Shown in pieces: positions 1 through 64,000 of a stretch of 64,000 bases of DNA (its first letter is position 1; the number at the start of each line of letters is the position of its first letter). A program made the position numbers and the translations under genes. The notes under the pieces are model-generated. The model was not told where the DNA came from and made no database searches. It saw only the letters and a program-made list of their open reading frames with translations. The stretch spans positions 558,001-622,000 of the forward strand of contig JBCAQO010000007.1 in NCBI GenBank assembly GCA_039111635.1, written 5' to 3'. The stretch is from Heterobasidion occidentale. Its lineage: Eukaryota > Basidiomycota > Agaricomycetes > Russulales > Bondarzewiaceae.

Positions 1-636
1 GTAGGCCAACGCGGCCTTGAACCGCGCGCAATCAAGTATCTAGAGGGGGGCGTCGAAGGTCGTCGTCGTCGTCGTCGTGACACAATGCACACCCCCATGA
101 GCGGAACGCACACCTTCGGATAGCACGAGTTGCTCAGGTGCAGGTTGTAGTCGCAGTCGTCGATCCCTACAGCCGCGCGGGCGCGGGGGAGGTTCAGACC
201 CGCAGAATCGGGAGCAGGGTGCGGCAGAGGGCGAGACACGCACCGGCCCACGCGTTGTGGATGATCGTCTTCTCGAACGGGTTCTCGCCGATGGGCGAGA
301 GGTTCTCGAGCCACTTGTCCTTCGCCTTTTTGCGCTCCTCGCGCGAGCGCAGCAGCAGCGAGAGGCGGAAGAGGAGGAAGCGGAAGCGGAGGTGGAAGAG
401 GGGGCTGAAGACGCGGACTGCGCGACGACACGATCCACATAAACAACCGCACGCGCGCCACCCATGCTCGAGCAAAAATGAATGGACTCACTGTGCCAGC
501 CGAACGGCAGGGAGGGCAGGTTGAGCGCGAGGACGAGCAGTCCGAGGTACTTCGCCGCGCGCGGGAGCAGCCTGCCCAGCACGGGCAGATACTGCTGGAG
601 CGCGGCGAGGTTGAGGTAAGGCTGGAGTTGGTCCAT
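1..636 (-). CDS. THEM6-like thioesterase-superfamily protein, 3' end cut by window edge
   Basis: Reading leftwards from the ATG at 636, the protein begins MDQLQPYLNL and has a hydrophobic N-terminal segment leading to LNLPSLPFGWH. This joins across an intron (about 418-490) to RVFSPLFHLRF and an exon with GENPFEKTIIHNAWAG. A third exon (about 114-176) reads DDCDYNLHLSNSCYPK and a fourth (1-39) reads LDCARFKAALAY. The D-N-x-H-x-S-N-S-x-Y pattern followed by LD-ARF is the hallmark I know from fungal and animal THEM6-like hotdog-fold thioesterase relatives, whose substrate is not established. The C-terminal part lies outside the window. Oddity: the gap between exons 2 and 3 is only about 33 bases and the phases do not fit simply, so a small indel or a different splice choice is possible. 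A (GTC)n microsatellite lies in the last intron. The family call is fairly secure; the gene model is approximate. Confidence 0.7.
61..79. repeat. (CGT)n trinucleotide microsatellite
   Basis: Six uninterrupted CGT units lie in the third intron of the THEM6-like gene. Similar GTC/CGT runs recur at about 1029-1051 (5' of the mannosidase start), 3480-3508 (a mannosidase intron) and 10460-10500 (acidic stretch of a decayed gene). Confidence 0.9.
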
Positions 637-1093
637 GGTGGTCAGAGCCGTCGAGATGCGTCGCGTGCGCCTGCGCCTGGTCGTGCGAGGCTGGTGGTGG
701 TGACGAGCAGGAGGAGGAAGGACGACTCGGAGGCGGACGGCGCCTAGCTAGAGACCCCAGTGCAGGACAGGCGCTCATGAAAGGCAGGGGTCGGCCTGCG
801 AGATGCCGGCTGCCGGTCCCCACAGCGAGCAGCCTGCCCACCCCACAACATCCACCGGATTTTCGAGTATTTGGTGCAGCAGAGAGACGGCGCGCAACCC
901 CAACCAGCAGAACCTCGAGTTCCTTTGGTTTCTCCGTCTCGTCGTCGAAGGCCGTTCGGTTCGAGCGTTGAACCGAGTCTGATGACATAATCTCCCAGAC
1001 CGGAATGCGGGGTAGGTCACGCTCTCACGATCGTCGTCGTCGTCGTCGTCGACTGCGACTTCGCTGCAACTCATCTGCTGTAAGTATACCACA
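637..1093. other. Divergent intergenic region
   Basis: This 457-base gap separates the THEM6-like gene (minus) from the alpha-mannosidase (plus) and must hold both promoters. It contains a (GTC)n run at about 1029-1051 just before the mannosidase ATG. I see no gene in it. Confidence 0.6.
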
Positions 1094-4000
1094 ATGGGTG
1101 GCCACCACGGACACCCGCACTCCAATCAAAGCTCCTATCCAGAGCAAAACTACGGCCCCGGGGCCAAATGGATCAAAGATCTCACCAAGAACCGCCTGGG
1201 CACGTTCAACGGCGGCCACTTCTCCGACGTGAACCTCTCGTCGGTGCTCTTCACCCAGCGCATCGACGACGCAGAGCACGTTAAGCTGCAAGTCTGGAGC
1301 GCGCCAGGGCTCACGAAGCCGTCGTTCCAGGAGGCCATGACGAAGGAGTTCAAGCCCGCGAAGAAGGGCGACTCGTTTGGGCCGTCTTGTGAGTCGGCCT
1401 CCTATGTCTGTCTGTCGATCGTGCGATGCATATTGAATTGCGACGGGGTGCCTTGCAGGGGTACGTAGTTCGTCTCTCTCTGTGATAGGCAGATAACGCG
1501 ATGTTGCGCGTAGACGAATCACTGGTGGAAAGTCACCGTCAAGATCCCCTCCGATTGGGAACAGTACGAACGCGTTCAATGTGCGTCTTTGTCGTCTTCG
1601 CCTTTTCCCTGAGAGCCGCTCTAGACCACGAACGAACACGCCTCGCACAGTCGAATTTGACCCCGGTTGCGAGGCCATGATATTCACCACTGACGGCACG
1701 CCGCTACAAGGTGCGTCTCGCCTGGGTCTTCGATTACGTCGCGGCACACGAGTGACCCCACCCGGTCTGCGAACGCACGGCAGGGATAACCGGGGGATAC
1801 GGCGGCGACAGACGCGTCGAATACATCCTCTCACACGACGCGCGCAAGAAGGGCACGCACGACTTCGTCATCGAGTCCAGCTGCAACGGCATGTTCGGCG
1901 TGCCCTGGAACGGCGACACCATCGCCCCACCCGACGTGCGCACACGCCCCCTCCTCCCCCCTCCCCTCCCCCCCCCCCTCCCACATGCCCCGCCGAAATG
2001 AATGACGCACTGACACGCCCGCGCCCACGGCCCAGATGAACCGCACCTTCCAGCTCGCCTCCGCGGACCTCGTCGTGCCGAACCAAGACGCGTGGGGGCT
2101 CATGTGGGACTTCGACGCCCTGCGCGAGCTCGTGGACGCGCTCCCGGGCACCAGCGCGCTCCAGAACCGCGCGCTCGCCGTCGCGAACGCGATGATGAAC
2201 GCGTTCGACCGCGGCGACCCCGCCTCCGTCCGCGCCGCGCGCGCGCTCGCCGAGCGCGTGTTCGGCGCGGGGTGGGCGGCGAAGCGCGAGCGCATCTACG
2301 ACGAGGGCCCCGGCGACGCGCAGATCTGGGGCATCGGGCACTGTCACATCGACACGGCATGGTGCGCGGTTCGTGCGGCCGCGATAGCGGGCGGGTGCTG
2401 ACCGTAGCCTTTGTTCGTGTGCCGGCGCAGGCTGTGGCCGTACAGCGTCACGCAGCAGAAGGTCGCGCGCTCGTGGTCGACCCAGGTGGACCTCATGGAC
2501 CGCTATCCCGAGCACCGCTTCACCTGCAGCTCTGCGCAGCAATACAAATGGCTCGAGCAGGCAAGTGGCCATTAAACGCCCCCCTCCCCCCGTCCCCCTT
2601 GCGTCATGCTCCCGAGGCCTGCGCCTGGGGACGGTGCGCGTCCGGAGGCTGTAATGTACTTACGTCACGCTCCCTCGCGTCATTCCGCAGCTCTACCCCC
2701 CGCTCTTCGCGCGCGTGAAGGAAAAGGTGCGTTCGGGGCAGTTCCACCCCGTGGGCGGCTCGTGGGTCGAGAACGACGCGAACATGCCGTCGGGCGAGGC
2801 CCTCGCGCGCCAGATGATCTTCGGGCAGCGCTTCTTCGAGTCGCGGTTCGGGAAGCGCTGCGAGACCGCGTGGCTGCCCGACTCGTTCGGGCTCACGGGC
2901 GCGCTGCCGCAGCTCATCCGGCAGTCGGGGATGGATTACTTCTTCACGCAGAAGCTGTCGTGGTGAGTGGGCCCGTGGTCGCTTTTTTTTTTACCGGCGG
3001 CCGCTGACGTCGATGCGATGCGCAGGAACAACATGTGAGCGGTGTATATCGTTTTTTGACCGTGTGAGCTGGTTTGAACGGGGTGGTCTAGCAATGTGTT
3101 CCCTCACTCGACGTTCAACTGGGTCGGCATCGACGGCACGCAGGTCCTCTGCCACATGACGCCCGTCGGTGCGTTTCCGTTTCTCGTATCCTGCTCCACG
3201 CCTCCGCGCTCGCGCTGAGCTTGGAATGTAGACACGTACACCGCGCAGGCCACGGGGGACGTCCAGAAGGGCGTGCGCAACCACAAGGTACGTCCGGCGC
3301 GCTGGGTTCTGCAGGCCGCACGGGCTACGCGGCTGACGGCTGACGCCGACGACGACGCGCGCGCGCCAGAATCTGGAGTCGAACTCTACGGCGCTGCTCG
3401 TGTTCGGGAACGGCGACGGCGGCGGGGGCCCGCTCGCGAAGATGCTGGAAAACGTGCGTGTCTGTCTCGTCGCGCGCCGTGCCGCCGCCGCCGCCGTCGT
3501 CGTCGTCTGACCGGACTTTCGATCGGGAAATGCGCGCAGCTGCGGCGTATTCGGGGAGTCGCGAACAACTCGCGCGAGCTCCCGGCTGTCGTCATGGGCC
3601 GGTCGGTGGACGAGTTCTTCGAGGACGCTAAGAGGCAGTCGGATGGCGGGAGCGCGCTGCCTAACTGGTAGGCTCCGACGTGATGAACGGCCGACGGCTC
3701 GAGGCTGATCATGAATTATTGCAGGCATGGCGAACTGTATCTCGAGGTCTGTTTTTCTTTTTGTGTGTCGAGTGCAGCTCTCATGTGGACGCTTGCAGTT
3801 TCATAGGGGGACGTACACTTCTCACGGTGGGTGCTATTGACATACGTTTTATCAAGTTGTGTGTGACATTTTGTTTTGGGTGGTTCAGGCTCTATCAAAA
3901 AGGGCAACCGCAAGTCCGAGATATTGATGCGAGATGTCGAGGTACGATATCGGCCACAAGGCTACTCGCTATCTCTAAGACACGACACTTGCATAGCATC

Positions 4001-6310
4001 TTGCCACCCTGGCTTCGGTGTACAAGAGGGAGCAATACTCGTACCCGAAGGAAAAGATCGACGATAATTGGGAGAAGCTGCTCCTGAACCAGTGTATGTC
4101 GTCGCACCGTCACGTAACACACGCTTCGCTCACGCTTTGTGTCCAGTTCACGACGGTGAGTCCCGACCCCACGAAGTCTGCAGATACGCTGTTGAACGAG
4201 TGTCGCGCCAGTCCTCCCCGGTTCCGCCATGTAAGTTCAGGAGCTTTGCGCATCCGTGAACCGCTAACAATCCGCCGTTTGTAGCGGCATGGTCTACGAC
4301 GACGCCGAGAAGCTCTACGCGGAGATCCGCAAGGACGGCGAGGCGCTCTTCAACGAGGCGCTCCGCGCTCTCTTCCCGTCCTTCGTGCCCCTCACGGCAC
4401 AGCTCCCGGCCGGGTCCACGCTCGTCGGGCTCAACACGACGTTCCTCCCGCGCCGCGATATCGTGAAAGTCCCGCTCGGGGGATCGGCGTCGGCCCTCCA
4501 GGCCAGTGTGCTGCAGACGTCGAGGGATGGGAAGGTCGGGTACGCGTTGATGTCCTCGGTGGAGGGCGCGGACGTGGCGCGGGCCGTGACCTCGGCGGAG
4601 AACGTGGAGGCTCCTCGCGGTAAGCCCCTCGGGCGGATCGTGTGCTCGTCCTTTTGGGACTTAGGGTTTCGTTTTTTTGTTATGCAGTGCATGTCAGCGG
4701 GGAGGGCGGCTTTGTGCTGAAGAACTCCAACGTGCAGCTCACCGTGGCCGGTGGCCGGATCACGAGCCTGCTCGACGTCAGACTCGGGTCAGCGTTCGAC
4801 CGTTCATCATGATGCGTCGAGCTGTCTGATCTCACTCGTCTTCAGCCGCGAATTGATCGCGAAGGGCAAGACGGGAGGACTGATCATCTTCGAGGACCGC
4901 CCCAACTACTGGGACGCCTGGGGTACGTCTCCCCGCGACTGTTCCGTGGTTGGCGGGGAGGTCTGACCGTCTGATGGACAGACGTCGAGATCCACCACCT
5001 CGAGAAGTGGCAGGAGCTCAAGTTCTCTGATGCCAAGGTCGTCGCCGATGGACCGCTGCGGGCGTCCGTGGCTACGCAGGTCAAGTACAAGAAGAGCACG
5101 ATTAACGTCACGGTGAGCATCTTGATCAGAGGCGCTCGAGTTGACGGTCGAACTCTGATGACCTTCATGGAAGATCTCGCTCGATGCGATCAGTGGTGAG
5201 TTCGCTTACATGTCGTGGATGAGCGTAGAGTGAACGATGCCCCTGTAGCGACGCTGAAGCCCAACTCACGCCCCTACTTCGTCTTCGATGCTGAAGTCGA
5301 CTGGTTCGAGCGCCACGAATTCCTCAAGTGTATGCATGCTCTCTTTCGTACCTTCACCCTGACCACGAACTCACGATCCCCAGTCGAACTCCCCTTGGAC
5401 ATCCATAGCGATGTCGCGACCTACGAGACACCGTTCGGCCATGTCCAGAGGCCGACGCACAAGAACACGACGTGGGACGCGGCCAAGTTCGAGGTTTGCG
5501 GCCACAAGGTGCGGCGCCCCCCCTCTGTCCATCCGTCCCGTCCCGGGCAGCATCTCACGCGTTCGGTGGGCGCAGTACGCGGACCTGAGCGAGTTCGGGT
5601 ACGGCGTGGCGATCCTGTCCGAGTCCAAGTACGGGTTCTCGTGCCAGGGTGACGTGCTCCGTATATCGCTCCTGCGCGCCGCGACGGCGCCGGACGCGGA
5701 GCAGGACCAAGGTCGGTGGCGCGGTGCGTGCAATGGGGCCGTTGGTCTGACTGTGGCCGCGTCCAGGGAAACATGAATTTTCGTGGGCCGTGCTGCCGCA
5801 TCAGGGGCACTTCCTCGAGTCGGACGTCCCCATCGCCGGGTTCCTCTTCAACTCGCCTCTGCATGGTACGTGGCAGACACACGGCGGTTCACAGCGCGGG
5901 CCAGTCCTGACCTCGCCGCGGCAGTGCGCGCCATCCCCGCCGGCAGCGAGGACGCCGCGCCGCCGCGCCGCCCGCTGGCGCTGGCGGGCGCGCACGACGT
6001 TATCCTCGAGACGCTGAAGCGTGGGGACCTGGATGCGGACGCGGCGGGGCGGCGGACGGTCGTGCTGCGGCTGTACGAGGCGTACGGCGGGCACGCGCGC
6101 GCGGACCTGCGCGTGGCCGGGACGCTGCCGGTCGTCGCGGCGTACGCGACGAACCTGCTCGAGGACGACGCGGGGGCGGAGCCGCTTGAGTTTTTGCGCG
6201 CGCCGGGCAACAACGGCGCCGCGGCGGCGGCGGCGGACTACGTCGTGCCGCTCACGTTTAGGGGCTTTGAGGTCAAGACTGTGAAGCTGGTGCTGGCTCG
6301 GGAAGGGTGA
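1094..6310 (+). CDS. AMS1: GH38 alpha-mannosidase, vacuolar/cytosolic AMS1 type
   Basis: A multi-exon gene that removes alpha-mannose from free oligosaccharides and N-glycans; yeast Ams1 is delivered to the vacuole by the Cvt pathway. Start [12 protein letters not shown] at 1094. The N-terminal domain carries [14 protein letters not shown] and [13 protein letters not shown]. The catalytic domain opens with [11 protein letters not shown] (about 2335-2361, metal-binding His/Asp), split by an intron before [10 protein letters not shown]. It continues through [18 protein letters not shown] to [18 protein letters not shown], where the Asp codon at 2880-2882 is the expected nucleophile, then [19 protein letters not shown] and [15 protein letters not shown]. 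The C-terminal beta domain ends [19 protein letters not shown] with the stop at 6308-6310. No signal peptide is visible, as expected for the Ams1 class. Introns are about 50-70 bases. The exons read through without disruption, and length and domain order match full-length family members. A (CCG)n/(TCG)n run sits in an intron near 3480. Confidence 0.93.
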
Positions 6311-7203
6311 GAGTCCCATCTGTGTGTGTTCGAGCGGCGGCGGTGTCTGTGTTGTATTGTGAGTCGCTTTTTGTGCGTGCTGCTTGTGCTCACGGACGCT
6401 CGTGCGTTATGTTTGTCGCTTTGGGCAGGTCGGTGGACTCGGATTCGAGAGGGCACGGGAAGAAGGATAGTTGGGTCACTGTGGAGAAGGCCGACGCGAT
6501 GGCCTGAAGGAGTGGCTGGGAGTCGATCTTGGAGACTGCCAGTATACCGCGAAGAGGTTGTACCTGTCACCCTGTACCAATACCTAGGATCTTTAAGAAC
6601 GCTGTTGCATGATATTTTCCACGTCTGCGGCGGGCGAATTCTGCGCGCCGCTGCCTGGCATATAGGCGCTTTCTCAAGCACGTCAATCCGCATCGCATCT
6701 ACGCCGACCACCCACAGACACTAGACAAGAACACGAGCTCTTGCCAGCGCACGACAGGCACGGGCAGCAATGCGATGGCACAAAGCAAACGTCGACGGCG
6801 GGCCGCGACGTCGTTCCGTGATCTGTCCCGCTCGCGCACGAGTCTGTAGTAAACCACGAACGAGACGCCCCTCCGCAAACCGCCAACAAAGGTCGACTGA
6901 CGTCCATATGAAACATCGCCCCGGCCCTCCGTCTGGTATACACGTCGCCCTACCTAATGCCAGCGCGCCGCCGCCGTCCCGACTCCCCGGGTTGCGTGCG
7001 CGATGGAGCACGATGTGAATGATTAGCAGGACTCGAGTATGCCCGGGCCAGCTGTTTGCCGGCTCCCTGGCTCTTTGGTGGGCCAATAATCGTAGAGGTG
7101 AACGGGCGTGCAGGACGTTCGTCGCTCTCAACCAAACGTACACATCACGGCAGCAGAACCGCACTCCCGTCTCACGCATGCACGCATGCACGCAAACCCA
7201 CCC
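6311..7203. other. Intergenic, no gene recognised
   Basis: Between the convergent 3' ends of the mannosidase (plus) and the first UstYa-like gene (minus). Short frames occur on both strands, but none shows a family motif, a signal peptide or conserved-looking composition. Confidence 0.6.
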
Positions 7204-7932
7204 TCAGTCCCCCTCCCAATTCTGCGCCCTGTACTCCATCCAGCGCTGATAATCCTCCTCCACGGCGTCGTAGACGACCCTCCAATCGCGACACGCCCTC
7301 TCCCGCTGCGCCCCCGCCGCGCCCGCCTCCGCGCTCTCGACCCACCCGGGCTCCTCGAGCGTCGCGTCCGCCTCACACAGCACGTGCTGCCTCACATAAT
7401 TCATGCAATGCTGCAAATGCGCCTCGCCCGGCGCGCCCCCGGCGTCCGCGAGCGCGATCGCGCGCGCGAAGAGGTAGACGCAGTGCGCGGCGTGGGACAT
7501 GGAGAGCGCGAAGATGCGGCGGCGCGGGCCGAGGCGGACGTAGCCGAGCTGGCGCGGGAGGGACGCGAGCCAGCGCGGGAGGGCGGCGGGGGTCGGGGGG
7601 TAGCGCGTGGAGGGCTCGAGGGTGTAGTTCACTAGCGGGAGGGCGGAGAGGATGGGGAGGGTGGCGGGGAAGGAGTCGCCGAGGTAGGTGGGCTCGGGCT
7701 CTGTCGTCGTGGCGGGAGGAGCGGGTTAGATTGGGTTAGTGGGAGGGACGGGTGGGCGGGACTCGCGGGTGGCTTGGGCGGTGGCGGTGTGCCGGTGGTG
7801 GTGGTTGTGGTTGAGGAGGGTGAGGGCGATGAGGACGGCGTTGGCGAGTGTGAGCAGGGCGAGGACGAGCTTGCTGCAGCGCACGGGCACGGGCACGCCG
7901 CGGAACGATGGACGATGATCGCGCGCGGCCAT
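7204..7932 (-). CDS. UstYa/DUF3328 family oxidase-like protein (copy 1)
   Basis: Two exons fit exactly: 7750-7932 and 7204-7698, with a 51-base intron (GT at 7749, AG at 7700-7699) that contains the branch-point-like CTAAC. The product is 225 residues. It begins MAARDHRPSFRG and has one membrane segment at about residues 20-40 (SKLVLALLTLANAVLIALTL). The lumenal part follows, with the DUF3328 signature: an HAAHC motif, about 25 residues later HLQHCMNYVRQHVLC, and near the C-terminus ACRDWRVVYDAVEEDY. Both HxxHC motifs are intact. UstYa-type proteins are copper-dependent oxidases or cyclases, best known for crosslinking dikaritin peptides such as ustiloxin. The gene lies 6.5 kb from a repeat-peptide precursor gene and about 8.2 kb from a second DUF3328 copy, which supports a peptide-modifying role. 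The substrate is inferred. Confidence 0.88.
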
Positions 7933-8995
7933 GAGAGGGATGCGCGCAACGAAGCTGGCCCGTCTATCTATGAGCGTTGGATGCACACGTGCGAGATGCG
8001 GTGCGGCGTTCGTGCCCCTCGAGGGAGGCGGCTGGACCCTGGAGGCTCCCTTCGAGACACGCATCACATCAGAGGCCACCGCAGCCGTGATGCCCAGTCA
8101 AAATGATGAGAAGCAGCCTTCGACGGAGCCTGTTTGGCGCCCACCCCAGTGTCTTTATCCTCATCGAGCACCGACGATCCTTCCAATCTGCATATACGTT
8201 CAACCCCTCTGTCCCGATCCCCATGGGCACATCCCCATAAGCACGTATGAGGTCCGTAGAATCCGCCTAGTAGTTGAGCAGAATTGATGATGAGGGCACA
8301 AAAAGGTGTCTCTCGTGACATGGGACAGTGCAACCACAGGACCGCTGTAGTAGTCGCCCTCGGTAAAAACGAAGTGGGCAAGCATCTTACGGGTACTGCC
8401 CAGCTTTGAACAGCATGCAGCCGGCTGGGCGCACTCGTCCTGACGCTCTTCCCATTCCACTGTACAGTAACTGCAGTATATCTAGCTACTCTTCGGCCCA
8501 ATCGCTCTCCCGTTTTTTTACCTCCCCAAGGCAATCACTAACTAACCCACAGGCTTCACATCTCTCACTCGTGCAAGCAAGCAAGCATCATACCCAATCG
8601 AGCCTGTTCCCTCACACAGAGTCCTTTGTTTTGTAATGTCCAACATAGTATACAATGACCCTGCTCAGACAACAAACATGATTTCATAAATAAAATAAAA
8701 TAAAACACGCTGCGGAAACGGCTCGCCGATGCCCAGGCTTTCGACGTTCGTCAGCTATGACGACAAAAGAGCAAGACAAAAGACGGCAGACGAGCCTAAC
8801 CGTCTGATTGGCTAAAGCGACCGCCAAACCGGCAGAACGAGCTCACAGACTGACGATAGGGAGCGTGGGGCTTACACAAGAGGGAAGGAGTTGCAGAAAA
8901 AGCCAAAGACGAGAGACGTGTTTGCGATTCCTTGACACAAAGGTCGCCAGATAGGAAGGACGAAAAACGAAACGGACCCAGGCCACGTCGGCGAG
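7933..8995. other. Intergenic, no gene recognised
   Basis: This is the promoter side of the UstYa-like gene and the downstream side of the decayed trypsin-like gene. An AATAAA-rich run lies at about 8686-8704. No coding family is recognised on either strand. Confidence 0.55.
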
Positions 8996-11004
8996 GAATT
9001 CTCGAAGGGTTGTCAAAGCACGAATCCGCACGGGGAACTGTGCCCTGACGAGGTCCCAGACCCACTCGAAGGGAGTCGCGAACGCGATGTCGGGGCCGCC
9101 CGCCGCGCCCGCGAGCAGCGCCACAAACTCGCCGCGGGCGGAGACGACGCGAGATCCAGGACCGCCTCTGTGGGGAGACGGCGCCGCGTCGTGCTCGTGA
9201 GAAAGGATGGGCACCTCGAGCGACGCTGGATTGCCGGGGGGGAAGTGCCTGCGGGCGAGGGACACGAACCTGGTGAGCGTGCCGACGGCGGTGTTGGTAG
9301 CGCAGCCGCGACGGATGCGAGGGCCTTGGAGGTTCGAGGTGGGGGTGGGGTTGGTGAGCTGATCGGCGGTGAGCACGCCTTTGAGGGTAAGGAGACCGTC
9401 GTCGGGGTGCTTGAACTCGGACGGGACGCCGACACGCTCGCACATCGAGGCTTTGAGCTTCGAAGGGGACACCTCCGGACCTGGAAGAGAGACGTACGTC
9501 CCAGATCAGCGGCGTTCAATGAGAGCAGACGGGCGCCGCGCCGAGGCTGAGGACGTTGCCCAGCATGTGCTTGAACTTCTCCTTGTACAGCTCGATGACG
9601 CACAGGTCGCGGGTGTAGCAGCGGGGAGCAACACCGGCGCCGATGGGGGGCGCCCAGCGGACGAACCCAATCGCTCGGCCCTTGGACCTGCTCCACCTCT
9701 TCTTGACGTCGACAAAGAACTTCTCGAGGTTGTCAATCTTGGTGCGCGTCTTGGCAAGCGCGGCCTCGTTCTCGTGCAGCTTGGTCTGCGACGCGTGGAC
9801 GTCGATTCCATCCCGCACCCTAGTTCTGAGCGTGTTGATTTTCCTCTTGAGAGGCTCGACCGAGTCGATGTGCGTGTCGATGAGGGCCGGATGGAGGTCA
9901 GGTAGTTTGCGAACACGCGCGCGCCCGTCACAAGGACCTCCTTTTTAGGCGCAGATTCTAACGAGGGGCTAGAGTCAGAAAAGCTCATAGATTCGCAGGG
10001 GCGTCAAGCGAAAACGCACTGTGGTACTCATACAACTCGTTGTCCCCGTTGGGCAAGAAGACGTTGCGACGGACGGTGATGGCATAGAGCTTGTCGCCGA
10101 CGCGGAAGTAGGGACCAAGGGTGCCCTGCACAGCAGTCCTACGCCCAGCAATGGGCAGACTGAGGGAAACAGAGACATCGTCGATGGTGTCCTCGAGAGG
10201 GTCGCCGTCTTCCACGGGGCAGAAAAGGGCCGGACCGTGACCGCGCAAGGTCTTGTAGACCGACTCGCGATAGGCGATATCGACGTCCTGGACCTGAGCG
10301 AGTCGAGCAAGGCGCGGATGTCCGTGGACGACTCGTGTGCAGCGGCGCCGGTGAGAGGCTCGGGCAGAACGCCAATCCAGATGGTAGCGTAGTGACGTTC
10401 TCCGTCCTCGACGGGCTGGATGGGTGGAATATCATCGTAGGTGAGGTCCTCCTCTTCCTTGGCATCATCGTTGTCGTCGTCGTCGTCCTCCTCCTCCTCG
10501 ATCTCCTGGTCCGCCGTCTTGTTAAGCCACGTGAAACGAACGAAATCAACAGACGATTGGTTGAGTGGCCTCACAACCTTGGAACGAACAACCATCAAGA
10601 AACCGTTGCGCAACGCAAAGGCCGCGCACCTAGTCGCGAACCGCGTCCCACATTCCATCCTGACCAAACTCATGACTATCCAGAACAGCAACAACCCTCA
10701 TGAGGCGCGTATACGCCTCAGGGCCCCAGGGCTCCTCGAACTTATTGTCAAAGGTCCTATAAACGAGCCTGGGCCCACACAGGCGTAGTAGACGCCCGCC
10801 TCCATCTTGGGCACTTCGTAGGGGGCGCATTCGACGGCGGCGGCGCCGAGGACGCTGTCGCCGCCGGACGACAGAAGATATTCGTCGGAGCCACCGCTCG
10901 CGCGAGAGGCCCAGGCGGCGGTCACGCGCGCTTTGGCGATCGAACTCTAGAGTCTGGACGTATTCCTTGAGGTTGCGCTCGACGGGAACACCATCACCGT
11001 CCAC
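8996..11004 (-). pseudogene. Decayed member of a basidiomycete trypsin-like uncharacterised family
   Basis: Pieces of one protein occur in order but in shifting frames. They are EYVQTLEFDRQSARDRRLG (about 10960), ASGGSDEYLLSSGGDSV and GVYYACVGPGSFIG (another frame, about 10790-10890), EEPWGPEAYTRLMRV (back in the first frame), ATIWIGVLPEPLTG, then after a further shift VQDVDIAYRESVYKTLRGHG and GTLGPYFRVGDKLYAITVRR. Next come APKKEVLVTGARVF, a coiled-coil-like stretch (KLHENEAALAKTRTKIDNLE), GFVRWAPPIGAGVAP and, after an intron near 9483-9550, GPEVSPSKLKAS to GEFVALLAGAAGG and FEWVWDLVRAQFP. The order matches a large agaricomycete family I recall, which ends in a trypsin-like half with an RGGDSGS serine motif. 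Here that site reads RGGPGSRV, so the catalytic serine context is gone. At least four frame changes, including a non-triplet deletion, make this a pseudogene rather than one base-calling error. Confidence 0.75.
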
Positions 11005-11356
11005 TATTCACGCATACGAGCAGATCAGTACAGACGAAGAGCAAACAAGATGTACAATAAATAAATAAACTCGCTGTTGGGGTTCAGGGGGGCAGACATT
11101 ATAGCAAGGTAGCAGCACTGAGGTAGCCTCAGGCTGGTAGGCCGCACCGCAAGCGGCAAACGCGACTACATCACGTGATCCGGGGGTGGCGCCCGCACAC
11201 GAAACGCTACAGGTCCAGGAACATTCAAACCACACGGCATATCAACATCGCGCGCACGGACCGCCCCGCATGATGCCAAGACTGCGCGCGCGCCCGCATG
11301 GCGGCAGGCAGCAGCGGCCAAGACGTCTCCCGCTCCCCGGAGGGGCCCAGCCAGCA
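11005..11356. other. Intergenic, likely 3' UTR and promoter
   Basis: Between the 3' end of the seven-TM gene and the 5' end of the decayed trypsin-like gene, both on the minus strand. A run of AAATAAATAAA lies at about 11057-11068. Nothing else is recognised. Confidence 0.5.
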
Positions 11357-12729
11357 TCACACGCCGTCATCCCGCTCCCGCCCCCCCACACTCCCCGAGC
11401 TCGGCCGCCCGCTCGACACCGTCTCCCCGCCGCTGCGCGCCTTCTCGTCCGCGCCCACGTGCGCCTTGGGCTCGAGGCCGACGCTGACGCGCACGCCGCC
11501 CGCCGCCTCGTCGTCGTCGCTGCTGAGGCTGTGCGTGCGGCCGGTGGTGGTGGCGGTGGTCGAGCGCGCGCGCGGGCGGCGCGAGTGGAAGTCGATGCTG
11601 GTGAGCGGCGCGGTGCCGGTCTTGGAGTCCCACGCGACGCGCGTCGCGACTCTGTATATGATGAGCATCGGCGCGATGATCTGCACGTGCGGCGGCGCGA
11701 TCAGAGGGAGGAAGGGGGAAGGGGGGGCGGGAGGCGGCGGCGGGCGCACCTGCACCTGCGAGAGCACGGGCAGGAATATGTTCGAGACGTGGCTCTTGGC
11801 GCCGTACGGCGCGATGAACAGCAGCGAGCTGACGGCGTACAGCAGCGAGCTCTCGACCATCATCGCGGCGATGCCCGCGTAGGGGACGGAGTGCGCGTGC
11901 TGTGCGCCGAAGGCGCGGCGCAGCGCGGCGCGGTAGGATAGGAGGCGGGCGGCGATGAGGAGCGTGAGGAGGATGTTGAGCGCGGTGGAGAGCGAGAAGT
12001 AGGGGACGCCGAAGTTGACGCTCGTCTCGGTCCAGAAGTTGGCTGTTGGGCGGGAGATCTGGAAGAGGAAGATGGCGCCCATCGCTGTGGGGGGGGTCCG
12101 CGCGTGAGTGGGCGGGCGGACGGACGATTGCGAAAGGAGGAGAGGCGTACACAGCGAGCCGAGGTACATCAGTATTGGGAGCGCGAGGATGTAGAGCTGG
12201 AGGTGGAAGATGACGATGCAGCGGTACAGCTATTCTGGCCCTCTCAGCTTGCTCGCTCTCAGAAAGAAAGCCGCCGTGGGCGATGGACCCACCAAGAACC
12301 CATCCGCGAGCCACCCGGCGACGATCGAGCACGCGTTCGGGACGACGGTGATCGGGGACGAGTACTGCGAGAGCGAGTACGCGGTGGGCCCGCCGGGGAA
12401 CTCGCGGTTGTCGACGAACATGAGCTGGAGCGAGCGTGTGTTCATGCCGATGAAGGTCGTGCCGAGCGCGAAGATGGTGAAGGTGTAGACGAGGAGAATC
12501 CCGTCGAGCCGCAGGCGGGTGCGCTTGTAGTTTTGGAGGAGGGTGGACATCGTCTGGAGGAAGATGACGAAGGACACGCCTGGTCCGGGTCAGGGATGGA
12601 ATGCTAGCGGGAACGAGAGAGAGCCGAGGGCGCACCGAAGGCGATCTGGGAGAGAGAGTCGCCGATGAGGACTGCGCGCTCCAGCCAGAGTCTGTCTGCG
12701 GGCAGCTGGGGGGCGTAGGGATTCGACAT
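11357..12729 (-). CDS. Seven-TM-type fungal membrane protein, unknown function
   Basis: Five exons fit in phase: 12636-12729, 12293-12579, 12151-12229, 11750-12084 and 11357-11680, giving 372 residues. The start MSNPYAPQLPADRL at 12729 is the only good ATG before the first membrane segment. Several hydrophobic helices follow: GVSFVIFLQTMSTLL, LDGILLVYTFTIFALG, LYRCIVIFHLQLYILALPIL, FSLSTALNILLTLLIAARLL and ESSLLYAVSSLLFIAP. An extracellular-like loop FVDNREFPGGPTAY lies between the second and third. The W/LYRC motif after a helix and the hydrophilic Ser-rich C-tail (SSDDDEAAGG, SGRPSSGSVGG) are typical of the expanded basidiomycete seven-TM families without assigned ligands. It lies inside the UstYa/repeat-peptide region. 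A role as transporter or sensor for the peptide is only a guess from position. Confidence 0.85.
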
Positions 12730-13079
12730 GCTGGTCCCGGGCGAGGCGAGAGCGAGGGCGGTCTGTGGACGATCAGCGAGGGGAGCTGGTGTAATATGTA
12801 GCCAAGGGGCGGTGTAGACCCTCTTGTCGTCACACTGATACTGCTACTTACATGGTGGGTTTGGGTTCCGGCATGGAGGACTGCAAACGAAGGTCCGCTG
12901 ATGTCTGATCTGGCATCTCCCGATCCGATGATGCGATCAAGCCAGTCCGGAGCCCAGAAGGCTTCTAATCGCCGGGCGCCCATGAGTCGCCCACGCGGCG
13001 CTGAACCCCCTCCATCACGCCCGTACTACTTATCAGCGCGCGTCTCTATCCCACGAACAACCCCCAACGCAGCGCAGCC
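12730..13079. promoter_or_regulatory. Divergent promoter region
   Basis: A 350-base region between the seven-TM gene (minus) and the alpha/beta hydrolase (plus). It must contain both promoters. No clear TATA box or operator-like repeat was picked out. Confidence 0.45.
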
Positions 13080-14092
13080 ATGGCGTCCCCACCGATCCAC
13101 GAAGGCGAGGCCCCCTTCACCGTCGACGGCGAGACCTTCTCCACCTACTACAAGCTCCTCGGCGACCTCTCCGCCTCCCCCCAGCCCCCTCTCGTCGTCC
13201 TCCACGGCGGCCCGGGCGTCTCGCACGACTACCTCCTCCCACTCGCCGACCTCGCCCGCCCCGCCGACTCCGCCCCCGCGATCCCCGTCCTCTTCTACGA
13301 CCAGCTCGGCACCGCCCGCTCCACCCACCTCCCTCCAAACCCCCCTCCTTCTGGTCCATCGCCCTCTTCGTCGCAGAGCTCGAGAGCCTCCTGGCCCACC
13401 TCGGCATCAGCGCGCGCCCGTTCGACATCCTCGGGCACTCCTGGGGCGGCATCCTCGCCGCCGAGTTCGCAGTCCGCCGCCAGCCCCCGGCGCTCCGCCG
13501 CCTCGTCCTCGCCGACACGCTCGCGTCCGCGAAGCTGCGCAACGAGGCCGGCGTGAAGCTGCGCAAGGGGCTCCCGGAGGACGTGCAGGAGGTCCTGCGC
13601 CGCCACGAGGAGGCGGGCACGACCCGCGACCCGGAGTACAAGCAGGCGATGCTCGTCTTTTACAAGAAGCACCTGTGCAGGATCCAGCCGTTCCCCGAGG
13701 AGCTGCTCTACTCGTTCAAGCAGCCCGAGCTCGACGACACCGTGCTCACCAACATGTGCGCGCCGCTCGTCCCCTCGTCCCGGCCGTCGAGCGCTGACTG
13801 CCTGACTGACTGACTGACTGACTGTGTTCGTCGACGGCCCCCGCCCGCGCGCAGGCGCAAGAACGGCCTCGAGGACGAGTGGGACATCACGTCCCGCATC
13901 CCGCTCATCCGCGCGCCGACGCTCCTGCTCAACGGCGAGCACGACTTCGAGACCGACGACGTCTGCGCGCCCTTCTTCCGCGCGCTCGACAAGGTCAAGT
14001 GGGTCAAGTTCGCGCACTCGGCGCACATGCCGCACTGGGAGGAGCGCGAGCGCTACATGCGCGTCGTCGGCGCGTTCCTAAGGGACGAGTAG
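13080..14092 (+). CDS. Alpha/beta hydrolase, proline iminopeptidase / L-amino-acid amidase type (one-base frameshift)
   Basis: Starts MASPPIHEGEAPFTVDGETF at 13080. It shows LVVLHGGPGVSHDYLL (oxyanion region), YDQLGTARST, then FDILGHSWGGILAAEF with the nucleophile Ser codon at 13439-13441. LLNGEHDFETDD supplies the acidic residue and FAHSAHMPHWEERERY the catalytic His. The order fits peptidase family S33-like fungal proteins that release N-terminal proline or act on amino-acid amides. An intron at 13756-13854 joins LTNM to RKNGLEDEWDI. The stop is at 14090-14092. The frame breaks at the C6 run 13340-13345: upstream reads STHLPPNPP, downstream SFWSIALFVAEL only in the next frame. One extra C would reconcile them and I see no splice site there. 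It is either a base-calling error or a recent loss of function. It lies 0.34 kb from the convergent repeat-peptide gene, so peptide trimming is a possible role. Confidence 0.83.
13795..13824 (+). repeat. (TGAC)n tetranucleotide array inside the hydrolase intron
   Basis: About seven CTGAC/TGAC units in tandem, 30-60 bases upstream of the intron's 3' splice site at 13854. Each unit matches the fungal branch-point consensus CTRAC/CTRAY. Confidence 0.85.
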
Positions 14093-14435
14093 GTGTATAC
14101 GGGTGTTGGGTGCGTTGGGTGTGCTTGTGTAGCTTGTAGGACGGCGGCGCGGGCTGATGGGCGCAGAGGAAACCGAGGGAGAAGTGTATGATAACAAGAG
14201 CCACGAAAAACAGCAAATAAAACGCATTATAATCCCTCCCCCACCTCTCCACCGACTCAATCATGCATGCATACAGTTCGGAGTCCGTGGTAACACGATA
14301 TCCTCTCATCTCCCCACTATCGGCAGCAAGCCATGCACTCGACCTGCAATCCACGCGACCATTCAGCTCAGGAACTTGCCGCCAACGCAAGCACTTACTA
14401 AGGTGCGAACGACGGTAAGCCAAGCCACGAGCGCA
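14093..14435. other. Convergent intergenic region
   Basis: The shared 3' side of the hydrolase (plus) and the repeat-peptide precursor gene (minus). No gene recognised. Confidence 0.6.
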
Positions 14436-14650
14436 TCAGAAATCCATGAGCGCCTTCAAATCAGCCTCCTCGCCACGACGGCGGAAGTCCATCAGCGTCT
14501 TCAGGTCGGCCTCCTCGCCGCGACGGCGGAAATCCATCAGCGCCTTCAAGTCCGCCTCCTCGCCGCGCCGGAAATCCATCAGCGTCTTGAGGTCGGCCTC
14601 CTCGCCACGACGGCGGAAGTCCATGAGCGCTTTCAGGTCCGCGTCTTCCG
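14436..14650 (-). repeat. In-frame tandem repeat encoding five 12-residue peptide units
   Basis: Five coding units of 42-45 bases, including the Arg spacers, lie head to tail. They differ mainly at synonymous sites and at one A/T residue. The second spacer has one Arg codon fewer (RR rather than RRR), so unit length varies by exactly one codon and the frame is kept. Confidence 0.9.
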
Positions 14651-14811
14651 CTGATGCAGGCGCGGCGCGCGGTCAGTCAGTCAGTCAGTCAGTCATTCGG
14701 TCGGTCGGTCGTCGACGGCGTGAGGTAAATGTGGGGCTTACACGGGATGGCCGCGGCGCGGGCGGCGACGACAAACGTCAGGGCGGAGAAGAGGAAGCCG
14801 CGGACGCGCAT
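14436..14811 (-). CDS. Secreted tandem-repeat peptide precursor with Kex2-type sites, candidate RiPP precursor
   Basis: Two exons (14742-14811 and 14436-14650) with a GTAAGC donor and CAG acceptor give a 94-residue protein. Residues 1-21 (MRVRGFLFSALTFVVAARAAA) look like a signal peptide. After IPS come five copies of a 12-residue unit ending LMDF. The first is EDADLKALMDF. The next four are GEEADLK-T/A-LMDF, with position 8 alternating A, T, A, T, A. Units are separated by RRR, RR, RRR and RRR, classic Kex2-type dibasic sites, and the last unit ends at the stop codon. There is nothing else in the mature part. This is the architecture of Kex2-processed repeat proteins and of UstA-like dikaritin precursors. 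Two UstYa-family genes in the same neighbourhood, one transcribed divergently from it, support a RiPP precursor. The units contain no Tyr, Trp or Cys, so crosslinking would have to use Phe, Met, Lys or aliphatic residues, or the peptide may stay linear. The function is unknown; this is not a known named product. Confidence 0.85.
14671..14694 (-). repeat. (CTGA)n tetranucleotide array inside the precursor intron
   Basis: About five TCAG units on the plus strand read as CTGACTGAC on the coding (minus) strand. They lie 20-43 bases upstream of the 3' splice site at 14651. This is the same tetranucleotide, in the same sense relative to transcription, as in the hydrolase intron 0.85 kb away. Confidence 0.85.
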
Positions 14812-16165
14812 GGTGCGTGCGATTCTATTAACGAGCGGCGAACGTGGAGTGTATGATGGGTGTGGAGGCCTTCAAGTAGGGGTTTGCGAGTCGCGGAGAC
14901 TCCCTGATGGCGAGGTCTTATATTACCCCCCTGCGCCTGCCCCACCTGCTGCCCCCTTCGGTGCCCCTTGGCTGCAGCAGGTGGGCGGTGGGCCGGCCGC
15001 CTGGTGGCCGTGCATCAGAGTTGCAGTTCCCATCGCCTCCTTTCGAATTTTGAATTTTGAATCTTGGGTTTCGAATTTCACGCGGACGCAGCGAGGCGGT
15101 GGACTGGCAGTGGCAGAGCGGGCTTCTGCAATAAAGAGGATCAGACTGGATCCTGCTGGATCAGATGAGGAGCGCGCGAGCTAGCGAGCCCGGGGGTGGG
15201 GTTCGAGTCGCGGGATGCCCAGACCTCGTGGGTGATCCAATGGACCTCGATGGACGTGCCTCCGTGCGCATCAGACCCTCGATCGTGTCCCAGTACGCTC
15301 CAGTATCACCGCCACGACTCGCGCGGCTGGACCACGTACCGCAATGTACTGTATCAGTCAACTTCGCCCAAGGAGCTCGAGAAGGGCGCACCGCAGTGCC
15401 TGTCAAAAAAAAACCCCCCCCGCGGACGGTTTTCGGCGGCGCTGTGAACGAGCAGCGCGAGGCGGTCTGGGGCCGGCTCGCGTTTCTCGTGACTCTTGCT
15501 TCCATTGCTACGAGCGCCCGTGGTCGCTCGTAGTTCGCTCGTGGGGCGCGCGATCGCAGACGATCGCCCGTGGGCGCTGGCGCTTGTTCGCGCCAAGGCC
15601 ACTGCGAGCGGCTGCATCTGGCAATCTCGGCGGCAAACAGCGGCAAGCCAGCTGTTGGGAGTCTGTTGGGCCGTGCTGAGCCTCGCCGATCTGCTTCCTG
15701 CCTGTGTCACGGCGGTGCGCCTCAAAGTCAGCCGGTCAGTCTGATGGCTGTACGATCTGATAAGACGTCCCTCGCTGCGATGCGATCAACCCGCAGTTCG
15801 TGCACATATCTTAGCGAGGACGACGACGATTGCTTTTGTAGGCCTGCGCTGACCTGTGGCAGTCTTGCTGATGCGTCATTGATGCTCCTGGTTCTCCATC
15901 AACTGGCCAGTGCACCCAGGCGCATCTTTCTCTGTCGCTATCTCGGCCCCCTCTGATCCGGCGGATTGTCGTTGCGGTGCTGCACCGTGCTGTACCTCTC
16001 CGCTCGGTGATATCTAAGGGTCTGCTATTATCACTGCATCATACTGGCTGGTAGGTAGGTCTTGCACATTGTGCGTCTTTTGATGATCAGACACCCTGAC
16101 CCAGGGGCGCATTAGGACAGTCTGAGAGGACAGCTCCTCGACGACACGCCGGGTCTCACACAAAA
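14812..16165. other. 1.35-kb divergent promoter region of precursor and UstYa copy 2
   Basis: No gene family is recognised in this stretch. It holds AT-rich direct repeats (GAATTTTGAATTTTGAATC near 15045-15062), a cluster of GGATC repeats near 15138-15165 and an A9-C8 homopolymer junction near 15405-15422. Being shared by the repeat-peptide gene (minus) and the second UstYa-like gene (plus), it probably carries their common regulatory sites. Confidence 0.5.
14915..14926 (-). promoter_or_regulatory. TATA-like box upstream of the peptide precursor
   Basis: On the minus strand the sequence reads GGTAATATAAGACC, about 105-110 bases before the precursor ATG. It is the only clear TATA-like stretch in an otherwise GC-rich upstream region. 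Confidence 0.4.
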
Positions 16166-16792
16166 ATGCAGACACGTTGGTATGCCGCCCTCGCCCTCGC
16201 GTCCACGCTCCTGCTAGGCCTCACGCTGTGGGGATACCACGAACCTGGCCCCAGTCAACCATCCTACAGTGCGTCCACTTTAGCATTGTCCTCGCTCACA
16301 TGCCCTCATCGGCGCCGCCCCATGCTCATCTTGTCGACAGCATACATCGGCGACGACTACCCCCTGCAGTGGCCGCTCCCCGACGCCGAGCAGGTCTACA
16401 TGTACCCAGAAGACACGCACCGCTACGCCCTCAACACGCCCTCCGGCGCCGCCGAATGGCGCGCGCTCATCCCTCCCTCAAACGGCACCGTGCGCCTCGG
16501 CCCGCGCGGGCGCGCGTTCACAGTCGCGATGTTCCACCAGCTCCAGTGCCTCGACGTCATCCGCGGCGCGATGGCGGCCCCCGTCGCGCGCGGCGACGCG
16601 CGCCGCGCGCGCGTGCGGGACCACTGCCTGGACTACATGCGGCAGACGGTGCTCTGCCACGCGCACACGGACCTCGAGTCCGTGCGCTCCGACGTGGGGC
16701 CCAAGATCGCGGATCTGACGCGGTCGGTGTACAGCTGTCGGGATTGGCGCGTGCTGTACGATGCGATGGATGCAGGCGAGGCGGCGCGGTGA
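16166..16792 (+). CDS. UstYa/DUF3328 family protein (copy 2), with altered histidine motifs
   Basis: Exons 16166-16268 and 16341-16792, with a 72-base intron that happens to be open in frame. The protein begins MQTRWYAALALASTLLLGL, a membrane or signal anchor. It continues YIGDDYPLQWPLPDAEQVYM, VRLGPRGRAFTVAMFHQLQC, DHCLDYMRQTVLC and YSCRDWRVLYDAMDAGEAA, giving about 184 residues. The layout is that of UstYa: an N-terminal anchor, two His/Cys motifs about 25-30 residues apart and a C-terminal C-R-D-W. The family motifs HxxHC appear as HQLQC and VRDHC, so one His of each pair is replaced. Copy 1 keeps both. Pairs of UstYa-like proteins (UstYa and UstYb) work together in ustiloxin formation, so a divergent partner is not unusual. 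It is transcribed divergently from the repeat-peptide gene. Confidence 0.86.
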   Translation: MQTRWYAALALASTLLLGLTLWGYHEPGPSQPSYSASTLALSSLTCPHRRRPMLILSTAYIGDDYPLQWPLPDAEQVYMYPEDTHRYALNTPSGAAEWRALIPPSNGTVRLGPRGRAFTVAMFHQLQCLDVIRGAMAAPVARGDARRARVRDHCLDYMRQTVLCHAHTDLESVRSDVGPKIADLTRSVYSCRDWRVLYDAMDAGEAAR

Positions 16793-17049
16793 GGACGTTG
16801 CATATATACACGCAGCGGTCTCACTCGATCTCCCGGAAATCGTCATGTGGCAGGTTAAGATCCTAGTACATACGTATAAGCATATAGAACGTCGTCACTA
16901 CTACCCCTCGTCCGACCCACCGAAACGCGATGGACGAACGAGGGCCCGTAAAAGTACATTTCTGTGTGGGTTCCGGGCATTCCTGTGATCGGGATATAGA
17001 TATCATACATTGACTTCGGTCAACCTTCTGCTCGCGTCATGCACTTATC

Positions 17050-19310
17050 CTAATAGCGGGCCACGCCGTTCTGCTCGACCTTCGGATAGACGCTTTTCGG
17101 GATGGGCTGGTTCAGGGTGGCATCGGTCAGGAGTTTGATGTTCTCTGGAGTATACGGAGCGTAACGTGGGGAGAGGATAGGCTCCGATCTGATAGTTGTG
17201 GGTGAAAACGTCAGCGAAGTAAAGATGATAAGAGACATTGCTTACTCCGCAGGGACGTCGATCGAGGCTCGCAAGTGCGTGAAGCCGTCGTAGGTGTATT
17301 TCAAGATCTGGTATCCCTCTGTGGAAATGTAATTATGGCGCGTGAGAAATGGGTATCAACGTTGGCCTCGCAGGCGGTTGGCAGAAAGAACGTACGGCCA
17401 GATTCTCCGATGCCTGTAAATGGAATCTCGTTCACTGTAGGGATCGACCGTCAACAAAAGTGATCGCGAGGATGACGATGGAATGCGCTTGCCAGAGAGC
17501 TGTTGTATTGTGTCGTTGAAGATGAGCGTTCCGCTCCGCGTCCTGTCGATGACTGTACGAATGGAGGAGCCGTCAGTCGACGGTCGCTCAAAGGTTTAGT
17601 TCTACTCACGCGCTTGTTTTACTTTCGGGTCGTTTGTGAATGCGTAGAGCACAAGAGGATGAGGCCTGCGACGTGAACAATCAGAGAAATAGATGCTGCA
17701 GAACAATACCGGCATACCGTTTGTTAATCAGCTCGATACCTTCGTTGATGTCATCAACAAGGACGATCGGGAACAAAGGTCCAAAGATCTCCCTTACGAA
17801 ACACTACTCATGAACAACCTTCGCACTGCGCGTGAATAGTAGCACAACGCACCCCTCCATCAGAGAGTCATCATCCTCTACATCGGCGTACACCGTCGGT
17901 TCGATTCTGTTGCGCCCATCTGTCTTCCCTCCGATGACAGCCTTTGCCCGCGTCCGCTTCTGAAGGTCCAGCAGCCTGTCATAATGGAGTTTGGATACGA
18001 TGCTGCCGAAACTCTCCGACTTGAGCGCGCCCTCTGGATAGAATGTGTCGTACGCGTCTTGGAGAGCCGCCACGAACTCGTCCTTAGCAGAGCGCGGAAG
18101 AATGACGTAGTCCGGACAAATGCAGATCTGCGCGTCAACAAGGTCAACATCATGGATGTTTGGACGTTCGGGAAGCGAAATTTGGTGAGATTGGATGGTT
18201 CACGCACCTGGCCAGCGTTGGTGGTCTTTCCGAAGAACGCGCGCTTGGCTGCGAGCTTGAGGTCACAGTTTGCATCGACGAGCACGGGCGACTTTCCGCC
18301 GAGTTCGAGGGTGACCGGCGTCAAATGCTTCGCCGCAGCAGCTGAGACGATCCTCGCCACACTCCCGTTCCCGGTGTAGAAGACTGCGCCCCATCACGGC
18401 CATCATAACCAGTTGAGCACGGTGACAGAATCGCTGCAAACGCGAAAATATGACACACTGTGGTCCCACTTGAGCTTCAGCAGATGTGAAACTTCTGGCA
18501 CACTGCCGTTGACGACGCGAAACGCGGATTGGTCCAGGTATTTGGGGAGAAGCGAGGCGAGTAGGGAGGAGTAGGTTGGGCAGATCTCAGAGGGTTTAAT
18601 GACGGCTGGGCAACCCGCCGCGATGGCGCCCATAAGAGGTTGCAAAGATAGGATCATGGGATAATTCCATGGCCTGAACAATATGATGAGTGAAAAACGC
18701 TCGCGAGCAGAAGCCACGAATGGACGAAAGGGACACAAGACGGCGATACATAATAAGGCTGCAGAGGAAGACCCTTTACTCGATGCAACCACTTCCCGAG
18801 AGAAGGCAAGGGGTCGCCTCGGGCATAGCCCGAGGTTCCCTCGTCCCTCAAGACAATAGGACCGTCGCTCGCACGCTCGTCACAGAAGTAGAACTCACGC
18901 GATGATAAGAACCACGCCCTTCGGCGTCTTGTGAAGCGTGGGTGCCCATGGCCGCTGCCACTCTGGGACGGGCACGGGCTCTGGCTTCGCCCACTCGTCC
19001 AGCGACTGCGCGCTGATGATGCTGCGCTCCACGAGGGGCCCGATCTCGCCCAGGATCGCCTCCATGGCGGGCTTCCCGAGGTCGGCGTGCATCGAGGCGG
19101 CGAAAGCGTCTGAGTTCTCCTGCGCCATCCGCGCGAGCTGGTACAGCTGGTGCTTGCGCCATTCGAGCGGCCGCGCGATCCCGTCTCGGAACGTCTTTTG
19201 CAGCGTCTCGTAGATCTGTTGGGCACAAAACGTCAGCGGGATGCGGGGTAAAATAGGAGTTCGGGGCGTACCGAGTCTAGTTCAGCGATGGGAGTGTATT
19301 GTAGAGACAT
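17050..19310 (-). CDS. Aldehyde dehydrogenase, class 3 / fatty-aldehyde type
   Basis: NAD(P)-dependent oxidation of aldehydes to acids. Start [13 protein letters not shown] (19272-19310, 39-base first exon), then [21 protein letters not shown]. Further exons carry [67 protein letters not shown] (active-site Glu) and [19 protein letters not shown], where a Cys just after GQ across an intron is the nucleophile. They are followed by [32 protein letters not shown] and a C-terminal exon ending [10 protein letters not shown]. The [16 protein letters not shown] and late C-terminal order matches ALDH3-type enzymes of usual length. About eight short introns are present and I saw no disruption. It is convergent with UstYa copy 2. 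Whether it belongs to the peptide cluster or is unrelated metabolism cannot be told from sequence. Confidence 0.9.
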
Positions 19311-20942
19311 GGCGGAGCGAGGGAGCGAGGGAAGATGTCGAGTAATAGTGACCAGGGGAAGACATTGAAATTGCTTATATACTTCCGACTGCCCATGCAA
19401 TAGAGTGCTTGGAAATGCAGGATTTTATGACCTATTGGCGTGTGGGGCGGGGCTACGAGATAGATTACTCTGCACATCGGTTCTGCCGACCACGGTTATG
19501 ACAAGGTTGTTTTTTGGGGGATAGAATGCAATAAAATTGGTAATATACTAGCCAATCATCGATCGCTGCACTCAAACACGCCCCCCTACAGTGACTCCAA
19601 AATAGAGAGAGTCGAGACTATTGGGATCTGCATGGGAAGCGTTGCACTTGGTCTACACAACAACACAGCTCAGCTGAGGCCTGGAAATTGACAATTTAGA
19701 AAAACAATAAATGGCTCGTCTGCCGGTTGTGCCTCAAGGCAGCGGTCAGTTCATGATGCGACGGAGTTATGCACGGATTAGATCACAGGCGCTGAGTTCT
19801 CGTCTTATAGACATCTCGCCAAGAAGGGAAGCTTTCAAACAACCTTCGAATGCAGGCTTTCAGCGCTTCGGCTACAGGAGTCCTTGGAAAGTCACGATGG
19901 ATCATATCGGTGCACTAACATCCGATAGATTGTCGAGACACAGCGGCTCTCCGCCTGTACAGTAGCATAGAGAAGAGTACACCCATATAGACCCACTCTC
20001 GAGATGACAAGTTGCGGTGACATAGAGCGTGTCATTGGCGCCGAGGTCGCGAGCCGATGTCGTTTGCTCAGGGTTTTCGGGAAGATGTACTCGTGTCTCA
20101 GATGAGAGGCGGAAGTGAGGTGACAAGATCATGCCTAGACGTCGCCTGACAATTCGCAATTCGTAGTGGAATTTTCCACATTCTAAATGGGACTTATGAT
20201 GGGAATGATATAAATCTGCGAAAATCACACTCACCGCTTGCAGTTGGTTTTCCCAATTCAAGGTATCACCTTACACGGACAATGCACTTCTTAAGGCAAT
20301 CGAGTTCTGCCGCGCCTCTCGCCAACGAAGTCACGGATAGCGAACGTCGGACGAGAAATCAGCTGTCGTATGCGCCTGATCACTTGCAACACCACTTGGA
20401 GGCCGAAACTGACAAAGACGGATAGGTACGGATGAACTCAGATGCCCCGATATGTGTAAACTCGACCTAGCCTCATTCAAAATCGGCTGGCATTGTGAGG
20501 ACAGATCATGACTTAGCAGGCGGGGGAGGTCAGAGCGTAAGACGGGTGGGAACGAGCAGAGGATGACATGGGAGCGGAGATCGAAATGGTACCTTTGGCG
20601 GCCGTCCCGAACGTTTGGATTGTGGGCTTTTCTCACCACCGACGACGAGCAAGGGCCACTTTTGAATTCTTTGTGCTTCAGTTATTCTCTGCCTCCTAGC
20701 TGCGCGGGGCTTGACCGGTTTTAAAAGTCATATCAATGTCTTTGAAGCAACATTCGCACAGTCTTTACGAACCACCCACTTGTATTATTAGGTCTGATGG
20801 GCGCTTTGCGATCAGCCCTCACATGCCGATCAATATCTTGTCTGTCGCTGATTGATCTCTTCTCCACGAACTTTGACCAACTGATCTCGACTCTCCAGCA
20901 ATCATAGCATGCGCTAAGATTGGAGAGATCGCTTAGCAGAAG
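19311..20942. other. Intergenic, no gene recognised
   Basis: 1.6 kb of AT-balanced sequence between the ALDH promoter and the MLKL_NTD-like gene. Frames of about 100-120 codons occur on the minus strand (19902-20261 and 20331-20639), but neither shows a recognisable motif and I do not call them genes. Confidence 0.5.
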
Positions 20943-23900
20943 ATGTCTCTCAAAGTCATCAAGACTCGCTCAAAGGGCAACAACGCTCTCGAATTCGCTA
21001 CGTTGATTGCACAACTGGCCGTGGACGTGTCAAGTCTAGCCTCGTTCCCGCCAGCAGCGGCAGCTGCGTCTGCCGTTTTGACTATCCTCGGGACAGTGCA
21101 GGCGAGTGAAATCCAAGGTCGTCTGTGTTTCTCCACTCACATCTGTATCTCCAAAGGCCGTGAAGTCGAACCGAGATGACTGTTTTCGTCTTGCACGCCG
21201 CGCAGCTCGCTTACTTATTGACCTCGGTCGTCGAATGGAAGGTAAATGGGAGAGTGCACCCCAGGCACTGCTTGAAAACGTTCGGGACTTTGAGAGGTAG
21301 GAGCCTATACTATGTCTTCTTTCATCTCTTTGCTATGTGCTCAATGTCCGAAGAACCTTGATATCCATACGCGATTTCATGCTTGGAGCTGCGCAAGTAA
21401 AATGGATTAATCGTTTTCTGCAAAAGTCCGATATCGAGGCCGCCATCATGGATCATAACACCCGGTTGGAGGAGGCGTCCCATTCATTTCAGGTTTTTTT
21501 TCTTCATGTTGCCATATTCTACACGACACCTATCGCAAGGTATTATCACACAGATGGCCTCGCTTATAGAGATTCAGCATGATGTTTGGCACTTGCGCAG
21601 CGGCTTCTCTATCGCACAAACCGCGGGTGCATCGAATCTCGTAACATTCCCTGGTGTTCCACCATACGCGTCTGAGGATGCGGCCACATATGTCCCGCCT
21701 CCGACATGGACGCCCTCGGATCCGTCGAAAGAGATTGCAGTAGTCCAACATACAAAATCAATCACGGACGTTGTAGCCATTGACGACAGCAGCTCCATTT
21801 CAAAACCAGATACTGCAAGGATCGCCCGAACGCTTGCTACCGAAGTGGCAGCCTTTCTCGGAGATAGCCCAGAAGCGTGCGACGAATTTGGGGTAAAACA
21901 TGCCTCTTCTACCGCTTCAACTCATGGCTGATTCGTTTGTCATGCTCAGTTTCGGAAGTACCATCAGTCTGAGGTCATTCTTCGCAAGCCGAACCGAAGG
22001 GTACAGGGATGGTTCTCTGGGATAGCCGAGGTGGATGTGAATGGCCAAAAGATGATGTCAAAGCGTTATGACGAGCCTACCAAGACCGCAGCTGTCAGGG
22101 TGAGTATCACATTGAGTAGCTTCGATATGGTGGTTTGCTCAAGTCAGAATCTGCTAGCGGTGGATGAATGATATCAAGATGTTGCGTAGCATCTAGTGAG
22201 TTCTTTCCATTCTTTCCATGTACGGGACGGCTAATATGTGAACTGCCATCAGTCACGAAAATCTCCCTCAGATTTTGGGTTACTCAGATGGAAAGACACC
22301 GACGCCCTTCATTCTGATGGCCCCAGGTGATCTTCCTCCGCATCTGCTTCTTTACCCTCTAACCCGCATGTTGAACGCTCAACAATATCTAGTAAAAATA
22401 AACGATGTTCATGCATATGTCCAGACGACATTGAAGACCCAGACGCTTGCGTCCTCGGCAAGTACAATGTTACGGATGGTGGAGGAATTTTTTTTCTGGG
22501 GAATATACACACTACTAATTTCATCACCTGAAGTATCGTGATATCACTGTGCGTGAAATAATCTTCAAATTTTTGAAACCAACTTGGACCAGTCACCCAT
22601 CAGTCGGCGGCTCTACACCTGAAACAACAGCTTTCTCTGAATAATGGCGAACTGCAAGATTTTGTTGAGGTATGAGGCAGCCTACTTTCCTATCATTCAC
22701 GATCTTACCTCGGAGCAGAACGCTAGCTTTACGATCAGCGAAGATAAGAACATTGTCCTCGGTCTACCTCCTCCAAAAGAAGAGACGTGGCACACATTCC
22801 GCAGCTATAGCTTGACAGAGACTCTAGTAGATTGTACACTCAAAGTAATCAAGTCGTTTCCTTTTTTGCTCTTCCTAATATCTGACAATGTATAGCATTT
22901 GAAAGATCCAGCAATTGATCCTACTTCTTCGAGCGATGTCACTGTGCAGGTATACGTCATCTACTTTCATTGTCGGTATGCAATACACTCATTGCTGGCG
23001 TTACTGCAGAAAATTCAGCAGCTTAGAGCCTTGCTCGAGGCACTTCTTCCTAGAGCGAGCCATGACCCAAACCTTCATCCAAGCCTCGAGGAGCTGCTTG
23101 AAGATGCGGTACACAGACTCAACTGTATAACGCTCTCTGACCTTCGCCATAACTGCCTTTCTCGAAACGTGCACAGCCACCAATGGACGCACCGGGCACC
23201 CATGGGAAAAAACAGCGTGGGCGACTATGGCTATATCCCTGCGGGAGGTACTTTTGAAGAATTTCAAAGCCTTGGGAACGTAGTCGACCGGGAACCAGGC
23301 ACCTTTTCCTTCGTTTCGGAGGTCACTGGCAAGCAGACGCAATTTCTGAACGGATTTATAGATCGACAGGACGTTGAGCCGTTCGTACTTCATAACGGAT
23401 TGGAGGGGTGCGCCGCTTTTGTCTGGATACCCACCCGTTTACACGTTCTGAAGATATTGATCATCCTAGGTGGCCTACTATTGTCGGCCCTAGGGCTGAG
23501 GTCACGGTGTTTGTATTTCGACGGGTTTATATGGACTCCGTGAACAACGCTTGGAAATTCTTGTTGAAAAGCGCACGGCCAATCGCCGAAAGCCATGGTG
23601 TGGATCCACATCAGCTAATATTGAGTGCGTCCAGTTCCTCAATACATATACATCTCCTCAAAAATACTGATGTACGTTCTGCAGTAACTCAGACGACTAC
23701 TACCAACGATCATAGAGTGAAGGACTGCAGTCCTCCTCCGCTCCCTATGCCTGGCCAACGCCAAGGACCTGCATTTCCGACCAATCTGCCCTTTAACCAC
23801 TCACAAAGCCGCCATGGCCACTCGTTTGGGCGGTTCGGTACCAACCAGGTGTCGGCACCGCCCAGGATTGTGTACCTCTTCACTTCAGCCAGTCCCGATC

Positions 23901-24522
23901 ATCAGGTCTTTTGGACGGACAACCCGATGGGGAAACCGCGCCCCCGTGAGTATCGCTCAACGAGTTGGACATACAGCGGCTCATCCGGATGGTATGCTGC
24001 CCACATTCGTCATTGATTATTGATGCACGGAGAGTCTGACATTTACAACTCTGATTGAAGGCCGACTTCAGACATCAGCTACATTCAGCTGCATGAAGAG
24101 GACTTCGCTGGCTAGGACGTGGACTCTATAGGGATGCATGGTTGCTTAAACGTACTCTACCGAATGGTCAATTCAGTATCAACTCCAACATTGGTCCATT
24201 TCATTGCTGAAGAGGCTGCAGCGGTGCCCGACGCAGCGCTTGACACGGAGAAAGGAAACGAGGGAACATTCATCTTGGATTCCAATCACGATTGTACCAC
24301 TTCTATGTTGAGAGGCAATGCACAAGGACCAGCCACACGGTGGTTTGGGTTCTCAAGATTCGCATTTCTATTCTAGATTGTATGAAAGGAGGTCTTCTAA
24401 CACGCCCAGAAAGCGCCCTGTCATTAGCCATAGCCTGCGGTAAATTAGCTTCCCTCATCTCGACTCAGCACGACATTGAATCAACGACTAGTATGCTCAC
24501 GCTGTACACGTGGTATCTATGA
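20943..24522 (+). pseudogene. MLKL_NTD-like helical bundle plus diverged kinase-like protein, probably damaged
   Basis: The start MSLKVIKTRSKGNNALEFA at 20943 leads to a four-helix bundle assembled over about four exons: TLIAQLAVDVSSLASFPPAA, DDCFRLARRAARLLIDLGRR, LLENVRDFER, TLISIRDFMLGAAQVKWINR and HNTRLEEASHSF. This is the pattern of fungal MLKL_NTD/HeLo-like adaptor domains used in cell-death and NLR proteins. A kinase N-lobe-like part follows: GWFSGIAEVDVNGQKMMSKRY, RWMNDIKMLRSI and SHENLPQILGYSDGKTPTPF. I find no HRD or DFG motif. Later exons carry LPPPKEETWHTFRSYSLTET and TFEEFQSLGNVV, then LDTHPFTRSEDIDHPRWPT. The frame is lost near 23405 (after LHNGLEG) and again near 24300 (after SNHDCTT, resuming FYVERQC in the next frame). 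The last part ends TSMLTLYTWYL. A fragment of the same family lies at 27811-27985. The intact family member is probably a signalling pseudokinase; this copy is likely inactive unless both breaks are sequencing errors. Confidence 0.6.
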
Positions 24523-24538
24523 GCTCTCACAATCACGA

Positions 24539-26103
24539 TCACACCGACAATGCCATATCTTCCTCAATGTTTACAACCATTTCCTTGGACTTGCCTCCCC
24601 TCGTCCCCTCCTGTGCCCCCATACTGGCGGATGATCTTGATTCGAGAGATACCGAGCTATGCACATGCACATGCACATCCTCGACACCATTAGTGTCAAG
24701 GTGCGAAGCCACCGTGGAAGCGATTCGGTTTGCTGGGGCGGCAGCGAAGGCTGACATGCTCGAGATACCATGACCTGAATGACCACTCATATCCGACACA
24801 GTCTTCTGGCATGCAACAAAGATGATGATGAGTGTTGGATAAATACCCTATCAACAGCCAGAATGATGGTCAGTGCAGAGCCCGGAGGGCAAAAATACAT
24901 TCACCTACTGCGAGCTGCATCATTGTGGGTGTGGACATATGGGTCGCTGGCTGGCCATCAGCGACACCGAGACGCTCACTCGCGATTAACGCGATCTGAG
25001 AGTACACATCAATATAACAGATGCGTGCATAAAGCTGATGGACGCACCCATATTACACAGTAAAGTACGCCCGACTCAATAAACACAATCATGATCTTCT
25101 CAACAGCAGTCCGGCGGTGACTGACAGTATTTTGACGGATGGACTGCCTGTACAGCCTATTTTGTGAACACCGCTAATGACGTCGGAGAAAGGACGATCA
25201 GATTAGAATAGAATAGAATAAATTCATCATACAAAGATTAGGGAATTTGACTCACCATGCTTTGTATGTAATGGACGAGGTGGCCACCATGTTCGTCACG
25301 AGAGCGAGTGGCCAGCTCACCTGTTGTAGGTAATCTATGGTGTCTACTAGATAATCAGACTGCAAAACCACATTAGTGAGCAGCAGCCCTATGTATACAA
25401 GGTTTATAGCTGTCACGAAAAATATCAGCTTTTAAGGCGTATCACAAAGGACGAAGGGACACACCAATAGCACAACTCAGAAGTACCACATGGACAGCGA
25501 TCACTTTCTTGTGATCTTGCCATAGAACACAGGCTCTCCAAACGACAATAGCGTCGCTAATGGAAAACTGCACGCTTTGATGAGATACCATTGCTAAATT
25601 TCAAGTCTGATAGGGTGCACGAACGATAACATTCGAGAAACTGGTTCCAATCCCAGATAATATGTTTTGCGATAGATTGATAGCAGGAAATTTGTCCTCT
25701 AGTGATACATCTAGTTGTCGAAAGAAAAGATTATGAAGGGTGATGATTGTGCCAGCGACATCTATTGCCGAGGAGGCTGTCGAAGCGGCAAACAGAGTTA
25801 AGGTCGCAACCAGCATCATTATGTTTGCTCTAGACTTGTCCTTGTTGTACTTCTCACTGAATCGGTCGTGTCATTTAGCACAACAGACTCATGACAGGAA
25901 AACTCACAGGAGAAGATAGGTTGATATGCATATCAGAATAGCATGTATTCCTATACAAGGTGATATGAAGTTTCGACGCTTGGAATATACACAACAGGAG
26001 AGTCCATACCAAAGAACAGGGTCTGACAGAGCAATGACGCAGTGTCTAGCAGAAGAACCTCACCTACATGGCGAAGGACTTCCAACGGAATGTTCACAGA
26101 CAT
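24539..26103 (-). CDS. Seven-TM-type fungal membrane protein, unknown function (second copy type)
   Basis: Reading leftwards from the ATG at 26103: MSVNIPLEVLRHVGEVLLLD, then short exons IHAILICISTYLLL and EKYNKDKSRANIMMLVATLT (helix TLFAASTASSAIDVAGTIIT). Next come DAIVVWRACVLWQDHKKVIA, AINLVYIGLLLTNVVLQSDY and VSWPLALVTNMVATSSITYK. The final exon contains PTLIIIFVACQKTVSDMSGH and a hydrophilic tail ending EDMALSV at the stop 24539-24541. The W-R-A-W/C-V-L-W motif after a helix and the late TxMxATxxIxYK motif are hallmarks I associate with the large basidiomycete seven-TM family of unknown ligand. Exon joins were read by eye but keep a single plausible protein. It is convergent with the damaged MLKL_NTD-like gene, only 16 bases apart. 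Confidence 0.75.
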
Positions 26104-28000
26104 TTCACTGTCAGAAAAGAGGTGGTTGGTTGGATTGGCGTCCGAGTGAGACTTGGATTATTCGTCTGATTTTTATGTTGAATGAAACGTGGGAGAAAAA
26201 AGTATGCTCTGAGACACCAGCTGTAGAAAGAGGAAGAGGACGGAGTCAGGACTGTGAGAGCAACATGCCTATGTTTAAAAGGAAAAGCTCCGCCTGAGAC
26301 AGCACCGCGCTTGTTCTAGATAAAGTAGTGTATTAGTTGATTAGGACCTCAACAGATCTAACACACTGCCAGGTACTCGCGTTGACCGGTGGTATCGGGA
26401 GATGGTATCAAAGTCCGATGTGTCCCACGGAGGTGATCTGGCGTTGTGTGAGTGAATTGAATTAGTGTATGTGTAACACATAGGGAGACATACAGGAGTT
26501 CTATTTGAATTTGATACTTTACGAAGCGTAACTTGCATGTTACACACGCTTGGATTGGAACCGATTATACATACTCGGAACAGTTGCTGTTGTGCTCCAG
26601 ATCTTGAGCACAGCGCTCGATTGATTGAATTTGGCATAGCAGCCTGATTGATTCGATACTTAGCAGAAAGTGTCCATACCTCTGTTACTACGCAAAAAAC
26701 TTAACAGCACTTGACACCATGATGTTGCAGATAGGGAGGGAGCCATGTAAAATCTCAGCCTTGGCACCATCAGTATTACCGATATCCGCACTTTGACACT
26801 CATGAGCGCTAGAATTTCGGGGAAGTTGAGATGACGCTGCGGGGGTCGGTGTGGTTGAGGAAAAGAAGATATGTGCATGCGAGAGTTCCCGAGCGGCCTT
26901 TGCCAGCTACTGATTCAACAACCAGGTCGATATATGCGCGAATATGTCATAAGGTTGACTTAGATGTCTGATCAGCGTTTAAGGGAGAGGCGAAGAAAAC
27001 AAAGAAAAGGACTTGAGCGCACCCTTACGATGGAATATAGCGACATGCTCAGGCGAGCCACCAAACTACGTGTTCATCTCGCGCGCTATGAAGCATGAGG
27101 GCATGAGAGCGAGCATCACGAGACGTACTGGAATAAAGAATGGAAAAAATTCAATGAATGATCGGGCTGTAATTTCTCGGTTCGCGTTCGCGAGCTGAAG
27201 GGGTAGGCGACAAGAGCGGTTGGGACTAGGAATCAGAGAGATGCGGATATCCGGAGACCACGTCGGAGGTTGAAGGAGGATCGCATACGTTTCTGCCTTT
27301 GGGAGACTAGAGAGATGTGGAGACAATCGATGTTGCTCGACGCTGCTCAGTACCTCAACCCTCTCTCCCTCAGCCTCCCTCAGCTCGACTCTGGATGTCA
27401 GTGCTTGTCGACGATCTGGGACCGGATGGCGACTCAAACGCGACCCAAATATGTCGGCATTGTATGCGTTCTCGCTGACGAGAAGCAGAGGTCCTCCCGC
27501 GGTGGGCGACATCAGTGCCGGGAACGTCTGTATCAGGATAATCCACCATGACGACACGGACAGCAATGTAGACGGAGTTTACGAGGCGTGTGAGATGTTA
27601 TTAGAGGCTGTGGCGATTAGATGAAGACGGACGGAGTTCGAGGTTGAGCTCAATGTGCAAGCCGATCGGATGTCTCCGTGTAAACTCAATTTCTCCCTTT
27701 ATCAACAAAGACTATACACCGCCCATCACCTCGCGCTATTGCAGTGGCTTCTCCCTTTACACGCTCTGCACTCATATTTTTGGTGTTGTCGCACCACAGA
27801 TATTTCAGCGGTCCTGATCATGAGATCTTTCGGACAACCCGATGTGTATTCCTCGGAGAACCGACCTAGACATACAGCAGCTCATCGTGCGCTGCCGACA
27901 TCCGACATTCTTTTCAGTGTACAGAGGGTCTGATCGACGGCCAAGTTCAGATATCAACTGCATTCAGCTCTTTGGAGAGAACTTCTTAACCCGTGTAGCA
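26104..28000. other. 1.9-kb intergenic stretch with remnants
   Basis: No intact gene is recognised. A minus-strand open frame at 27066-27566 (containing FPALMSPTAGGPLLLVSENA) has hydrophobic stretches that could be the relic of a membrane-protein exon, but it lacks a convincing start or partner exons. A family relic lies at 27811-27985 (separate entry). Confidence 0.5.
27811..27985 (+). repeat. Diverged partial duplicate of the 3' part of the MLKL_NTD-like gene
   Basis: Collinear matching blocks are shared with about 23888-24105. GGACAACCCGATG recurs exactly at both sites. GACATACAGCAGCTCATC matches GACATACAGCGGCTCATC with one change. TCAGATATCAACTGCATTCA matches TCAGACATCAGCTACATTCA with three changes. 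Both copies can encode LDIQ-LI and RP-SDI--IQL, so this was coding sequence. It lies immediately downstream of the TAH18 gene, on the opposite strand. Confidence 0.55.
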
Positions 28001-30345
28001 TCAACTCCAACATTCCTCCATCAGCCGCCCCTCACGTTCCATATGACTCACGAATGCCTTCGCTGCCTCATCATCCATCCCACCATGTGTTCGCGCCGCC
28101 TCTACAATCGCTCCTCTGACCCCTGCAGGCATTTTATTCGCAGATCTGCACTAAAATATCAAAGACCTAGCCATGCAATTGAACGGGATGTAAATGCGTA
28201 CCCTGATATATATACCCATGCGCCTTGACTTCCCACGAGCTCCCATATTCTCTGGCTGTCTTCGGAGATCAAATCCTGCACATATGTCCTTTTCACCCCC
28301 TCAGGTACGTTTCGCGAGCACGCAGCGCGGTACGTGAGTTTTCCGCTCTCCACGTAGGACTTCCATTCGCCATGGTAGTGCTGGTCCTTCGCGGCCGAAC
28401 GGCAACCGAGATATAGCGTGTTGCCTAGTCAAAGTTATTCGTTAGCTCGGAGACAATTTCGTGGAGTCAGAACGGGATATACTTGTTGCACCGACGTGTA
28501 TACGTTTCTCGAGCAGGGCGCGCATAGGCGCAACGCCTGTCCCCGGACCCACGCAGATCACGGGCGTGTCAGTACTGCTTGGCAAGGACAGTAGTCCCTT
28601 CTGTAGGCCAATGCGGAGCGTGTCACCTTGAGAATAGGTGCGCCAGGAGTTAGCCATGATGTCGATATGATCGTGATGCACAGACAAGGCTTACCTGGGC
28701 GCAGTGAGGCGAGGAATGCGGTGCATACACCACGTCTGGGGACCTTGAGCTTTGTCCGGTATTGCACGATGGCAACGCACAGGTGGATTTCATGAGGATG
28801 GTGCTGATAGTTCGGAAGGAAATCAATCACTGTCGTTTGAGGCCCAATATGAGGGGAGAAAATATACGGTTATGGAACTTGCGATAGAGAATTGCCTTGG
28901 TCGCAGCGACGGAAAGAGGTCAAAAATATAGTCCTTGGGTATTTTGACATGTCGGAACTCTTCCAGGACCTCACGAATGGTCCGTCGAACGCGTTGACAG
29001 TACTCATACAATTCATCCTTTGATGCAATCAGCCGTTATCCTGTCAGCACCGGCATGTGCGTCTCACTTACCGCTCCTTCTGCAGATACAAAGTCATCTA
29101 GTTTCTCTTTTTCCCGCTCGTCAGATGTGAAATGCCGAAGGAGGTTAAAGAATGATCGCTTTGGCACAGCGTTGATGTCCAAGTAACGAGTGAATATGAT
29201 TCGGAGAGTTGAGACGGATGGTAAATGGTCTGGAAACGTCTGATCTGATGACACCAAAGGGGATTAAGAGCGTATTGCAACAGGATGTGAGATGATGAGG
29301 TATCACCTTCCAACACGCGCTCGATTCTGACAGGATCATCCGCAACGTTCGCCCAGCCGACTGTGGTCAAAAAAGCATCGACATCGACAGGTGATGCTTC
29401 TGGATGTATCACGGCGACATCTCCAGGCTCATAGCTGAGTGTAAATTCAAGCTGAATTTAAATACTACTAGGAAACTAGATACGCACGAGATATCATCGT
29501 CACAGTGAAACTCAAGATGCCGGACATCTTGATACCAATCGGACGCAGTGATACGGTCATTCAGCATTACTGTAGCTGTGTGATACTCCCTGTCGGTCAT
29601 TAGGGGGTCCTTGTCCTCCGAGATCGTCTCCTCCGGCGTTTCGTGCAGAGCGATTCGGGGAGGAGACAGGCTGTCGGCCGAGTACACATCTATCCCAGGT
29701 GGTAGGGGATGAAGATGCGATAGCATCTCTGTGAAATTTCTAGTCCAAGGCTCCAGAGCTCCATCTATGCTATAGACAATAGAATATTCGATGAATCAGA
29801 GCTCGAAACACAGGCATAGTACCGCACGGGACTCACCCTAGAGGATGCTGATCATCGCCTTCTCCCCTCGCACATATCTCGGTTGCCCCTAAGCTCTCCA
29901 AGCGGCGAGAGAGCTTCTTCGATGGCCAACAAAACTTTTCATATGCCGTATCCCCAAGACCGAACACGGCGTATTCAAGATCCTCGAATAGATCGGATGG
30001 CAAGTCGGACCTGAGCAGCATGTTCCACATGGGTGTCATCGAGCGGGGCTCTTTGCCTGTACCAGTCGTGGATACAACAAACACAACAAGATGCTCCGAG
30101 ACTAGATCGGTCTGCACAGTATCAGATTGTTCTGATGGGCAAAAAAGATGCGGTAGACTGACAAGAGGGTATGCGTCCATGCTCAGGACACGGCAAGCCA
30201 AACGTATCCTTCGACAGCTGATCGCGATCCTGTCCGCAGCATCTTGAGCGTTTCCTGTCTCCGTTGCGTACAATATGGTGATGTTGCGTGAGCCATGAAG
30301 GTCGTGTACTGGAGCATCGACTTCTTGTGAGTCAAGGCTGGTCAT
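28001..30345 (-). CDS. TAH18: NADPH-dependent diflavin oxidoreductase (Tah18/NDOR1 type)
   Basis: Passes electrons from NADPH through FAD and FMN to Dre2 in cytosolic iron-sulfur protein assembly. Start MTSLDSQEVDAPVHDLHGSR at 30345. The flavodoxin part shows ITILYATETGNAQDAADRIA, VVSTTGTGKEPRSM and YAVFGLGDTAYEKFCWPSKK. The connecting/FAD part shows YEPGDVAVIHPEA, then RPRQFSIAS (FAD-binding R-x-[FY]-S). The NADPH part shows VICVGPGTGVAPMRALLEKR, YLGCRSAAKDQHYHGEW and GAWVYISG. The final exon (SANKMPAGVRGAIVEAA to EREGRLMEECWS, stop 28001-28003) carries the aromatic-plus-one C-terminus typical of the family. Roughly ten small introns; all conserved blocks are in order. It is divergent from LCL3, with only 105 bases between the start codons. 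Confidence 0.95.
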
Positions 30346-30450
30346 GGCAGTTATCAGATAACTCGGAGGTGCATGATCTAAGCGCCTTCCGGGGCCTTTC
30401 CAACGTGTGCACGGTTCTTGTCAACTCCTGCCTTTCAACTTTCCGGCACA
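30346..30450. promoter_or_regulatory. Compact bidirectional promoter TAH18 / LCL3
   Basis: Only 105 bases separate the two divergent start codons, so both genes probably share one nucleosome-free region. No TATA box is visible. Confidence 0.5.
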
Positions 30451-31643
30451 ATGCCCTCCTTACCATGGTCTGCTCGGAATAAATCTCACGATATTGAAGA
30501 TGACCTTAAGAGATTGCGCACCAGACTCCAGACGATCCCTACGGAGACGCTCGTCGTATCAGCCATCGTACTCGGGTCAGTGACTACCCTCGGAACCACC
30601 GCTCTATACAGGCGTTTCTTCAAGAGAATACCGACCTCAGAATGGATCACGCCTAACATTTTGAAGAAGAAGAGGTGGATCAAGGGCGTCGTAACGAGGT
30701 GCGTCTGTTCATTCTTCTCGTGTGACTGTTCGATGATACGAGTTGCAGCGTCGGCGATGCAGATAACTTTCGATTGTATCATACTCCTGGGTTCGGGTGG
30801 AAGTGGCCTCTCAAGTTCAGACGAATACCGACTGCTACCAAGGGTGAGTGTATCTCCGGGGACGATGCTGCGCTGCAATCTGATGAAGGTCCCCAGAACT
30901 GGGCGGTCAAACAATACACATACGACTAGCCGGAGTTGACGCTCCAGAGGTGTGTAGCTATCCTTCTGATCAATGCATCACAACACTGGAATTGATTGAT
31001 TTTATGTACAGGCAGCGCATTTCGGTCGCCCAAGTCAGCCATATGCAGAACAAGCACTCCAATGGCTGAAATCAAACGCAGAGTGTAAGACCGTCTATTG
31101 TCAGCTCATTCGTAAAGACCAATATTCCCGCATCGTGCGTGATTTCCGCTCTCAACCCTCCTGTCAAACTTCTCACAACTGACTTTACCGGTGTGTTATC
31201 AGGTAGCAGTCACCCTCCTAGCCCCGCGTATCCTCCCAGGGTTTTTGTTCTCCGGGAAGTTCCTGTCGCTTGAGATGCTTCGGGCGGGCTGGGTTGAGGT
31301 GTACGAACAAGCCGGCGCCGAGTATGGGAGATGGGGGAAGGATGAGTTCCTCCGCGCTCAAGCGGAAGCACAGTGAGTGTCGCAGAACATATCCGTCTTA
31401 CTTTTCACACAAGCGCTGATCTTGATCCTTGCACCTCGCTTCAGGGCTTCTCGTCGCGGCATATGGAAGTCGGGTATGAATGCTGAATCACCATCAGAGT
31501 ACAAACGCCGATATCGTGAAGCGGACTCGGCCCATTCCTCTAAACCAAGCGCGAAGCCGCCAGGGAAAGAAGAGCCCGCTGGGTTTCTTCATCGGTTGTT
31601 TGGTCGTCCAGCTAGCATCACCAAAGCAAAGACAAAAGCCTAA
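30451..31643 (+). CDS. LCL3: Probable mitochondrial endonuclease Lcl3 (staphylococcal-nuclease fold)
   Basis: Start at the ATG 30451, [21 protein letters not shown] membrane anchor lies at about residues 35-55 ([20 protein letters not shown]). The SNase domain follows: [41 protein letters not shown] (Ca/catalytic Arg and Asp), [51 protein letters not shown] and SRRGIWKSG. The C-terminus is basic ([12 protein letters not shown]) with the stop at 31641-31643. Anchor, RLAGVDAPE and the W-V-x-V-Y-E-Q-x-G-A-x-Y block match fungal Lcl3 proteins of similar length. About five introns. Confidence 0.92.
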
Positions 31644-31801
31644 TTTCATCAGATCCTTGACTGGCTGGCCCATGTCGAATAGGATAGATTACAGTATTGA
31701 AAATGAACTTGTACAGATTATACCAAAGATCGCTGGTGTATGAGGGGAACCACACTGCGCAATAGCAACAGTCATAAATATAAGCATAGAATACGAGTGA
31801 A

Positions 31802-34800
31802 TTATGCGGTTTGTGGATAGATATTGTCCAGGACTTGCTGGCCGGATGACTGCGCCGCAGGCCTCTGAGCTGGTGTCATGCCGAACAGCTGAGACACGAT
31901 TGAGTTGTGAGTCGAGTCAGGGCAAAGGAGACGCAAGAAAAGCCACGCACCAGCTTGATCTCCTTCACACTCATCTTGTGCAGCTTCATCCCGGTCCCCT
32001 CTCCAAGTGCTGCATCCGACAGCCCTAGATACACACGAGTCAGCCTTTGCTTCCCGAAACCCCGTGAAAGAACCACACACCTATCTTCAGGTCCTGCAGT
32101 CGGAGCATCCTGAAAAGAGTCGATACTTCAGTCTCCAAAAAGATAGGAAAGGGAACTTTTGTACCGTTCCTCGATGGTATTTCTTACCACCAGCCTCTTT
32201 ACAAATACGTTCTTCTCCTGACCAAGTCGATGTACACGGTCATACGCCTGCGACTCAGCTGCGTAGTTCCATGACAGATCCAAACTGTGAAAGACGCACA
32301 TCAGATGACCAAAAAAGATGTAATATGCAACGAGGTAGACATACTTTATGACCCGGTTTGCAGTGACTAGATTCAAGCCGACACTTCCGCATTTCGTACT
32401 ATTTGTGTCAAATTAGTTGACGGACTTCTGCGTGAGCGCAAAAGCAGTCAAGTACCTGATAAGGATGACTTTGGGGCTCCCGACTCGTCTGAAGTCGACC
32501 AGTGTTCGGTCTCTCGCCTCTCGGCTCATTTTCCCGTCATACCTCAATGCCTGAATTCCATACCGTGCGAATAGCGTCTCTACCAAGTCAAGCATTGAAG
32601 TCCCTGAGCAATGTCCATCAGTTCACTAGCATGGAAGTTCACCAGGAGCAGAGACAGTACATTGTGAGTAGACAATGGTCTTGTCTCCGTGGGTCTCCGC
32701 TTCTTTCAAGGCGTTGATCATGGCGAGCATTTTCGCACTGGGCTCGACGTCATCTTCGCGACGCCAGGTCGCAACCATGCTCGCTGTCGCGGCGCCTGCG
32801 CTGCCTTCCCGTCTCGTGGCCTTGCCCTTACCTTCGACAGGAGGATCCCTGACGCATTAAATACGTGAAAAACATATCTTTCTGAATATGACAAGAAGCT
32901 TACTGTTCATGAGAGTTTGGAGATGAGGTTGGGGCGCGAGAGGATGACGGTGGTTGTTCCTGTGCGCAATCGTCAGCCATCATGTACATGAGTTCATCTC
33001 AACAGCAGTGACACACGTCATCTGTGCTCTCGTCTAGAGTTACTACAGGGAGAAATCATCAGTCTTGTGCTATACAATGGATAGCTGAGAGATACTCACT
33101 CCTTTGTTGCTTCTTCTTCCCCTTCTCACCCACAGTCTTCAATAACGTCGCAATATCCGGCATGTCGTCGTCGTCGTCGGAACTTAAATCACTCAAATTA
33201 CCTGAAAATTCTTTCTTCTTCGTCGTGGTGTCCATCAATGACGAGAACTCCGGCGGGTCGGCACTCTCCGGCTTCGTAATTTTCTTCTTGCCGCGGTCGC
33301 GCTCGGCCCGTACGTATGCCTTAATCTCGTCCTCGCTAGGCTCGAAGGCCGATAGATTGAAGACAAAATTCGCACTGAAGTCGCACATCTTCTTACATGT
33401 GGGGCCTGCGTAGGAGTAGTGAGACAAGAAAACGACTGCTGAAATGTGGAGAAACATACAGGGTCGAAGGCCTTTGGCTTCAGCGAGCTCAAACTCCTTC
33501 TCGACCCTGAGGTTCTGCTGCTCGTTACCGTACCCGCTAGGATGCATCATTGGAATCAATCTATGTCAGTGGATAAGGAACTCACAACTGGCCGTCGTGT
33601 ACGATCGGCGCTTCGCGCAAATTCAACAGGCACTCTGCGGACAAACCTCAAAATGCCGACGCTAAACAAAATCAAAAGAAGAACTGACCGAAACAGATCT
33701 CGTGTCCGCACATCAGCACTCTGCCGGTGTCGTTGAAGAACACTGTGGTCAAGTCGTTAATAGTCTGAGATATAAGAGAAGCTTGGGGCCGCTCACTGTC
33801 ACCGCAGACTGGACAAGTCACATCGTCTTCAGAGCCCTCGTCGGTGAAATCGAGCTCTACCGCTCGCACATGTTCGAGTGCTCTAGATACACAGACCATC
33901 GTCAATGTGAGCATTCTCAGAAACACGCCCGAATAGTACCGACCGTTTCTTGATCTGAAAAATACAAAGAATCTACTGTGAGTTGATGTCGAGGCGAAGT
34001 CCGCAGTGGAACTCACCTTGTCGACCCACGCTGGGCCCATGACTCGCTTCGCACGACCGAGCTCCTTGTCGGCGTCGCTCCCAAGCAACAAGCTAGGATC
34101 CTCGAATCCTTCAGTCTGACTCTGTATATGGGAGGAGCGTGAGCGAGTGCATATACATGCATAACCGGTGAGCAGCGCACGAGGATAAGATTCGGGTGGC
34201 AGCACAGCTGCCGCAGGCGCAAAATCATGACCTGTGGACTCGTTTCAGACTACGGAACTCTGAACCGAAAGGAGGATGGGACGAACAAGCACGACAGCAT
34301 GACTGAAAATCTATCAAATCAGCAAACAATCACACAGATGACCGGAACGACGTAGCAACGCACTTTTTGAGAATCGTGTTCTCCCTAATGAACTTCCCAA
34401 TGCGGATCTTCGCCCGCTTCTCGAAGTTGTCATACAGCTATTCGCGCGTAAGTACTCAGACGGAGACGGCGGAGCGCTCGGAAGGGATATCGAAGAATCA
34501 GCCACGCACCTCGCGTTCGTCGGAGGAAAAATCCAGCGTCACTATCTCGATGGACTTCGGAGGGAGCGTAAGGAGCGGCTTGCCCTCGAGCTGCGCGTCC
34601 TTCTTGCGGCGCAGCATGATCGGCTTGAGGATCTCCTGCGCGCGGAGGCCTGGTCGTGCATAATCCCGTCAGAATCTGTGTTCGATCGTGGCATATATGC
34701 GTACCTGCGAGTGGAGGATCGTCAATCTGCACCTTGCACTGCAGAGCATCCAGTCTGTCTAAATAATGCATCACTTTGCCGTACAACTGTGTTTGCGTAC

Positions 34801-36711
34801 GATGTATTCGTCGAAACTCTCCCAATCATTCCACGGGCGGAAATGGCCGAAACGGATAAGCCCGTAGATGTCGGCTCTGCACCCAATGGAAGCACACAAA
34901 AATTCTCAGTGATGTCTCGGACATGAACCGGGAAGAGGACACGCACAAGGTATTCGTGACAGGCGTGCCCGTCAAAAGCCATCGATATTTGGAGCGCAGT
35001 TGAGCTACGGTTTTACTTGAGCGCGTCGCCCTGCATCATCCGGGCGCAGAACAAGAAGTGTGAGGAGTCAGAACGGGAAGATAAAAGAGAATAAAAAGGC
35101 TAGCAGATGCGACGTGCCTGTTCCGAATGAACTGTGCTTCGTCCAAGACGACGCGGCGCCACTTCATCCTCGCGAGTGGGCCTCTATCCAGGCCCCAATC
35201 AATAATCAATATAAACGAAACGACGTGGGGAGCGTACCCGTATTGCTGAAGCCACTTCAGATGTTCATCCTCCTCGACGTCGGGGTCTTTGATCACAAAC
35301 TCAAGATTAAGTGTTTGGTACGTTGTGATGATGACCTAGATTAGATTCATCAGAAAACCTCATGAGTGTGAATACTAAGCCTCACGTCTTTCGATCGCAT
35401 CGCAGAGACCGTCTTGAGTTTGTCTTTGCCGTGGTGGATATGTACATTGAATATTCCATTCGTCTTCGCCTCGAGCTCCTCCTTCCACTGTACAATATGA
35501 GATGATTCAAAATCAGACTGAGTACGAATACAGATATAAAGGCTCAAAGAAAAGGAAAACCTGTTGTAGAAGCGCGGCGGGGACAACAATTAGCGTTGCG
35601 CGGATCGTGTCATTCACATCCGGCATGTTCATCGCCATGGTGGCGATCATCTGAACGGTTTTACCTGTCGTATAACCTTTGAGAACCGAGACATCAAGCT
35701 GTCAAAGCATATGGAAATCACCCAATCCCATGTCGTCACTATATGGGGAGTCAACCAATCGTCGCGTTATGATATATGGATACGTACGCCAGGATGCCGC
35801 CTTTGTATTGACTTTCCGTTTCCTGTATGAGCATCCTATTCCAGTGGGAGAGCACAGGCGGCGATGTGAGATGAGGCACGGAGATTGATCTGAGAAGGCT
35901 AACCAAGCGACTCCGATAATTTGGTGAGGGATGAGGCGGACTTCCATACCGGGAAGCAAGTCTTTCGCGCTGATGGCATTGAAATCACACGTCCATGAGT
36001 TATGAGTTTCTCGCGTAGTGTACACGACAAGAAGGGCTTCAACATCACGAAAGAGACGCACTCCTTCAGGCCTAAATACTTCATCCCGTCGCGAACCAGC
36101 AAACCGCTGCTCAAATTATCAATACTCTTCGAGACGAATTCTGCGAGTCTGAAGTATTTTTAGAGAAGAGTTGAGAGCAATGAATGAGCAATGAATGTGA
36201 GAAGATCGAAAGGACGATCGACTCACCGTTCTTGTTGATCCGGACCGCCAATATCGAACTGCGTAAGGGAACTGTCTTTGTCGTAATTCAATTGAAAAGT
36301 TCCCGCACGTCCGAGCACGAGTGGAGAGCTAGAGAGCAATGCCCGCGCATTGAACACATCGCCACCGGCATCCAGTTGAATTCTGGTGTCTACGGCGCGC
36401 ACAGCCATACAAGGAAGATGCGGAGCTTTGTTCAGTATACATCTTTTGGTGACTATGTATTGAATGCTCGAACACTCACCGGGGGATTGGGTGCTCGCAA
36501 GAAGCCCGCTCGGGAGTCTGTTGAGCTTCTCTCTAGGTGCCCCGGACACACGTCGTTTATTACCGGGACCAGGCGTGCTCGACGGCCCCGGACCCGTCTG
36601 ATCGTCCCACCTGCGCTTGTTGCCTGCAAGCGCGTCAGGTTGGAGGAAGTCGACATTGACCGGACCGTCTTCGTCGTCTTGGGCGTGCAGCGCCGCGAGG
36701 ATGCGCGACAT
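31802..36711 (-). CDS. SNF2-family ATPase with RING finger (RAD16/ULS1-like)
   Basis: A large intron-rich gene starting MSRILAALHAQDDEDGPVNV at 36711. The N-terminal region includes RRVSGAPREKLNRLPSGLL and LLPGMEVRLIPHQIIGVAW. The ATPase has KGGILA-DDMGLG-KTVQMIAT (Walker A spread over small exons), LIVVPAALL, VVLDEAQFIRNR (DEAQ box) and RWLLTGTPVTN. A RING finger is inserted before the helicase C-lobe: CPVCGD, VLMCGHEICFDC and CPTCKKMC. The C-lobe has TIVYSQWTSMLDLVETLFAR, RYDGKMSREARDRTLVDF, GSVGLNLVTANRVI and AESQAYDRVHRLGQEKNVFV. The end reads QQVLDNIYPQTA with the stop at 31802. Helicase with embedded RING is the layout of Rad5, Rad16 and Uls1. No HIRAN domain was noticed, so I favour the Rad16/Uls1 side. 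Nuclear role in chromatin remodelling and ubiquitin or SUMO-linked repair is inferred from the family. An acidic linker (LSSDDDDDMPDIATLL) lies after the RING. Confidence 0.93.
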
Positions 36712-36893
36712 AGTGGCGGTTGCAAGGCAAGTTGGGATGCCAATTTGGACAAAGGACCCGGACTCGAGACGCGTTGGTGGCGCACAAATTAACTCGGGTT
36801 AGGGTTTCATTTACCGTCCTCTCTTTCGCCTTCGTCATCTTTCGAATTATTTGTGTCGCACGGATAGACTGCAGCGTCGAGCACGGCGCGCAC
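36712..36893. promoter_or_regulatory. Bidirectional promoter with telomere-box-like motif
   Basis: A 182-base region between the divergent SNF2-RING and COQ8-type genes. It contains GGGTTAGGGTTTCAT at about 36796-36810, a telo-box-like TTAGGGTTT element. Confidence 0.5.
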
Positions 36894-39626
36894 ATGCCCC
36901 CAGGACCCGCGTTCAACTGGATATGTGTTGCCCACTCTGCTCTTGACATCCTCAATCATGCCGCGCGCTACCGTGCAGCCCAGCTCTCAAGCCCCCTCAC
37001 GTCTCAGCCAGTGCAGAAGCAACAAAAAGTAAACGATCATGTCTCTGTGCGGAGACATGAGAGGAATGAAGAGGAAGAATTAGAGGCGGTAGAAGGTGAG
37101 TGTGGGATGGTGCATGCACATGAACTCGACTCGACATCTTTTGTGGTACACGTCTGTTATAGGTCTCACGCGCACGGATACACAACAAACAGGTTCTTTG
37201 AATGCTGAATTCGAGCCAGTGCTCTCAATCAGCATAGACCATCCGGCGACGGAACAACGGCGAGTACAAGCAGACTCGCACTTCGTCCGACCGGACTCAC
37301 TGCGACACGCGAACGAAGCATGGATTTCTCAAATATCCATCTCTCCGTTGCCTATCTTTCCCAATTACCCGATAGAGCCCGTGCTAGAACACTCTAATGT
37401 CGTCACTGCTACTACCACTGCTCAACCTGAGCAACCTGGCCTCACACAATCCGAACTCGTATCGTCTGGTCCTCCTCGTCAAGAAACAGCGTTCCCATTT
37501 GCGCCCCCGTCAACACTAGAAGCATCCCCTCCGCCCCTAGTAGAAGACCCAAATTCTTCTCTGGCACTCGACGCAGAGCCCATAATTATCTCTTCTGACG
37601 TATGTCCCATGTTTGCACATTCAGCGCTTCTGTCTTCGTCCATGGCCTTCTTCATATCTAATATATTCTGAAAGGAATCCATTCCGGACCTTCCCCCGGC
37701 TCGTGCACTTCAATCTTCAAAAGTGCCGTCCTCGCGCCTGGGCAGACTCTTCCACTATGGGGGTGCGCGTCTTCGTCTCTTCCCTCATCTGACATCGCAC
37801 TTTTTCAACTCTCTAGCTTGTCGCTGTTATTTTCAACGCCCTCATTTACTTTGAATAGGTCTCGCTGCATCTCTCAGCTTCGGCGCCGCCTCGGAGCTCG
37901 TCCGTCGCTCGGCTTCTTCATCCGATTCCGCCAATGCGGGAAGCGGCTCGTTAATGCTGACGGAGGCTAATGTCACGCGTCTCGTGAGCAAGCTGTCGCA
38001 GATGCGCGGTGCGGCGCTGAAGATCGGGCAGTTTCTGAGCATACAAGGTGCGTCTGGATTGTCCATCACTGAAGAGCGGGTATCGTGGAGGCTACGACGT
38101 ATTCAACTGGTTTTGCGCGTTGTGTAGACACGCATGTGCTCCCGCCTGAGATCGAGCGTGTGTTTCGGAGAGTGCAGGACAGCGCACATTACATGCCGAA
38201 CTGGCAAATGGAGGTTTGCTTCTTCCCTTCTTTTGTTTTCTAGTCCTCTTTCAAGCTCATGTCCCGCTTTCCCTCTTCTCATATACTAGAAAGTCCTGGC
38301 TACCTCTCTCGGTCCCTCTTGGCGCACCGCCTTCAGCACGTTCGACCCCACTCCCTTCGCTGCCGCCTCCATCGGGCAAGTCCACCGCGCGGTCCTCACC
38401 GCAGATGCGAGCCCGACGGGTGCCGAGGCGCGCGTTGCAGTGAAGATCCAGTTCCCGAACGTGCGCGAGTCCGTGGAGACTGATCTTTCGTACGTGAGCG
38501 CGCTGATGAAGGTAGGCGGGGTGCTGCCAAAGGGTGCGTTCTTGGGCCGGACTATTGAGGTGCGCCTTCTCCGCCCTCGCCATCCTGACCTTTCACCTCA
38601 CCCGCTGAACGCAATCCCCGCTCTTCCTGCATGGCGGCTGCAGGTCATGAAACAAGAGCTCGCCGACGAATGCGACTACGCGCGCGAAGCCTCCTTCCTT
38701 TGCGCCTTCCGCGCCCCCTCCAAGCTCGGCAACGACGCGCGGTTCAAGGTCCCGTGGGTGTGGGACGGCAGCACGGACCGCGTGCTCGTGATGGAACACG
38801 TGGACGGCACAAGCGTCGGCGGGGACGCCGTACACGCGCTACCGCAGGAAGACAGGGACGCGATCGCGGCGCGTATCATTGAGCTCTGTTTGAAGGAGCT
38901 CTTCGTGTTCCGCGCGATGCAGACGGACCCGAACTGGTCGAACTTCCTGTGGAACGCGCGGACGAAGCAGGTGCGCGGGTTTCCGTCTCTGTTTTCTATA
39001 CTATTTTTTTGTCGTGCTGAACCATTTGGGCGTGTCGCGTTGCACAGATCGAGCTGGTGGATTTCGGCGCAACGCGCGAGTACGACGTCGCGTTCATCGA
39101 TAATTGGCTGCGCCTTCTGCAAGCAGCCGCCTCTGGCGACCGCCCAACGTCCGTCGAGCGGAGCATTCAACTCGGCTACCTCACCGGCGAAGAGAACGAG
39201 GTACGCCAGCGCCACTCCCTTTATTACCCAGCCTCGCAATCGATTTTCGTTCTGACTTGCTCTCATCCCCGTTACAGATGATGCTCGACGCCCACGTCAC
39301 GTCCATGGCGCTCCTCGCGACGCCCTTCCGCGCAGACACGCCCCAGCCATTCGCGTTCGGGCCCGGCTCGCGCTGGACGGAGGTCACCGGCGAGATCCGC
39401 TCGCTCATCCCCGTCATGCTGCGGCACCGGCTCACGCCCCCGCCGCGCGAGACGTACAGTCTCAACAGGTGCGTCGCGCGCCTGCGCATACCGTACGCCT
39501 GCTGATGCGTCAACTGGCTGCAGAAAACTGAGCGGCGCGTTTTTGCTTGCGTCGCGCCTGGGTGCGCGGGTTGATTGCAAGACGCTCTGGGACGGCGTCG
39601 TGGATGGGTACAAGTTCACTACTTAG
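36894..39626 (+). CDS. COQ8: UbiB/ABC1 atypical kinase, mitochondrial COQ8 type
   Basis: Supports coenzyme Q biosynthesis at the inner mitochondrial membrane. Start MPPGPAFNWICVAHSALDIL at 36894. A long poorly conserved linker follows (HPATEQRRVQADSHFVRPDS and SPLPIFPNYPIEPVLEHSNV). The UbiB core then reads SRLGRLFHYGGLAASLSFGA, SQMRGAALKIGQFLSIQ (the KxGQ motif), LPPEIERVFRRVQDSAHYMP, PFAAASIGQVHRAVL (Ala-rich replacement of the Gly-loop) and ARVAVKIQFPNVRESVETDL. It continues LADECDYAREASFL, LVMEHVDGTSVGG, MQTDPNWSNFLWN (catalytic Asp, metal Asn) and ELVDFGATREYDVAFID. The stop is at 39624-39626. All UbiB-specific motifs are present and intact across about eight short introns. Confidence 0.95.
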
Positions 39627-40059
39627 ACTCTGGCCTTGACCGAAAATCCTACTCAAACCTCTTGTCTCGCGGCACGGATGACGAAGGCGTCGCGCAAGCC
39701 ACTCGAGACATTCACACGCGCTCGCCGAGACGGCAGCTTCGTGCAGATGGTATCAACCCTCATGGGGGCCTCTATTCTATTGTTGAATATAGAATTAATG
39801 CGTAGGGTACTTTGTATGTGTCTGTGGTCGGGAAGGAGGGCGAGGCAGGAAGGGGTGATATAACAAACCAATCTCTGCTCTCGGTCTTCCCGCAGGGAAG
39901 TGATGAGACGGTCGTGAAGAGGTGCGACTGTTGAAAGTCGTAGGTGCGTGGATGCGTGGGTTATTGGGTCATTGATGCGTCAATTGTTTAATCGTTTCAG
40001 TACGTCCAAGAAACACAGAAGGGAGAGGTGGGGGCAGTCAGTTGACGGTTGAGATGCGC
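39627..40059. other. Convergent intergenic region
   Basis: The shared 3' side of the COQ8-type gene (plus) and the OPI3-type gene (minus). No gene recognised. Confidence 0.6.
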
Positions 40060-40986
40060 TCAAATATCTTTCTTGAAGCCGTTAGAGGAGGCGGAGGCCG
40101 CGCGCTTGGAGTAGATCATGTCGGTGAATGGCCTGAGGAAGAAAGATGATGATAGGGCTCAGTAAGAGGACACAGTGAGGACTTGTCGACATACCCTTCA
40201 AAGCGGAGCGCGATGATGTACACAATGTACACGTACAGCGTAATGAGTAGGCCCGCGGGGCTCTCGTACCTTCATTGAAAGAGTTGATATTAGCATAAAT
40301 CCGTCAGGGTTCTCCTGCCAGCAAGAAGCGCAAAAAGAGAAGACAAAGAAACTAAACGAGACGCACCACAACGATGTTGCGGCGAAGCACATCGTGCTGC
40401 CGACGTACATCGGGTCGCGGAGGACGTTGAACGGGAAGCCTTCAACGCGGTGGTCCATGAGGATCCCAAAATAGTCCCCGAGGAACGTGCCCGTGATGCC
40501 GAGCGCCCAGGTCGAAGTCAGCACGAGCGTCTGACCCACCGCAAAGAGCGCGGTGGGTAGCACGGTCGAGAGGGGTGCGGGGAGGAGAGGGATGGTCGGC
40601 TGTTCGAAGAGCGCGCGCTGAAAGCTGAGCGCACCAAGAAATGAGAGCATCAGAAGGGAGTATGATACTGATGGGAAGGAGGGAGGGCGAGGAAAGTGAA
40701 CGTACAGGTGGTCACGGACCATCCCGGCGACGAAGATGGAGAGCGCGAGGAAGTAGCACGCCCTCCGCGCGTTCCCTCCGAAAAGACGCGTCAGCGTCTT
40801 GTTTCTATACTCTAATGTAACCCGCGCAGAACGTTAACTGGCCTGGATGTGGACAGTAGGGTGGGATATGAATTACATACCATCACGCGCGACGATGTTC
40901 CATGCGGTGGGGTTGAACGCGATGGCAGCCAGCGAGAGGTATAGGGAGACCTTCGAGGTGTCTATGAGCGATTGGAGGGAGGCCAT
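40060..40986 (-). CDS. OPI3: Phospholipid methyltransferase, OPI3/PEMT type
   Basis: Catalyses the last two methylations from phosphatidyl-N-methylethanolamine to phosphatidylcholine in the ER membrane, using SAM. Start MASLQSLIDTSKVSLYLSLA at 40986 (short first exon ending WNIVARD). Then EYRNKTLTRLFGGNARRACY, FLALSIFVAGMVRDHL, SFQRALFEQPTIPLLP, LFAVGQTLVLTSTWALG, GTFLGDYFGILMDHRVEGFP and FNVLRDPMYVGSTMCFAATS (SAM/phospholipid-binding region). The last exon reads SPAGLLITLYVYIVYIIALR to a Lys-rich end (SNGFKKDI, stop 40060-40062). Four hydrophobic segments and about 200 residues match the single-domain OPI3/PEMT class rather than the larger CHO2. Confidence 0.93.
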
Positions 40987-41514
40987 GAACGTCGTTTGAA
41001 CCGGACAGCGGACGTGGGGGCAAGAGCAAGGAAATAGACGCCCATTGACCAGAATATGGCATTATGTAATTGGCTCTCTGGCATGTGTTTGGTCGACGTC
41101 CCAGCCCCCACGCAAGCTGCGAAAGCATGGCGGCCCTGTACATCGGCGAGTACGTAGATATACCATAGGCAGCGAGTCAAGATAGGCTCGAGCGGCCAAC
41201 CATCGCGGACCAGCTCGAACGAGAATCAAGGCGCGCATTTTAGCCCCCACGAAAGAAAACATAACCATCAGATAGGATTCAACCAAACAATATTAACACA
41301 ACAGTAGACGAAACGGATGAGGCCCGGAAGACTCCCGGAAGACACGAGTGTTCCCGATCCATCGTGCATGAAGTAATCCACAACACTGAGAAAACACGAG
41401 GCCTGTACATGTACAACGCTCAGGGCACGCCGACGCCGCGTGCCCGACACACGTCGCAGATGTACGGCCCTACAGCGAGCGAGCGCAATAGGGTGAGACG
41501 GATTTGTGTGCATG
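40987..41514. other. Intergenic, no gene recognised
   Basis: The promoter side of OPI3 and 3' side of the E2 gene, both on the minus strand. The short frames seen here carry no recognisable motif. Confidence 0.55.
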
Positions 41515-42631
41515 TCAGAGGCGCTTGAGCGCCTTCTTGCGTTTTTCGCTGCCAACGACACCAGGCGCCGCGCCGCGCTTGACGGCCTTGGCCGTCCCGG
41601 CCGACGAGACGTTCGAATCCGCGGTGCCGAGGGGAGAGGGCGAGAGCACGCGCTCCTTGCCTTTTTCGTCACCGGAGAGAGAGGAGAGAGAGGATGAAAT
41701 CGAAATCTTGTTTGAGGCGGACTGCTGGAGCGGCTGGAAGGGGGGAGACGATGTGACCTTCATTGATGAGATGACAGATGATGTAGATGGTTTAGGAGGA
41801 TCCAGGGGAGTGGGTTGAGATGATAGATCTGTTACAGATGCGCTCTTCGTGAATTCTGGTGGTGGCACCTGAAAGGGGTAGCGCAAACTGATCAGAACCG
41901 TCAAACGGGTGGTAGAGCCTAGTTGTCAAGCGCACCTTTGGCATGGCATGAACGCTCGTGATTAGCTTCGCGCGCTCGCAATAGCTTTCATAGTTCTCCT
42001 GCAGAAGCTTGCCGGCCTCCTCATCGAGTGCCGAATCAGGGTTCGGGTAGATGAGCAGGCATTTTACGGTCACAAGGATGTGCGCGATGCCGTATGAAGA
42101 TTTCCAGTCTTTCTTGAGCGTGTTGACACAGATCTCGCCCGCGTCTGACACGTTTGGGTGGAAAATCTTGGTTGCGAACCAGCCTGGTCAGAAAGGGAAC
42201 AGATAGTTTGAGCACAGCTACTCTACCAGAAAAACGAAGACGGTAAATTAGGATTGTTGAACGCACACTTTGGTGGGGCTGCTGGGAACTCCTCTGTGAA
42301 CTTGAACTTGACTCTGAAGTACCCGCCCGCATACGGTGTGCCCTCTAAGATGGGAACAAACCGTGTCAGCCACACGCGTCATTTCGTCACCGCGTCGAAG
42401 ACGACGCGTAAGGTAGAAAGTAATGCGTACCAGGGCCCTGAATGATTCCTGTGACATCGAGCATGTTGTCCTCATTCGTGACGGCACGGATACCTTCTGG
42501 TGGGTTCGTTCTGAGCTCATTGAGCTCCCGCATGAGACGGCGGAGGACTGCTGGCGTGACAGACTATATCACATGAGAGCGTAAAATCAGTCTGTTCAGT
42601 ATTAGAGCATGCAGAGGCCTATACGCACCAT
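41515..42631 (-). CDS. Ubiquitin-conjugating enzyme E2, UBE2S type (APC/C chain-elongating)
   Basis: The first exon (42629-42631) encodes only the initiator Met, followed by GTGCGT. Exon 2 starts at 42563 with [20 protein letters not shown]. The UBC fold reads [38 protein letters not shown] and [20 protein letters not shown] with the catalytic Cys. Then [20 protein letters not shown] and a Ser/Pro-rich tail ([13 protein letters not shown]), ending in the basic [10 protein letters not shown]. In UBE2S a basic C-terminal tail ending in an L-R-R-L-like motif docks onto the anaphase-promoting complex, and the terminal L-K-R-L here fits it. The enzyme would extend ubiquitin chains on APC/C substrates during mitosis. 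Length and motif order support UBE2S rather than UBC4/5 classes. Confidence 0.93.
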
Positions 42632-44893
42632 GATGAGAGAGGGGGAGAGTGAGGTGGTGGGACTCGGCGAAGTTGAACTCTGGTCGGCGTTGAAAGGTGT
42701 TGCATTCGCCCTTTCCCGATTGGATTTCCGACAGCACGTAACGTCACAATTTGCCTTGTCACGAAGGCCCTCTCTGCGCACACTCCTTCTGATCTTCAGC
42801 TTTATCGTTCCCCGCTGGCCTCCCTCTCAACGTGTTTATGTTGCACTGGCGGGTACTTCCAATAATTCACGCTTTTTTTTTCTTTCAAAAAAGACAGAAA
42901 AAATAAATAGGCTCCCCTGCATCGTATGCAGAAGCGCATCGCTTTCTTCCGCTTGTCCTGATTTACGAGGCTCGACCTGGCCTGGCATCGTCTTGTCGAG
43001 GACCGCGACGCTTCTTGCTGCTCATGAGAAGCGATGGACATCTCGCGCTTTGGACTGCGCTCCTGCAGGACAATATTTGCTCTGTGTGAACGACTTTAGC
43101 CCATCACAATTCTCTGTTGTATATGCAAGGACGTAATCAATCATCTCGCTCTTCATGCAGTTTCTCCTCTTGGTTTTCTAGGTATCACCACGCTGCTTTG
43201 CCGTACCTTGTTCACCAATACCAGACGTCTCCTCTCGTCAAGCCTACGCTTCTTGATGACCTAGATTGTGGTGCTAGCCATGTCAGCTTCTCTTATCCTT
43301 GTTTCTAACCAGCATAATCAGACTTCGTGCTCAGCCTGGCTTTCTTGAAGAAGCGCACGATGTGATTGTCCCTTTTCTTGGTCGTCGAGCATTCCTGCGC
43401 GTGCTCCTTGTGCTTATTCTTGTTAGTTCCACTGTCTAGAATGCAGACGTGCCTTGCCATATCTCGTCGCCTTGCTGAACCTGTGGCTACCCCTGCCTGG
43501 ACCTTTAGATGGCGGTTGTGAGTACTGCGCAATGGCCCAACTTCCTCTTCTGACGATTTACATTGTGCGACACATGGCGACTATGTTATTCATGTTCGCC
43601 TTGCGCTACCCATCACTCGGAATTTCACTCCACTGAATTCGTGCACCGCCGTTTGCCTCCAGTGCTACGCCTGTCAAACGGTGCATGTTCCCGAAAAACT
43701 TTCCCCTTGAAGCTTGAAGATTGACATCGATAAGCCCTTCATTCTTTTACGTCTACCGATTTGTCTAGGCGACTTCTTGCCGTCTTCCATCACACTGGTG
43801 CCAGTTCGTTACCCTCCATGACTTCCGGAAGACTGGAAAGAATCCAGCGCCGTCGTCTGCTGTCGAAATTCTCTACTCAACAGAGCTCACACAACTCCTG
43901 ATGGCGGCAGGTTTCTTTCGCCGCTCCTCACTGTTTGGTCGATCTGGGCTATCCCCTATTTCCGCCTATGCTGTACCAACAAGAGCAACAGACCAGCCCA
44001 TTCACCGAGTTGACTGACACTGACATGTACACTTCGATTTCTATCACGACCAAGGATTACCGCAAGCTTGGTTTCGAACCGGAACGAACCGGCGCCATCG
44101 AAAAACGACTCGCCATTGGCCCTTGCGACTACGGCATCATGCCCATGATACGTAGCCAGTACACATTGCTTCTCATCGCAGTTCCCTCTCCTCATGGGCC
44201 GTATAGGTGAGTGGCGATGAGGATATGAGAAAACAGTGGCTGGACGGTTGAAACTCGAGGGCATTGACACCCGTTGTTTTGCCCTCCTACCAGTTTAGAC
44301 GCATTTTCCTAGCCTCCATTGAAGATGTCTACATAGTATAAGCTGACATTCTGTAGGAGTTGACCGTGTTTAAAAAATGTCGGCCAAACTTCGGATTCAC
44401 CAGATTGGATGAAGATAGACATACAAGATGGCAACTTCGCGCCATGAACTTCAAGCGACAAGCCGCAACGGCCGGGGCATTCTAGAGCGTTGTTCCGTTG
44501 CCACAAGGAACCTCACTGGTTAGCCATATCCGACCGGCAATCTCAATCAGGCCCAATGCCATCAGACCTCCTAAATATTTAGAAGAGTCCTCAGTGGCTG
44601 CCACTCAGTGGTAAGCTTGCCACGCTGTTACTATTTTAGGCAGGTGAATCGCGATCAGGGAGTTGCCGTGCTGGGGCGGCGGAGGTGCATGAGGCGACAG
44701 TGAGGAATTCCGTATTCGAGAATGCCGTTATTTACGTCGGCGTTGACTTCGGGGTCATCACTATGCGCCTACACCCATAATCGAGAAGTTTTATATGCGC
44801 CCACAGTCTGACTCTCTTCTTCCTTCTTACATTCACGACTGACGATCTCCCGCTCAGCTCAACTGCTCAGTATATGCTTAGCAGGCCTTCAAG
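42632..44893. other. 2.3-kb stretch without a recognised gene
   Basis: Several short plus-strand frames at 43117-43640 and 43935-44210 (for example SPFTELTDTDMYTSISITTK) have unbiased-looking codons, but no motif, start context or exon series convinced me. It may hold an unidentified or decayed gene. Confidence 0.45.
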
Positions 44894-46544
44894 ATGGGTC
44901 AAGTTGAACTCATTCTCGGTCCAGTCGTAGTGTCGGTCACTACCAACGTGTTTCTATACGGGATCTGCGTTATCCAGTGGTCGGCATATTACTCAACAAC
45001 TTTCAAAGACAGGAAGGCCATTCAGTGAGTCGAGTTCGATTTCAATTTCACTTCGACGTGCTCATAATGGCCTGTGTCACAGAGTTCTAGTAGCGTGGGT
45101 AATGCTGTTGGACACCTTTCACACTGCAGCATCAGTCTACATGCTGTGGGACTATGTTGTTACCAACTTCAATAATACGGCATTCCTGAGCGCGGCTCCT
45201 TGGCCATTTCCTTCTACTCCGATCGTTACCGCTTTGTATGTGCCAAGGCCTCTTTCATCCGCTGCGGCAGCTGATTCCTCTTGTCTGTGGCCGCAGTGCA
45301 TCTGTTCCAATTCAAATCTTCCTTGCCTGGCGCATCAAGCAATTCTCCGGTTCTTGGTGGTTGTTCGGGATGATCGTCACATTCTCTTTCGCGCAGGGCG
45401 CCACGGGCTGCGCGAGTGCGATTGGTGCGCTGATGAACCCGAAGTAAGTTGCCCTCACAGTTTATTGGATTGTGGTCCTGACATTGTGGTTTGGTTTAAT
45501 TGCCTAGTATCGACGCCTTTGCGTCGCTCATACCTATCGTCGATAGCTGGCTTTCTCTGGCGGTGTTTACCGACTTCAGCATCACGTACGTCGGCTCTGA
45601 CATTTCACCCTCTTTTTTTTGTTGAATATCTGTACTCATCGCTTGCATCATTGTATAGTGGACTCCTGCTCTGGTACCTGAACAAAAGTCGCACCGGGTT
45701 TCGCAGTAAGGATCTTGTTTGAGTTTTGTGAACTGTTTTTTAACGTGTTTGTGTGGCTAAGGGACGGACGGTGTGATATCGCGACTCATTCGCAATGCTG
45801 TTCAGACCGCCTTGTTTGCAAGTTTCTTCTGCGTAAGTATCGTTATGCGACGGTTTGCACGCGCTCGGCTGACGGAATTTTCAATGTAGATCATGGACCT
45901 CATAACATTCGTAAGCGAATGTTTCAACTAGTTTATCTGTTGGCTAACGTTGTGGCACCATTGTATGCCCGCTGTTCAACGCTGGGCTTTAGACAACCCT
46001 ACAGAGGACAAACTTTCATCTTATATTTGCTCTCGTACGTCGTGACCCACAGTGTTTTGATGTCTACTAATCTTGTCCTCCTTCTAGCCCATGGGTCGTA
46101 TCTACACGTACGTGCAGCGCGAATCGCTATGTTTCCCTGACTGACGCCTTATATTTTGTAGCAACACATTGATGTCCGTGCGTGGAGTTTATTGAATACT
46201 TTCTCTTCACAGCTTATGCCATTCCATGCATTTTAGACCCTGAATTCTCGTGCCCTCCTCCGCGATCAGCTCGGAACGACGGAGACCTCGTTCAATGTGA
46301 CCGTGAGTCCGACCTGGTGCCACCTACCATGACGCTTTGGATTCTTACTTGTACATTTTAGACTGCCCGTTTCGACAACCGACAGTTCAACACGGCCCCT
46401 CCGACACAAGTGAACGTCACTGTCGGACAAGAGATCGCACTGGAATCTTACACGGACACTGACAACTCGAAACCGAATTCAGGGGACACGGCGAGCGCAT
46501 ATGGTGATCCTGAAAGAGGTGAGGTCAAGCACGTTGTTCTTTGA
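44894..46544 (+). CDS. DUF6534-type basidiomycete membrane protein
   Basis: Start MGQVELILGPVVVSVTTNVF at 44894. Membrane segments follow: NVFLYGICVIQWSAYY, VLVAWVMLLDTFHTAASVYM, then (after an intron at about 45236-45293) ASVPIQIFLAWRIKQFSGSW, WLFGMIVTFSFAQGATGCAS and FASLIPIVDSWLSLAVFTDF. LLLWYLNKSRTGFR precedes the cytoplasmic stretch TDGVISRLIRNAVQTALFAS. Small exons then encode IMDLITF (21 bases), the MGRIYT segment (20 bases) and NTLMS (16 bases), before TLNSRALLRDQLGTTETSFN and a hydrophilic tail ending PERGEVKHVVL (stop 46542-46544). The pattern KSRTGF...IxRLI...LxxxNSRxxLR is what I know as DUF6534. Function is unknown; most copies are orphan multi-pass proteins expanded in agaricomycetes. 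All exon phases agree where checked. Confidence 0.82.
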
Positions 46545-49500
46545 TAGGCGTTCAAGATGCTATTGTACCTGTGCGCAATCGCACATAAAACGTTGGCTAG
46601 CTTCTCGGAGATTAGACGACGGTAGATACCCTGATACATTGGTGACTACAAATATCACGAAATTTGCATCGGTGTGATACTTCTAATAGTTCCTACGAGT
46701 ATTATTATGCTCGAGTCAAACACCTCTAGACTGCTTCCACCATCACACGGAAGGTAGACTGACCAGTGAGCGGCGATCGGTATCCTGCCTGCCAAAAACT
46801 TAACATGCGCAAAGTTGAACTAGTGTTCATTAAGACGTCCAGCGGTTGTCAGGCTTATTAGTACGAAATCAGCCAATGAATGTATGAGACGACACATCTC
46901 TTTATTGACATCGCAGAGCTGCATGCCCAAACCATGCAATGCTAAGCGGCTGAGACTCTGTGAGAGGAGGACAGGTGAAGTGAGGAGTGGTAAAGCGGCG
47001 GTTCTTATGGATGGGATATAAGGATGCATCATCCATTATCCAAATCACATATGAATCCTACCGACCACCACAACGCACTATCACCTTCCCCTAGTACACA
47101 GTGGCTCATGCTGAGCAGAGGCTCTGAGACACACCTCGGTATAACGAGCCCAAGGAATGTCATGACCTCGGCCAGAACTCTACAAAGGAGACGAGCTCGT
47201 TGCTAGAGATGCGAGATACCCACACACAAGAGGGCACAAGCCCAAGGGCAGACACCACCAGTGCGCGTCTGATTATATATACTCTCCTTCTTTTGTTCTC
47301 CTATCTCATCCGATAGGCCTCGAACGTGTTCCTTCATTTATCGATCACAACAATAGCGATGTTCGGTAAACAAGCACATCAGGATGAGAGATATGCCATC
47401 AGCAGATGGACGGATCTGGGATACAATGATTATTGACACTCGCTATACAGGACGAAGAATACATATTTGCGGTCTTCATCATGTGTTCAGGGTGTCTAAT
47501 GACCAGCGGTCATATAAGCGGCACACGTCGGGCAATACCAGCCAATCTGAGGGTCTAATGCAGTGTAAGACATGAACACGGAGGAATGTCTTGGATCACT
47601 CACTGTAAGACTTTGGAAGATCGCCACTAATGACGTTGAATCAACCATCCGCGCGGTTCACGAGTGAGTGCCACTTACTACTGGAAACACGTGTCGATGC
47701 ATGCAGGGCAATTTGGATCGTGTCTGTCGCTGAACTTGCATCGTGCATTGCCGCATAGGATCTGCATGTTGGTAAGTACATGGTTCACAGCCTTCATGAA
47801 GCGAGCAATATGACCATTTCGTCGGGCTGTTCTGCATCGTCAGTGTTGAGCGGTTTCTATTCAGGTGGCAGCTGACCAGTCGAAGTGTGTGTCCGCAGCG
47901 GAGGTAAGTGTTAGTGACTCTGAAGGTGTACAGATTAGCTTGTACCACAGGGTCGTATGTTATCACCGAGACTCACTTTCGCCAGTGGCACATGTTAGAC
48001 GGCTTGAATGGAAGTGGGAGAAGGATCGAGGAGGAGGTACGAATTTGCAGAACTGACGCCGTGGTCTTTAAAAGGGTCGCACAGTCGCCACCAACTGCCA
48101 GAAGCACGGTCCACAATGCCGCGATGCCACACATCTTTGAGAATGGGTCTGCGCCACGCTTCTTGCTCTCAAAACGCCATGTCTGCGCGCCACCGTGGCC
48201 CGATAGCCAAGATTGAAAGAAAAATTAGCCAAAAGATTCACGGAAAGAGGCGAGGCTTACACTGAAGAATGCGCTTGACATCAGACTGGTAATCAGTCAA
48301 CGCAGATTTGGAATCGAACGCAGTCTTCTAACTGTGCTGTTGCCGCGTCGCTGGATGGAGGGATGTACGGTATGCTTCACTCTGACAATAGGAGATGAGC
48401 CTCGAACGTTTTCAAGGCTCTGGACTCAGTAGTTGCGGTAGGGAGAGAGGGTCATATGCCACTGTAGGCACAGACGACGGAGATCAAGGATGGCGTTCAG
48501 TAGAAGTGCCGGGGCCATGTCGTAGAAGTAGTGACACCATCTCGCCTGAAAGGCCAACAGCATCCTTTCACAAGCGATATAGCCATCTGCTGCTGAATCA
48601 GAATGCCGCAGTCACGGCACGCATATGTTGATACAACGTTTCGTAAGGATACGAGGCTGTGACACTTCCGCCAAGAGGAGCGAATCATTTCAGGCGGCGC
48701 TGGACTGGTAAGAAAAAGTCAGTACACGCAAGTTGCGCCACGATCCTGATAGCGCACGGCTATAAACCAAAAGTTTGAATTCCGAGAACAATAAGCAAAA
48801 GCAAGTATACAAGAACGCAGCTTTGAGCGGCGTGGGGTTTGGACAGACGCACCATTGATCTAACAATATCAGTCGACAATCACAAGATGACAGAACTGAG
48901 TTTCGGAGAGGCATGGTGAGATATCCCCAGAGTCAAGAGTAATCACCGAACACGCCATGGAAAGTATGAGGAATGATGGGAAATTGCTGTTGTCTGTGTC
49001 ATTGCCGTTACAACCACCACGAAGACTTGAAAATTTGAAAGGCTTTCACTGCGGTCATCATCAAACTTGAGAATCACTGAGCGCCTCGGCATTCAGGTCG
49101 CTGAGAGTGTGGTCATCGAAAGAGTTATTGATGCGGGCAACGAAACGACGTAGAGGTCGAAGCCAATAATGTAGCCAACGATATCGGCAGTTTCCATCAG
49201 GCCCGGCATTGCTACGAACTACGCACAGCGGCACAGTGCCCTCGCATTTGCCTCGCTCCCTAGTGCACGCGCGAAGCCATGGACAGGGCTTGCTGTGATT
49301 GATTGACGGGGACGACGAGCGACGCGTGCGCGTCGCGCGAGGGATCGGCAGCAGCAGCAGTAGCGGCGGCGCTGCTCCAGGAGTGAAGGCGAGTCTCGTT
49401 GAAACAGCGGCGTCGTCCTCTCGTTCGCAAGAGCGATGCTGGCGCGAGCGCGAGCACGATGCAGCACACGCCTGCGGGCGCCGCGTGCGCCCTGCGGCGC

Positions 49501-50854
49501 GCGAAGCGCGCTGCGTGATGCGCTGCGGCGCCGAGTGGGGCGGATGTGGCGACGCGTGCTCGGGCGGCGGGGGCGTGCGGGATAGAGGCTGTCGACTGTC
49601 GACGGCGGGTCGCGCTGGGGGTATGTGATGCGGTGGAGAGGTGGAGGCTTGGCATGTGCGGGGGTGGGTCTAGTGTCCCAAAGGCAGAAGCGTAATATGC
49701 GACCCTCCGACGTGGTCTCCGGTTATCCGTATCTGAGGCGGGTCGACCATGGTATGAGCATTGAGCGCTTGAGCACGCACCTCGCCTCTCCTTGCTGTAA
49801 GTAAGCAGAAAGTCTGCTGCCGGCCGTATAGTATGATCTGACATCCATGCATCCACATCGCTGTTTCTCGCTGGGTCGTGCGATGACGGAGAGCGTGGAT
49901 CGTGCGTCGTAGAGCAGTCCGCCTAGCTCTTCGGACACGACGCGGCGTCGGCCGCGCAGGCAGACTGTTGGTCCGAGAGAAGTGCCAGGAAAGAGTCAGA
50001 AAAGCCGATGGTAGCCGACCCCGCATCCCCGCCAGCGCACTCTCAAAGAACCCACGTCCATCCACTCATCCCACAGCAACCATAGCTAACCACAGACACA
50101 CGTAGAGTACTGTCGACATATTTTTCCAATTGTACCTATGCGATGTATTTATAGCTGGCTTCCTTTTCACCGCGCGTGGAAAGCGCTCAAGGTGGGGGCT
50201 ACTATGCTGGGACCAGAGTTGAACAGTGGACCAGTTGTGAACAATCGATTTAACTTCATCCCTACTGTAAGAGCAGCCCTGTAAATATTCATGTATGTTT
50301 GTATGTATGTCTAGATTAGCTATGTATTTTATTAGACCTCTGAAACAAGCGCGTGGAGCAGGAGAAAGAAATCAAATGCAATTTTGACTCTCTGCTGCGA
50401 CAATGAGCCCAGATCCAGCCGATCTTGTATTCTAAACCTCATGTAAAAAGATTACCAGCTAATTTATGTCAATAGGGGTTTTGCGAAAAAAATCCGAGAG
50501 TGATCAGTAGGGAGTTTATGCTCAAAATAAAATCTCAGCACAAGAGGCTGGGCAGAGTGACTTTGGACTCGGAGAGGTGACTTTTTTTGGAGCTTCGACG
50601 TTCTCCGGTGACGGGAACGGCTGACCGCCGAGGAGATGGTCTATTAGACTTGTGGACAGTAGACTTTTGGACTTGTAGACAAGAGACTTTTGGACTTATA
50701 GACTATCACTAATTTGTAGACTTTTGGACTTTTGGACTTTTGGACACCGGGGGTGCCGGCCTTTCCGGAGGACCATACACAGTACCAAACAAACATCCGG
50801 GCTCACCGATCGATCTGTGTCGTCATTGCCGTAGTACGCAGCGATAGCGAACTA
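46545..50854. other. 4.3-kb stretch without a recognised gene
   Basis: No family is recognised. A GC-rich island at about 49250-50070 has long frames on both strands (minus 49260-49655 from MPSLHLSTASHTPSATRRR), but their Ala/Arg-rich composition looks like chance openness of GC-rich DNA. The rest holds only short frames. A short tandem array lies at 50640-50745 (separate entry). Confidence 0.5.
50640..50745. repeat. Degenerate AGACTTTTGGACTTGT tandem array
   Basis: About eight imperfect copies of a purine-TAGACTTTTGGACTT motif in roughly 100 bases, ending in three consecutive TTTTGGACTT-like units. It lies about 110 bases upstream of the KDZ-type gene start. Confidence 0.75.
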
Positions 50855-51298
50855 ATGTCCCTCTCCACACTCTTCAGCATTCTTGCCAACCATCCGAAAC
50901 TCACTAATGGCCTCACCCTTTCCTCTTTCTTTCAGTTCTTTCGGCTCATCGGACATCTCAAGGAGAACTTATCATGGCACCGATCGCCTGATATCCGGGG
51001 CCCTCCTCTCGTCTTGCCAAAGAAGATACGCAGCTTCTGTGCCGCTGTGCTCGGTATCGAAGATCAAAGGCTCATACTAGAGTGCTGGGAGACTCTCCGG
51101 GACATAGCGTGGGGTACGACTGAAACAGACGAGAGTCGGAGGGCTGGTGATCTGGTTGACTTGTTTCTGAAGCACGGCGTTGAGTTTGGAATCGGTACGT
51201 TCCTTCGTTTGCAAGTAATACATTTCTTATTTTCTGTAGGATTCCATGATCTTTATCCTCCAATCCGAAGGTGCCTTGATCCACACTGCTCGGGAGGA

Positions 51299-51303
51299 CA
51301 CAA
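51299..51303. repeat. Target-site duplication CACAA, left copy
   Basis: The five bases directly before the 5' LTR match the five bases directly after the 3' LTR (56694-56698). A 5-bp duplication is normal for copia integrases. Confidence 0.9.
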
Positions 51304-51665
51304 TGTAGGATGAGCAAGTCGTGCCAAGCTCCGTAGCGGAGTCCGTTTATTTCTTATCACTCGTGGTTCCTAATTTGGCATGTCCACATGCACACTTGTG
51401 TCCCTGTCCCTTTCGTTATCGTACGTTCATTTAGATATATATTCGGACCTTCGTCTTCTTTTCCCTCAGACTGTCATTGCCTACCGCGCACAAGTCTGAG
51501 GTGAGATACATACTAAAGGACTTCTTTCCGTATTACCTGTACTTACTTCGAGACATAGTGTCTGTTTGTCGTACAGGTGAATACAGACTGTCATTGCCTA
51601 CCGCGCACAAGTCTGAGTGTCTGTTTGTCGTACAGACGTCGCGCGGTGTTTGTCTCATTTCTACA
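51304..51665 (+). repeat. 5' long terminal repeat
   Basis: 362 bp, TG...CA ends. It contains a TATA-like TTTAGATATATATTC near 51429-51443. It also has an internal duplication: the 34-base segment at 51467-51500 recurs at 51584-51617, and GTGTCTGTTTGTCGTACAG at 51558-51576 recurs at 51616-51634. Confidence 0.97.
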
Positions 51666-51683
51666 GGTTATTGGGCCCCTGCT
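51666..51683 (+). other. Candidate primer-binding site
   Basis: GGTTATTGGGCCCCTGCT follows the 5' LTR directly, where the tRNA or half-tRNA primer site should be. The primer tRNA was not identified. Confidence 0.45.
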
Positions 51684-51717
51684 TACCCTCCCGTAAACTT
51701 ATCTGCTCTCATTCCTG

Positions 51718-54700
51718 ATGGCGTCTACCACTTCTCTTTCTACCGACACCCTTCCATCATCGATTCCAAAGCTCGAAGCCAGCGGAGTTAACTGGGTTAT
51801 CTTCCAGGCCCGCTTCAAGCTTGCTATGGATGCAAAGGAGAAATGGGGCCATTTCGATGGCACTACTCCTCGGCCAATCTTCCTTGACCCCTTGACCGAT
51901 GATCATGTTGCTCGTCTTACCGAGTGGGACAAGGCCGAACGCACCTCTCGCTATCTGCTTAGTCAGCGTGTACCAGACTCTACAGTTATCAAGTGTGCGG
52001 CACTTCCCTCTGTCGCTGTTGCTTGGGCTACGATTGTCGCAGAGTATACTGTCAAGGGTGCATATGCACAGACTGAGATGCGGAAGGCTTTCTTGCAGTC
52101 GAAGTGCCCCCGAGGTCAGGAAACTTGGTCATTCTTTGATGCCCTGCGAACAGAGAGAGAGAAGTTAGCTCAGGTCGGCGTGCTCATCAGTGATGAAGAT
52201 TATCGCTCCACTATCTTGTCATCCCTTCCCCGTCATCTTGCCGCTTTCGCCGCCTCACAACTGTCAGCTGTTCAGCTCATCGACCCCTCTTTCTCTATTC
52301 CTCCCGATTCCCTCATGAGATCAATCAGCGAGGAAGACCGTCGTCAGCGCTTCGAGTCCACTGCGGCTAAGGCAGCCCAGCAGACAAAGTCACCGGCACC
52401 GAAGGGAACAGAGGAGGCGCTCGCTGTCCAACCCTTTAAAGGCAAGGACAAGAAGGCAAAAGGCGGAGGGCCAGTTTGCTGGAATTGCGGGGAACGTGGC
52501 CACATTCGCAGCCACTGTACGAAACCACCGAAGAAACCTTCCGGAAATGCTGACAAAGCTGCCGGCTCGTCAAATGCTGTTCAGGATTTTGATGAGGAGG
52601 ATGGTGGATGGGCAGTGTGCGAGTCCGACTTAGAATCGGAATCTGGGAGCTTACCAAGCCTTGAAACCATATCGGATAGCAGTGCCGATGATGTCACACA
52701 GCAGGATGCTGAGGACGATGATGGCGCGGACCTGTTCTCCGAAGTCGGTGAGGGAGAATGTTTGTGGTATATAGCCGACGATTCTGGTACCGAGGAGCTA
52801 TCTGGGAATGTTAGTGTTGAGCTTAGCTCGCACAGCATTGTTGACCCGGACTCGGATACCATTGTCGAGGTTGCTGCGGAGGTTGATGGAGTAAACCATG
52901 CGTCCACCGAAGGTCCCCGTATCGAACTATATGACTCTGGGACCACTCGTCACATTTCCCCTTATCGTGATGAGTTCGAGCACCTCACGGAGATTCAGCC
53001 GAAGCCCCTTAGAGCTGCGAACAAGCAGAGCTTTCATGCTGTAGGCTCTGGGTCCCTTGTTATTGATGTTCCGAATGGCATCAATGAGTCGAAGCTAACA
53101 CTTACGGAGGTCTTGTACTCTCCCGAAGTGGGTTATACCCTGGTGTCGATTGGAAGACTCGACGAGCATGGCTTCTCCACCACATTTGCCGACGGAAAGT
53201 GTACCATCCGCAATTCAAGTGGGGAACAAATCGGCTTGATCCCTAGGTCAACGCGTGGCCTATACCGAGTTGTGCACGAGCCTACCGATTATGACGTCAC
53301 AAACGCTGTGGATGAACGGGTCACCGTTATGGAACTCCATCGTCGTATGGGTCATATTGCCCCTGACACCGCTCGGAAACTGGTCGAGAAGGGTTTTGTT
53401 AGCGGCTTGAAGCTTGACATGTCATCGGCGGAGCCTACCTTCTGCGAAGCCTGCATTTATGCGAAGGCGACGCGCAAACCCGTGGCCAAGGAGCGAGAAG
53501 GAGACCGTGCTGCATCATTTGCCGACGTTGTGCATTCTGACGTATGGGGACCGTCACCGGTCGAGACCCTGGGTGGACGGCGTTATTTCGTTACCTTTAC
53601 GGATGACCGAACACGCTATACGCACGTGTACCTCTTGCGGACAAAGGACCAAACCTTCGACTCGTACAAGTCATACGAAGCGTGGTGCCAGACACAGCAC
53701 CGCGCGCGTGTTCGAAGCCTCCAATCCGATCGTGGCGGAGAATACCTTGGGAAGGCATTCATTGTCCATCTTGAAAAGGCTGGTACGGCGCATCGACTCA
53801 CCGTACACGACACACCGCAACATAACGGTGTCTCCGAGCGGCTCAATCGGGTGTTCCTGGAGCGTGTTCGGGCTATGCTCCACGCTAGCGGCCTCCCGAA
53901 GTTCCTATGGGGAGAGGCCCTGCGACACGCTTGTTGGCTGAAGAACCGGACGTCGACGCGCTCGCTTGATGGCATGACGCCGTACGAGGCATTGACGGGG
54001 CGCAAGCCGAACCTGCGAGGAGTCCGTGAGTGGGGTTGCCGAGTCTGGGTGCACTCCCAGGTGCCTCGAAGCTCGATGCCCGAGCGCGCGAGGGCCGTTG
54101 GGTTGGCCTTGATGACACATCCACGGGCTGCCGAATTTACTGGCCCGAGAAGCGCTCCGTTTCTGTGGAGCGGAACGTTTGGTTCAACGAGCACGGCACG
54201 TCGCCGGTGCGTCTCGAGGGGGAGGGAGAGGATGGGGTTGTGGAAGGCGAGACGACGGCGACTTCAGCGCAGGGACGCGTCAACGCGACCCCGGACGTTC
54301 CCGAAACTCCGCCTGAACGCGCCACCGCACCGCTCAAACGGTCAGGCTCGGATGTTCCCGAAACTCCGCTTCAACGCGCGACAGGTGAACCAGTGGCCTC
54401 TTCGCAGTCAACCACCCACTCTCTTGCATCCCCAGACCCTCCATACAACCGAAAACCTCCCATTTCCGCCCCGGATCCCGAAACGACACGCCCCAAACGC
54501 ATCCGCACCCCGTCGCGCATTATCCGTGACATCCAGGCCGGCACAGGTGTGACATCGACGCGCGCACGCGATCCGAAGTACGCGCGCGGCCTGCAAGTAC
54601 CCGAAATTGTCAAGGAGGACAGCGCGGAGGACGGGGAAGCTTCTGGAAGCTCGGTGCGTGTTTCCGAAGACGTTCGTGATGCAGGGGGAGTGTTAGATGA

Positions 54701-56324
54701 CGAGGAGGAGGACTGGGAGTACACGCTTGTCGCGGAGATGAGTGATGCCGAGGGCTTGGAGCCGCGCAGTCTCGCTGAAGCCAAGCGACGGCCGGACTGG
54801 TTGCTGTGGGAGCAGGCGATGCGCGAGGAGCTGAACATGCTTGAGAGTGCGAAGACGTGGGAATGGGTGGACGCGCCGCATGGTGCGAACGTAGTGGGCT
54901 CGAAGTGGGTCTTTAAGGCCAAGAAGGATGCCGCGGGCAATATCGCTCGCCACAAGGCCAGGCTAGTTGCTCAAGGCTTCAGCCAGGTGCCCGGCGTCGA
55001 TTACTTCGACACGTATGCGCCCGTTGCGAAGCTTCCATCTGTGCGCACTGTCTTAGCCATCGCGACGCGACGCGACCTTGAGCTTCACCAGGTGGATATC
55101 AAGGGGGCATACCTGAACGGGGAACTTACTGACTCGGAGGTCATTTACATGCGACCGCCGCCCGGCTATGCGCCGAAAGGGGCTGTCGGTAGGGTCTTGA
55201 AGCTACGGAAGACGATTTACGGCTTGAAGCAGTCTGGCCGGCGTTGGTATCAGAAACTCACGCAGATCTTTGTGGAGAAGATGGGGTTTGCACGATGCCA
55301 GGTCGACCAAGCTGTATTCTTCCGGCGCAAGGGCTCCGACCTTACAGTCGTGGTTGTTCATGTTGACGACTGCACGATTGCATCTACGTCACTAAAGCTT
55401 GTTGTGGATTTCAAGGCAAGCCTCCGACAGTTTGTCGAGGTGACCGATCTTGGAGAGCTTCATTGGCTCCTCGGAATCGAGATCCGACGCGACCGCGAAG
55501 CACGTACGATCGGGATGTCACAGCGCTCGTATATCAACTCCATCTTGCGCCGTTTCCATCTTGACGAGCTCAAACCTGTTTCTACCCCGATGGACACCCA
55601 TGTTCGACTCTCAACCTCTCAGGCTCCCGCAACAACTGCTGATCATGCAGCAATGCGAGATGTTCCCTATCGCGAGGCTGTCGGTGCTCTCATGTATGCC
55701 TCCATTGCCACACGCCCCGACATTTCATTTGCAGTCTCAACGGTATCACGTTTCTCAACTAATCCTGGAGTCGCCCATTGGGAGGCAGTCAAGAGGATTT
55801 TTCGGTACCTAGCTGGCACTAGGGACCTATGGCTGACATATGGCGGAATGGAGAAGCAGTTGATGGGATATGCTGATGCAGATGGGAATATGGCGGAGGA
55901 TCGGCACGCAATCTCAGGGTACGCTTTTCTTATTGACGGCGGAGCAGTCTCCTGGAGCTCGAAGCGACAAGAGATTATTGCTCTCTCAACTACAGAGAGC
56001 GAGTACGTTGCTGCTGCACATGCCGCGAAGGAGGCTATCTGGCTGCGGACTCTTATTGCAGAAGTCTTCGAGCCGCTCACCTCATCGACCACCCTTTTCT
56101 CAGACAACCAGTCTGCAATTGCTCTCACTAAGGACCACCAGTATCACGCCCGTTCCAAGCATATCGACATTCGTTTTCACTTCATTCGTTGGGTTGTCGA
56201 GAATGGTACTTTGCGCATCATCTATTGTCCAACCGATGACATGGTTGCCGACACTCTCACAAAGGCTTTACCCTCAGCCAAGGTGAAGCATTTTGCAGTC
56301 GAGCTCGGACTTCACAAGACTTGA
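51718..56324 (+). CDS. Copia Gag-Pol polyprotein (one-base frameshift between integrase and RT)
   Basis: The first frame starts at 51718 (MASTTSLSTDTLPSSIPKLE). It has the Gag part with DAKEKWGHFDGT and the zinc knuckle CWNCGERGHIRSHC. The protease reads LYDSGTTRHISPYRDEF (catalytic Asp). The integrase has HRRMGHIAPDTARKL plus C-x2-C (ACIYAKA region) and the DDE core DVVHSDVWGP, SDRGGEYLGK and TPQHNGVSERLNR. From about 54050 the protein continues in the -1 frame: GRWVGLDDTSTGCRIYWPEK, then RT with YAPVAKLPSVRTVLAIATRR, LHQVDIKGAYLNGEL and VVVHVDDCTIAS. RNase H has YADADGNMAEDRHAISGYAF and ISLSTTESEYVAA-like ALSTTESEYVAAAHAAKEAI. ADTLTKALP leads to the stop at 56322-56324. Family members have one continuous frame here, so a base lost in the CCC at about 54055-54057 is the simplest reading. 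A programmed shift at this spot would be unusual. Confidence 0.93.
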
Positions 56325-56331
56325 GGGGGAG
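56323..56331 (+). other. Polypurine tract
   Basis: GAGGGGGAG directly precedes the 3' LTR and overlaps the end of the polyprotein stop codon. This is the expected plus-strand priming site. Confidence 0.8.
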
Positions 56332-56693
56332 TGTAGGATGAGCAAGTCGTGCCAAGCTCCGTAGCGGAGTCCGTTTATTTCTTATCACTCGTGGTTCCTA
56401 ATTTGGCATGTCCACATGCACACTTGTGTCCCTGTCCCTTTCGTTATCGTACGTTCATTTAGATATATATTCGGACCTTCGTCTTCTTTTCCCTCAGACT
56501 GTCATTGCCTACCGCGCACAAGTCTGAGGTGAGATACATACTAAAGGACTTCTTTCCGTATTACCTGTACTTACTTCGAGACATAGTGTCTGTTTGTCGT
56601 ACAGGTGAATACAGACTGTCATTGCCTACCGCGCACAAGTCTGAGTGTCTGTTTGTCGTACAGACGTCGCGCGGTGTTTGTCTCATTTCTACA
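56332..56693 (+). repeat. 3' long terminal repeat
   Basis: 362 bp. It reads identical to the 5' LTR, including the internal duplicated segments. Confidence 0.97.
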
Positions 56694-56698
56694 CACAA
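56694..56698. repeat. Target-site duplication CACAA, right copy
   Basis: Matches 51299-51303. The KDZ-type reading frame continues directly from this copy. Confidence 0.9.
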
Positions 56699-58809
56699 CG
56701 GATTAGAACCTCAAGAGTTGCTCGATTTGTGCGGATACCGTGCTGTTCTCTTCACGCGTGATCATGGTCCCCTTCCCGCCTGGTCGTATTCTGCGAAGTG
56801 CTATCGTGAGTGGTCAAATTCATGTGTAGTACTAACGCTTTTTTGACCCCTATCTGTAGGATGTGGCACTCGGTATTATCACAACTACTATGTCCATAAC
56901 GGCAAGCGCACCTACTACCTCAACATTCCATGCGCTATCCACGTTACAATGCACTCGTACGTTGAGGCTGCGCTGTGCGAACACTTTGCAAACTCCATGG
57001 TCTGTGCTTGGTAAGCTTATCTCTTCAGGAACATATCCATTCGCTTGACCTGTTTGCAGGGTTTCCGCTGCAAACAATGCCCGCATATATGAATTAGAAC
57101 ACGATATCCCTCAAGTCCTCTCTTGGCCGGTCAGCCTCTTGCTCACCGGGGAACTTGTCTGGGATGCTTTTTTTCTTCATGGCCTTATCTGCGACAGCCA
57201 CGATCGCTCGAAAACTCTAGTCCTCAGTGACAGTACTCACCCGGATCGTCTCCACGAAGCTCTTGAAGCTCGTAATATTTCAATGGTAGGACCTGGACAG
57301 AAATTATGGAACCATGCTTGCGATCAATGTTGCGCCGTTGAGGAGAGGAGCGAGGGAACTTGTATGTCCACTCACTAAACTATGATTATATCTTCTAATT
57401 TATCATATACAGATACTCTTCGTGCAGTCGTTTGTGACGGGGTGACGGTAGGGCGTCCGTGCTGCGCTCACCACGACTGCCAGGAACCCCTTCCGACCCA
57501 ACGAGCAAGATACTGTGCCGAGCACGCTTGGGAGGAGGGTGTGTGCTGTATCACCAGTTGTGATAGGCCAGTGGAGCACGGATATCAGACTTGTAATATG
57601 CCAGATCACCACGCGCTCGAGAAGCGCGGTGTTGAGGAACATTCCGCCATGTTTCAGCTACGAAAACGCCTCGAACGACGCTGGACCGCCCTCATCAACG
57701 ATTCCATGTCTCTCAACCAACAAGAGGTGGACCCGTTGACCGCGCTGGCCAACGATGACGCTGTCGAGATGGAAGGGTTGACTGGATGTGCCGGGAAGTC
57801 GGAGACAGGCAATGTTTGACTACGCGCCCGATTCGGGCGTTCGAGGACCCATAGTGAACAGCTGTGCGTTGCGACGTGCGGAGTTGTTCTTGGACGAGCG
57901 ACATTCTATGGCTCAGAGGCAGTCAACGGTGTCCGTGTGAGTCCTTCTCTCGGTTTTGGCCTCTATCTACCCGTCCTTGCTGTGCCTGCCCTTGCTTCCG
58001 ATTCCTCCTTCAGAGGGCGTCCGTGCACACCTTCCTTCCCTTTTTCTTTTCTCCTTCTTCCCTTTTCTTTCTACCGCCCTCCTTTCGTCTCCTTTTCCCT
58101 CTGTTGCTACATGCTGACTATTATTATAGCTATTCCTTCGCGCGCTGTTCCCAACGACCCGATCGCTCCCGAACGTCATCTTCTACGACAACAATTGTCA
58201 CCTTAAACGGCATATCACAAAGCTGCACGACTGCCATTTTGAGATGTGCGCGCTGCCCGTCGATGTTTTCCACATGAAGTCGAAGCACAAGGAATCCGAC
58301 GATTTTTGCGGCCAGTACTGCAATCCAGCTCTCTTCGAGGAGCTGATGGTGGGTGGTAAGTGGAGGTTCAATTCATCGGCTGCCGAAATGACGAATGCCT
58401 GGTTTGGGGGATTTCATTCGATTGTGCGTGAGATGCGTAAGGACCGTTATGATTTTTTTTAGATGAAATGCTCAGACGACGGAACACTATGATCGTCCAT
58501 GGTCTTCACGCTCGTGGTGTTTCGTGTTACCAGATTCCGCGTTCATATTTACTTTCATAGTGTCGCTTTTTCTCATTCAGACTATACTGTATAACCATTA
58601 AATTGTGCTTCAATGTAATGTAGATCAAGATGTGGCTAGGATGCAATGAAGATTAGAAAAATAAGTATTGGAGAGTAAGTGAAAGACTGGCTGCATAAAA
58701 TCATAGGAGCATAGTGGTTTCATAAGGGATACATACAACTCGGACAGGCCGTCTGGAATGGTTCTCGATCCTCGTTGAACTTGCTGCTAACCCCCTCTGA
58801 ACTCCCACT

Positions 58810-60363
58810 TCAAATCTCGGTGATGATCCTGAGGTTCCGTACAAGGTCCTGCAGCTGGCGGAAGTCCAAATCATCATCGGCCGGAAAGGCCATCATCCCG
58901 AAAGAAGTGCTGAAAGCCTTCACCTCCATAGCACGCTCTCGTGTGCATTTGAGGTCATCTTGAATGAGCAAGGTAGCGGCCTCCGGAATAAGCACGCGGT
59001 GTGTAAACTGGATGGCTGGAATCGTCCAGATCAGCTGTGTGTCGGTGAGGTCGAACAATGTGATTAAGCTCCAAAACATTATCTCTCTTCCCTTGAGTCC
59101 ATAGCTAACGAGCCGTTAGTGATCGATAACCGGCACAAAAGAGTGAAAGATAACATACTATCCAGTACCTGTGGTCTCGAAAGAACCATATTCACCTTCA
59201 ATATCAAATGCATTATTGCTATTCATCGTGAACAGAGACTCCATGACATTGTTGTAGAATGGACAGGAGGTCGGATCCAACATTATGAGGCGCAAATCGA
59301 GGTAGATGCTGACAATATGGTGGGGAAGGATGGAAAAATCGATGTCCGGCCAGTCCCGGATTGACTTGTCAGCTTGTCCCGAAGCCTGAAACTCAAGATG
59401 ATGGCGCTCGCAGTGCTCGCCAGTCTTGTAGTGAGGAACAACCTTGCGATGTGATGGATTAGGGTTCTCGGATATCCCACCCAGAGGATCGGGAGTGCTG
59501 ATTGCATCCAGCGCATCGCGGAGTTTCTGAAGGATTTCCGAAGGATGTCCTGGATAAGGCTCGTCGCAATAAGGACAGAGCGGTTGGATTTCAGGTGCCT
59601 GCTTGTTTTCCGTCTCCTCTGCATCATGACTGATCATGCCTAGAGTGGACGGCTCACCACCCGTAGTCCTCCCAGCCCCCTCCTCTGATCTCCATGACAT
59701 TCTATCAAGTTTCGCAGCCTCAGCAATCGACTCTTTCGATCGCGAGATGAAGTAACTCCAACCACCCAGTTCCAAGTGTCCCAGCTTTCGGAAGGCAGCC
59801 TCAAGGTCTCAATTCTCCCGGTAACTAGTCATAGCCTTGTTGTACGTTGACTTTGCATAGGTCTGACCAGGGAAAACCTTTGCAAAGGCGAGCTCCTGCC
59901 TTATGTGCGGGTTTCGTTGCTTTGACAAGATGATCATCCTTGCAAAACCATCGAAAATGTCGACGGCAAAATACGAGGATGGCCACGCTCGCACGGTCCC
60001 CCGGACTCTTCCATTTGCAAGGGGATATTTCGTATCAACAGAAGTGGTGGTGAAGGCATGGCTAGTACTGGGTGGTTGAGCTGGTTCGGGAGTTTGCAGC
60101 GCCAGGTGAGGTAAGGGCAATGCAGCCGTTCTCGAGGTTGCATCTGAGCTAACTGGCATGCGGATCTCTTCGGCATGTTTGCGGCCTACAGGTTCTCCGT
60201 TTTCTGAGATTGTCATCAGCGACTGATTGGTATTCCCCAACGCCGGGAACTGCCTAGATACGTCCTCCTCTTCCCCACGCAGGAGGTCACGCGCCTTCCA
60301 CTTCAATCCAGCTTGAGCGCCTGGGCGAGAGCGGAAGCACAACTCGTCGTCGACATCTATCAT
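58810..60363 (-). pseudogene. RTC4-domain protein with in-frame premature stop
   Basis: Reading leftwards: a plausible start MIDVDDELCFRSRPGAQAGL at 60363, then a low-complexity part (ALQTPEPAQPPSTSHAF). A middle domain reads RAWPSSYFAVDIFDGFARMI, LAFAKVFPGQTYAKSTYNK and MTSYREN. A TGA follows at 59811-59809. Beyond it the same frame continues DLEAAFRKLGHLELGGW, then LCPYCDEPYPGHPSEILQKL, HYKTGEHCERHHLEF, WPDIDFSILPHHIVSIYLDL and GEYGSFETTGTG. An intron leads to YGLKGREIMFWSLITLFDLT and the final stop at 58810. The CPYC...C-x2-H and YG-x2-G-R-E-I-M pattern is the RTC4 C-terminal domain, found in many copies in agaricomycete genomes. Because the frame is continuous on both sides, the TGA looks like a simple nonsense change (CGA to TGA would fit a C-to-T mutation). 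The mechanism is inferred. Confidence 0.7.
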
Positions 60364-60645
60364 GGGTCTGGGTGATGAAAGGGGATGCAGATTCCGATAT
60401 GGCACCCCACGGTGGGTTGTAGACCGAAGGAAATAGGGTGCTGACGCTATTCATTTAGCTTTGCCGAAGGTCAAACTGGAATACTGAGGGCTGGGGAGAC
60501 TGAACATCCTCTCCCCGACTGTAGAAAGGCTGTGCCTTGGTGTGGAATTGCTTACACCGTGAGTGCGTTTGGGTGTTCTTGGAGAGCGCAGGGTAGTTTC
60601 GAGAATTGGTTGATCTCGGTCTACAGATTCGGGTGGAGCTGTGCA

Positions 60646-62155
60646 TCAACGCTTTGGCGAGTCTTGTGAACCTGACGTTTCATCCTCTAACAGCGTCCGA
60701 TACCTCTTTCCTCCACGTGAAGTGAGTTTCCTCAGCCTTGCAATTTCTTCATCCAGCTGCGGGCAATCCTGAAGGCGGGGACCGTTGATCCCATTTGGAA
60801 GTACTCGATAAAGCAAGGTTTCGTCCGCTTGCACTTGGTAAGGCTGATCAATCCGGAAACAATCCCATCGGTCATGATCGGCATTGTACATTTCAACACA
60901 CGAAGGAGGTGCCGAGTCTCTGTCTACCAAGATCCCTTCAAGAAGCTCCGGATGGTCTTTGAAACGAAAAAACGGGAACGATTGCAACAAAAGTGGGTAT
61001 CCGACCGGAAGACAACCATCCTGTCGCAATTGTAAGTATCTATTGCCTTGAATGCAAACTCCCGAGCTCACCTTCTTCCATATGACAACTGTTACACTCT
61101 GCCGTGCTTGGGCTTGAGTCTCAAGGTAACTTTGTTTCCTTTCTGCTGCTCGATCCTTGGCATCTGTGCCAGCACGAAGCTTCTCGATCCATTCTGGGGG
61201 TGTCTTCTGCCATAGCGTTGAGATCGGGCGCGCATGACCAGATGCGGAGGGAGCTCCCTCAAAGTGTGAGGCTGGCAGTGCAGTTTGCAAGGCCGGCGGT
61301 GCGGAGTCAGAAGGTGCAAAGGGTTGTGTACCAGTACGTGGTGCTTCGTTCTCGTCTACCAGTACTGATTCCGAAGAGGATGAGATGCTAGAAATGACAT
61401 TTGCGGGTGATTGCGTGGGCACTGTGCTGGAGCTTGCTGACGGCTGTGACGTAGGGGTGCTGATTAGATTTGTTGCAGATAGTGCACTTGTTCCTGCATG
61501 TGCTGATGCCGACATCAATGGTAATGTGACATTTTTCCCCTTGTGCCGGTAACGACATTCACTGCACTCAACCCGTTCGATACCGGCTACCTGTGCGCTA
61601 AAAGCGGCTTTCTGACAACACGCCTTGCAGAGCAGATACGTGCACTCGATGTGGCCTTTTGTACGACTGTTCTTCAACCGACAATCTGGACGAGTGCAGT
61701 AAATCCCTCCTCCAGGGCGACCAAGTGCGGCAATCTGCGCGGTCCTTGAGTTCTCGGGACCAACGATGGATCCTCCCTGGCTGTTCAACAAGCCCACTGC
61801 CTGACTGTTCAACGCTCCTGCATGCACCTGACTGATGGACACGTCCTCTGTCTGAAGAGTCGACCCAGAGCCTGCAGCTTGAGCATTTGAGCCCACGGCG
61901 TGAATCACGTCATTGATCGTGGTACCTCGAAAAGCACTAGATTGCGCAGAGGAAGCAGAAGCGGAAAGTGGTTGTGTAATTGATGGGGTGCCCTGCTGTC
62001 GCCAATGATGGGCATATGGAGACTTTGGAAGGTACATATCAAACATCTCGGGTTGCTTGTTGATGGTATCGACGATCGCATGTGCCGCAGCCTCCTCTAA
62101 TGGATCTGTATGGAATATGACCGCTCTGCAATGCTTGTTCGAGCACTGATAGTAC
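60646..62155 (-). CDS. Cysteine-cluster protein of unknown function, 5' end missing or displaced
   Basis: A short exon after a TATCAG acceptor (about 62155) reads CSNKHCRAVIFHTDPLEEAA and continues into MFDMYLPKSPYAHHWRQQGT. A long Ser-rich region with a compact Cys motif follows: GGGIYCTRPDCRLKNSRTKG, HIECTYLLCKACCQKAAF and RVECSECRYRHKGKN. After a linker comes an ordered C-terminal part: TPPEWIEKLRAG, VTVVIWKKVSSGVCIQGNRY, YPLLLQSFPFFRFKDHPELL, WDCFRIDQPYQVQADETLLY and CPQLDEEIARLRKLTSR, stop 60646-60648. I recall similar multi-copy agaricomycete proteins but no assigned function. The nine cysteines between CTRPDC and CSEC could bind zinc. No start codon is found before the CSNKHC exon. The LTR-like segment beginning at 62189 sits where the 5' exons should be, so insertion may have separated them. 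The next gene on this strand (RTC4 pseudogene) lies 0.28 kb downstream. Confidence 0.6.
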
Positions 62156-62188
62156 TAATTAGTGACACATCATTCAATGATCTGTATC

Positions 62189-63020
62189 TGTTAGGTCGGA
62201 GACCTATCACGTGCACCGATGCACGAAGGGGTCCCTAGGCTAAACCTCCACTGGTTCGTATAGTCGTAGACTTCAATGGATGAAGACAATGGATCGTCTT
62301 TGGGCTCTTTCGAGGAACTCGGGGTCGCTGTCGGCTTTGTTCTTGAAGAGATTGAGAAGGTGATCTTTGAGGTCTTCTCGATGATGAGGAGGAACCGGAT
62401 GATCTTCTCCTGTCCAACAGATGACACGAGGGGGTGTCCAACTGAGAACATGGAAGGCAGCTAGCCCGGTATAGAAGCGGATGAGTAGAGGGAGGGGAGG
62501 GAAGGGAGACAAGTCCAGTGCTTCGTCAGACCGTGCAAAGAGTTTCTCAGATCTGACAGAGATCACGAAGCGTGGGCTAGGAAGGTAGCCAGACGCCGGG
62601 TGCAGTGCAGAGATTGAGTGTATTACAGGTGAACGAGCTGAGCTTCTTAGAAGCTCATCTCGGCTTTACATAAAGAAGTGTCTAGGGCAGGATCAAGATC
62701 TGGTCTGTGCGCTTCTCAGGTACCGAAGTCAACGATCGAGATCCGTAAGCTAGAATGCCTCATTGACCTGCCATGTAACCAAATATAGTAATCAGCTCAC
62801 TAATGTCCATCCACATCTTTGATCGATCAGGAACCAGGAACTGGGGTCAGGAACCAATGTCTGTCCACATCAAGAATCAGGAACCAGAAGTCAGCGTTCA
62901 TGCGTTAGCATGTAAATGGTAAGGAGTCATGGAAAGCGGTCCGAGTCTGCAACAAGTCCGAAGCACTTGACCAGCCCATCCATTCACGTGCGAAGCACGT
63001 GTTAGGACGCGGTCCTAACA
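62189..63020 (-). mobile_element. LTR-like segment, 832 bp, with palindromic termini
   Basis: The left end reads TGTTAGGTCGGAGACCTATCA. The right end, read on the minus strand, starts TGTTAGGACCGCGTCCTAACA. Both are hairpin-forming and both are followed inward by CGTGC...GCACG. On the minus strand the segment thus runs TGTTAGG...CCTAACA with TG...CA ends. A purine-rich GAGAGGGGG tract lies just outside the right end, exactly as a polypurine tract precedes a 3' LTR. The internal part of the element would then extend rightwards out of the window. A solo LTR or a terminal-inverted-repeat element are alternatives; no target duplication could be checked. Confidence 0.55.
62273..62563 (-). other. 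Short open frame of the FYTGLA repeat family, inside the LTR-like segment
   Basis: It reads RFYTGLAAFHVLSWTPP, then ICWTGEDHPVPPHHREDLKD and ends QRRSIVFIH. No ATG opens the frame, so it would need an upstream exon. The start of the conserved part (FYTGLAxF) and the later P-HHRE-L pattern recur in the frame at 63674-63973. I do not know a function. Confidence 0.4.
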
Positions 63021-63031
63021 CTACCCCCTCT
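63021..63031 (-). other. Polypurine-like tract next to the LTR-like segment
   Basis: On the minus strand GAGGGGGTAG abuts TGTTAGG at 63020. This is the usual junction between internal region and 3' LTR. Confidence 0.45.
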
Positions 63032-63649
63032 CTATACAAGTCTTCGGCGCTTGGCAGGTGCACCAATGGTAGGGGCGGGTCTCCTCAGATGAACTTCGTT
63101 GAAGGTGGGGATGCTCCGAGCGGGGTATCCGGTCCAGTTAGCGGTGTCGATTAAGTGATCCAACGCCTGCTTGTGGTATCCGTATTCTTCAGCCGTCCTA
63201 TCCATCTGTAGACGAAGGCACCGGGACTGCGTGCGATGCCTGTCGTAGTCTTGAAGAAAGCCGCGCGCCGTAATGTCCATTCTCTGGCGAATGCCCGTGA
63301 TTGGACATCCCATGACGAGATGGCCGGCGCGTCCGCATTCCCAGCAGGTACGAGTGGCGGGGTCGGTGGGTGGAGAAGGCGGGAGAGTAGGAGGGGTAGG
63401 CCAAACATTTTCGGAGTCCATGGCATCGGCGGGCCATCCCTCTTCAGTCGCGACAGGAACGTCCGGCGACTGGGGGGAGGTTTCGTTGACAACGATAGGA
63501 TTGGAGAGGCTGTCGCCGAGTAGGGGGGGGGATGGGGACACAGCAGGGGGTGACGGGGGTGGTACCGGTAGCGGCCGAAATACCTGGCGATCCCGGACGA
63601 CTTGTTCGGGGTCGTAAGGGGGGCTGGTGTTAAGACCTGGTCTTCGCAC
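63032..63649 (-). CDS. CCHC zinc-knuckle protein, probable retroelement Gag-like, 5' end uncertain
   Basis: A proline-rich N-terminal part (RQVFRPLPVPPPSPPAVSPS, PTPPTLPPSPPTDPATR) leads to one CCHC knuckle, CWECGRAGHLVMGCP. An Arg/Lys-rich C-terminal part follows (YPARSIPTFNEVHLRRP, ending APAKRRRLV, stop 63032-63034). No ATG lies at the open frame's beginning (VRRPGLNTSPPYDPEQ), so an upstream exon is likely, perhaps the FYTGLA frame at 63674-63973 joined by an intron. A single CCHC knuckle in a short basic protein is typical of retroelement Gag, but it can also be a host domesticated copy. It lies directly beside the polypurine tract and LTR-like segment, which favours the retroelement reading. 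Confidence 0.55.
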   Translation of the reverse strand: MRRPGLNTSPPYDPEQVVRDRQVFRPLPVPPPSPPAVSPSPPLLGDSLSNPIVVNETSPQSPDVPVATEEGWPADAMDSENVWPTPPTLPPSPPTDPATRTCWECGRAGHLVMGCPITGIRQRMDITARGFLQDYDRHRTQSRCLRLQMDRTAEEYGYHKQALDHLIDTANWTGYPARSIPTFNEVHLRRPAPTIGAPAKRRRLV

Positions 63650-63673
63650 GTGATATGTCAGGAGGCTCCTGAG

Positions 63674-63973
63674 TCACTGAGGGACGTGCCAAATCCAAGT
63701 ACGTCCGATAAAAGCACCAGCGGCTACTTGTGTGCGTAATTCGGGATGTACGAGGGATTCGTGATGATATTGTGTCTCTAGGAATGCACAAAGGTTTTCC
63801 CACAGATATGGAGGTACGACCTGATGCGGACCCGGATGGCAGTAGATATGCTGCCCACTAAAGTCAAGATAGAATACTGCTAGTCCTGTGTAGAACTCAG
63901 CCAGTATTGAGATGACGACTGAGTGGTTGAGGATGATAATGGAGAGAAGCGCAGGGCAAGTCAAACCGATGCT
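63674..63973 (-). other. Open frame of the FYTGLA family upstream of the CCHC gene
   Basis: It reads SIIILNHSVVISILAEFYTG, LAVFYLDFSGQHIYCHPGPH, VVPPYLWENLCAFLETQ and ends GRTWIWHVPQ (stop 63674-63676). There is no ATG in frame at the open end, and the window edge is 24 bases away. It is similar in layout to 62273-62563, including a hydrophobic run before E/R-FYTGLA. It is probably the 5' exon of the adjacent CCHC gene or a repeated element module. Confidence 0.4.
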
Positions 63974-64000
63974 CAAGCAGATGTTCTATTGACAATCAAT

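Follow-up and report, generated by a model that had tools for sequence, protein, structure and literature searches.

The window analyzed here, i.e., the whole stretch of 64,000 nucleotides from Heterobasidion occidentale, raises the question of whether a repeat-peptide gene and the oxidase genes beside it form a functional pathway. These neighboring genes of a fungus of the mushroom group look as if designed to produce a repeated protein that is cut into small secreted peptides, which are then chemically modified. The cluster comprises a precursor gene, two UstYa/DUF3328 genes, a hydrolase gene of the proline iminopeptidase family and a gene for a membrane protein with seven segments (7TM):

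7932-7204 (exons 7932-7750 and 7698-7204), minus strand: UstYa1, a complete UstYa/DUF3328 oxidase of 225 aa (Pfam UstYa, PF11807, 51.7 bits)
about 12729-11357, minus strand: membrane protein with seven hydrophobic segments by hydropathy (hand-made exon model)
13080-14092, plus strand: alpha/beta hydrolase, proline iminopeptidase family (S33), 304 aa (hand-made exon model; TIGR01250)
14436-14811, minus strand: Kex2-type repeat precursor of 94 aa, five Tyr-free units ending in Phe, with RR/RRR separators
16166-16792 (exons 16166-16268 and 16341-16792), plus strand: UstYa2, a degenerate UstYa of 184 aa (PF11807, 53.3 bits)

The original prediction had named these genes, and most of what it claimed was confirmed. 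The precursor was recovered as a spliced gene with one GT-AG intron (14741-14651), and Tyr occurs in none of its five units, as anticipated. Both UstYa genes scored well above the PF11807 cut-off of 25 bits. The S33-type hydrolase exceeded the curated cut-off of the subfamily-level model TIGR01250 (179.8 bits versus 167.65), and its best solved-structure matches were proline iminopeptidases. For the seven-TM protein, hydropathy gave seven peaks on the hand-made exon model, as in fungal GPCRs. What had to be given up was the equivalence of the two UstYa genes, as only two of the four copper-ligand His are present in the one at 16166-16792.

The precursor begins with MRVRGFLFSALTFVVAARAAA, which is signal-like by appearance, and continues with the unit SEDADLKALMDF, followed by GEEADLK-T/A-LMDF units in alternation. 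Such near-identical repeats with dibasic separators are the hallmark of KEPs, and 15 units of this kind are present in a diverged duplicate of the cluster located about 142 kb away (C7:717179-722502). Phe is terminal in all 20 units of window and duplicate, and the residue six positions before it is Leu, with Ile in one unit. When the 64-kb window was scanned for at least three similar dibasic-separated units in one frame, only the precursor array and the antisense reading of the same array were returned. The antisense frame is likewise open through the repeats, as it might be if the repeat were a chance or decaying open frame; however, this reading is extremely improbable. Aligning the five units over 11 codons gave 9 synonymous versus 2 non-synonymous changes; pN/pS was 0.07 in the predicted frame, as compared to about 1.0 and 0.22 in the two antisense frames without stops. 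Eight of the ten variable nucleotide columns fall on codon position 3, and not one of 20,000 simulated sets had as few non-synonymous changes. The precursor units are under purifying selection. In addition, the intron, the signal-like N-terminus and the unit pattern are conserved in the duplicate and in the sequence P0001. Since codon test and duplicate both contradict it, a chance or antisense artefact was rejected as far as sequence can decide.

P0001 is a contiguous 65-aa relative of the precursor, joined exactly as in the predicted splice, and both P0001 and P0002 read through the intron positions without an intron. Since the introns are missing, spliced RNA of a close relative is probably their source, which suggests that precursor and UstYa2 are both expressed in that relative; their expression in H. 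occidentale is predicted. For the predicted peptides, [M+H]+ values of 1368.635 (GEEADLKTLMDF), 1338.625 (GEEADLKALMDF) and 1354.620 (SEDADLKALMDF) were calculated, and 1311.595 for the peptide DDEDLEKTLSF of the duplicate.

The duplicate cluster holds U2’ (72% identical), a 7TM relic, a hydrolase relic, precursor’ with an intron in the corresponding position, and U1’ (58% identical). Its hydrolase and 7TM genes have decayed, with stops and frame breaks. Comparing the exon-2 parts of window and duplicate, dN/dS was about 0.18 for UstYa2 and about 0.27 for UstYa1. The precursor and both UstYa genes of the duplicate are kept under purifying selection, i.e., these genes were co-duplicated and then retained.

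The two UstYa proteins differ in their motifs. UstYa1 possesses an N-terminal hydrophobic anchor and two HxxHC motifs (HAAHC and HLQHC), with all four His and both Cys of a copper oxidase (HHCHHC). UstYa2 deviates from HxxHC at both motifs (HQLQC and VRDHC, i.e., HQCVHC): the second His of motif 1 and the first His of motif 2 are missing, while both Cys are retained. The loss of these two His was absent from the original prediction. CctR is a homodimer in which each monomer holds two Cu through HxxHC(x)nHxxHC, and Ala mutants of this motif are inactive (PMC12435403). Since two of its four copper-ligand His are missing, UstYa2 is probably not catalytic by itself. In a census of 32 UstYa sequences, 17 had all four His and 15 lacked precisely His2 and His3; a single loss did not occur (0/32). 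The genome contains 17 UstYa genes, 5 of them degenerate, and a complete one is located no more than 9 kb from each of these 5. A single origin of the double His loss was rejected on the UstYa tree (AU p 0.0064; 0.0008 with those two columns masked), which has long branches and a doubtful placement of C7:2422. On this tree, the double loss has at least two origins. The recurrent pairing of a complete with a degenerate UstYa points to a rule behind the frequent occurrence of these oxidases in pairs, namely one catalytic and one partner subunit.

Alternatively, UstYa2 may be a full enzyme alone, working with Gln or other ligands or with one copper, and not a partner of UstYa1. The low dN/dS and the retention of His1, His4 and both Cys are in line with this, but the inactivity of the CctR motif mutants and the proximity of every degenerate gene to a complete one make it unlikely. 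UstYa2-like proteins were also found in Bondarzewia, Phellopilus, Sanghuangporus and Hydnomerulius, with no UstYa1-like match listed for these four, as a self-sufficient UstYa2 would allow. The named relatives of both proteins, which are protein matches without gene context, all belong to the Agaricomycetes. Dentipellis sp. KUC8613 encodes its UstYa1-like and its UstYa2-like protein on separate contigs (417,588 and 158,860 bp), and the pair is therefore unlinked there, unless these proteins are non-orthologues. The Dentipellis arrangement and the lack of a listed UstYa1 relative for Bondarzewia were counted against the proposed pathway, as were the weak structure models. The AlphaFold model of UstYa1 (pLDDT 43) was too weak for use, and that of UstYa2 (pLDDT 68) supports only two adjacent motif helices; a fold search with the latter gave 399 matches at E≤10 and none at E≤0.001. 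A sequence search for solved relatives of UstYa returned three matches (best E 0.16) that were judged to be chance. A literature search with partial coverage of subscription papers retrieved nothing joining DUF3328 with heterodimer or with seven transmembrane.

A second precursor family, VPH-x-YGI..EE..-KR, is present at C14:279.5k and C14:330.2k, with Tyr in its core and no evident similarity to the first. Its copies lie 5.9 and 10.6 kb from UstYa groups, each with a complete and a degenerate member, and this family too is duplicated together with UstYa genes. Two further UstYa groups were scanned for repeat precursors: none was found in 20 kb at C7:2417-2424k (one degenerate member) or in 18 kb at C14:360-364k (both members complete). 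These groups were likewise counted against the pathway. They would be expected if the precursor yielded plain linear secreted peptides, the UstYa proteins acted on another, unseen substrate and the neighborhood were only tolerated. Such an arrangement would also suit the KEP peptides detected so far in four agaricomycetes, which are linear or minimally modified (PMC9769878), and the Tyr-free core of the window, Tyr being present in 65.6% of repeats of DUF3328-linked KEPs (PMC7329392). It is nevertheless rather improbable, since two precursor families of no evident similarity were each co-duplicated with UstYa genes, and since one copy retained its precursor and both UstYa genes despite the decay of two neighbors.

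Because precursor and UstYa genes were co-duplicated and kept, and because a second precursor family has the same linkage, the gene-cluster reading is supported, and with it the UstY-type cluster that had been proposed. The window thus quite likely represents a working peptide-biosynthesis cluster in which Kex2-released peptides are oxidized by an unequal UstYa1/UstYa2 pair. Judging by its sequence and by how KEPs are known to be processed, the precursor would enter the secretory pathway, where Kex2 would cut at RR/RRR and a Kex1-type carboxypeptidase would trim the basic ends, yielding five Tyr-free peptides of about 12 residues ending in Phe. The membrane-anchored UstYa pair would then oxidize these peptides within the secretory pathway. 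UstYa1, with four copper-ligand His, would be the catalytic subunit, and UstYa2, itself conserved, would serve as a non-catalytic or half-site partner, most likely in a heterodimer. The two His missing from UstYa2 are expected to face each other in a helix hairpin and would correspond to one copper site of two. With less confidence, we infer that the likeliest chemistry would be C-H oxidation or a victorin-like cross-link involving either the C-terminal Phe, which is invariant, or the conserved Leu located six positions before this Phe. Peptide oxidation, and hence the designation RiPP in the strict sense, would be a putative chemistry on a predicted peptide. The hydrolase and the 7TM protein belong to the same kind of cluster but were lost from one copy.

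As both had decayed in the duplicate, the hydrolase and 7TM genes were first regarded as bystanders. This was dropped because all loci found at E≤0.001, three for the hydrolase in the genome and four for the 7TM protein in 45 Mb, adjoin UstYa genes. Counts from these genome searches are lower bounds; the 7TM query from the window finds all four 7TM loci, and other members as query find the three without clear decay. The 7TM protein had no match in Pfam up to E 10 and no similarity to a known receptor family in the Pfam and STE3 searches. A role as mating-pheromone receptor was rejected: the genome search with STE3 gave 19 matches, all at C7:1.175-1.198 Mb, far from the cluster, and did not return the 7TM locus. 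A cytochrome b561-like electron feeder of the oxidase was not favored because no shared His was seen by eye in the membrane segments of three partly aligned copies. The charges of the loops, judged by eye from KRTRLR behind segment 1, RAALRR behind segment 5 and a basic tail, suggest that the N-terminus lies outside and the C-terminus inside.

This topology and the seven segments would suit an extension of the favored explanation, in which the peptide, modified or linear, acts as a hormone-like signal that is received by the 7TM protein and degraded or trimmed by the hydrolase. The co-location of the 7TM and hydrolase loci with UstYa genes points in this direction, particularly when compared with the 7TM family DUF6533, 58 of whose 60 matches lie away from UstYa genes. 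However, the duplicate retained its precursor while its 7TM gene decayed, no precursor was found near the 7TM genes at C14:361k and C7:2426k, and two weak 7TM-like matches (C9 and C6; E 0.002-0.004) lie away from UstYa genes. That the 7TM protein resembles neither STE3 nor any receptor in Pfam also speaks against it, as does its family, which is PGGP-type and common in mushroom genomes. Signaling of this kind is a minority view that we hold to be unlikely. For those basidiomycete KEPs that carry a STE13 signature, Le Marquer 2019 speculated on cognate GPCRs (PMC6339444); this signature (XA/XP) is missing from the window units, and only the VP of the second family has one. Less probable still is the most elaborate version, a self-contained peptide-communication cassette of mushrooms with a precursor, an unequal copper-oxidase pair (one subunit active, the partner minus one copper site and of at least two origins), a 7TM protein as dedicated receptor and a signal-ending peptidase, whose duplicated second copy would have kept signal and maturation and lost receptor and peptidase.

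The favored pathway can be compared with known systems. The dikaritins (ustiloxins, phomopsins and asperipin-2a), KEP-derived UstYa/DUF3328 RiPPs whose products come from ascomycetes in the sources consulted, have a signal-like N-terminus, dibasic repeats, adjacent UstYa genes and a peptidase-family hydrolase in common with the window. The linkage of DUF3328/UstYa to a precursor that defines them is present here, and both the duplicate and the second family show it again. The window differs in its basidiomycete origin, in one UstYa lacking half of its copper-ligand His, in the 7TM family accompanying UstYa, and in its Tyr-free core, the oxidative cross-link of dikaritins classically running through Tyr. 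It also differs from the ustiloxin/phomopsin branch, which has a tyrosinase in the cluster: of three tyrosinase matches in the genome, one lies at C14:324k in the cluster of the second family and none near C7:565-575k or C7:717-723k. Another such system is victorin, a KEP-type RiPP of Cochliobolus victoriae whose cluster presumably contains UstYa genes. Its core provides the Tyr-free precedent, cyclized through Phe and Leu (PMC9233826); the window units share a C-terminal Phe and an internal Leu that could be linked without Tyr, and differ by a longer, acidic core (about 12 residues), by taxon and in being known from genes alone. CctR, ApnU and AprY, which are characterized DUF3328 copper oxidases, resemble UstYa1 in the complete HxxHC(x)nHxxHC and in one N-terminal hydrophobic anchor; CctR is a homodimer acting on a cyclic NRP, whereas an unequal pair acting on a Kex2 peptide is predicted here. 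Basidiomycete STE3 pheromone receptors share seven membrane segments and the phylum with the window 7TM protein, which has no STE3 match.

The claim of a new pathway in a basidiomycete did not hold as such, since the kind is known: Umemura 2020 reported 103 of 1680 basidiomycete KEPs with DUF3328 neighbors (PMC7329392), i.e., the same gene linkage in the same phylum. In the parts compared, neither a degenerate UstYa as partner nor linkage to a 7TM gene is mentioned. New are the UstYa2 lacking exactly two copper-binding His, the pairing of complete and degenerate UstYa, and the UstYa-linked 7TM and hydrolase loci, of which the 7TM family is a concrete receptor candidate of the sort postulated by Le Marquer 2019 for basidiomycete KEPs (PMC6339444). 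Umemura 2020 also suggests that KEP cyclization might hardly occur in Basidiomycota (PMC7329392). Here, the genome offers two precursor families that were each duplicated along with UstYa genes; one has Tyr in its core and, in one of its copies, a tyrosinase, and the other has neither. Since both occur in one basidiomycete, the question of KEP cyclization can be put to a direct test with named peptides and their masses.

The assembly searched comprises 45 Mb in 159 contigs, with the window at C7:558001-622000 (C7, C14 and the like denote contigs). The window holds a genuine, conserved cluster of a Kex2-processed peptide and UstYa genes, spanning 7.2 to 16.8 kb. The original prediction of a repeat-peptide precursor clustered with two UstYa genes was upheld by a codon test, a duplicate cluster and a second precursor family.

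Genes in the cluster region of the window
7932-7204, minus: UstYa1, complete UstYa/DUF3328 gene
~8800-11010, minus: dispersed-family gene flanked by the UstYa1 and 7TM genes (genome search, 13 matches)
~12729-11357, minus: 7TM, membrane protein with seven hydrophobic segments
13080-14092, plus: hydrolase of the proline-iminopeptidase family
14811-14436, minus: repeat precursor, spliced, 94 residues
16166-16792, plus: UstYa2, degenerate UstYa gene

The dispersed-family gene, whose own exons account for two of its 13 genome matches, is probably an insertion outside the cluster proper. Just past UstYa2, frames at ~17050-18390 (minus strand) resemble an aldehyde dehydrogenase by eye and probably mark the cluster edge.

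The precursor is a real coding gene. In the spliced 94-residue protein, a signal-like N-terminus is followed by five Tyr-free units with RR or RRR between them. Aligning 11 codons across these units gave 9 synonymous and 2 non-synonymous changes (pN/pS 0.07), and 8 of the 10 variable nucleotide columns were third codon positions. Non-synonymous changes were never so few in 20,000 simulated sets. Two stop-free antisense frames over the repeats gave pN/pS values of about 1.0 and 0.22. In the precursor relative P0001 (65 aa, three units), a similar N-terminus joins the repeats exactly at the predicted splice point, and the UstYa2 relative P0002 runs uninterrupted across the UstYa2 intron position; we infer that both derive from spliced transcripts of a closely related fungus. 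Four further UstYa2 relatives (P0003, P0005, P0009 and P0010) appear to start within this intron.

Named relatives of UstYa2 were found in Bondarzewia mesenterica (63%), Phellopilus nigrolimitatus, Dentipellis sp., Sanghuangporus vaninii, Hydnomerulius pinastri and Mycena venus, and those of UstYa1 in two Dentipellis. Since all belong to the Agaricomycetes (Russulales, Hymenochaetales, Boletales, Agaricales), the assignment to a basidiomycete holds. In Dentipellis sp. KUC8613, the UstYa1 and UstYa2 types lie on separate contigs, which counts against the reading as a cluster.

A duplicate cluster was found about 142 kb from the window cluster.

Genes of the duplicate cluster (C7:717179-722502)
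UstYa2 copy: 72% identical to UstYa2
UstYa1 copy: 58% identical to UstYa1
7TM: remains with stops and frame breaks
hydrolase: remains
precursor: 15 units, mostly DDEDLEKTLSF or ADEDLEKTLSF, with RR; intron position as in the window

Between window 7204-16792 and the duplicate, UstYa1 and UstYa2 have swapped positions, with order and strand of 7TM, hydrolase and precursor unchanged. The dN/dS between the copies was about 0.18 for UstYa2 and 0.27 for UstYa1 (exon-2 parts). By these ratios both genes are constrained, and the about equal constraint speaks for a function of UstYa2. With low UstYa dN/dS and only remains of 7TM and hydrolase, it follows that the precursor and the UstYa pair were retained and the other two genes decayed. 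In the two precursors together, all 20 units end in Phe; the residue six before it is Leu in 19 units and Ile in one. Tyr occurs in one unit of the duplicate precursor.

The 7TM family has four genome loci at E<=0.001, each adjoining UstYa genes: the window, the relic in the duplicate, C14:361-362k between two UstYa genes, and C7:2426k. All four were retrieved with the window protein and the three without clear decay with other members, one of which gave two further weak matches elsewhere (E 0.002 and 0.004); these counts are lower bounds. For the hydrolase, three loci were found at E<=0.001, each within a UstYa cluster; besides these, the TIGR01250 model gave just weak matches (33.8 bits or less) in three other places. 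Thus, both genes are part of this cluster class, despite their decay in one copy. In contrast, the seven-TM family DUF6533 gave 60 matches, of which two, both near C10:2041k, were near a UstYa gene. DUF6533 genes are densely expanded at C12:1157945-1478360. 7TM might be a receptor, its topology being compatible by eye, but it matches no known receptor family, and its decay in the duplicate is a point against this role. The genome's 19 STE3 pheromone-receptor matches are all gathered within 22 kb (C7:1175596-1197518), presumably the B mating-type locus.

The PF11807 search gave 19 genome matches, counted as 17 genes, of which 12 have all four motif histidines and five do not. Together with 15 database relatives, HHCHHC was present in 17 of 32 sequences and H[Q/R]C[V/L/I/Y]HC in 15, the database share being query-biased (10 of 11 relatives retrieved with UstYa2 were degenerate, 0 of 4 with UstYa1). 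His2 and His3 were absent only jointly; His1, His4 and both Cys were never missing. The best tree has two changes to the degenerate state: one in a clade of 13 UstYa2-type sequences from several orders, including C7:2422, and one in the pair C14:269k and 317k, which groups with the complete genes adjoining it. A single origin was rejected (AU p 0.0064; 0.0008 with the His2 and His3 columns masked) in a tree with long branches. Each of the five degenerate genes has a complete UstYa gene within 9 kb. Nine UstYa neighbourhoods were scanned for repeat precursors; four of the five groups with a degenerate gene have one within 11 kb, and none was found in the 20 kb scanned around the fifth (C7:2417-2424k). 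At C7:2417192-2426600, three UstYa genes (one degenerate, HQLRC) lie with a 7TM gene and no detected repeat precursor. At C14:359821-366302, a 7TM gene and a hydrolase gene accompany two complete UstYa genes; no repeat precursor was found, and that of this group may be non-repetitive or absent. That neither of these two UstYa groups has a detected precursor counts against the reading.

A KR-separated precursor at C14:279.5-279.9k (279482-279942), 5.9 kb from the three UstYa genes at C14:269-274k, has Tyr in all in-frame units (VPHRYGISSEEALD and variants). Searching with it revealed a related precursor at C14:330.2-331.2k (330185-331210), 10.6 kb from the UstYa pair C14:316-320k. Both frames are broken in this assembly and were read as they stand. 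Their YGI stretch resembles the Y-x-I cores of ustiloxin and phomopsin. Most units of both start with VP, a Ste13-like dipeptide. The two neighbourhoods arose by duplication and have diverged, sharing 77-87% DNA identity where UstYa and adjoining blocks align. Between the UstYa pair C14:316-320k and its precursor lies one of three tyrosinase matches genome-wide, a tyrosinase-family frame at C14:323830-324849 (minus strand; 27.9 bits in the genome search, 30.1 on the open frame, cut-off 22.6). The remaining two are far from every UstYa gene found; none of the three is near the Tyr-free precursor family, and tblastn found no tyrosinase in the sister neighbourhood C14:264-290k. Tyrosinase is needed for ustiloxins and phomopsins, according to Umemura 2020 (PMC7329392). 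With Tyr units, UstYa pair and tyrosinase together, one copy of this family has the classical dikaritin set.

CctR carries the four His and two Cys on paired helices; with them each monomer binds two coppers at the dimer interface, and Ala mutants are inactive (PMC12435403). In the UstYa2 model (mean pLDDT 68, weak), the motif helices are adjacent (residues 61-78 and 86-101). Geometrically, a helix hairpin would set His2 opposite His3 and His1 opposite His4, so that UstYa2 would lack one entire copper site. UstYa1 and UstYa2 are proposed to form an unequal pair, with UstYa1 as the putative catalytic member. No solved-structure relative of UstYa was found, and the structure models are weak.

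Linkage of Kex2-processed repeat proteins (KEPs) to DUF3328 genes is not new to basidiomycetes; PMC7329392 already reports it for 103 of 1680 KEPs. Agaricomycete KEP peptides studied to date are linear or minimally modified, as PMC9769878 states, and Pleurotus ostreatus has 16 UstYa-like genes, six with developmental expression (PMC8893723). For cyclisation of a core through Phe and Leu, victorin is a precedent (PMC9233826). Le Marquer 2019 (PMC6339444) speculated that GPCRs may exist for those basidiomycete KEPs that bear a STE13 signature; the window precursor units carry none. Within the part of the literature reached by the search, neither unequal UstYa pairs nor a UstYa-linked 7TM gene turned up in any paper, and these are the aspects of the cluster most worth pursuing.
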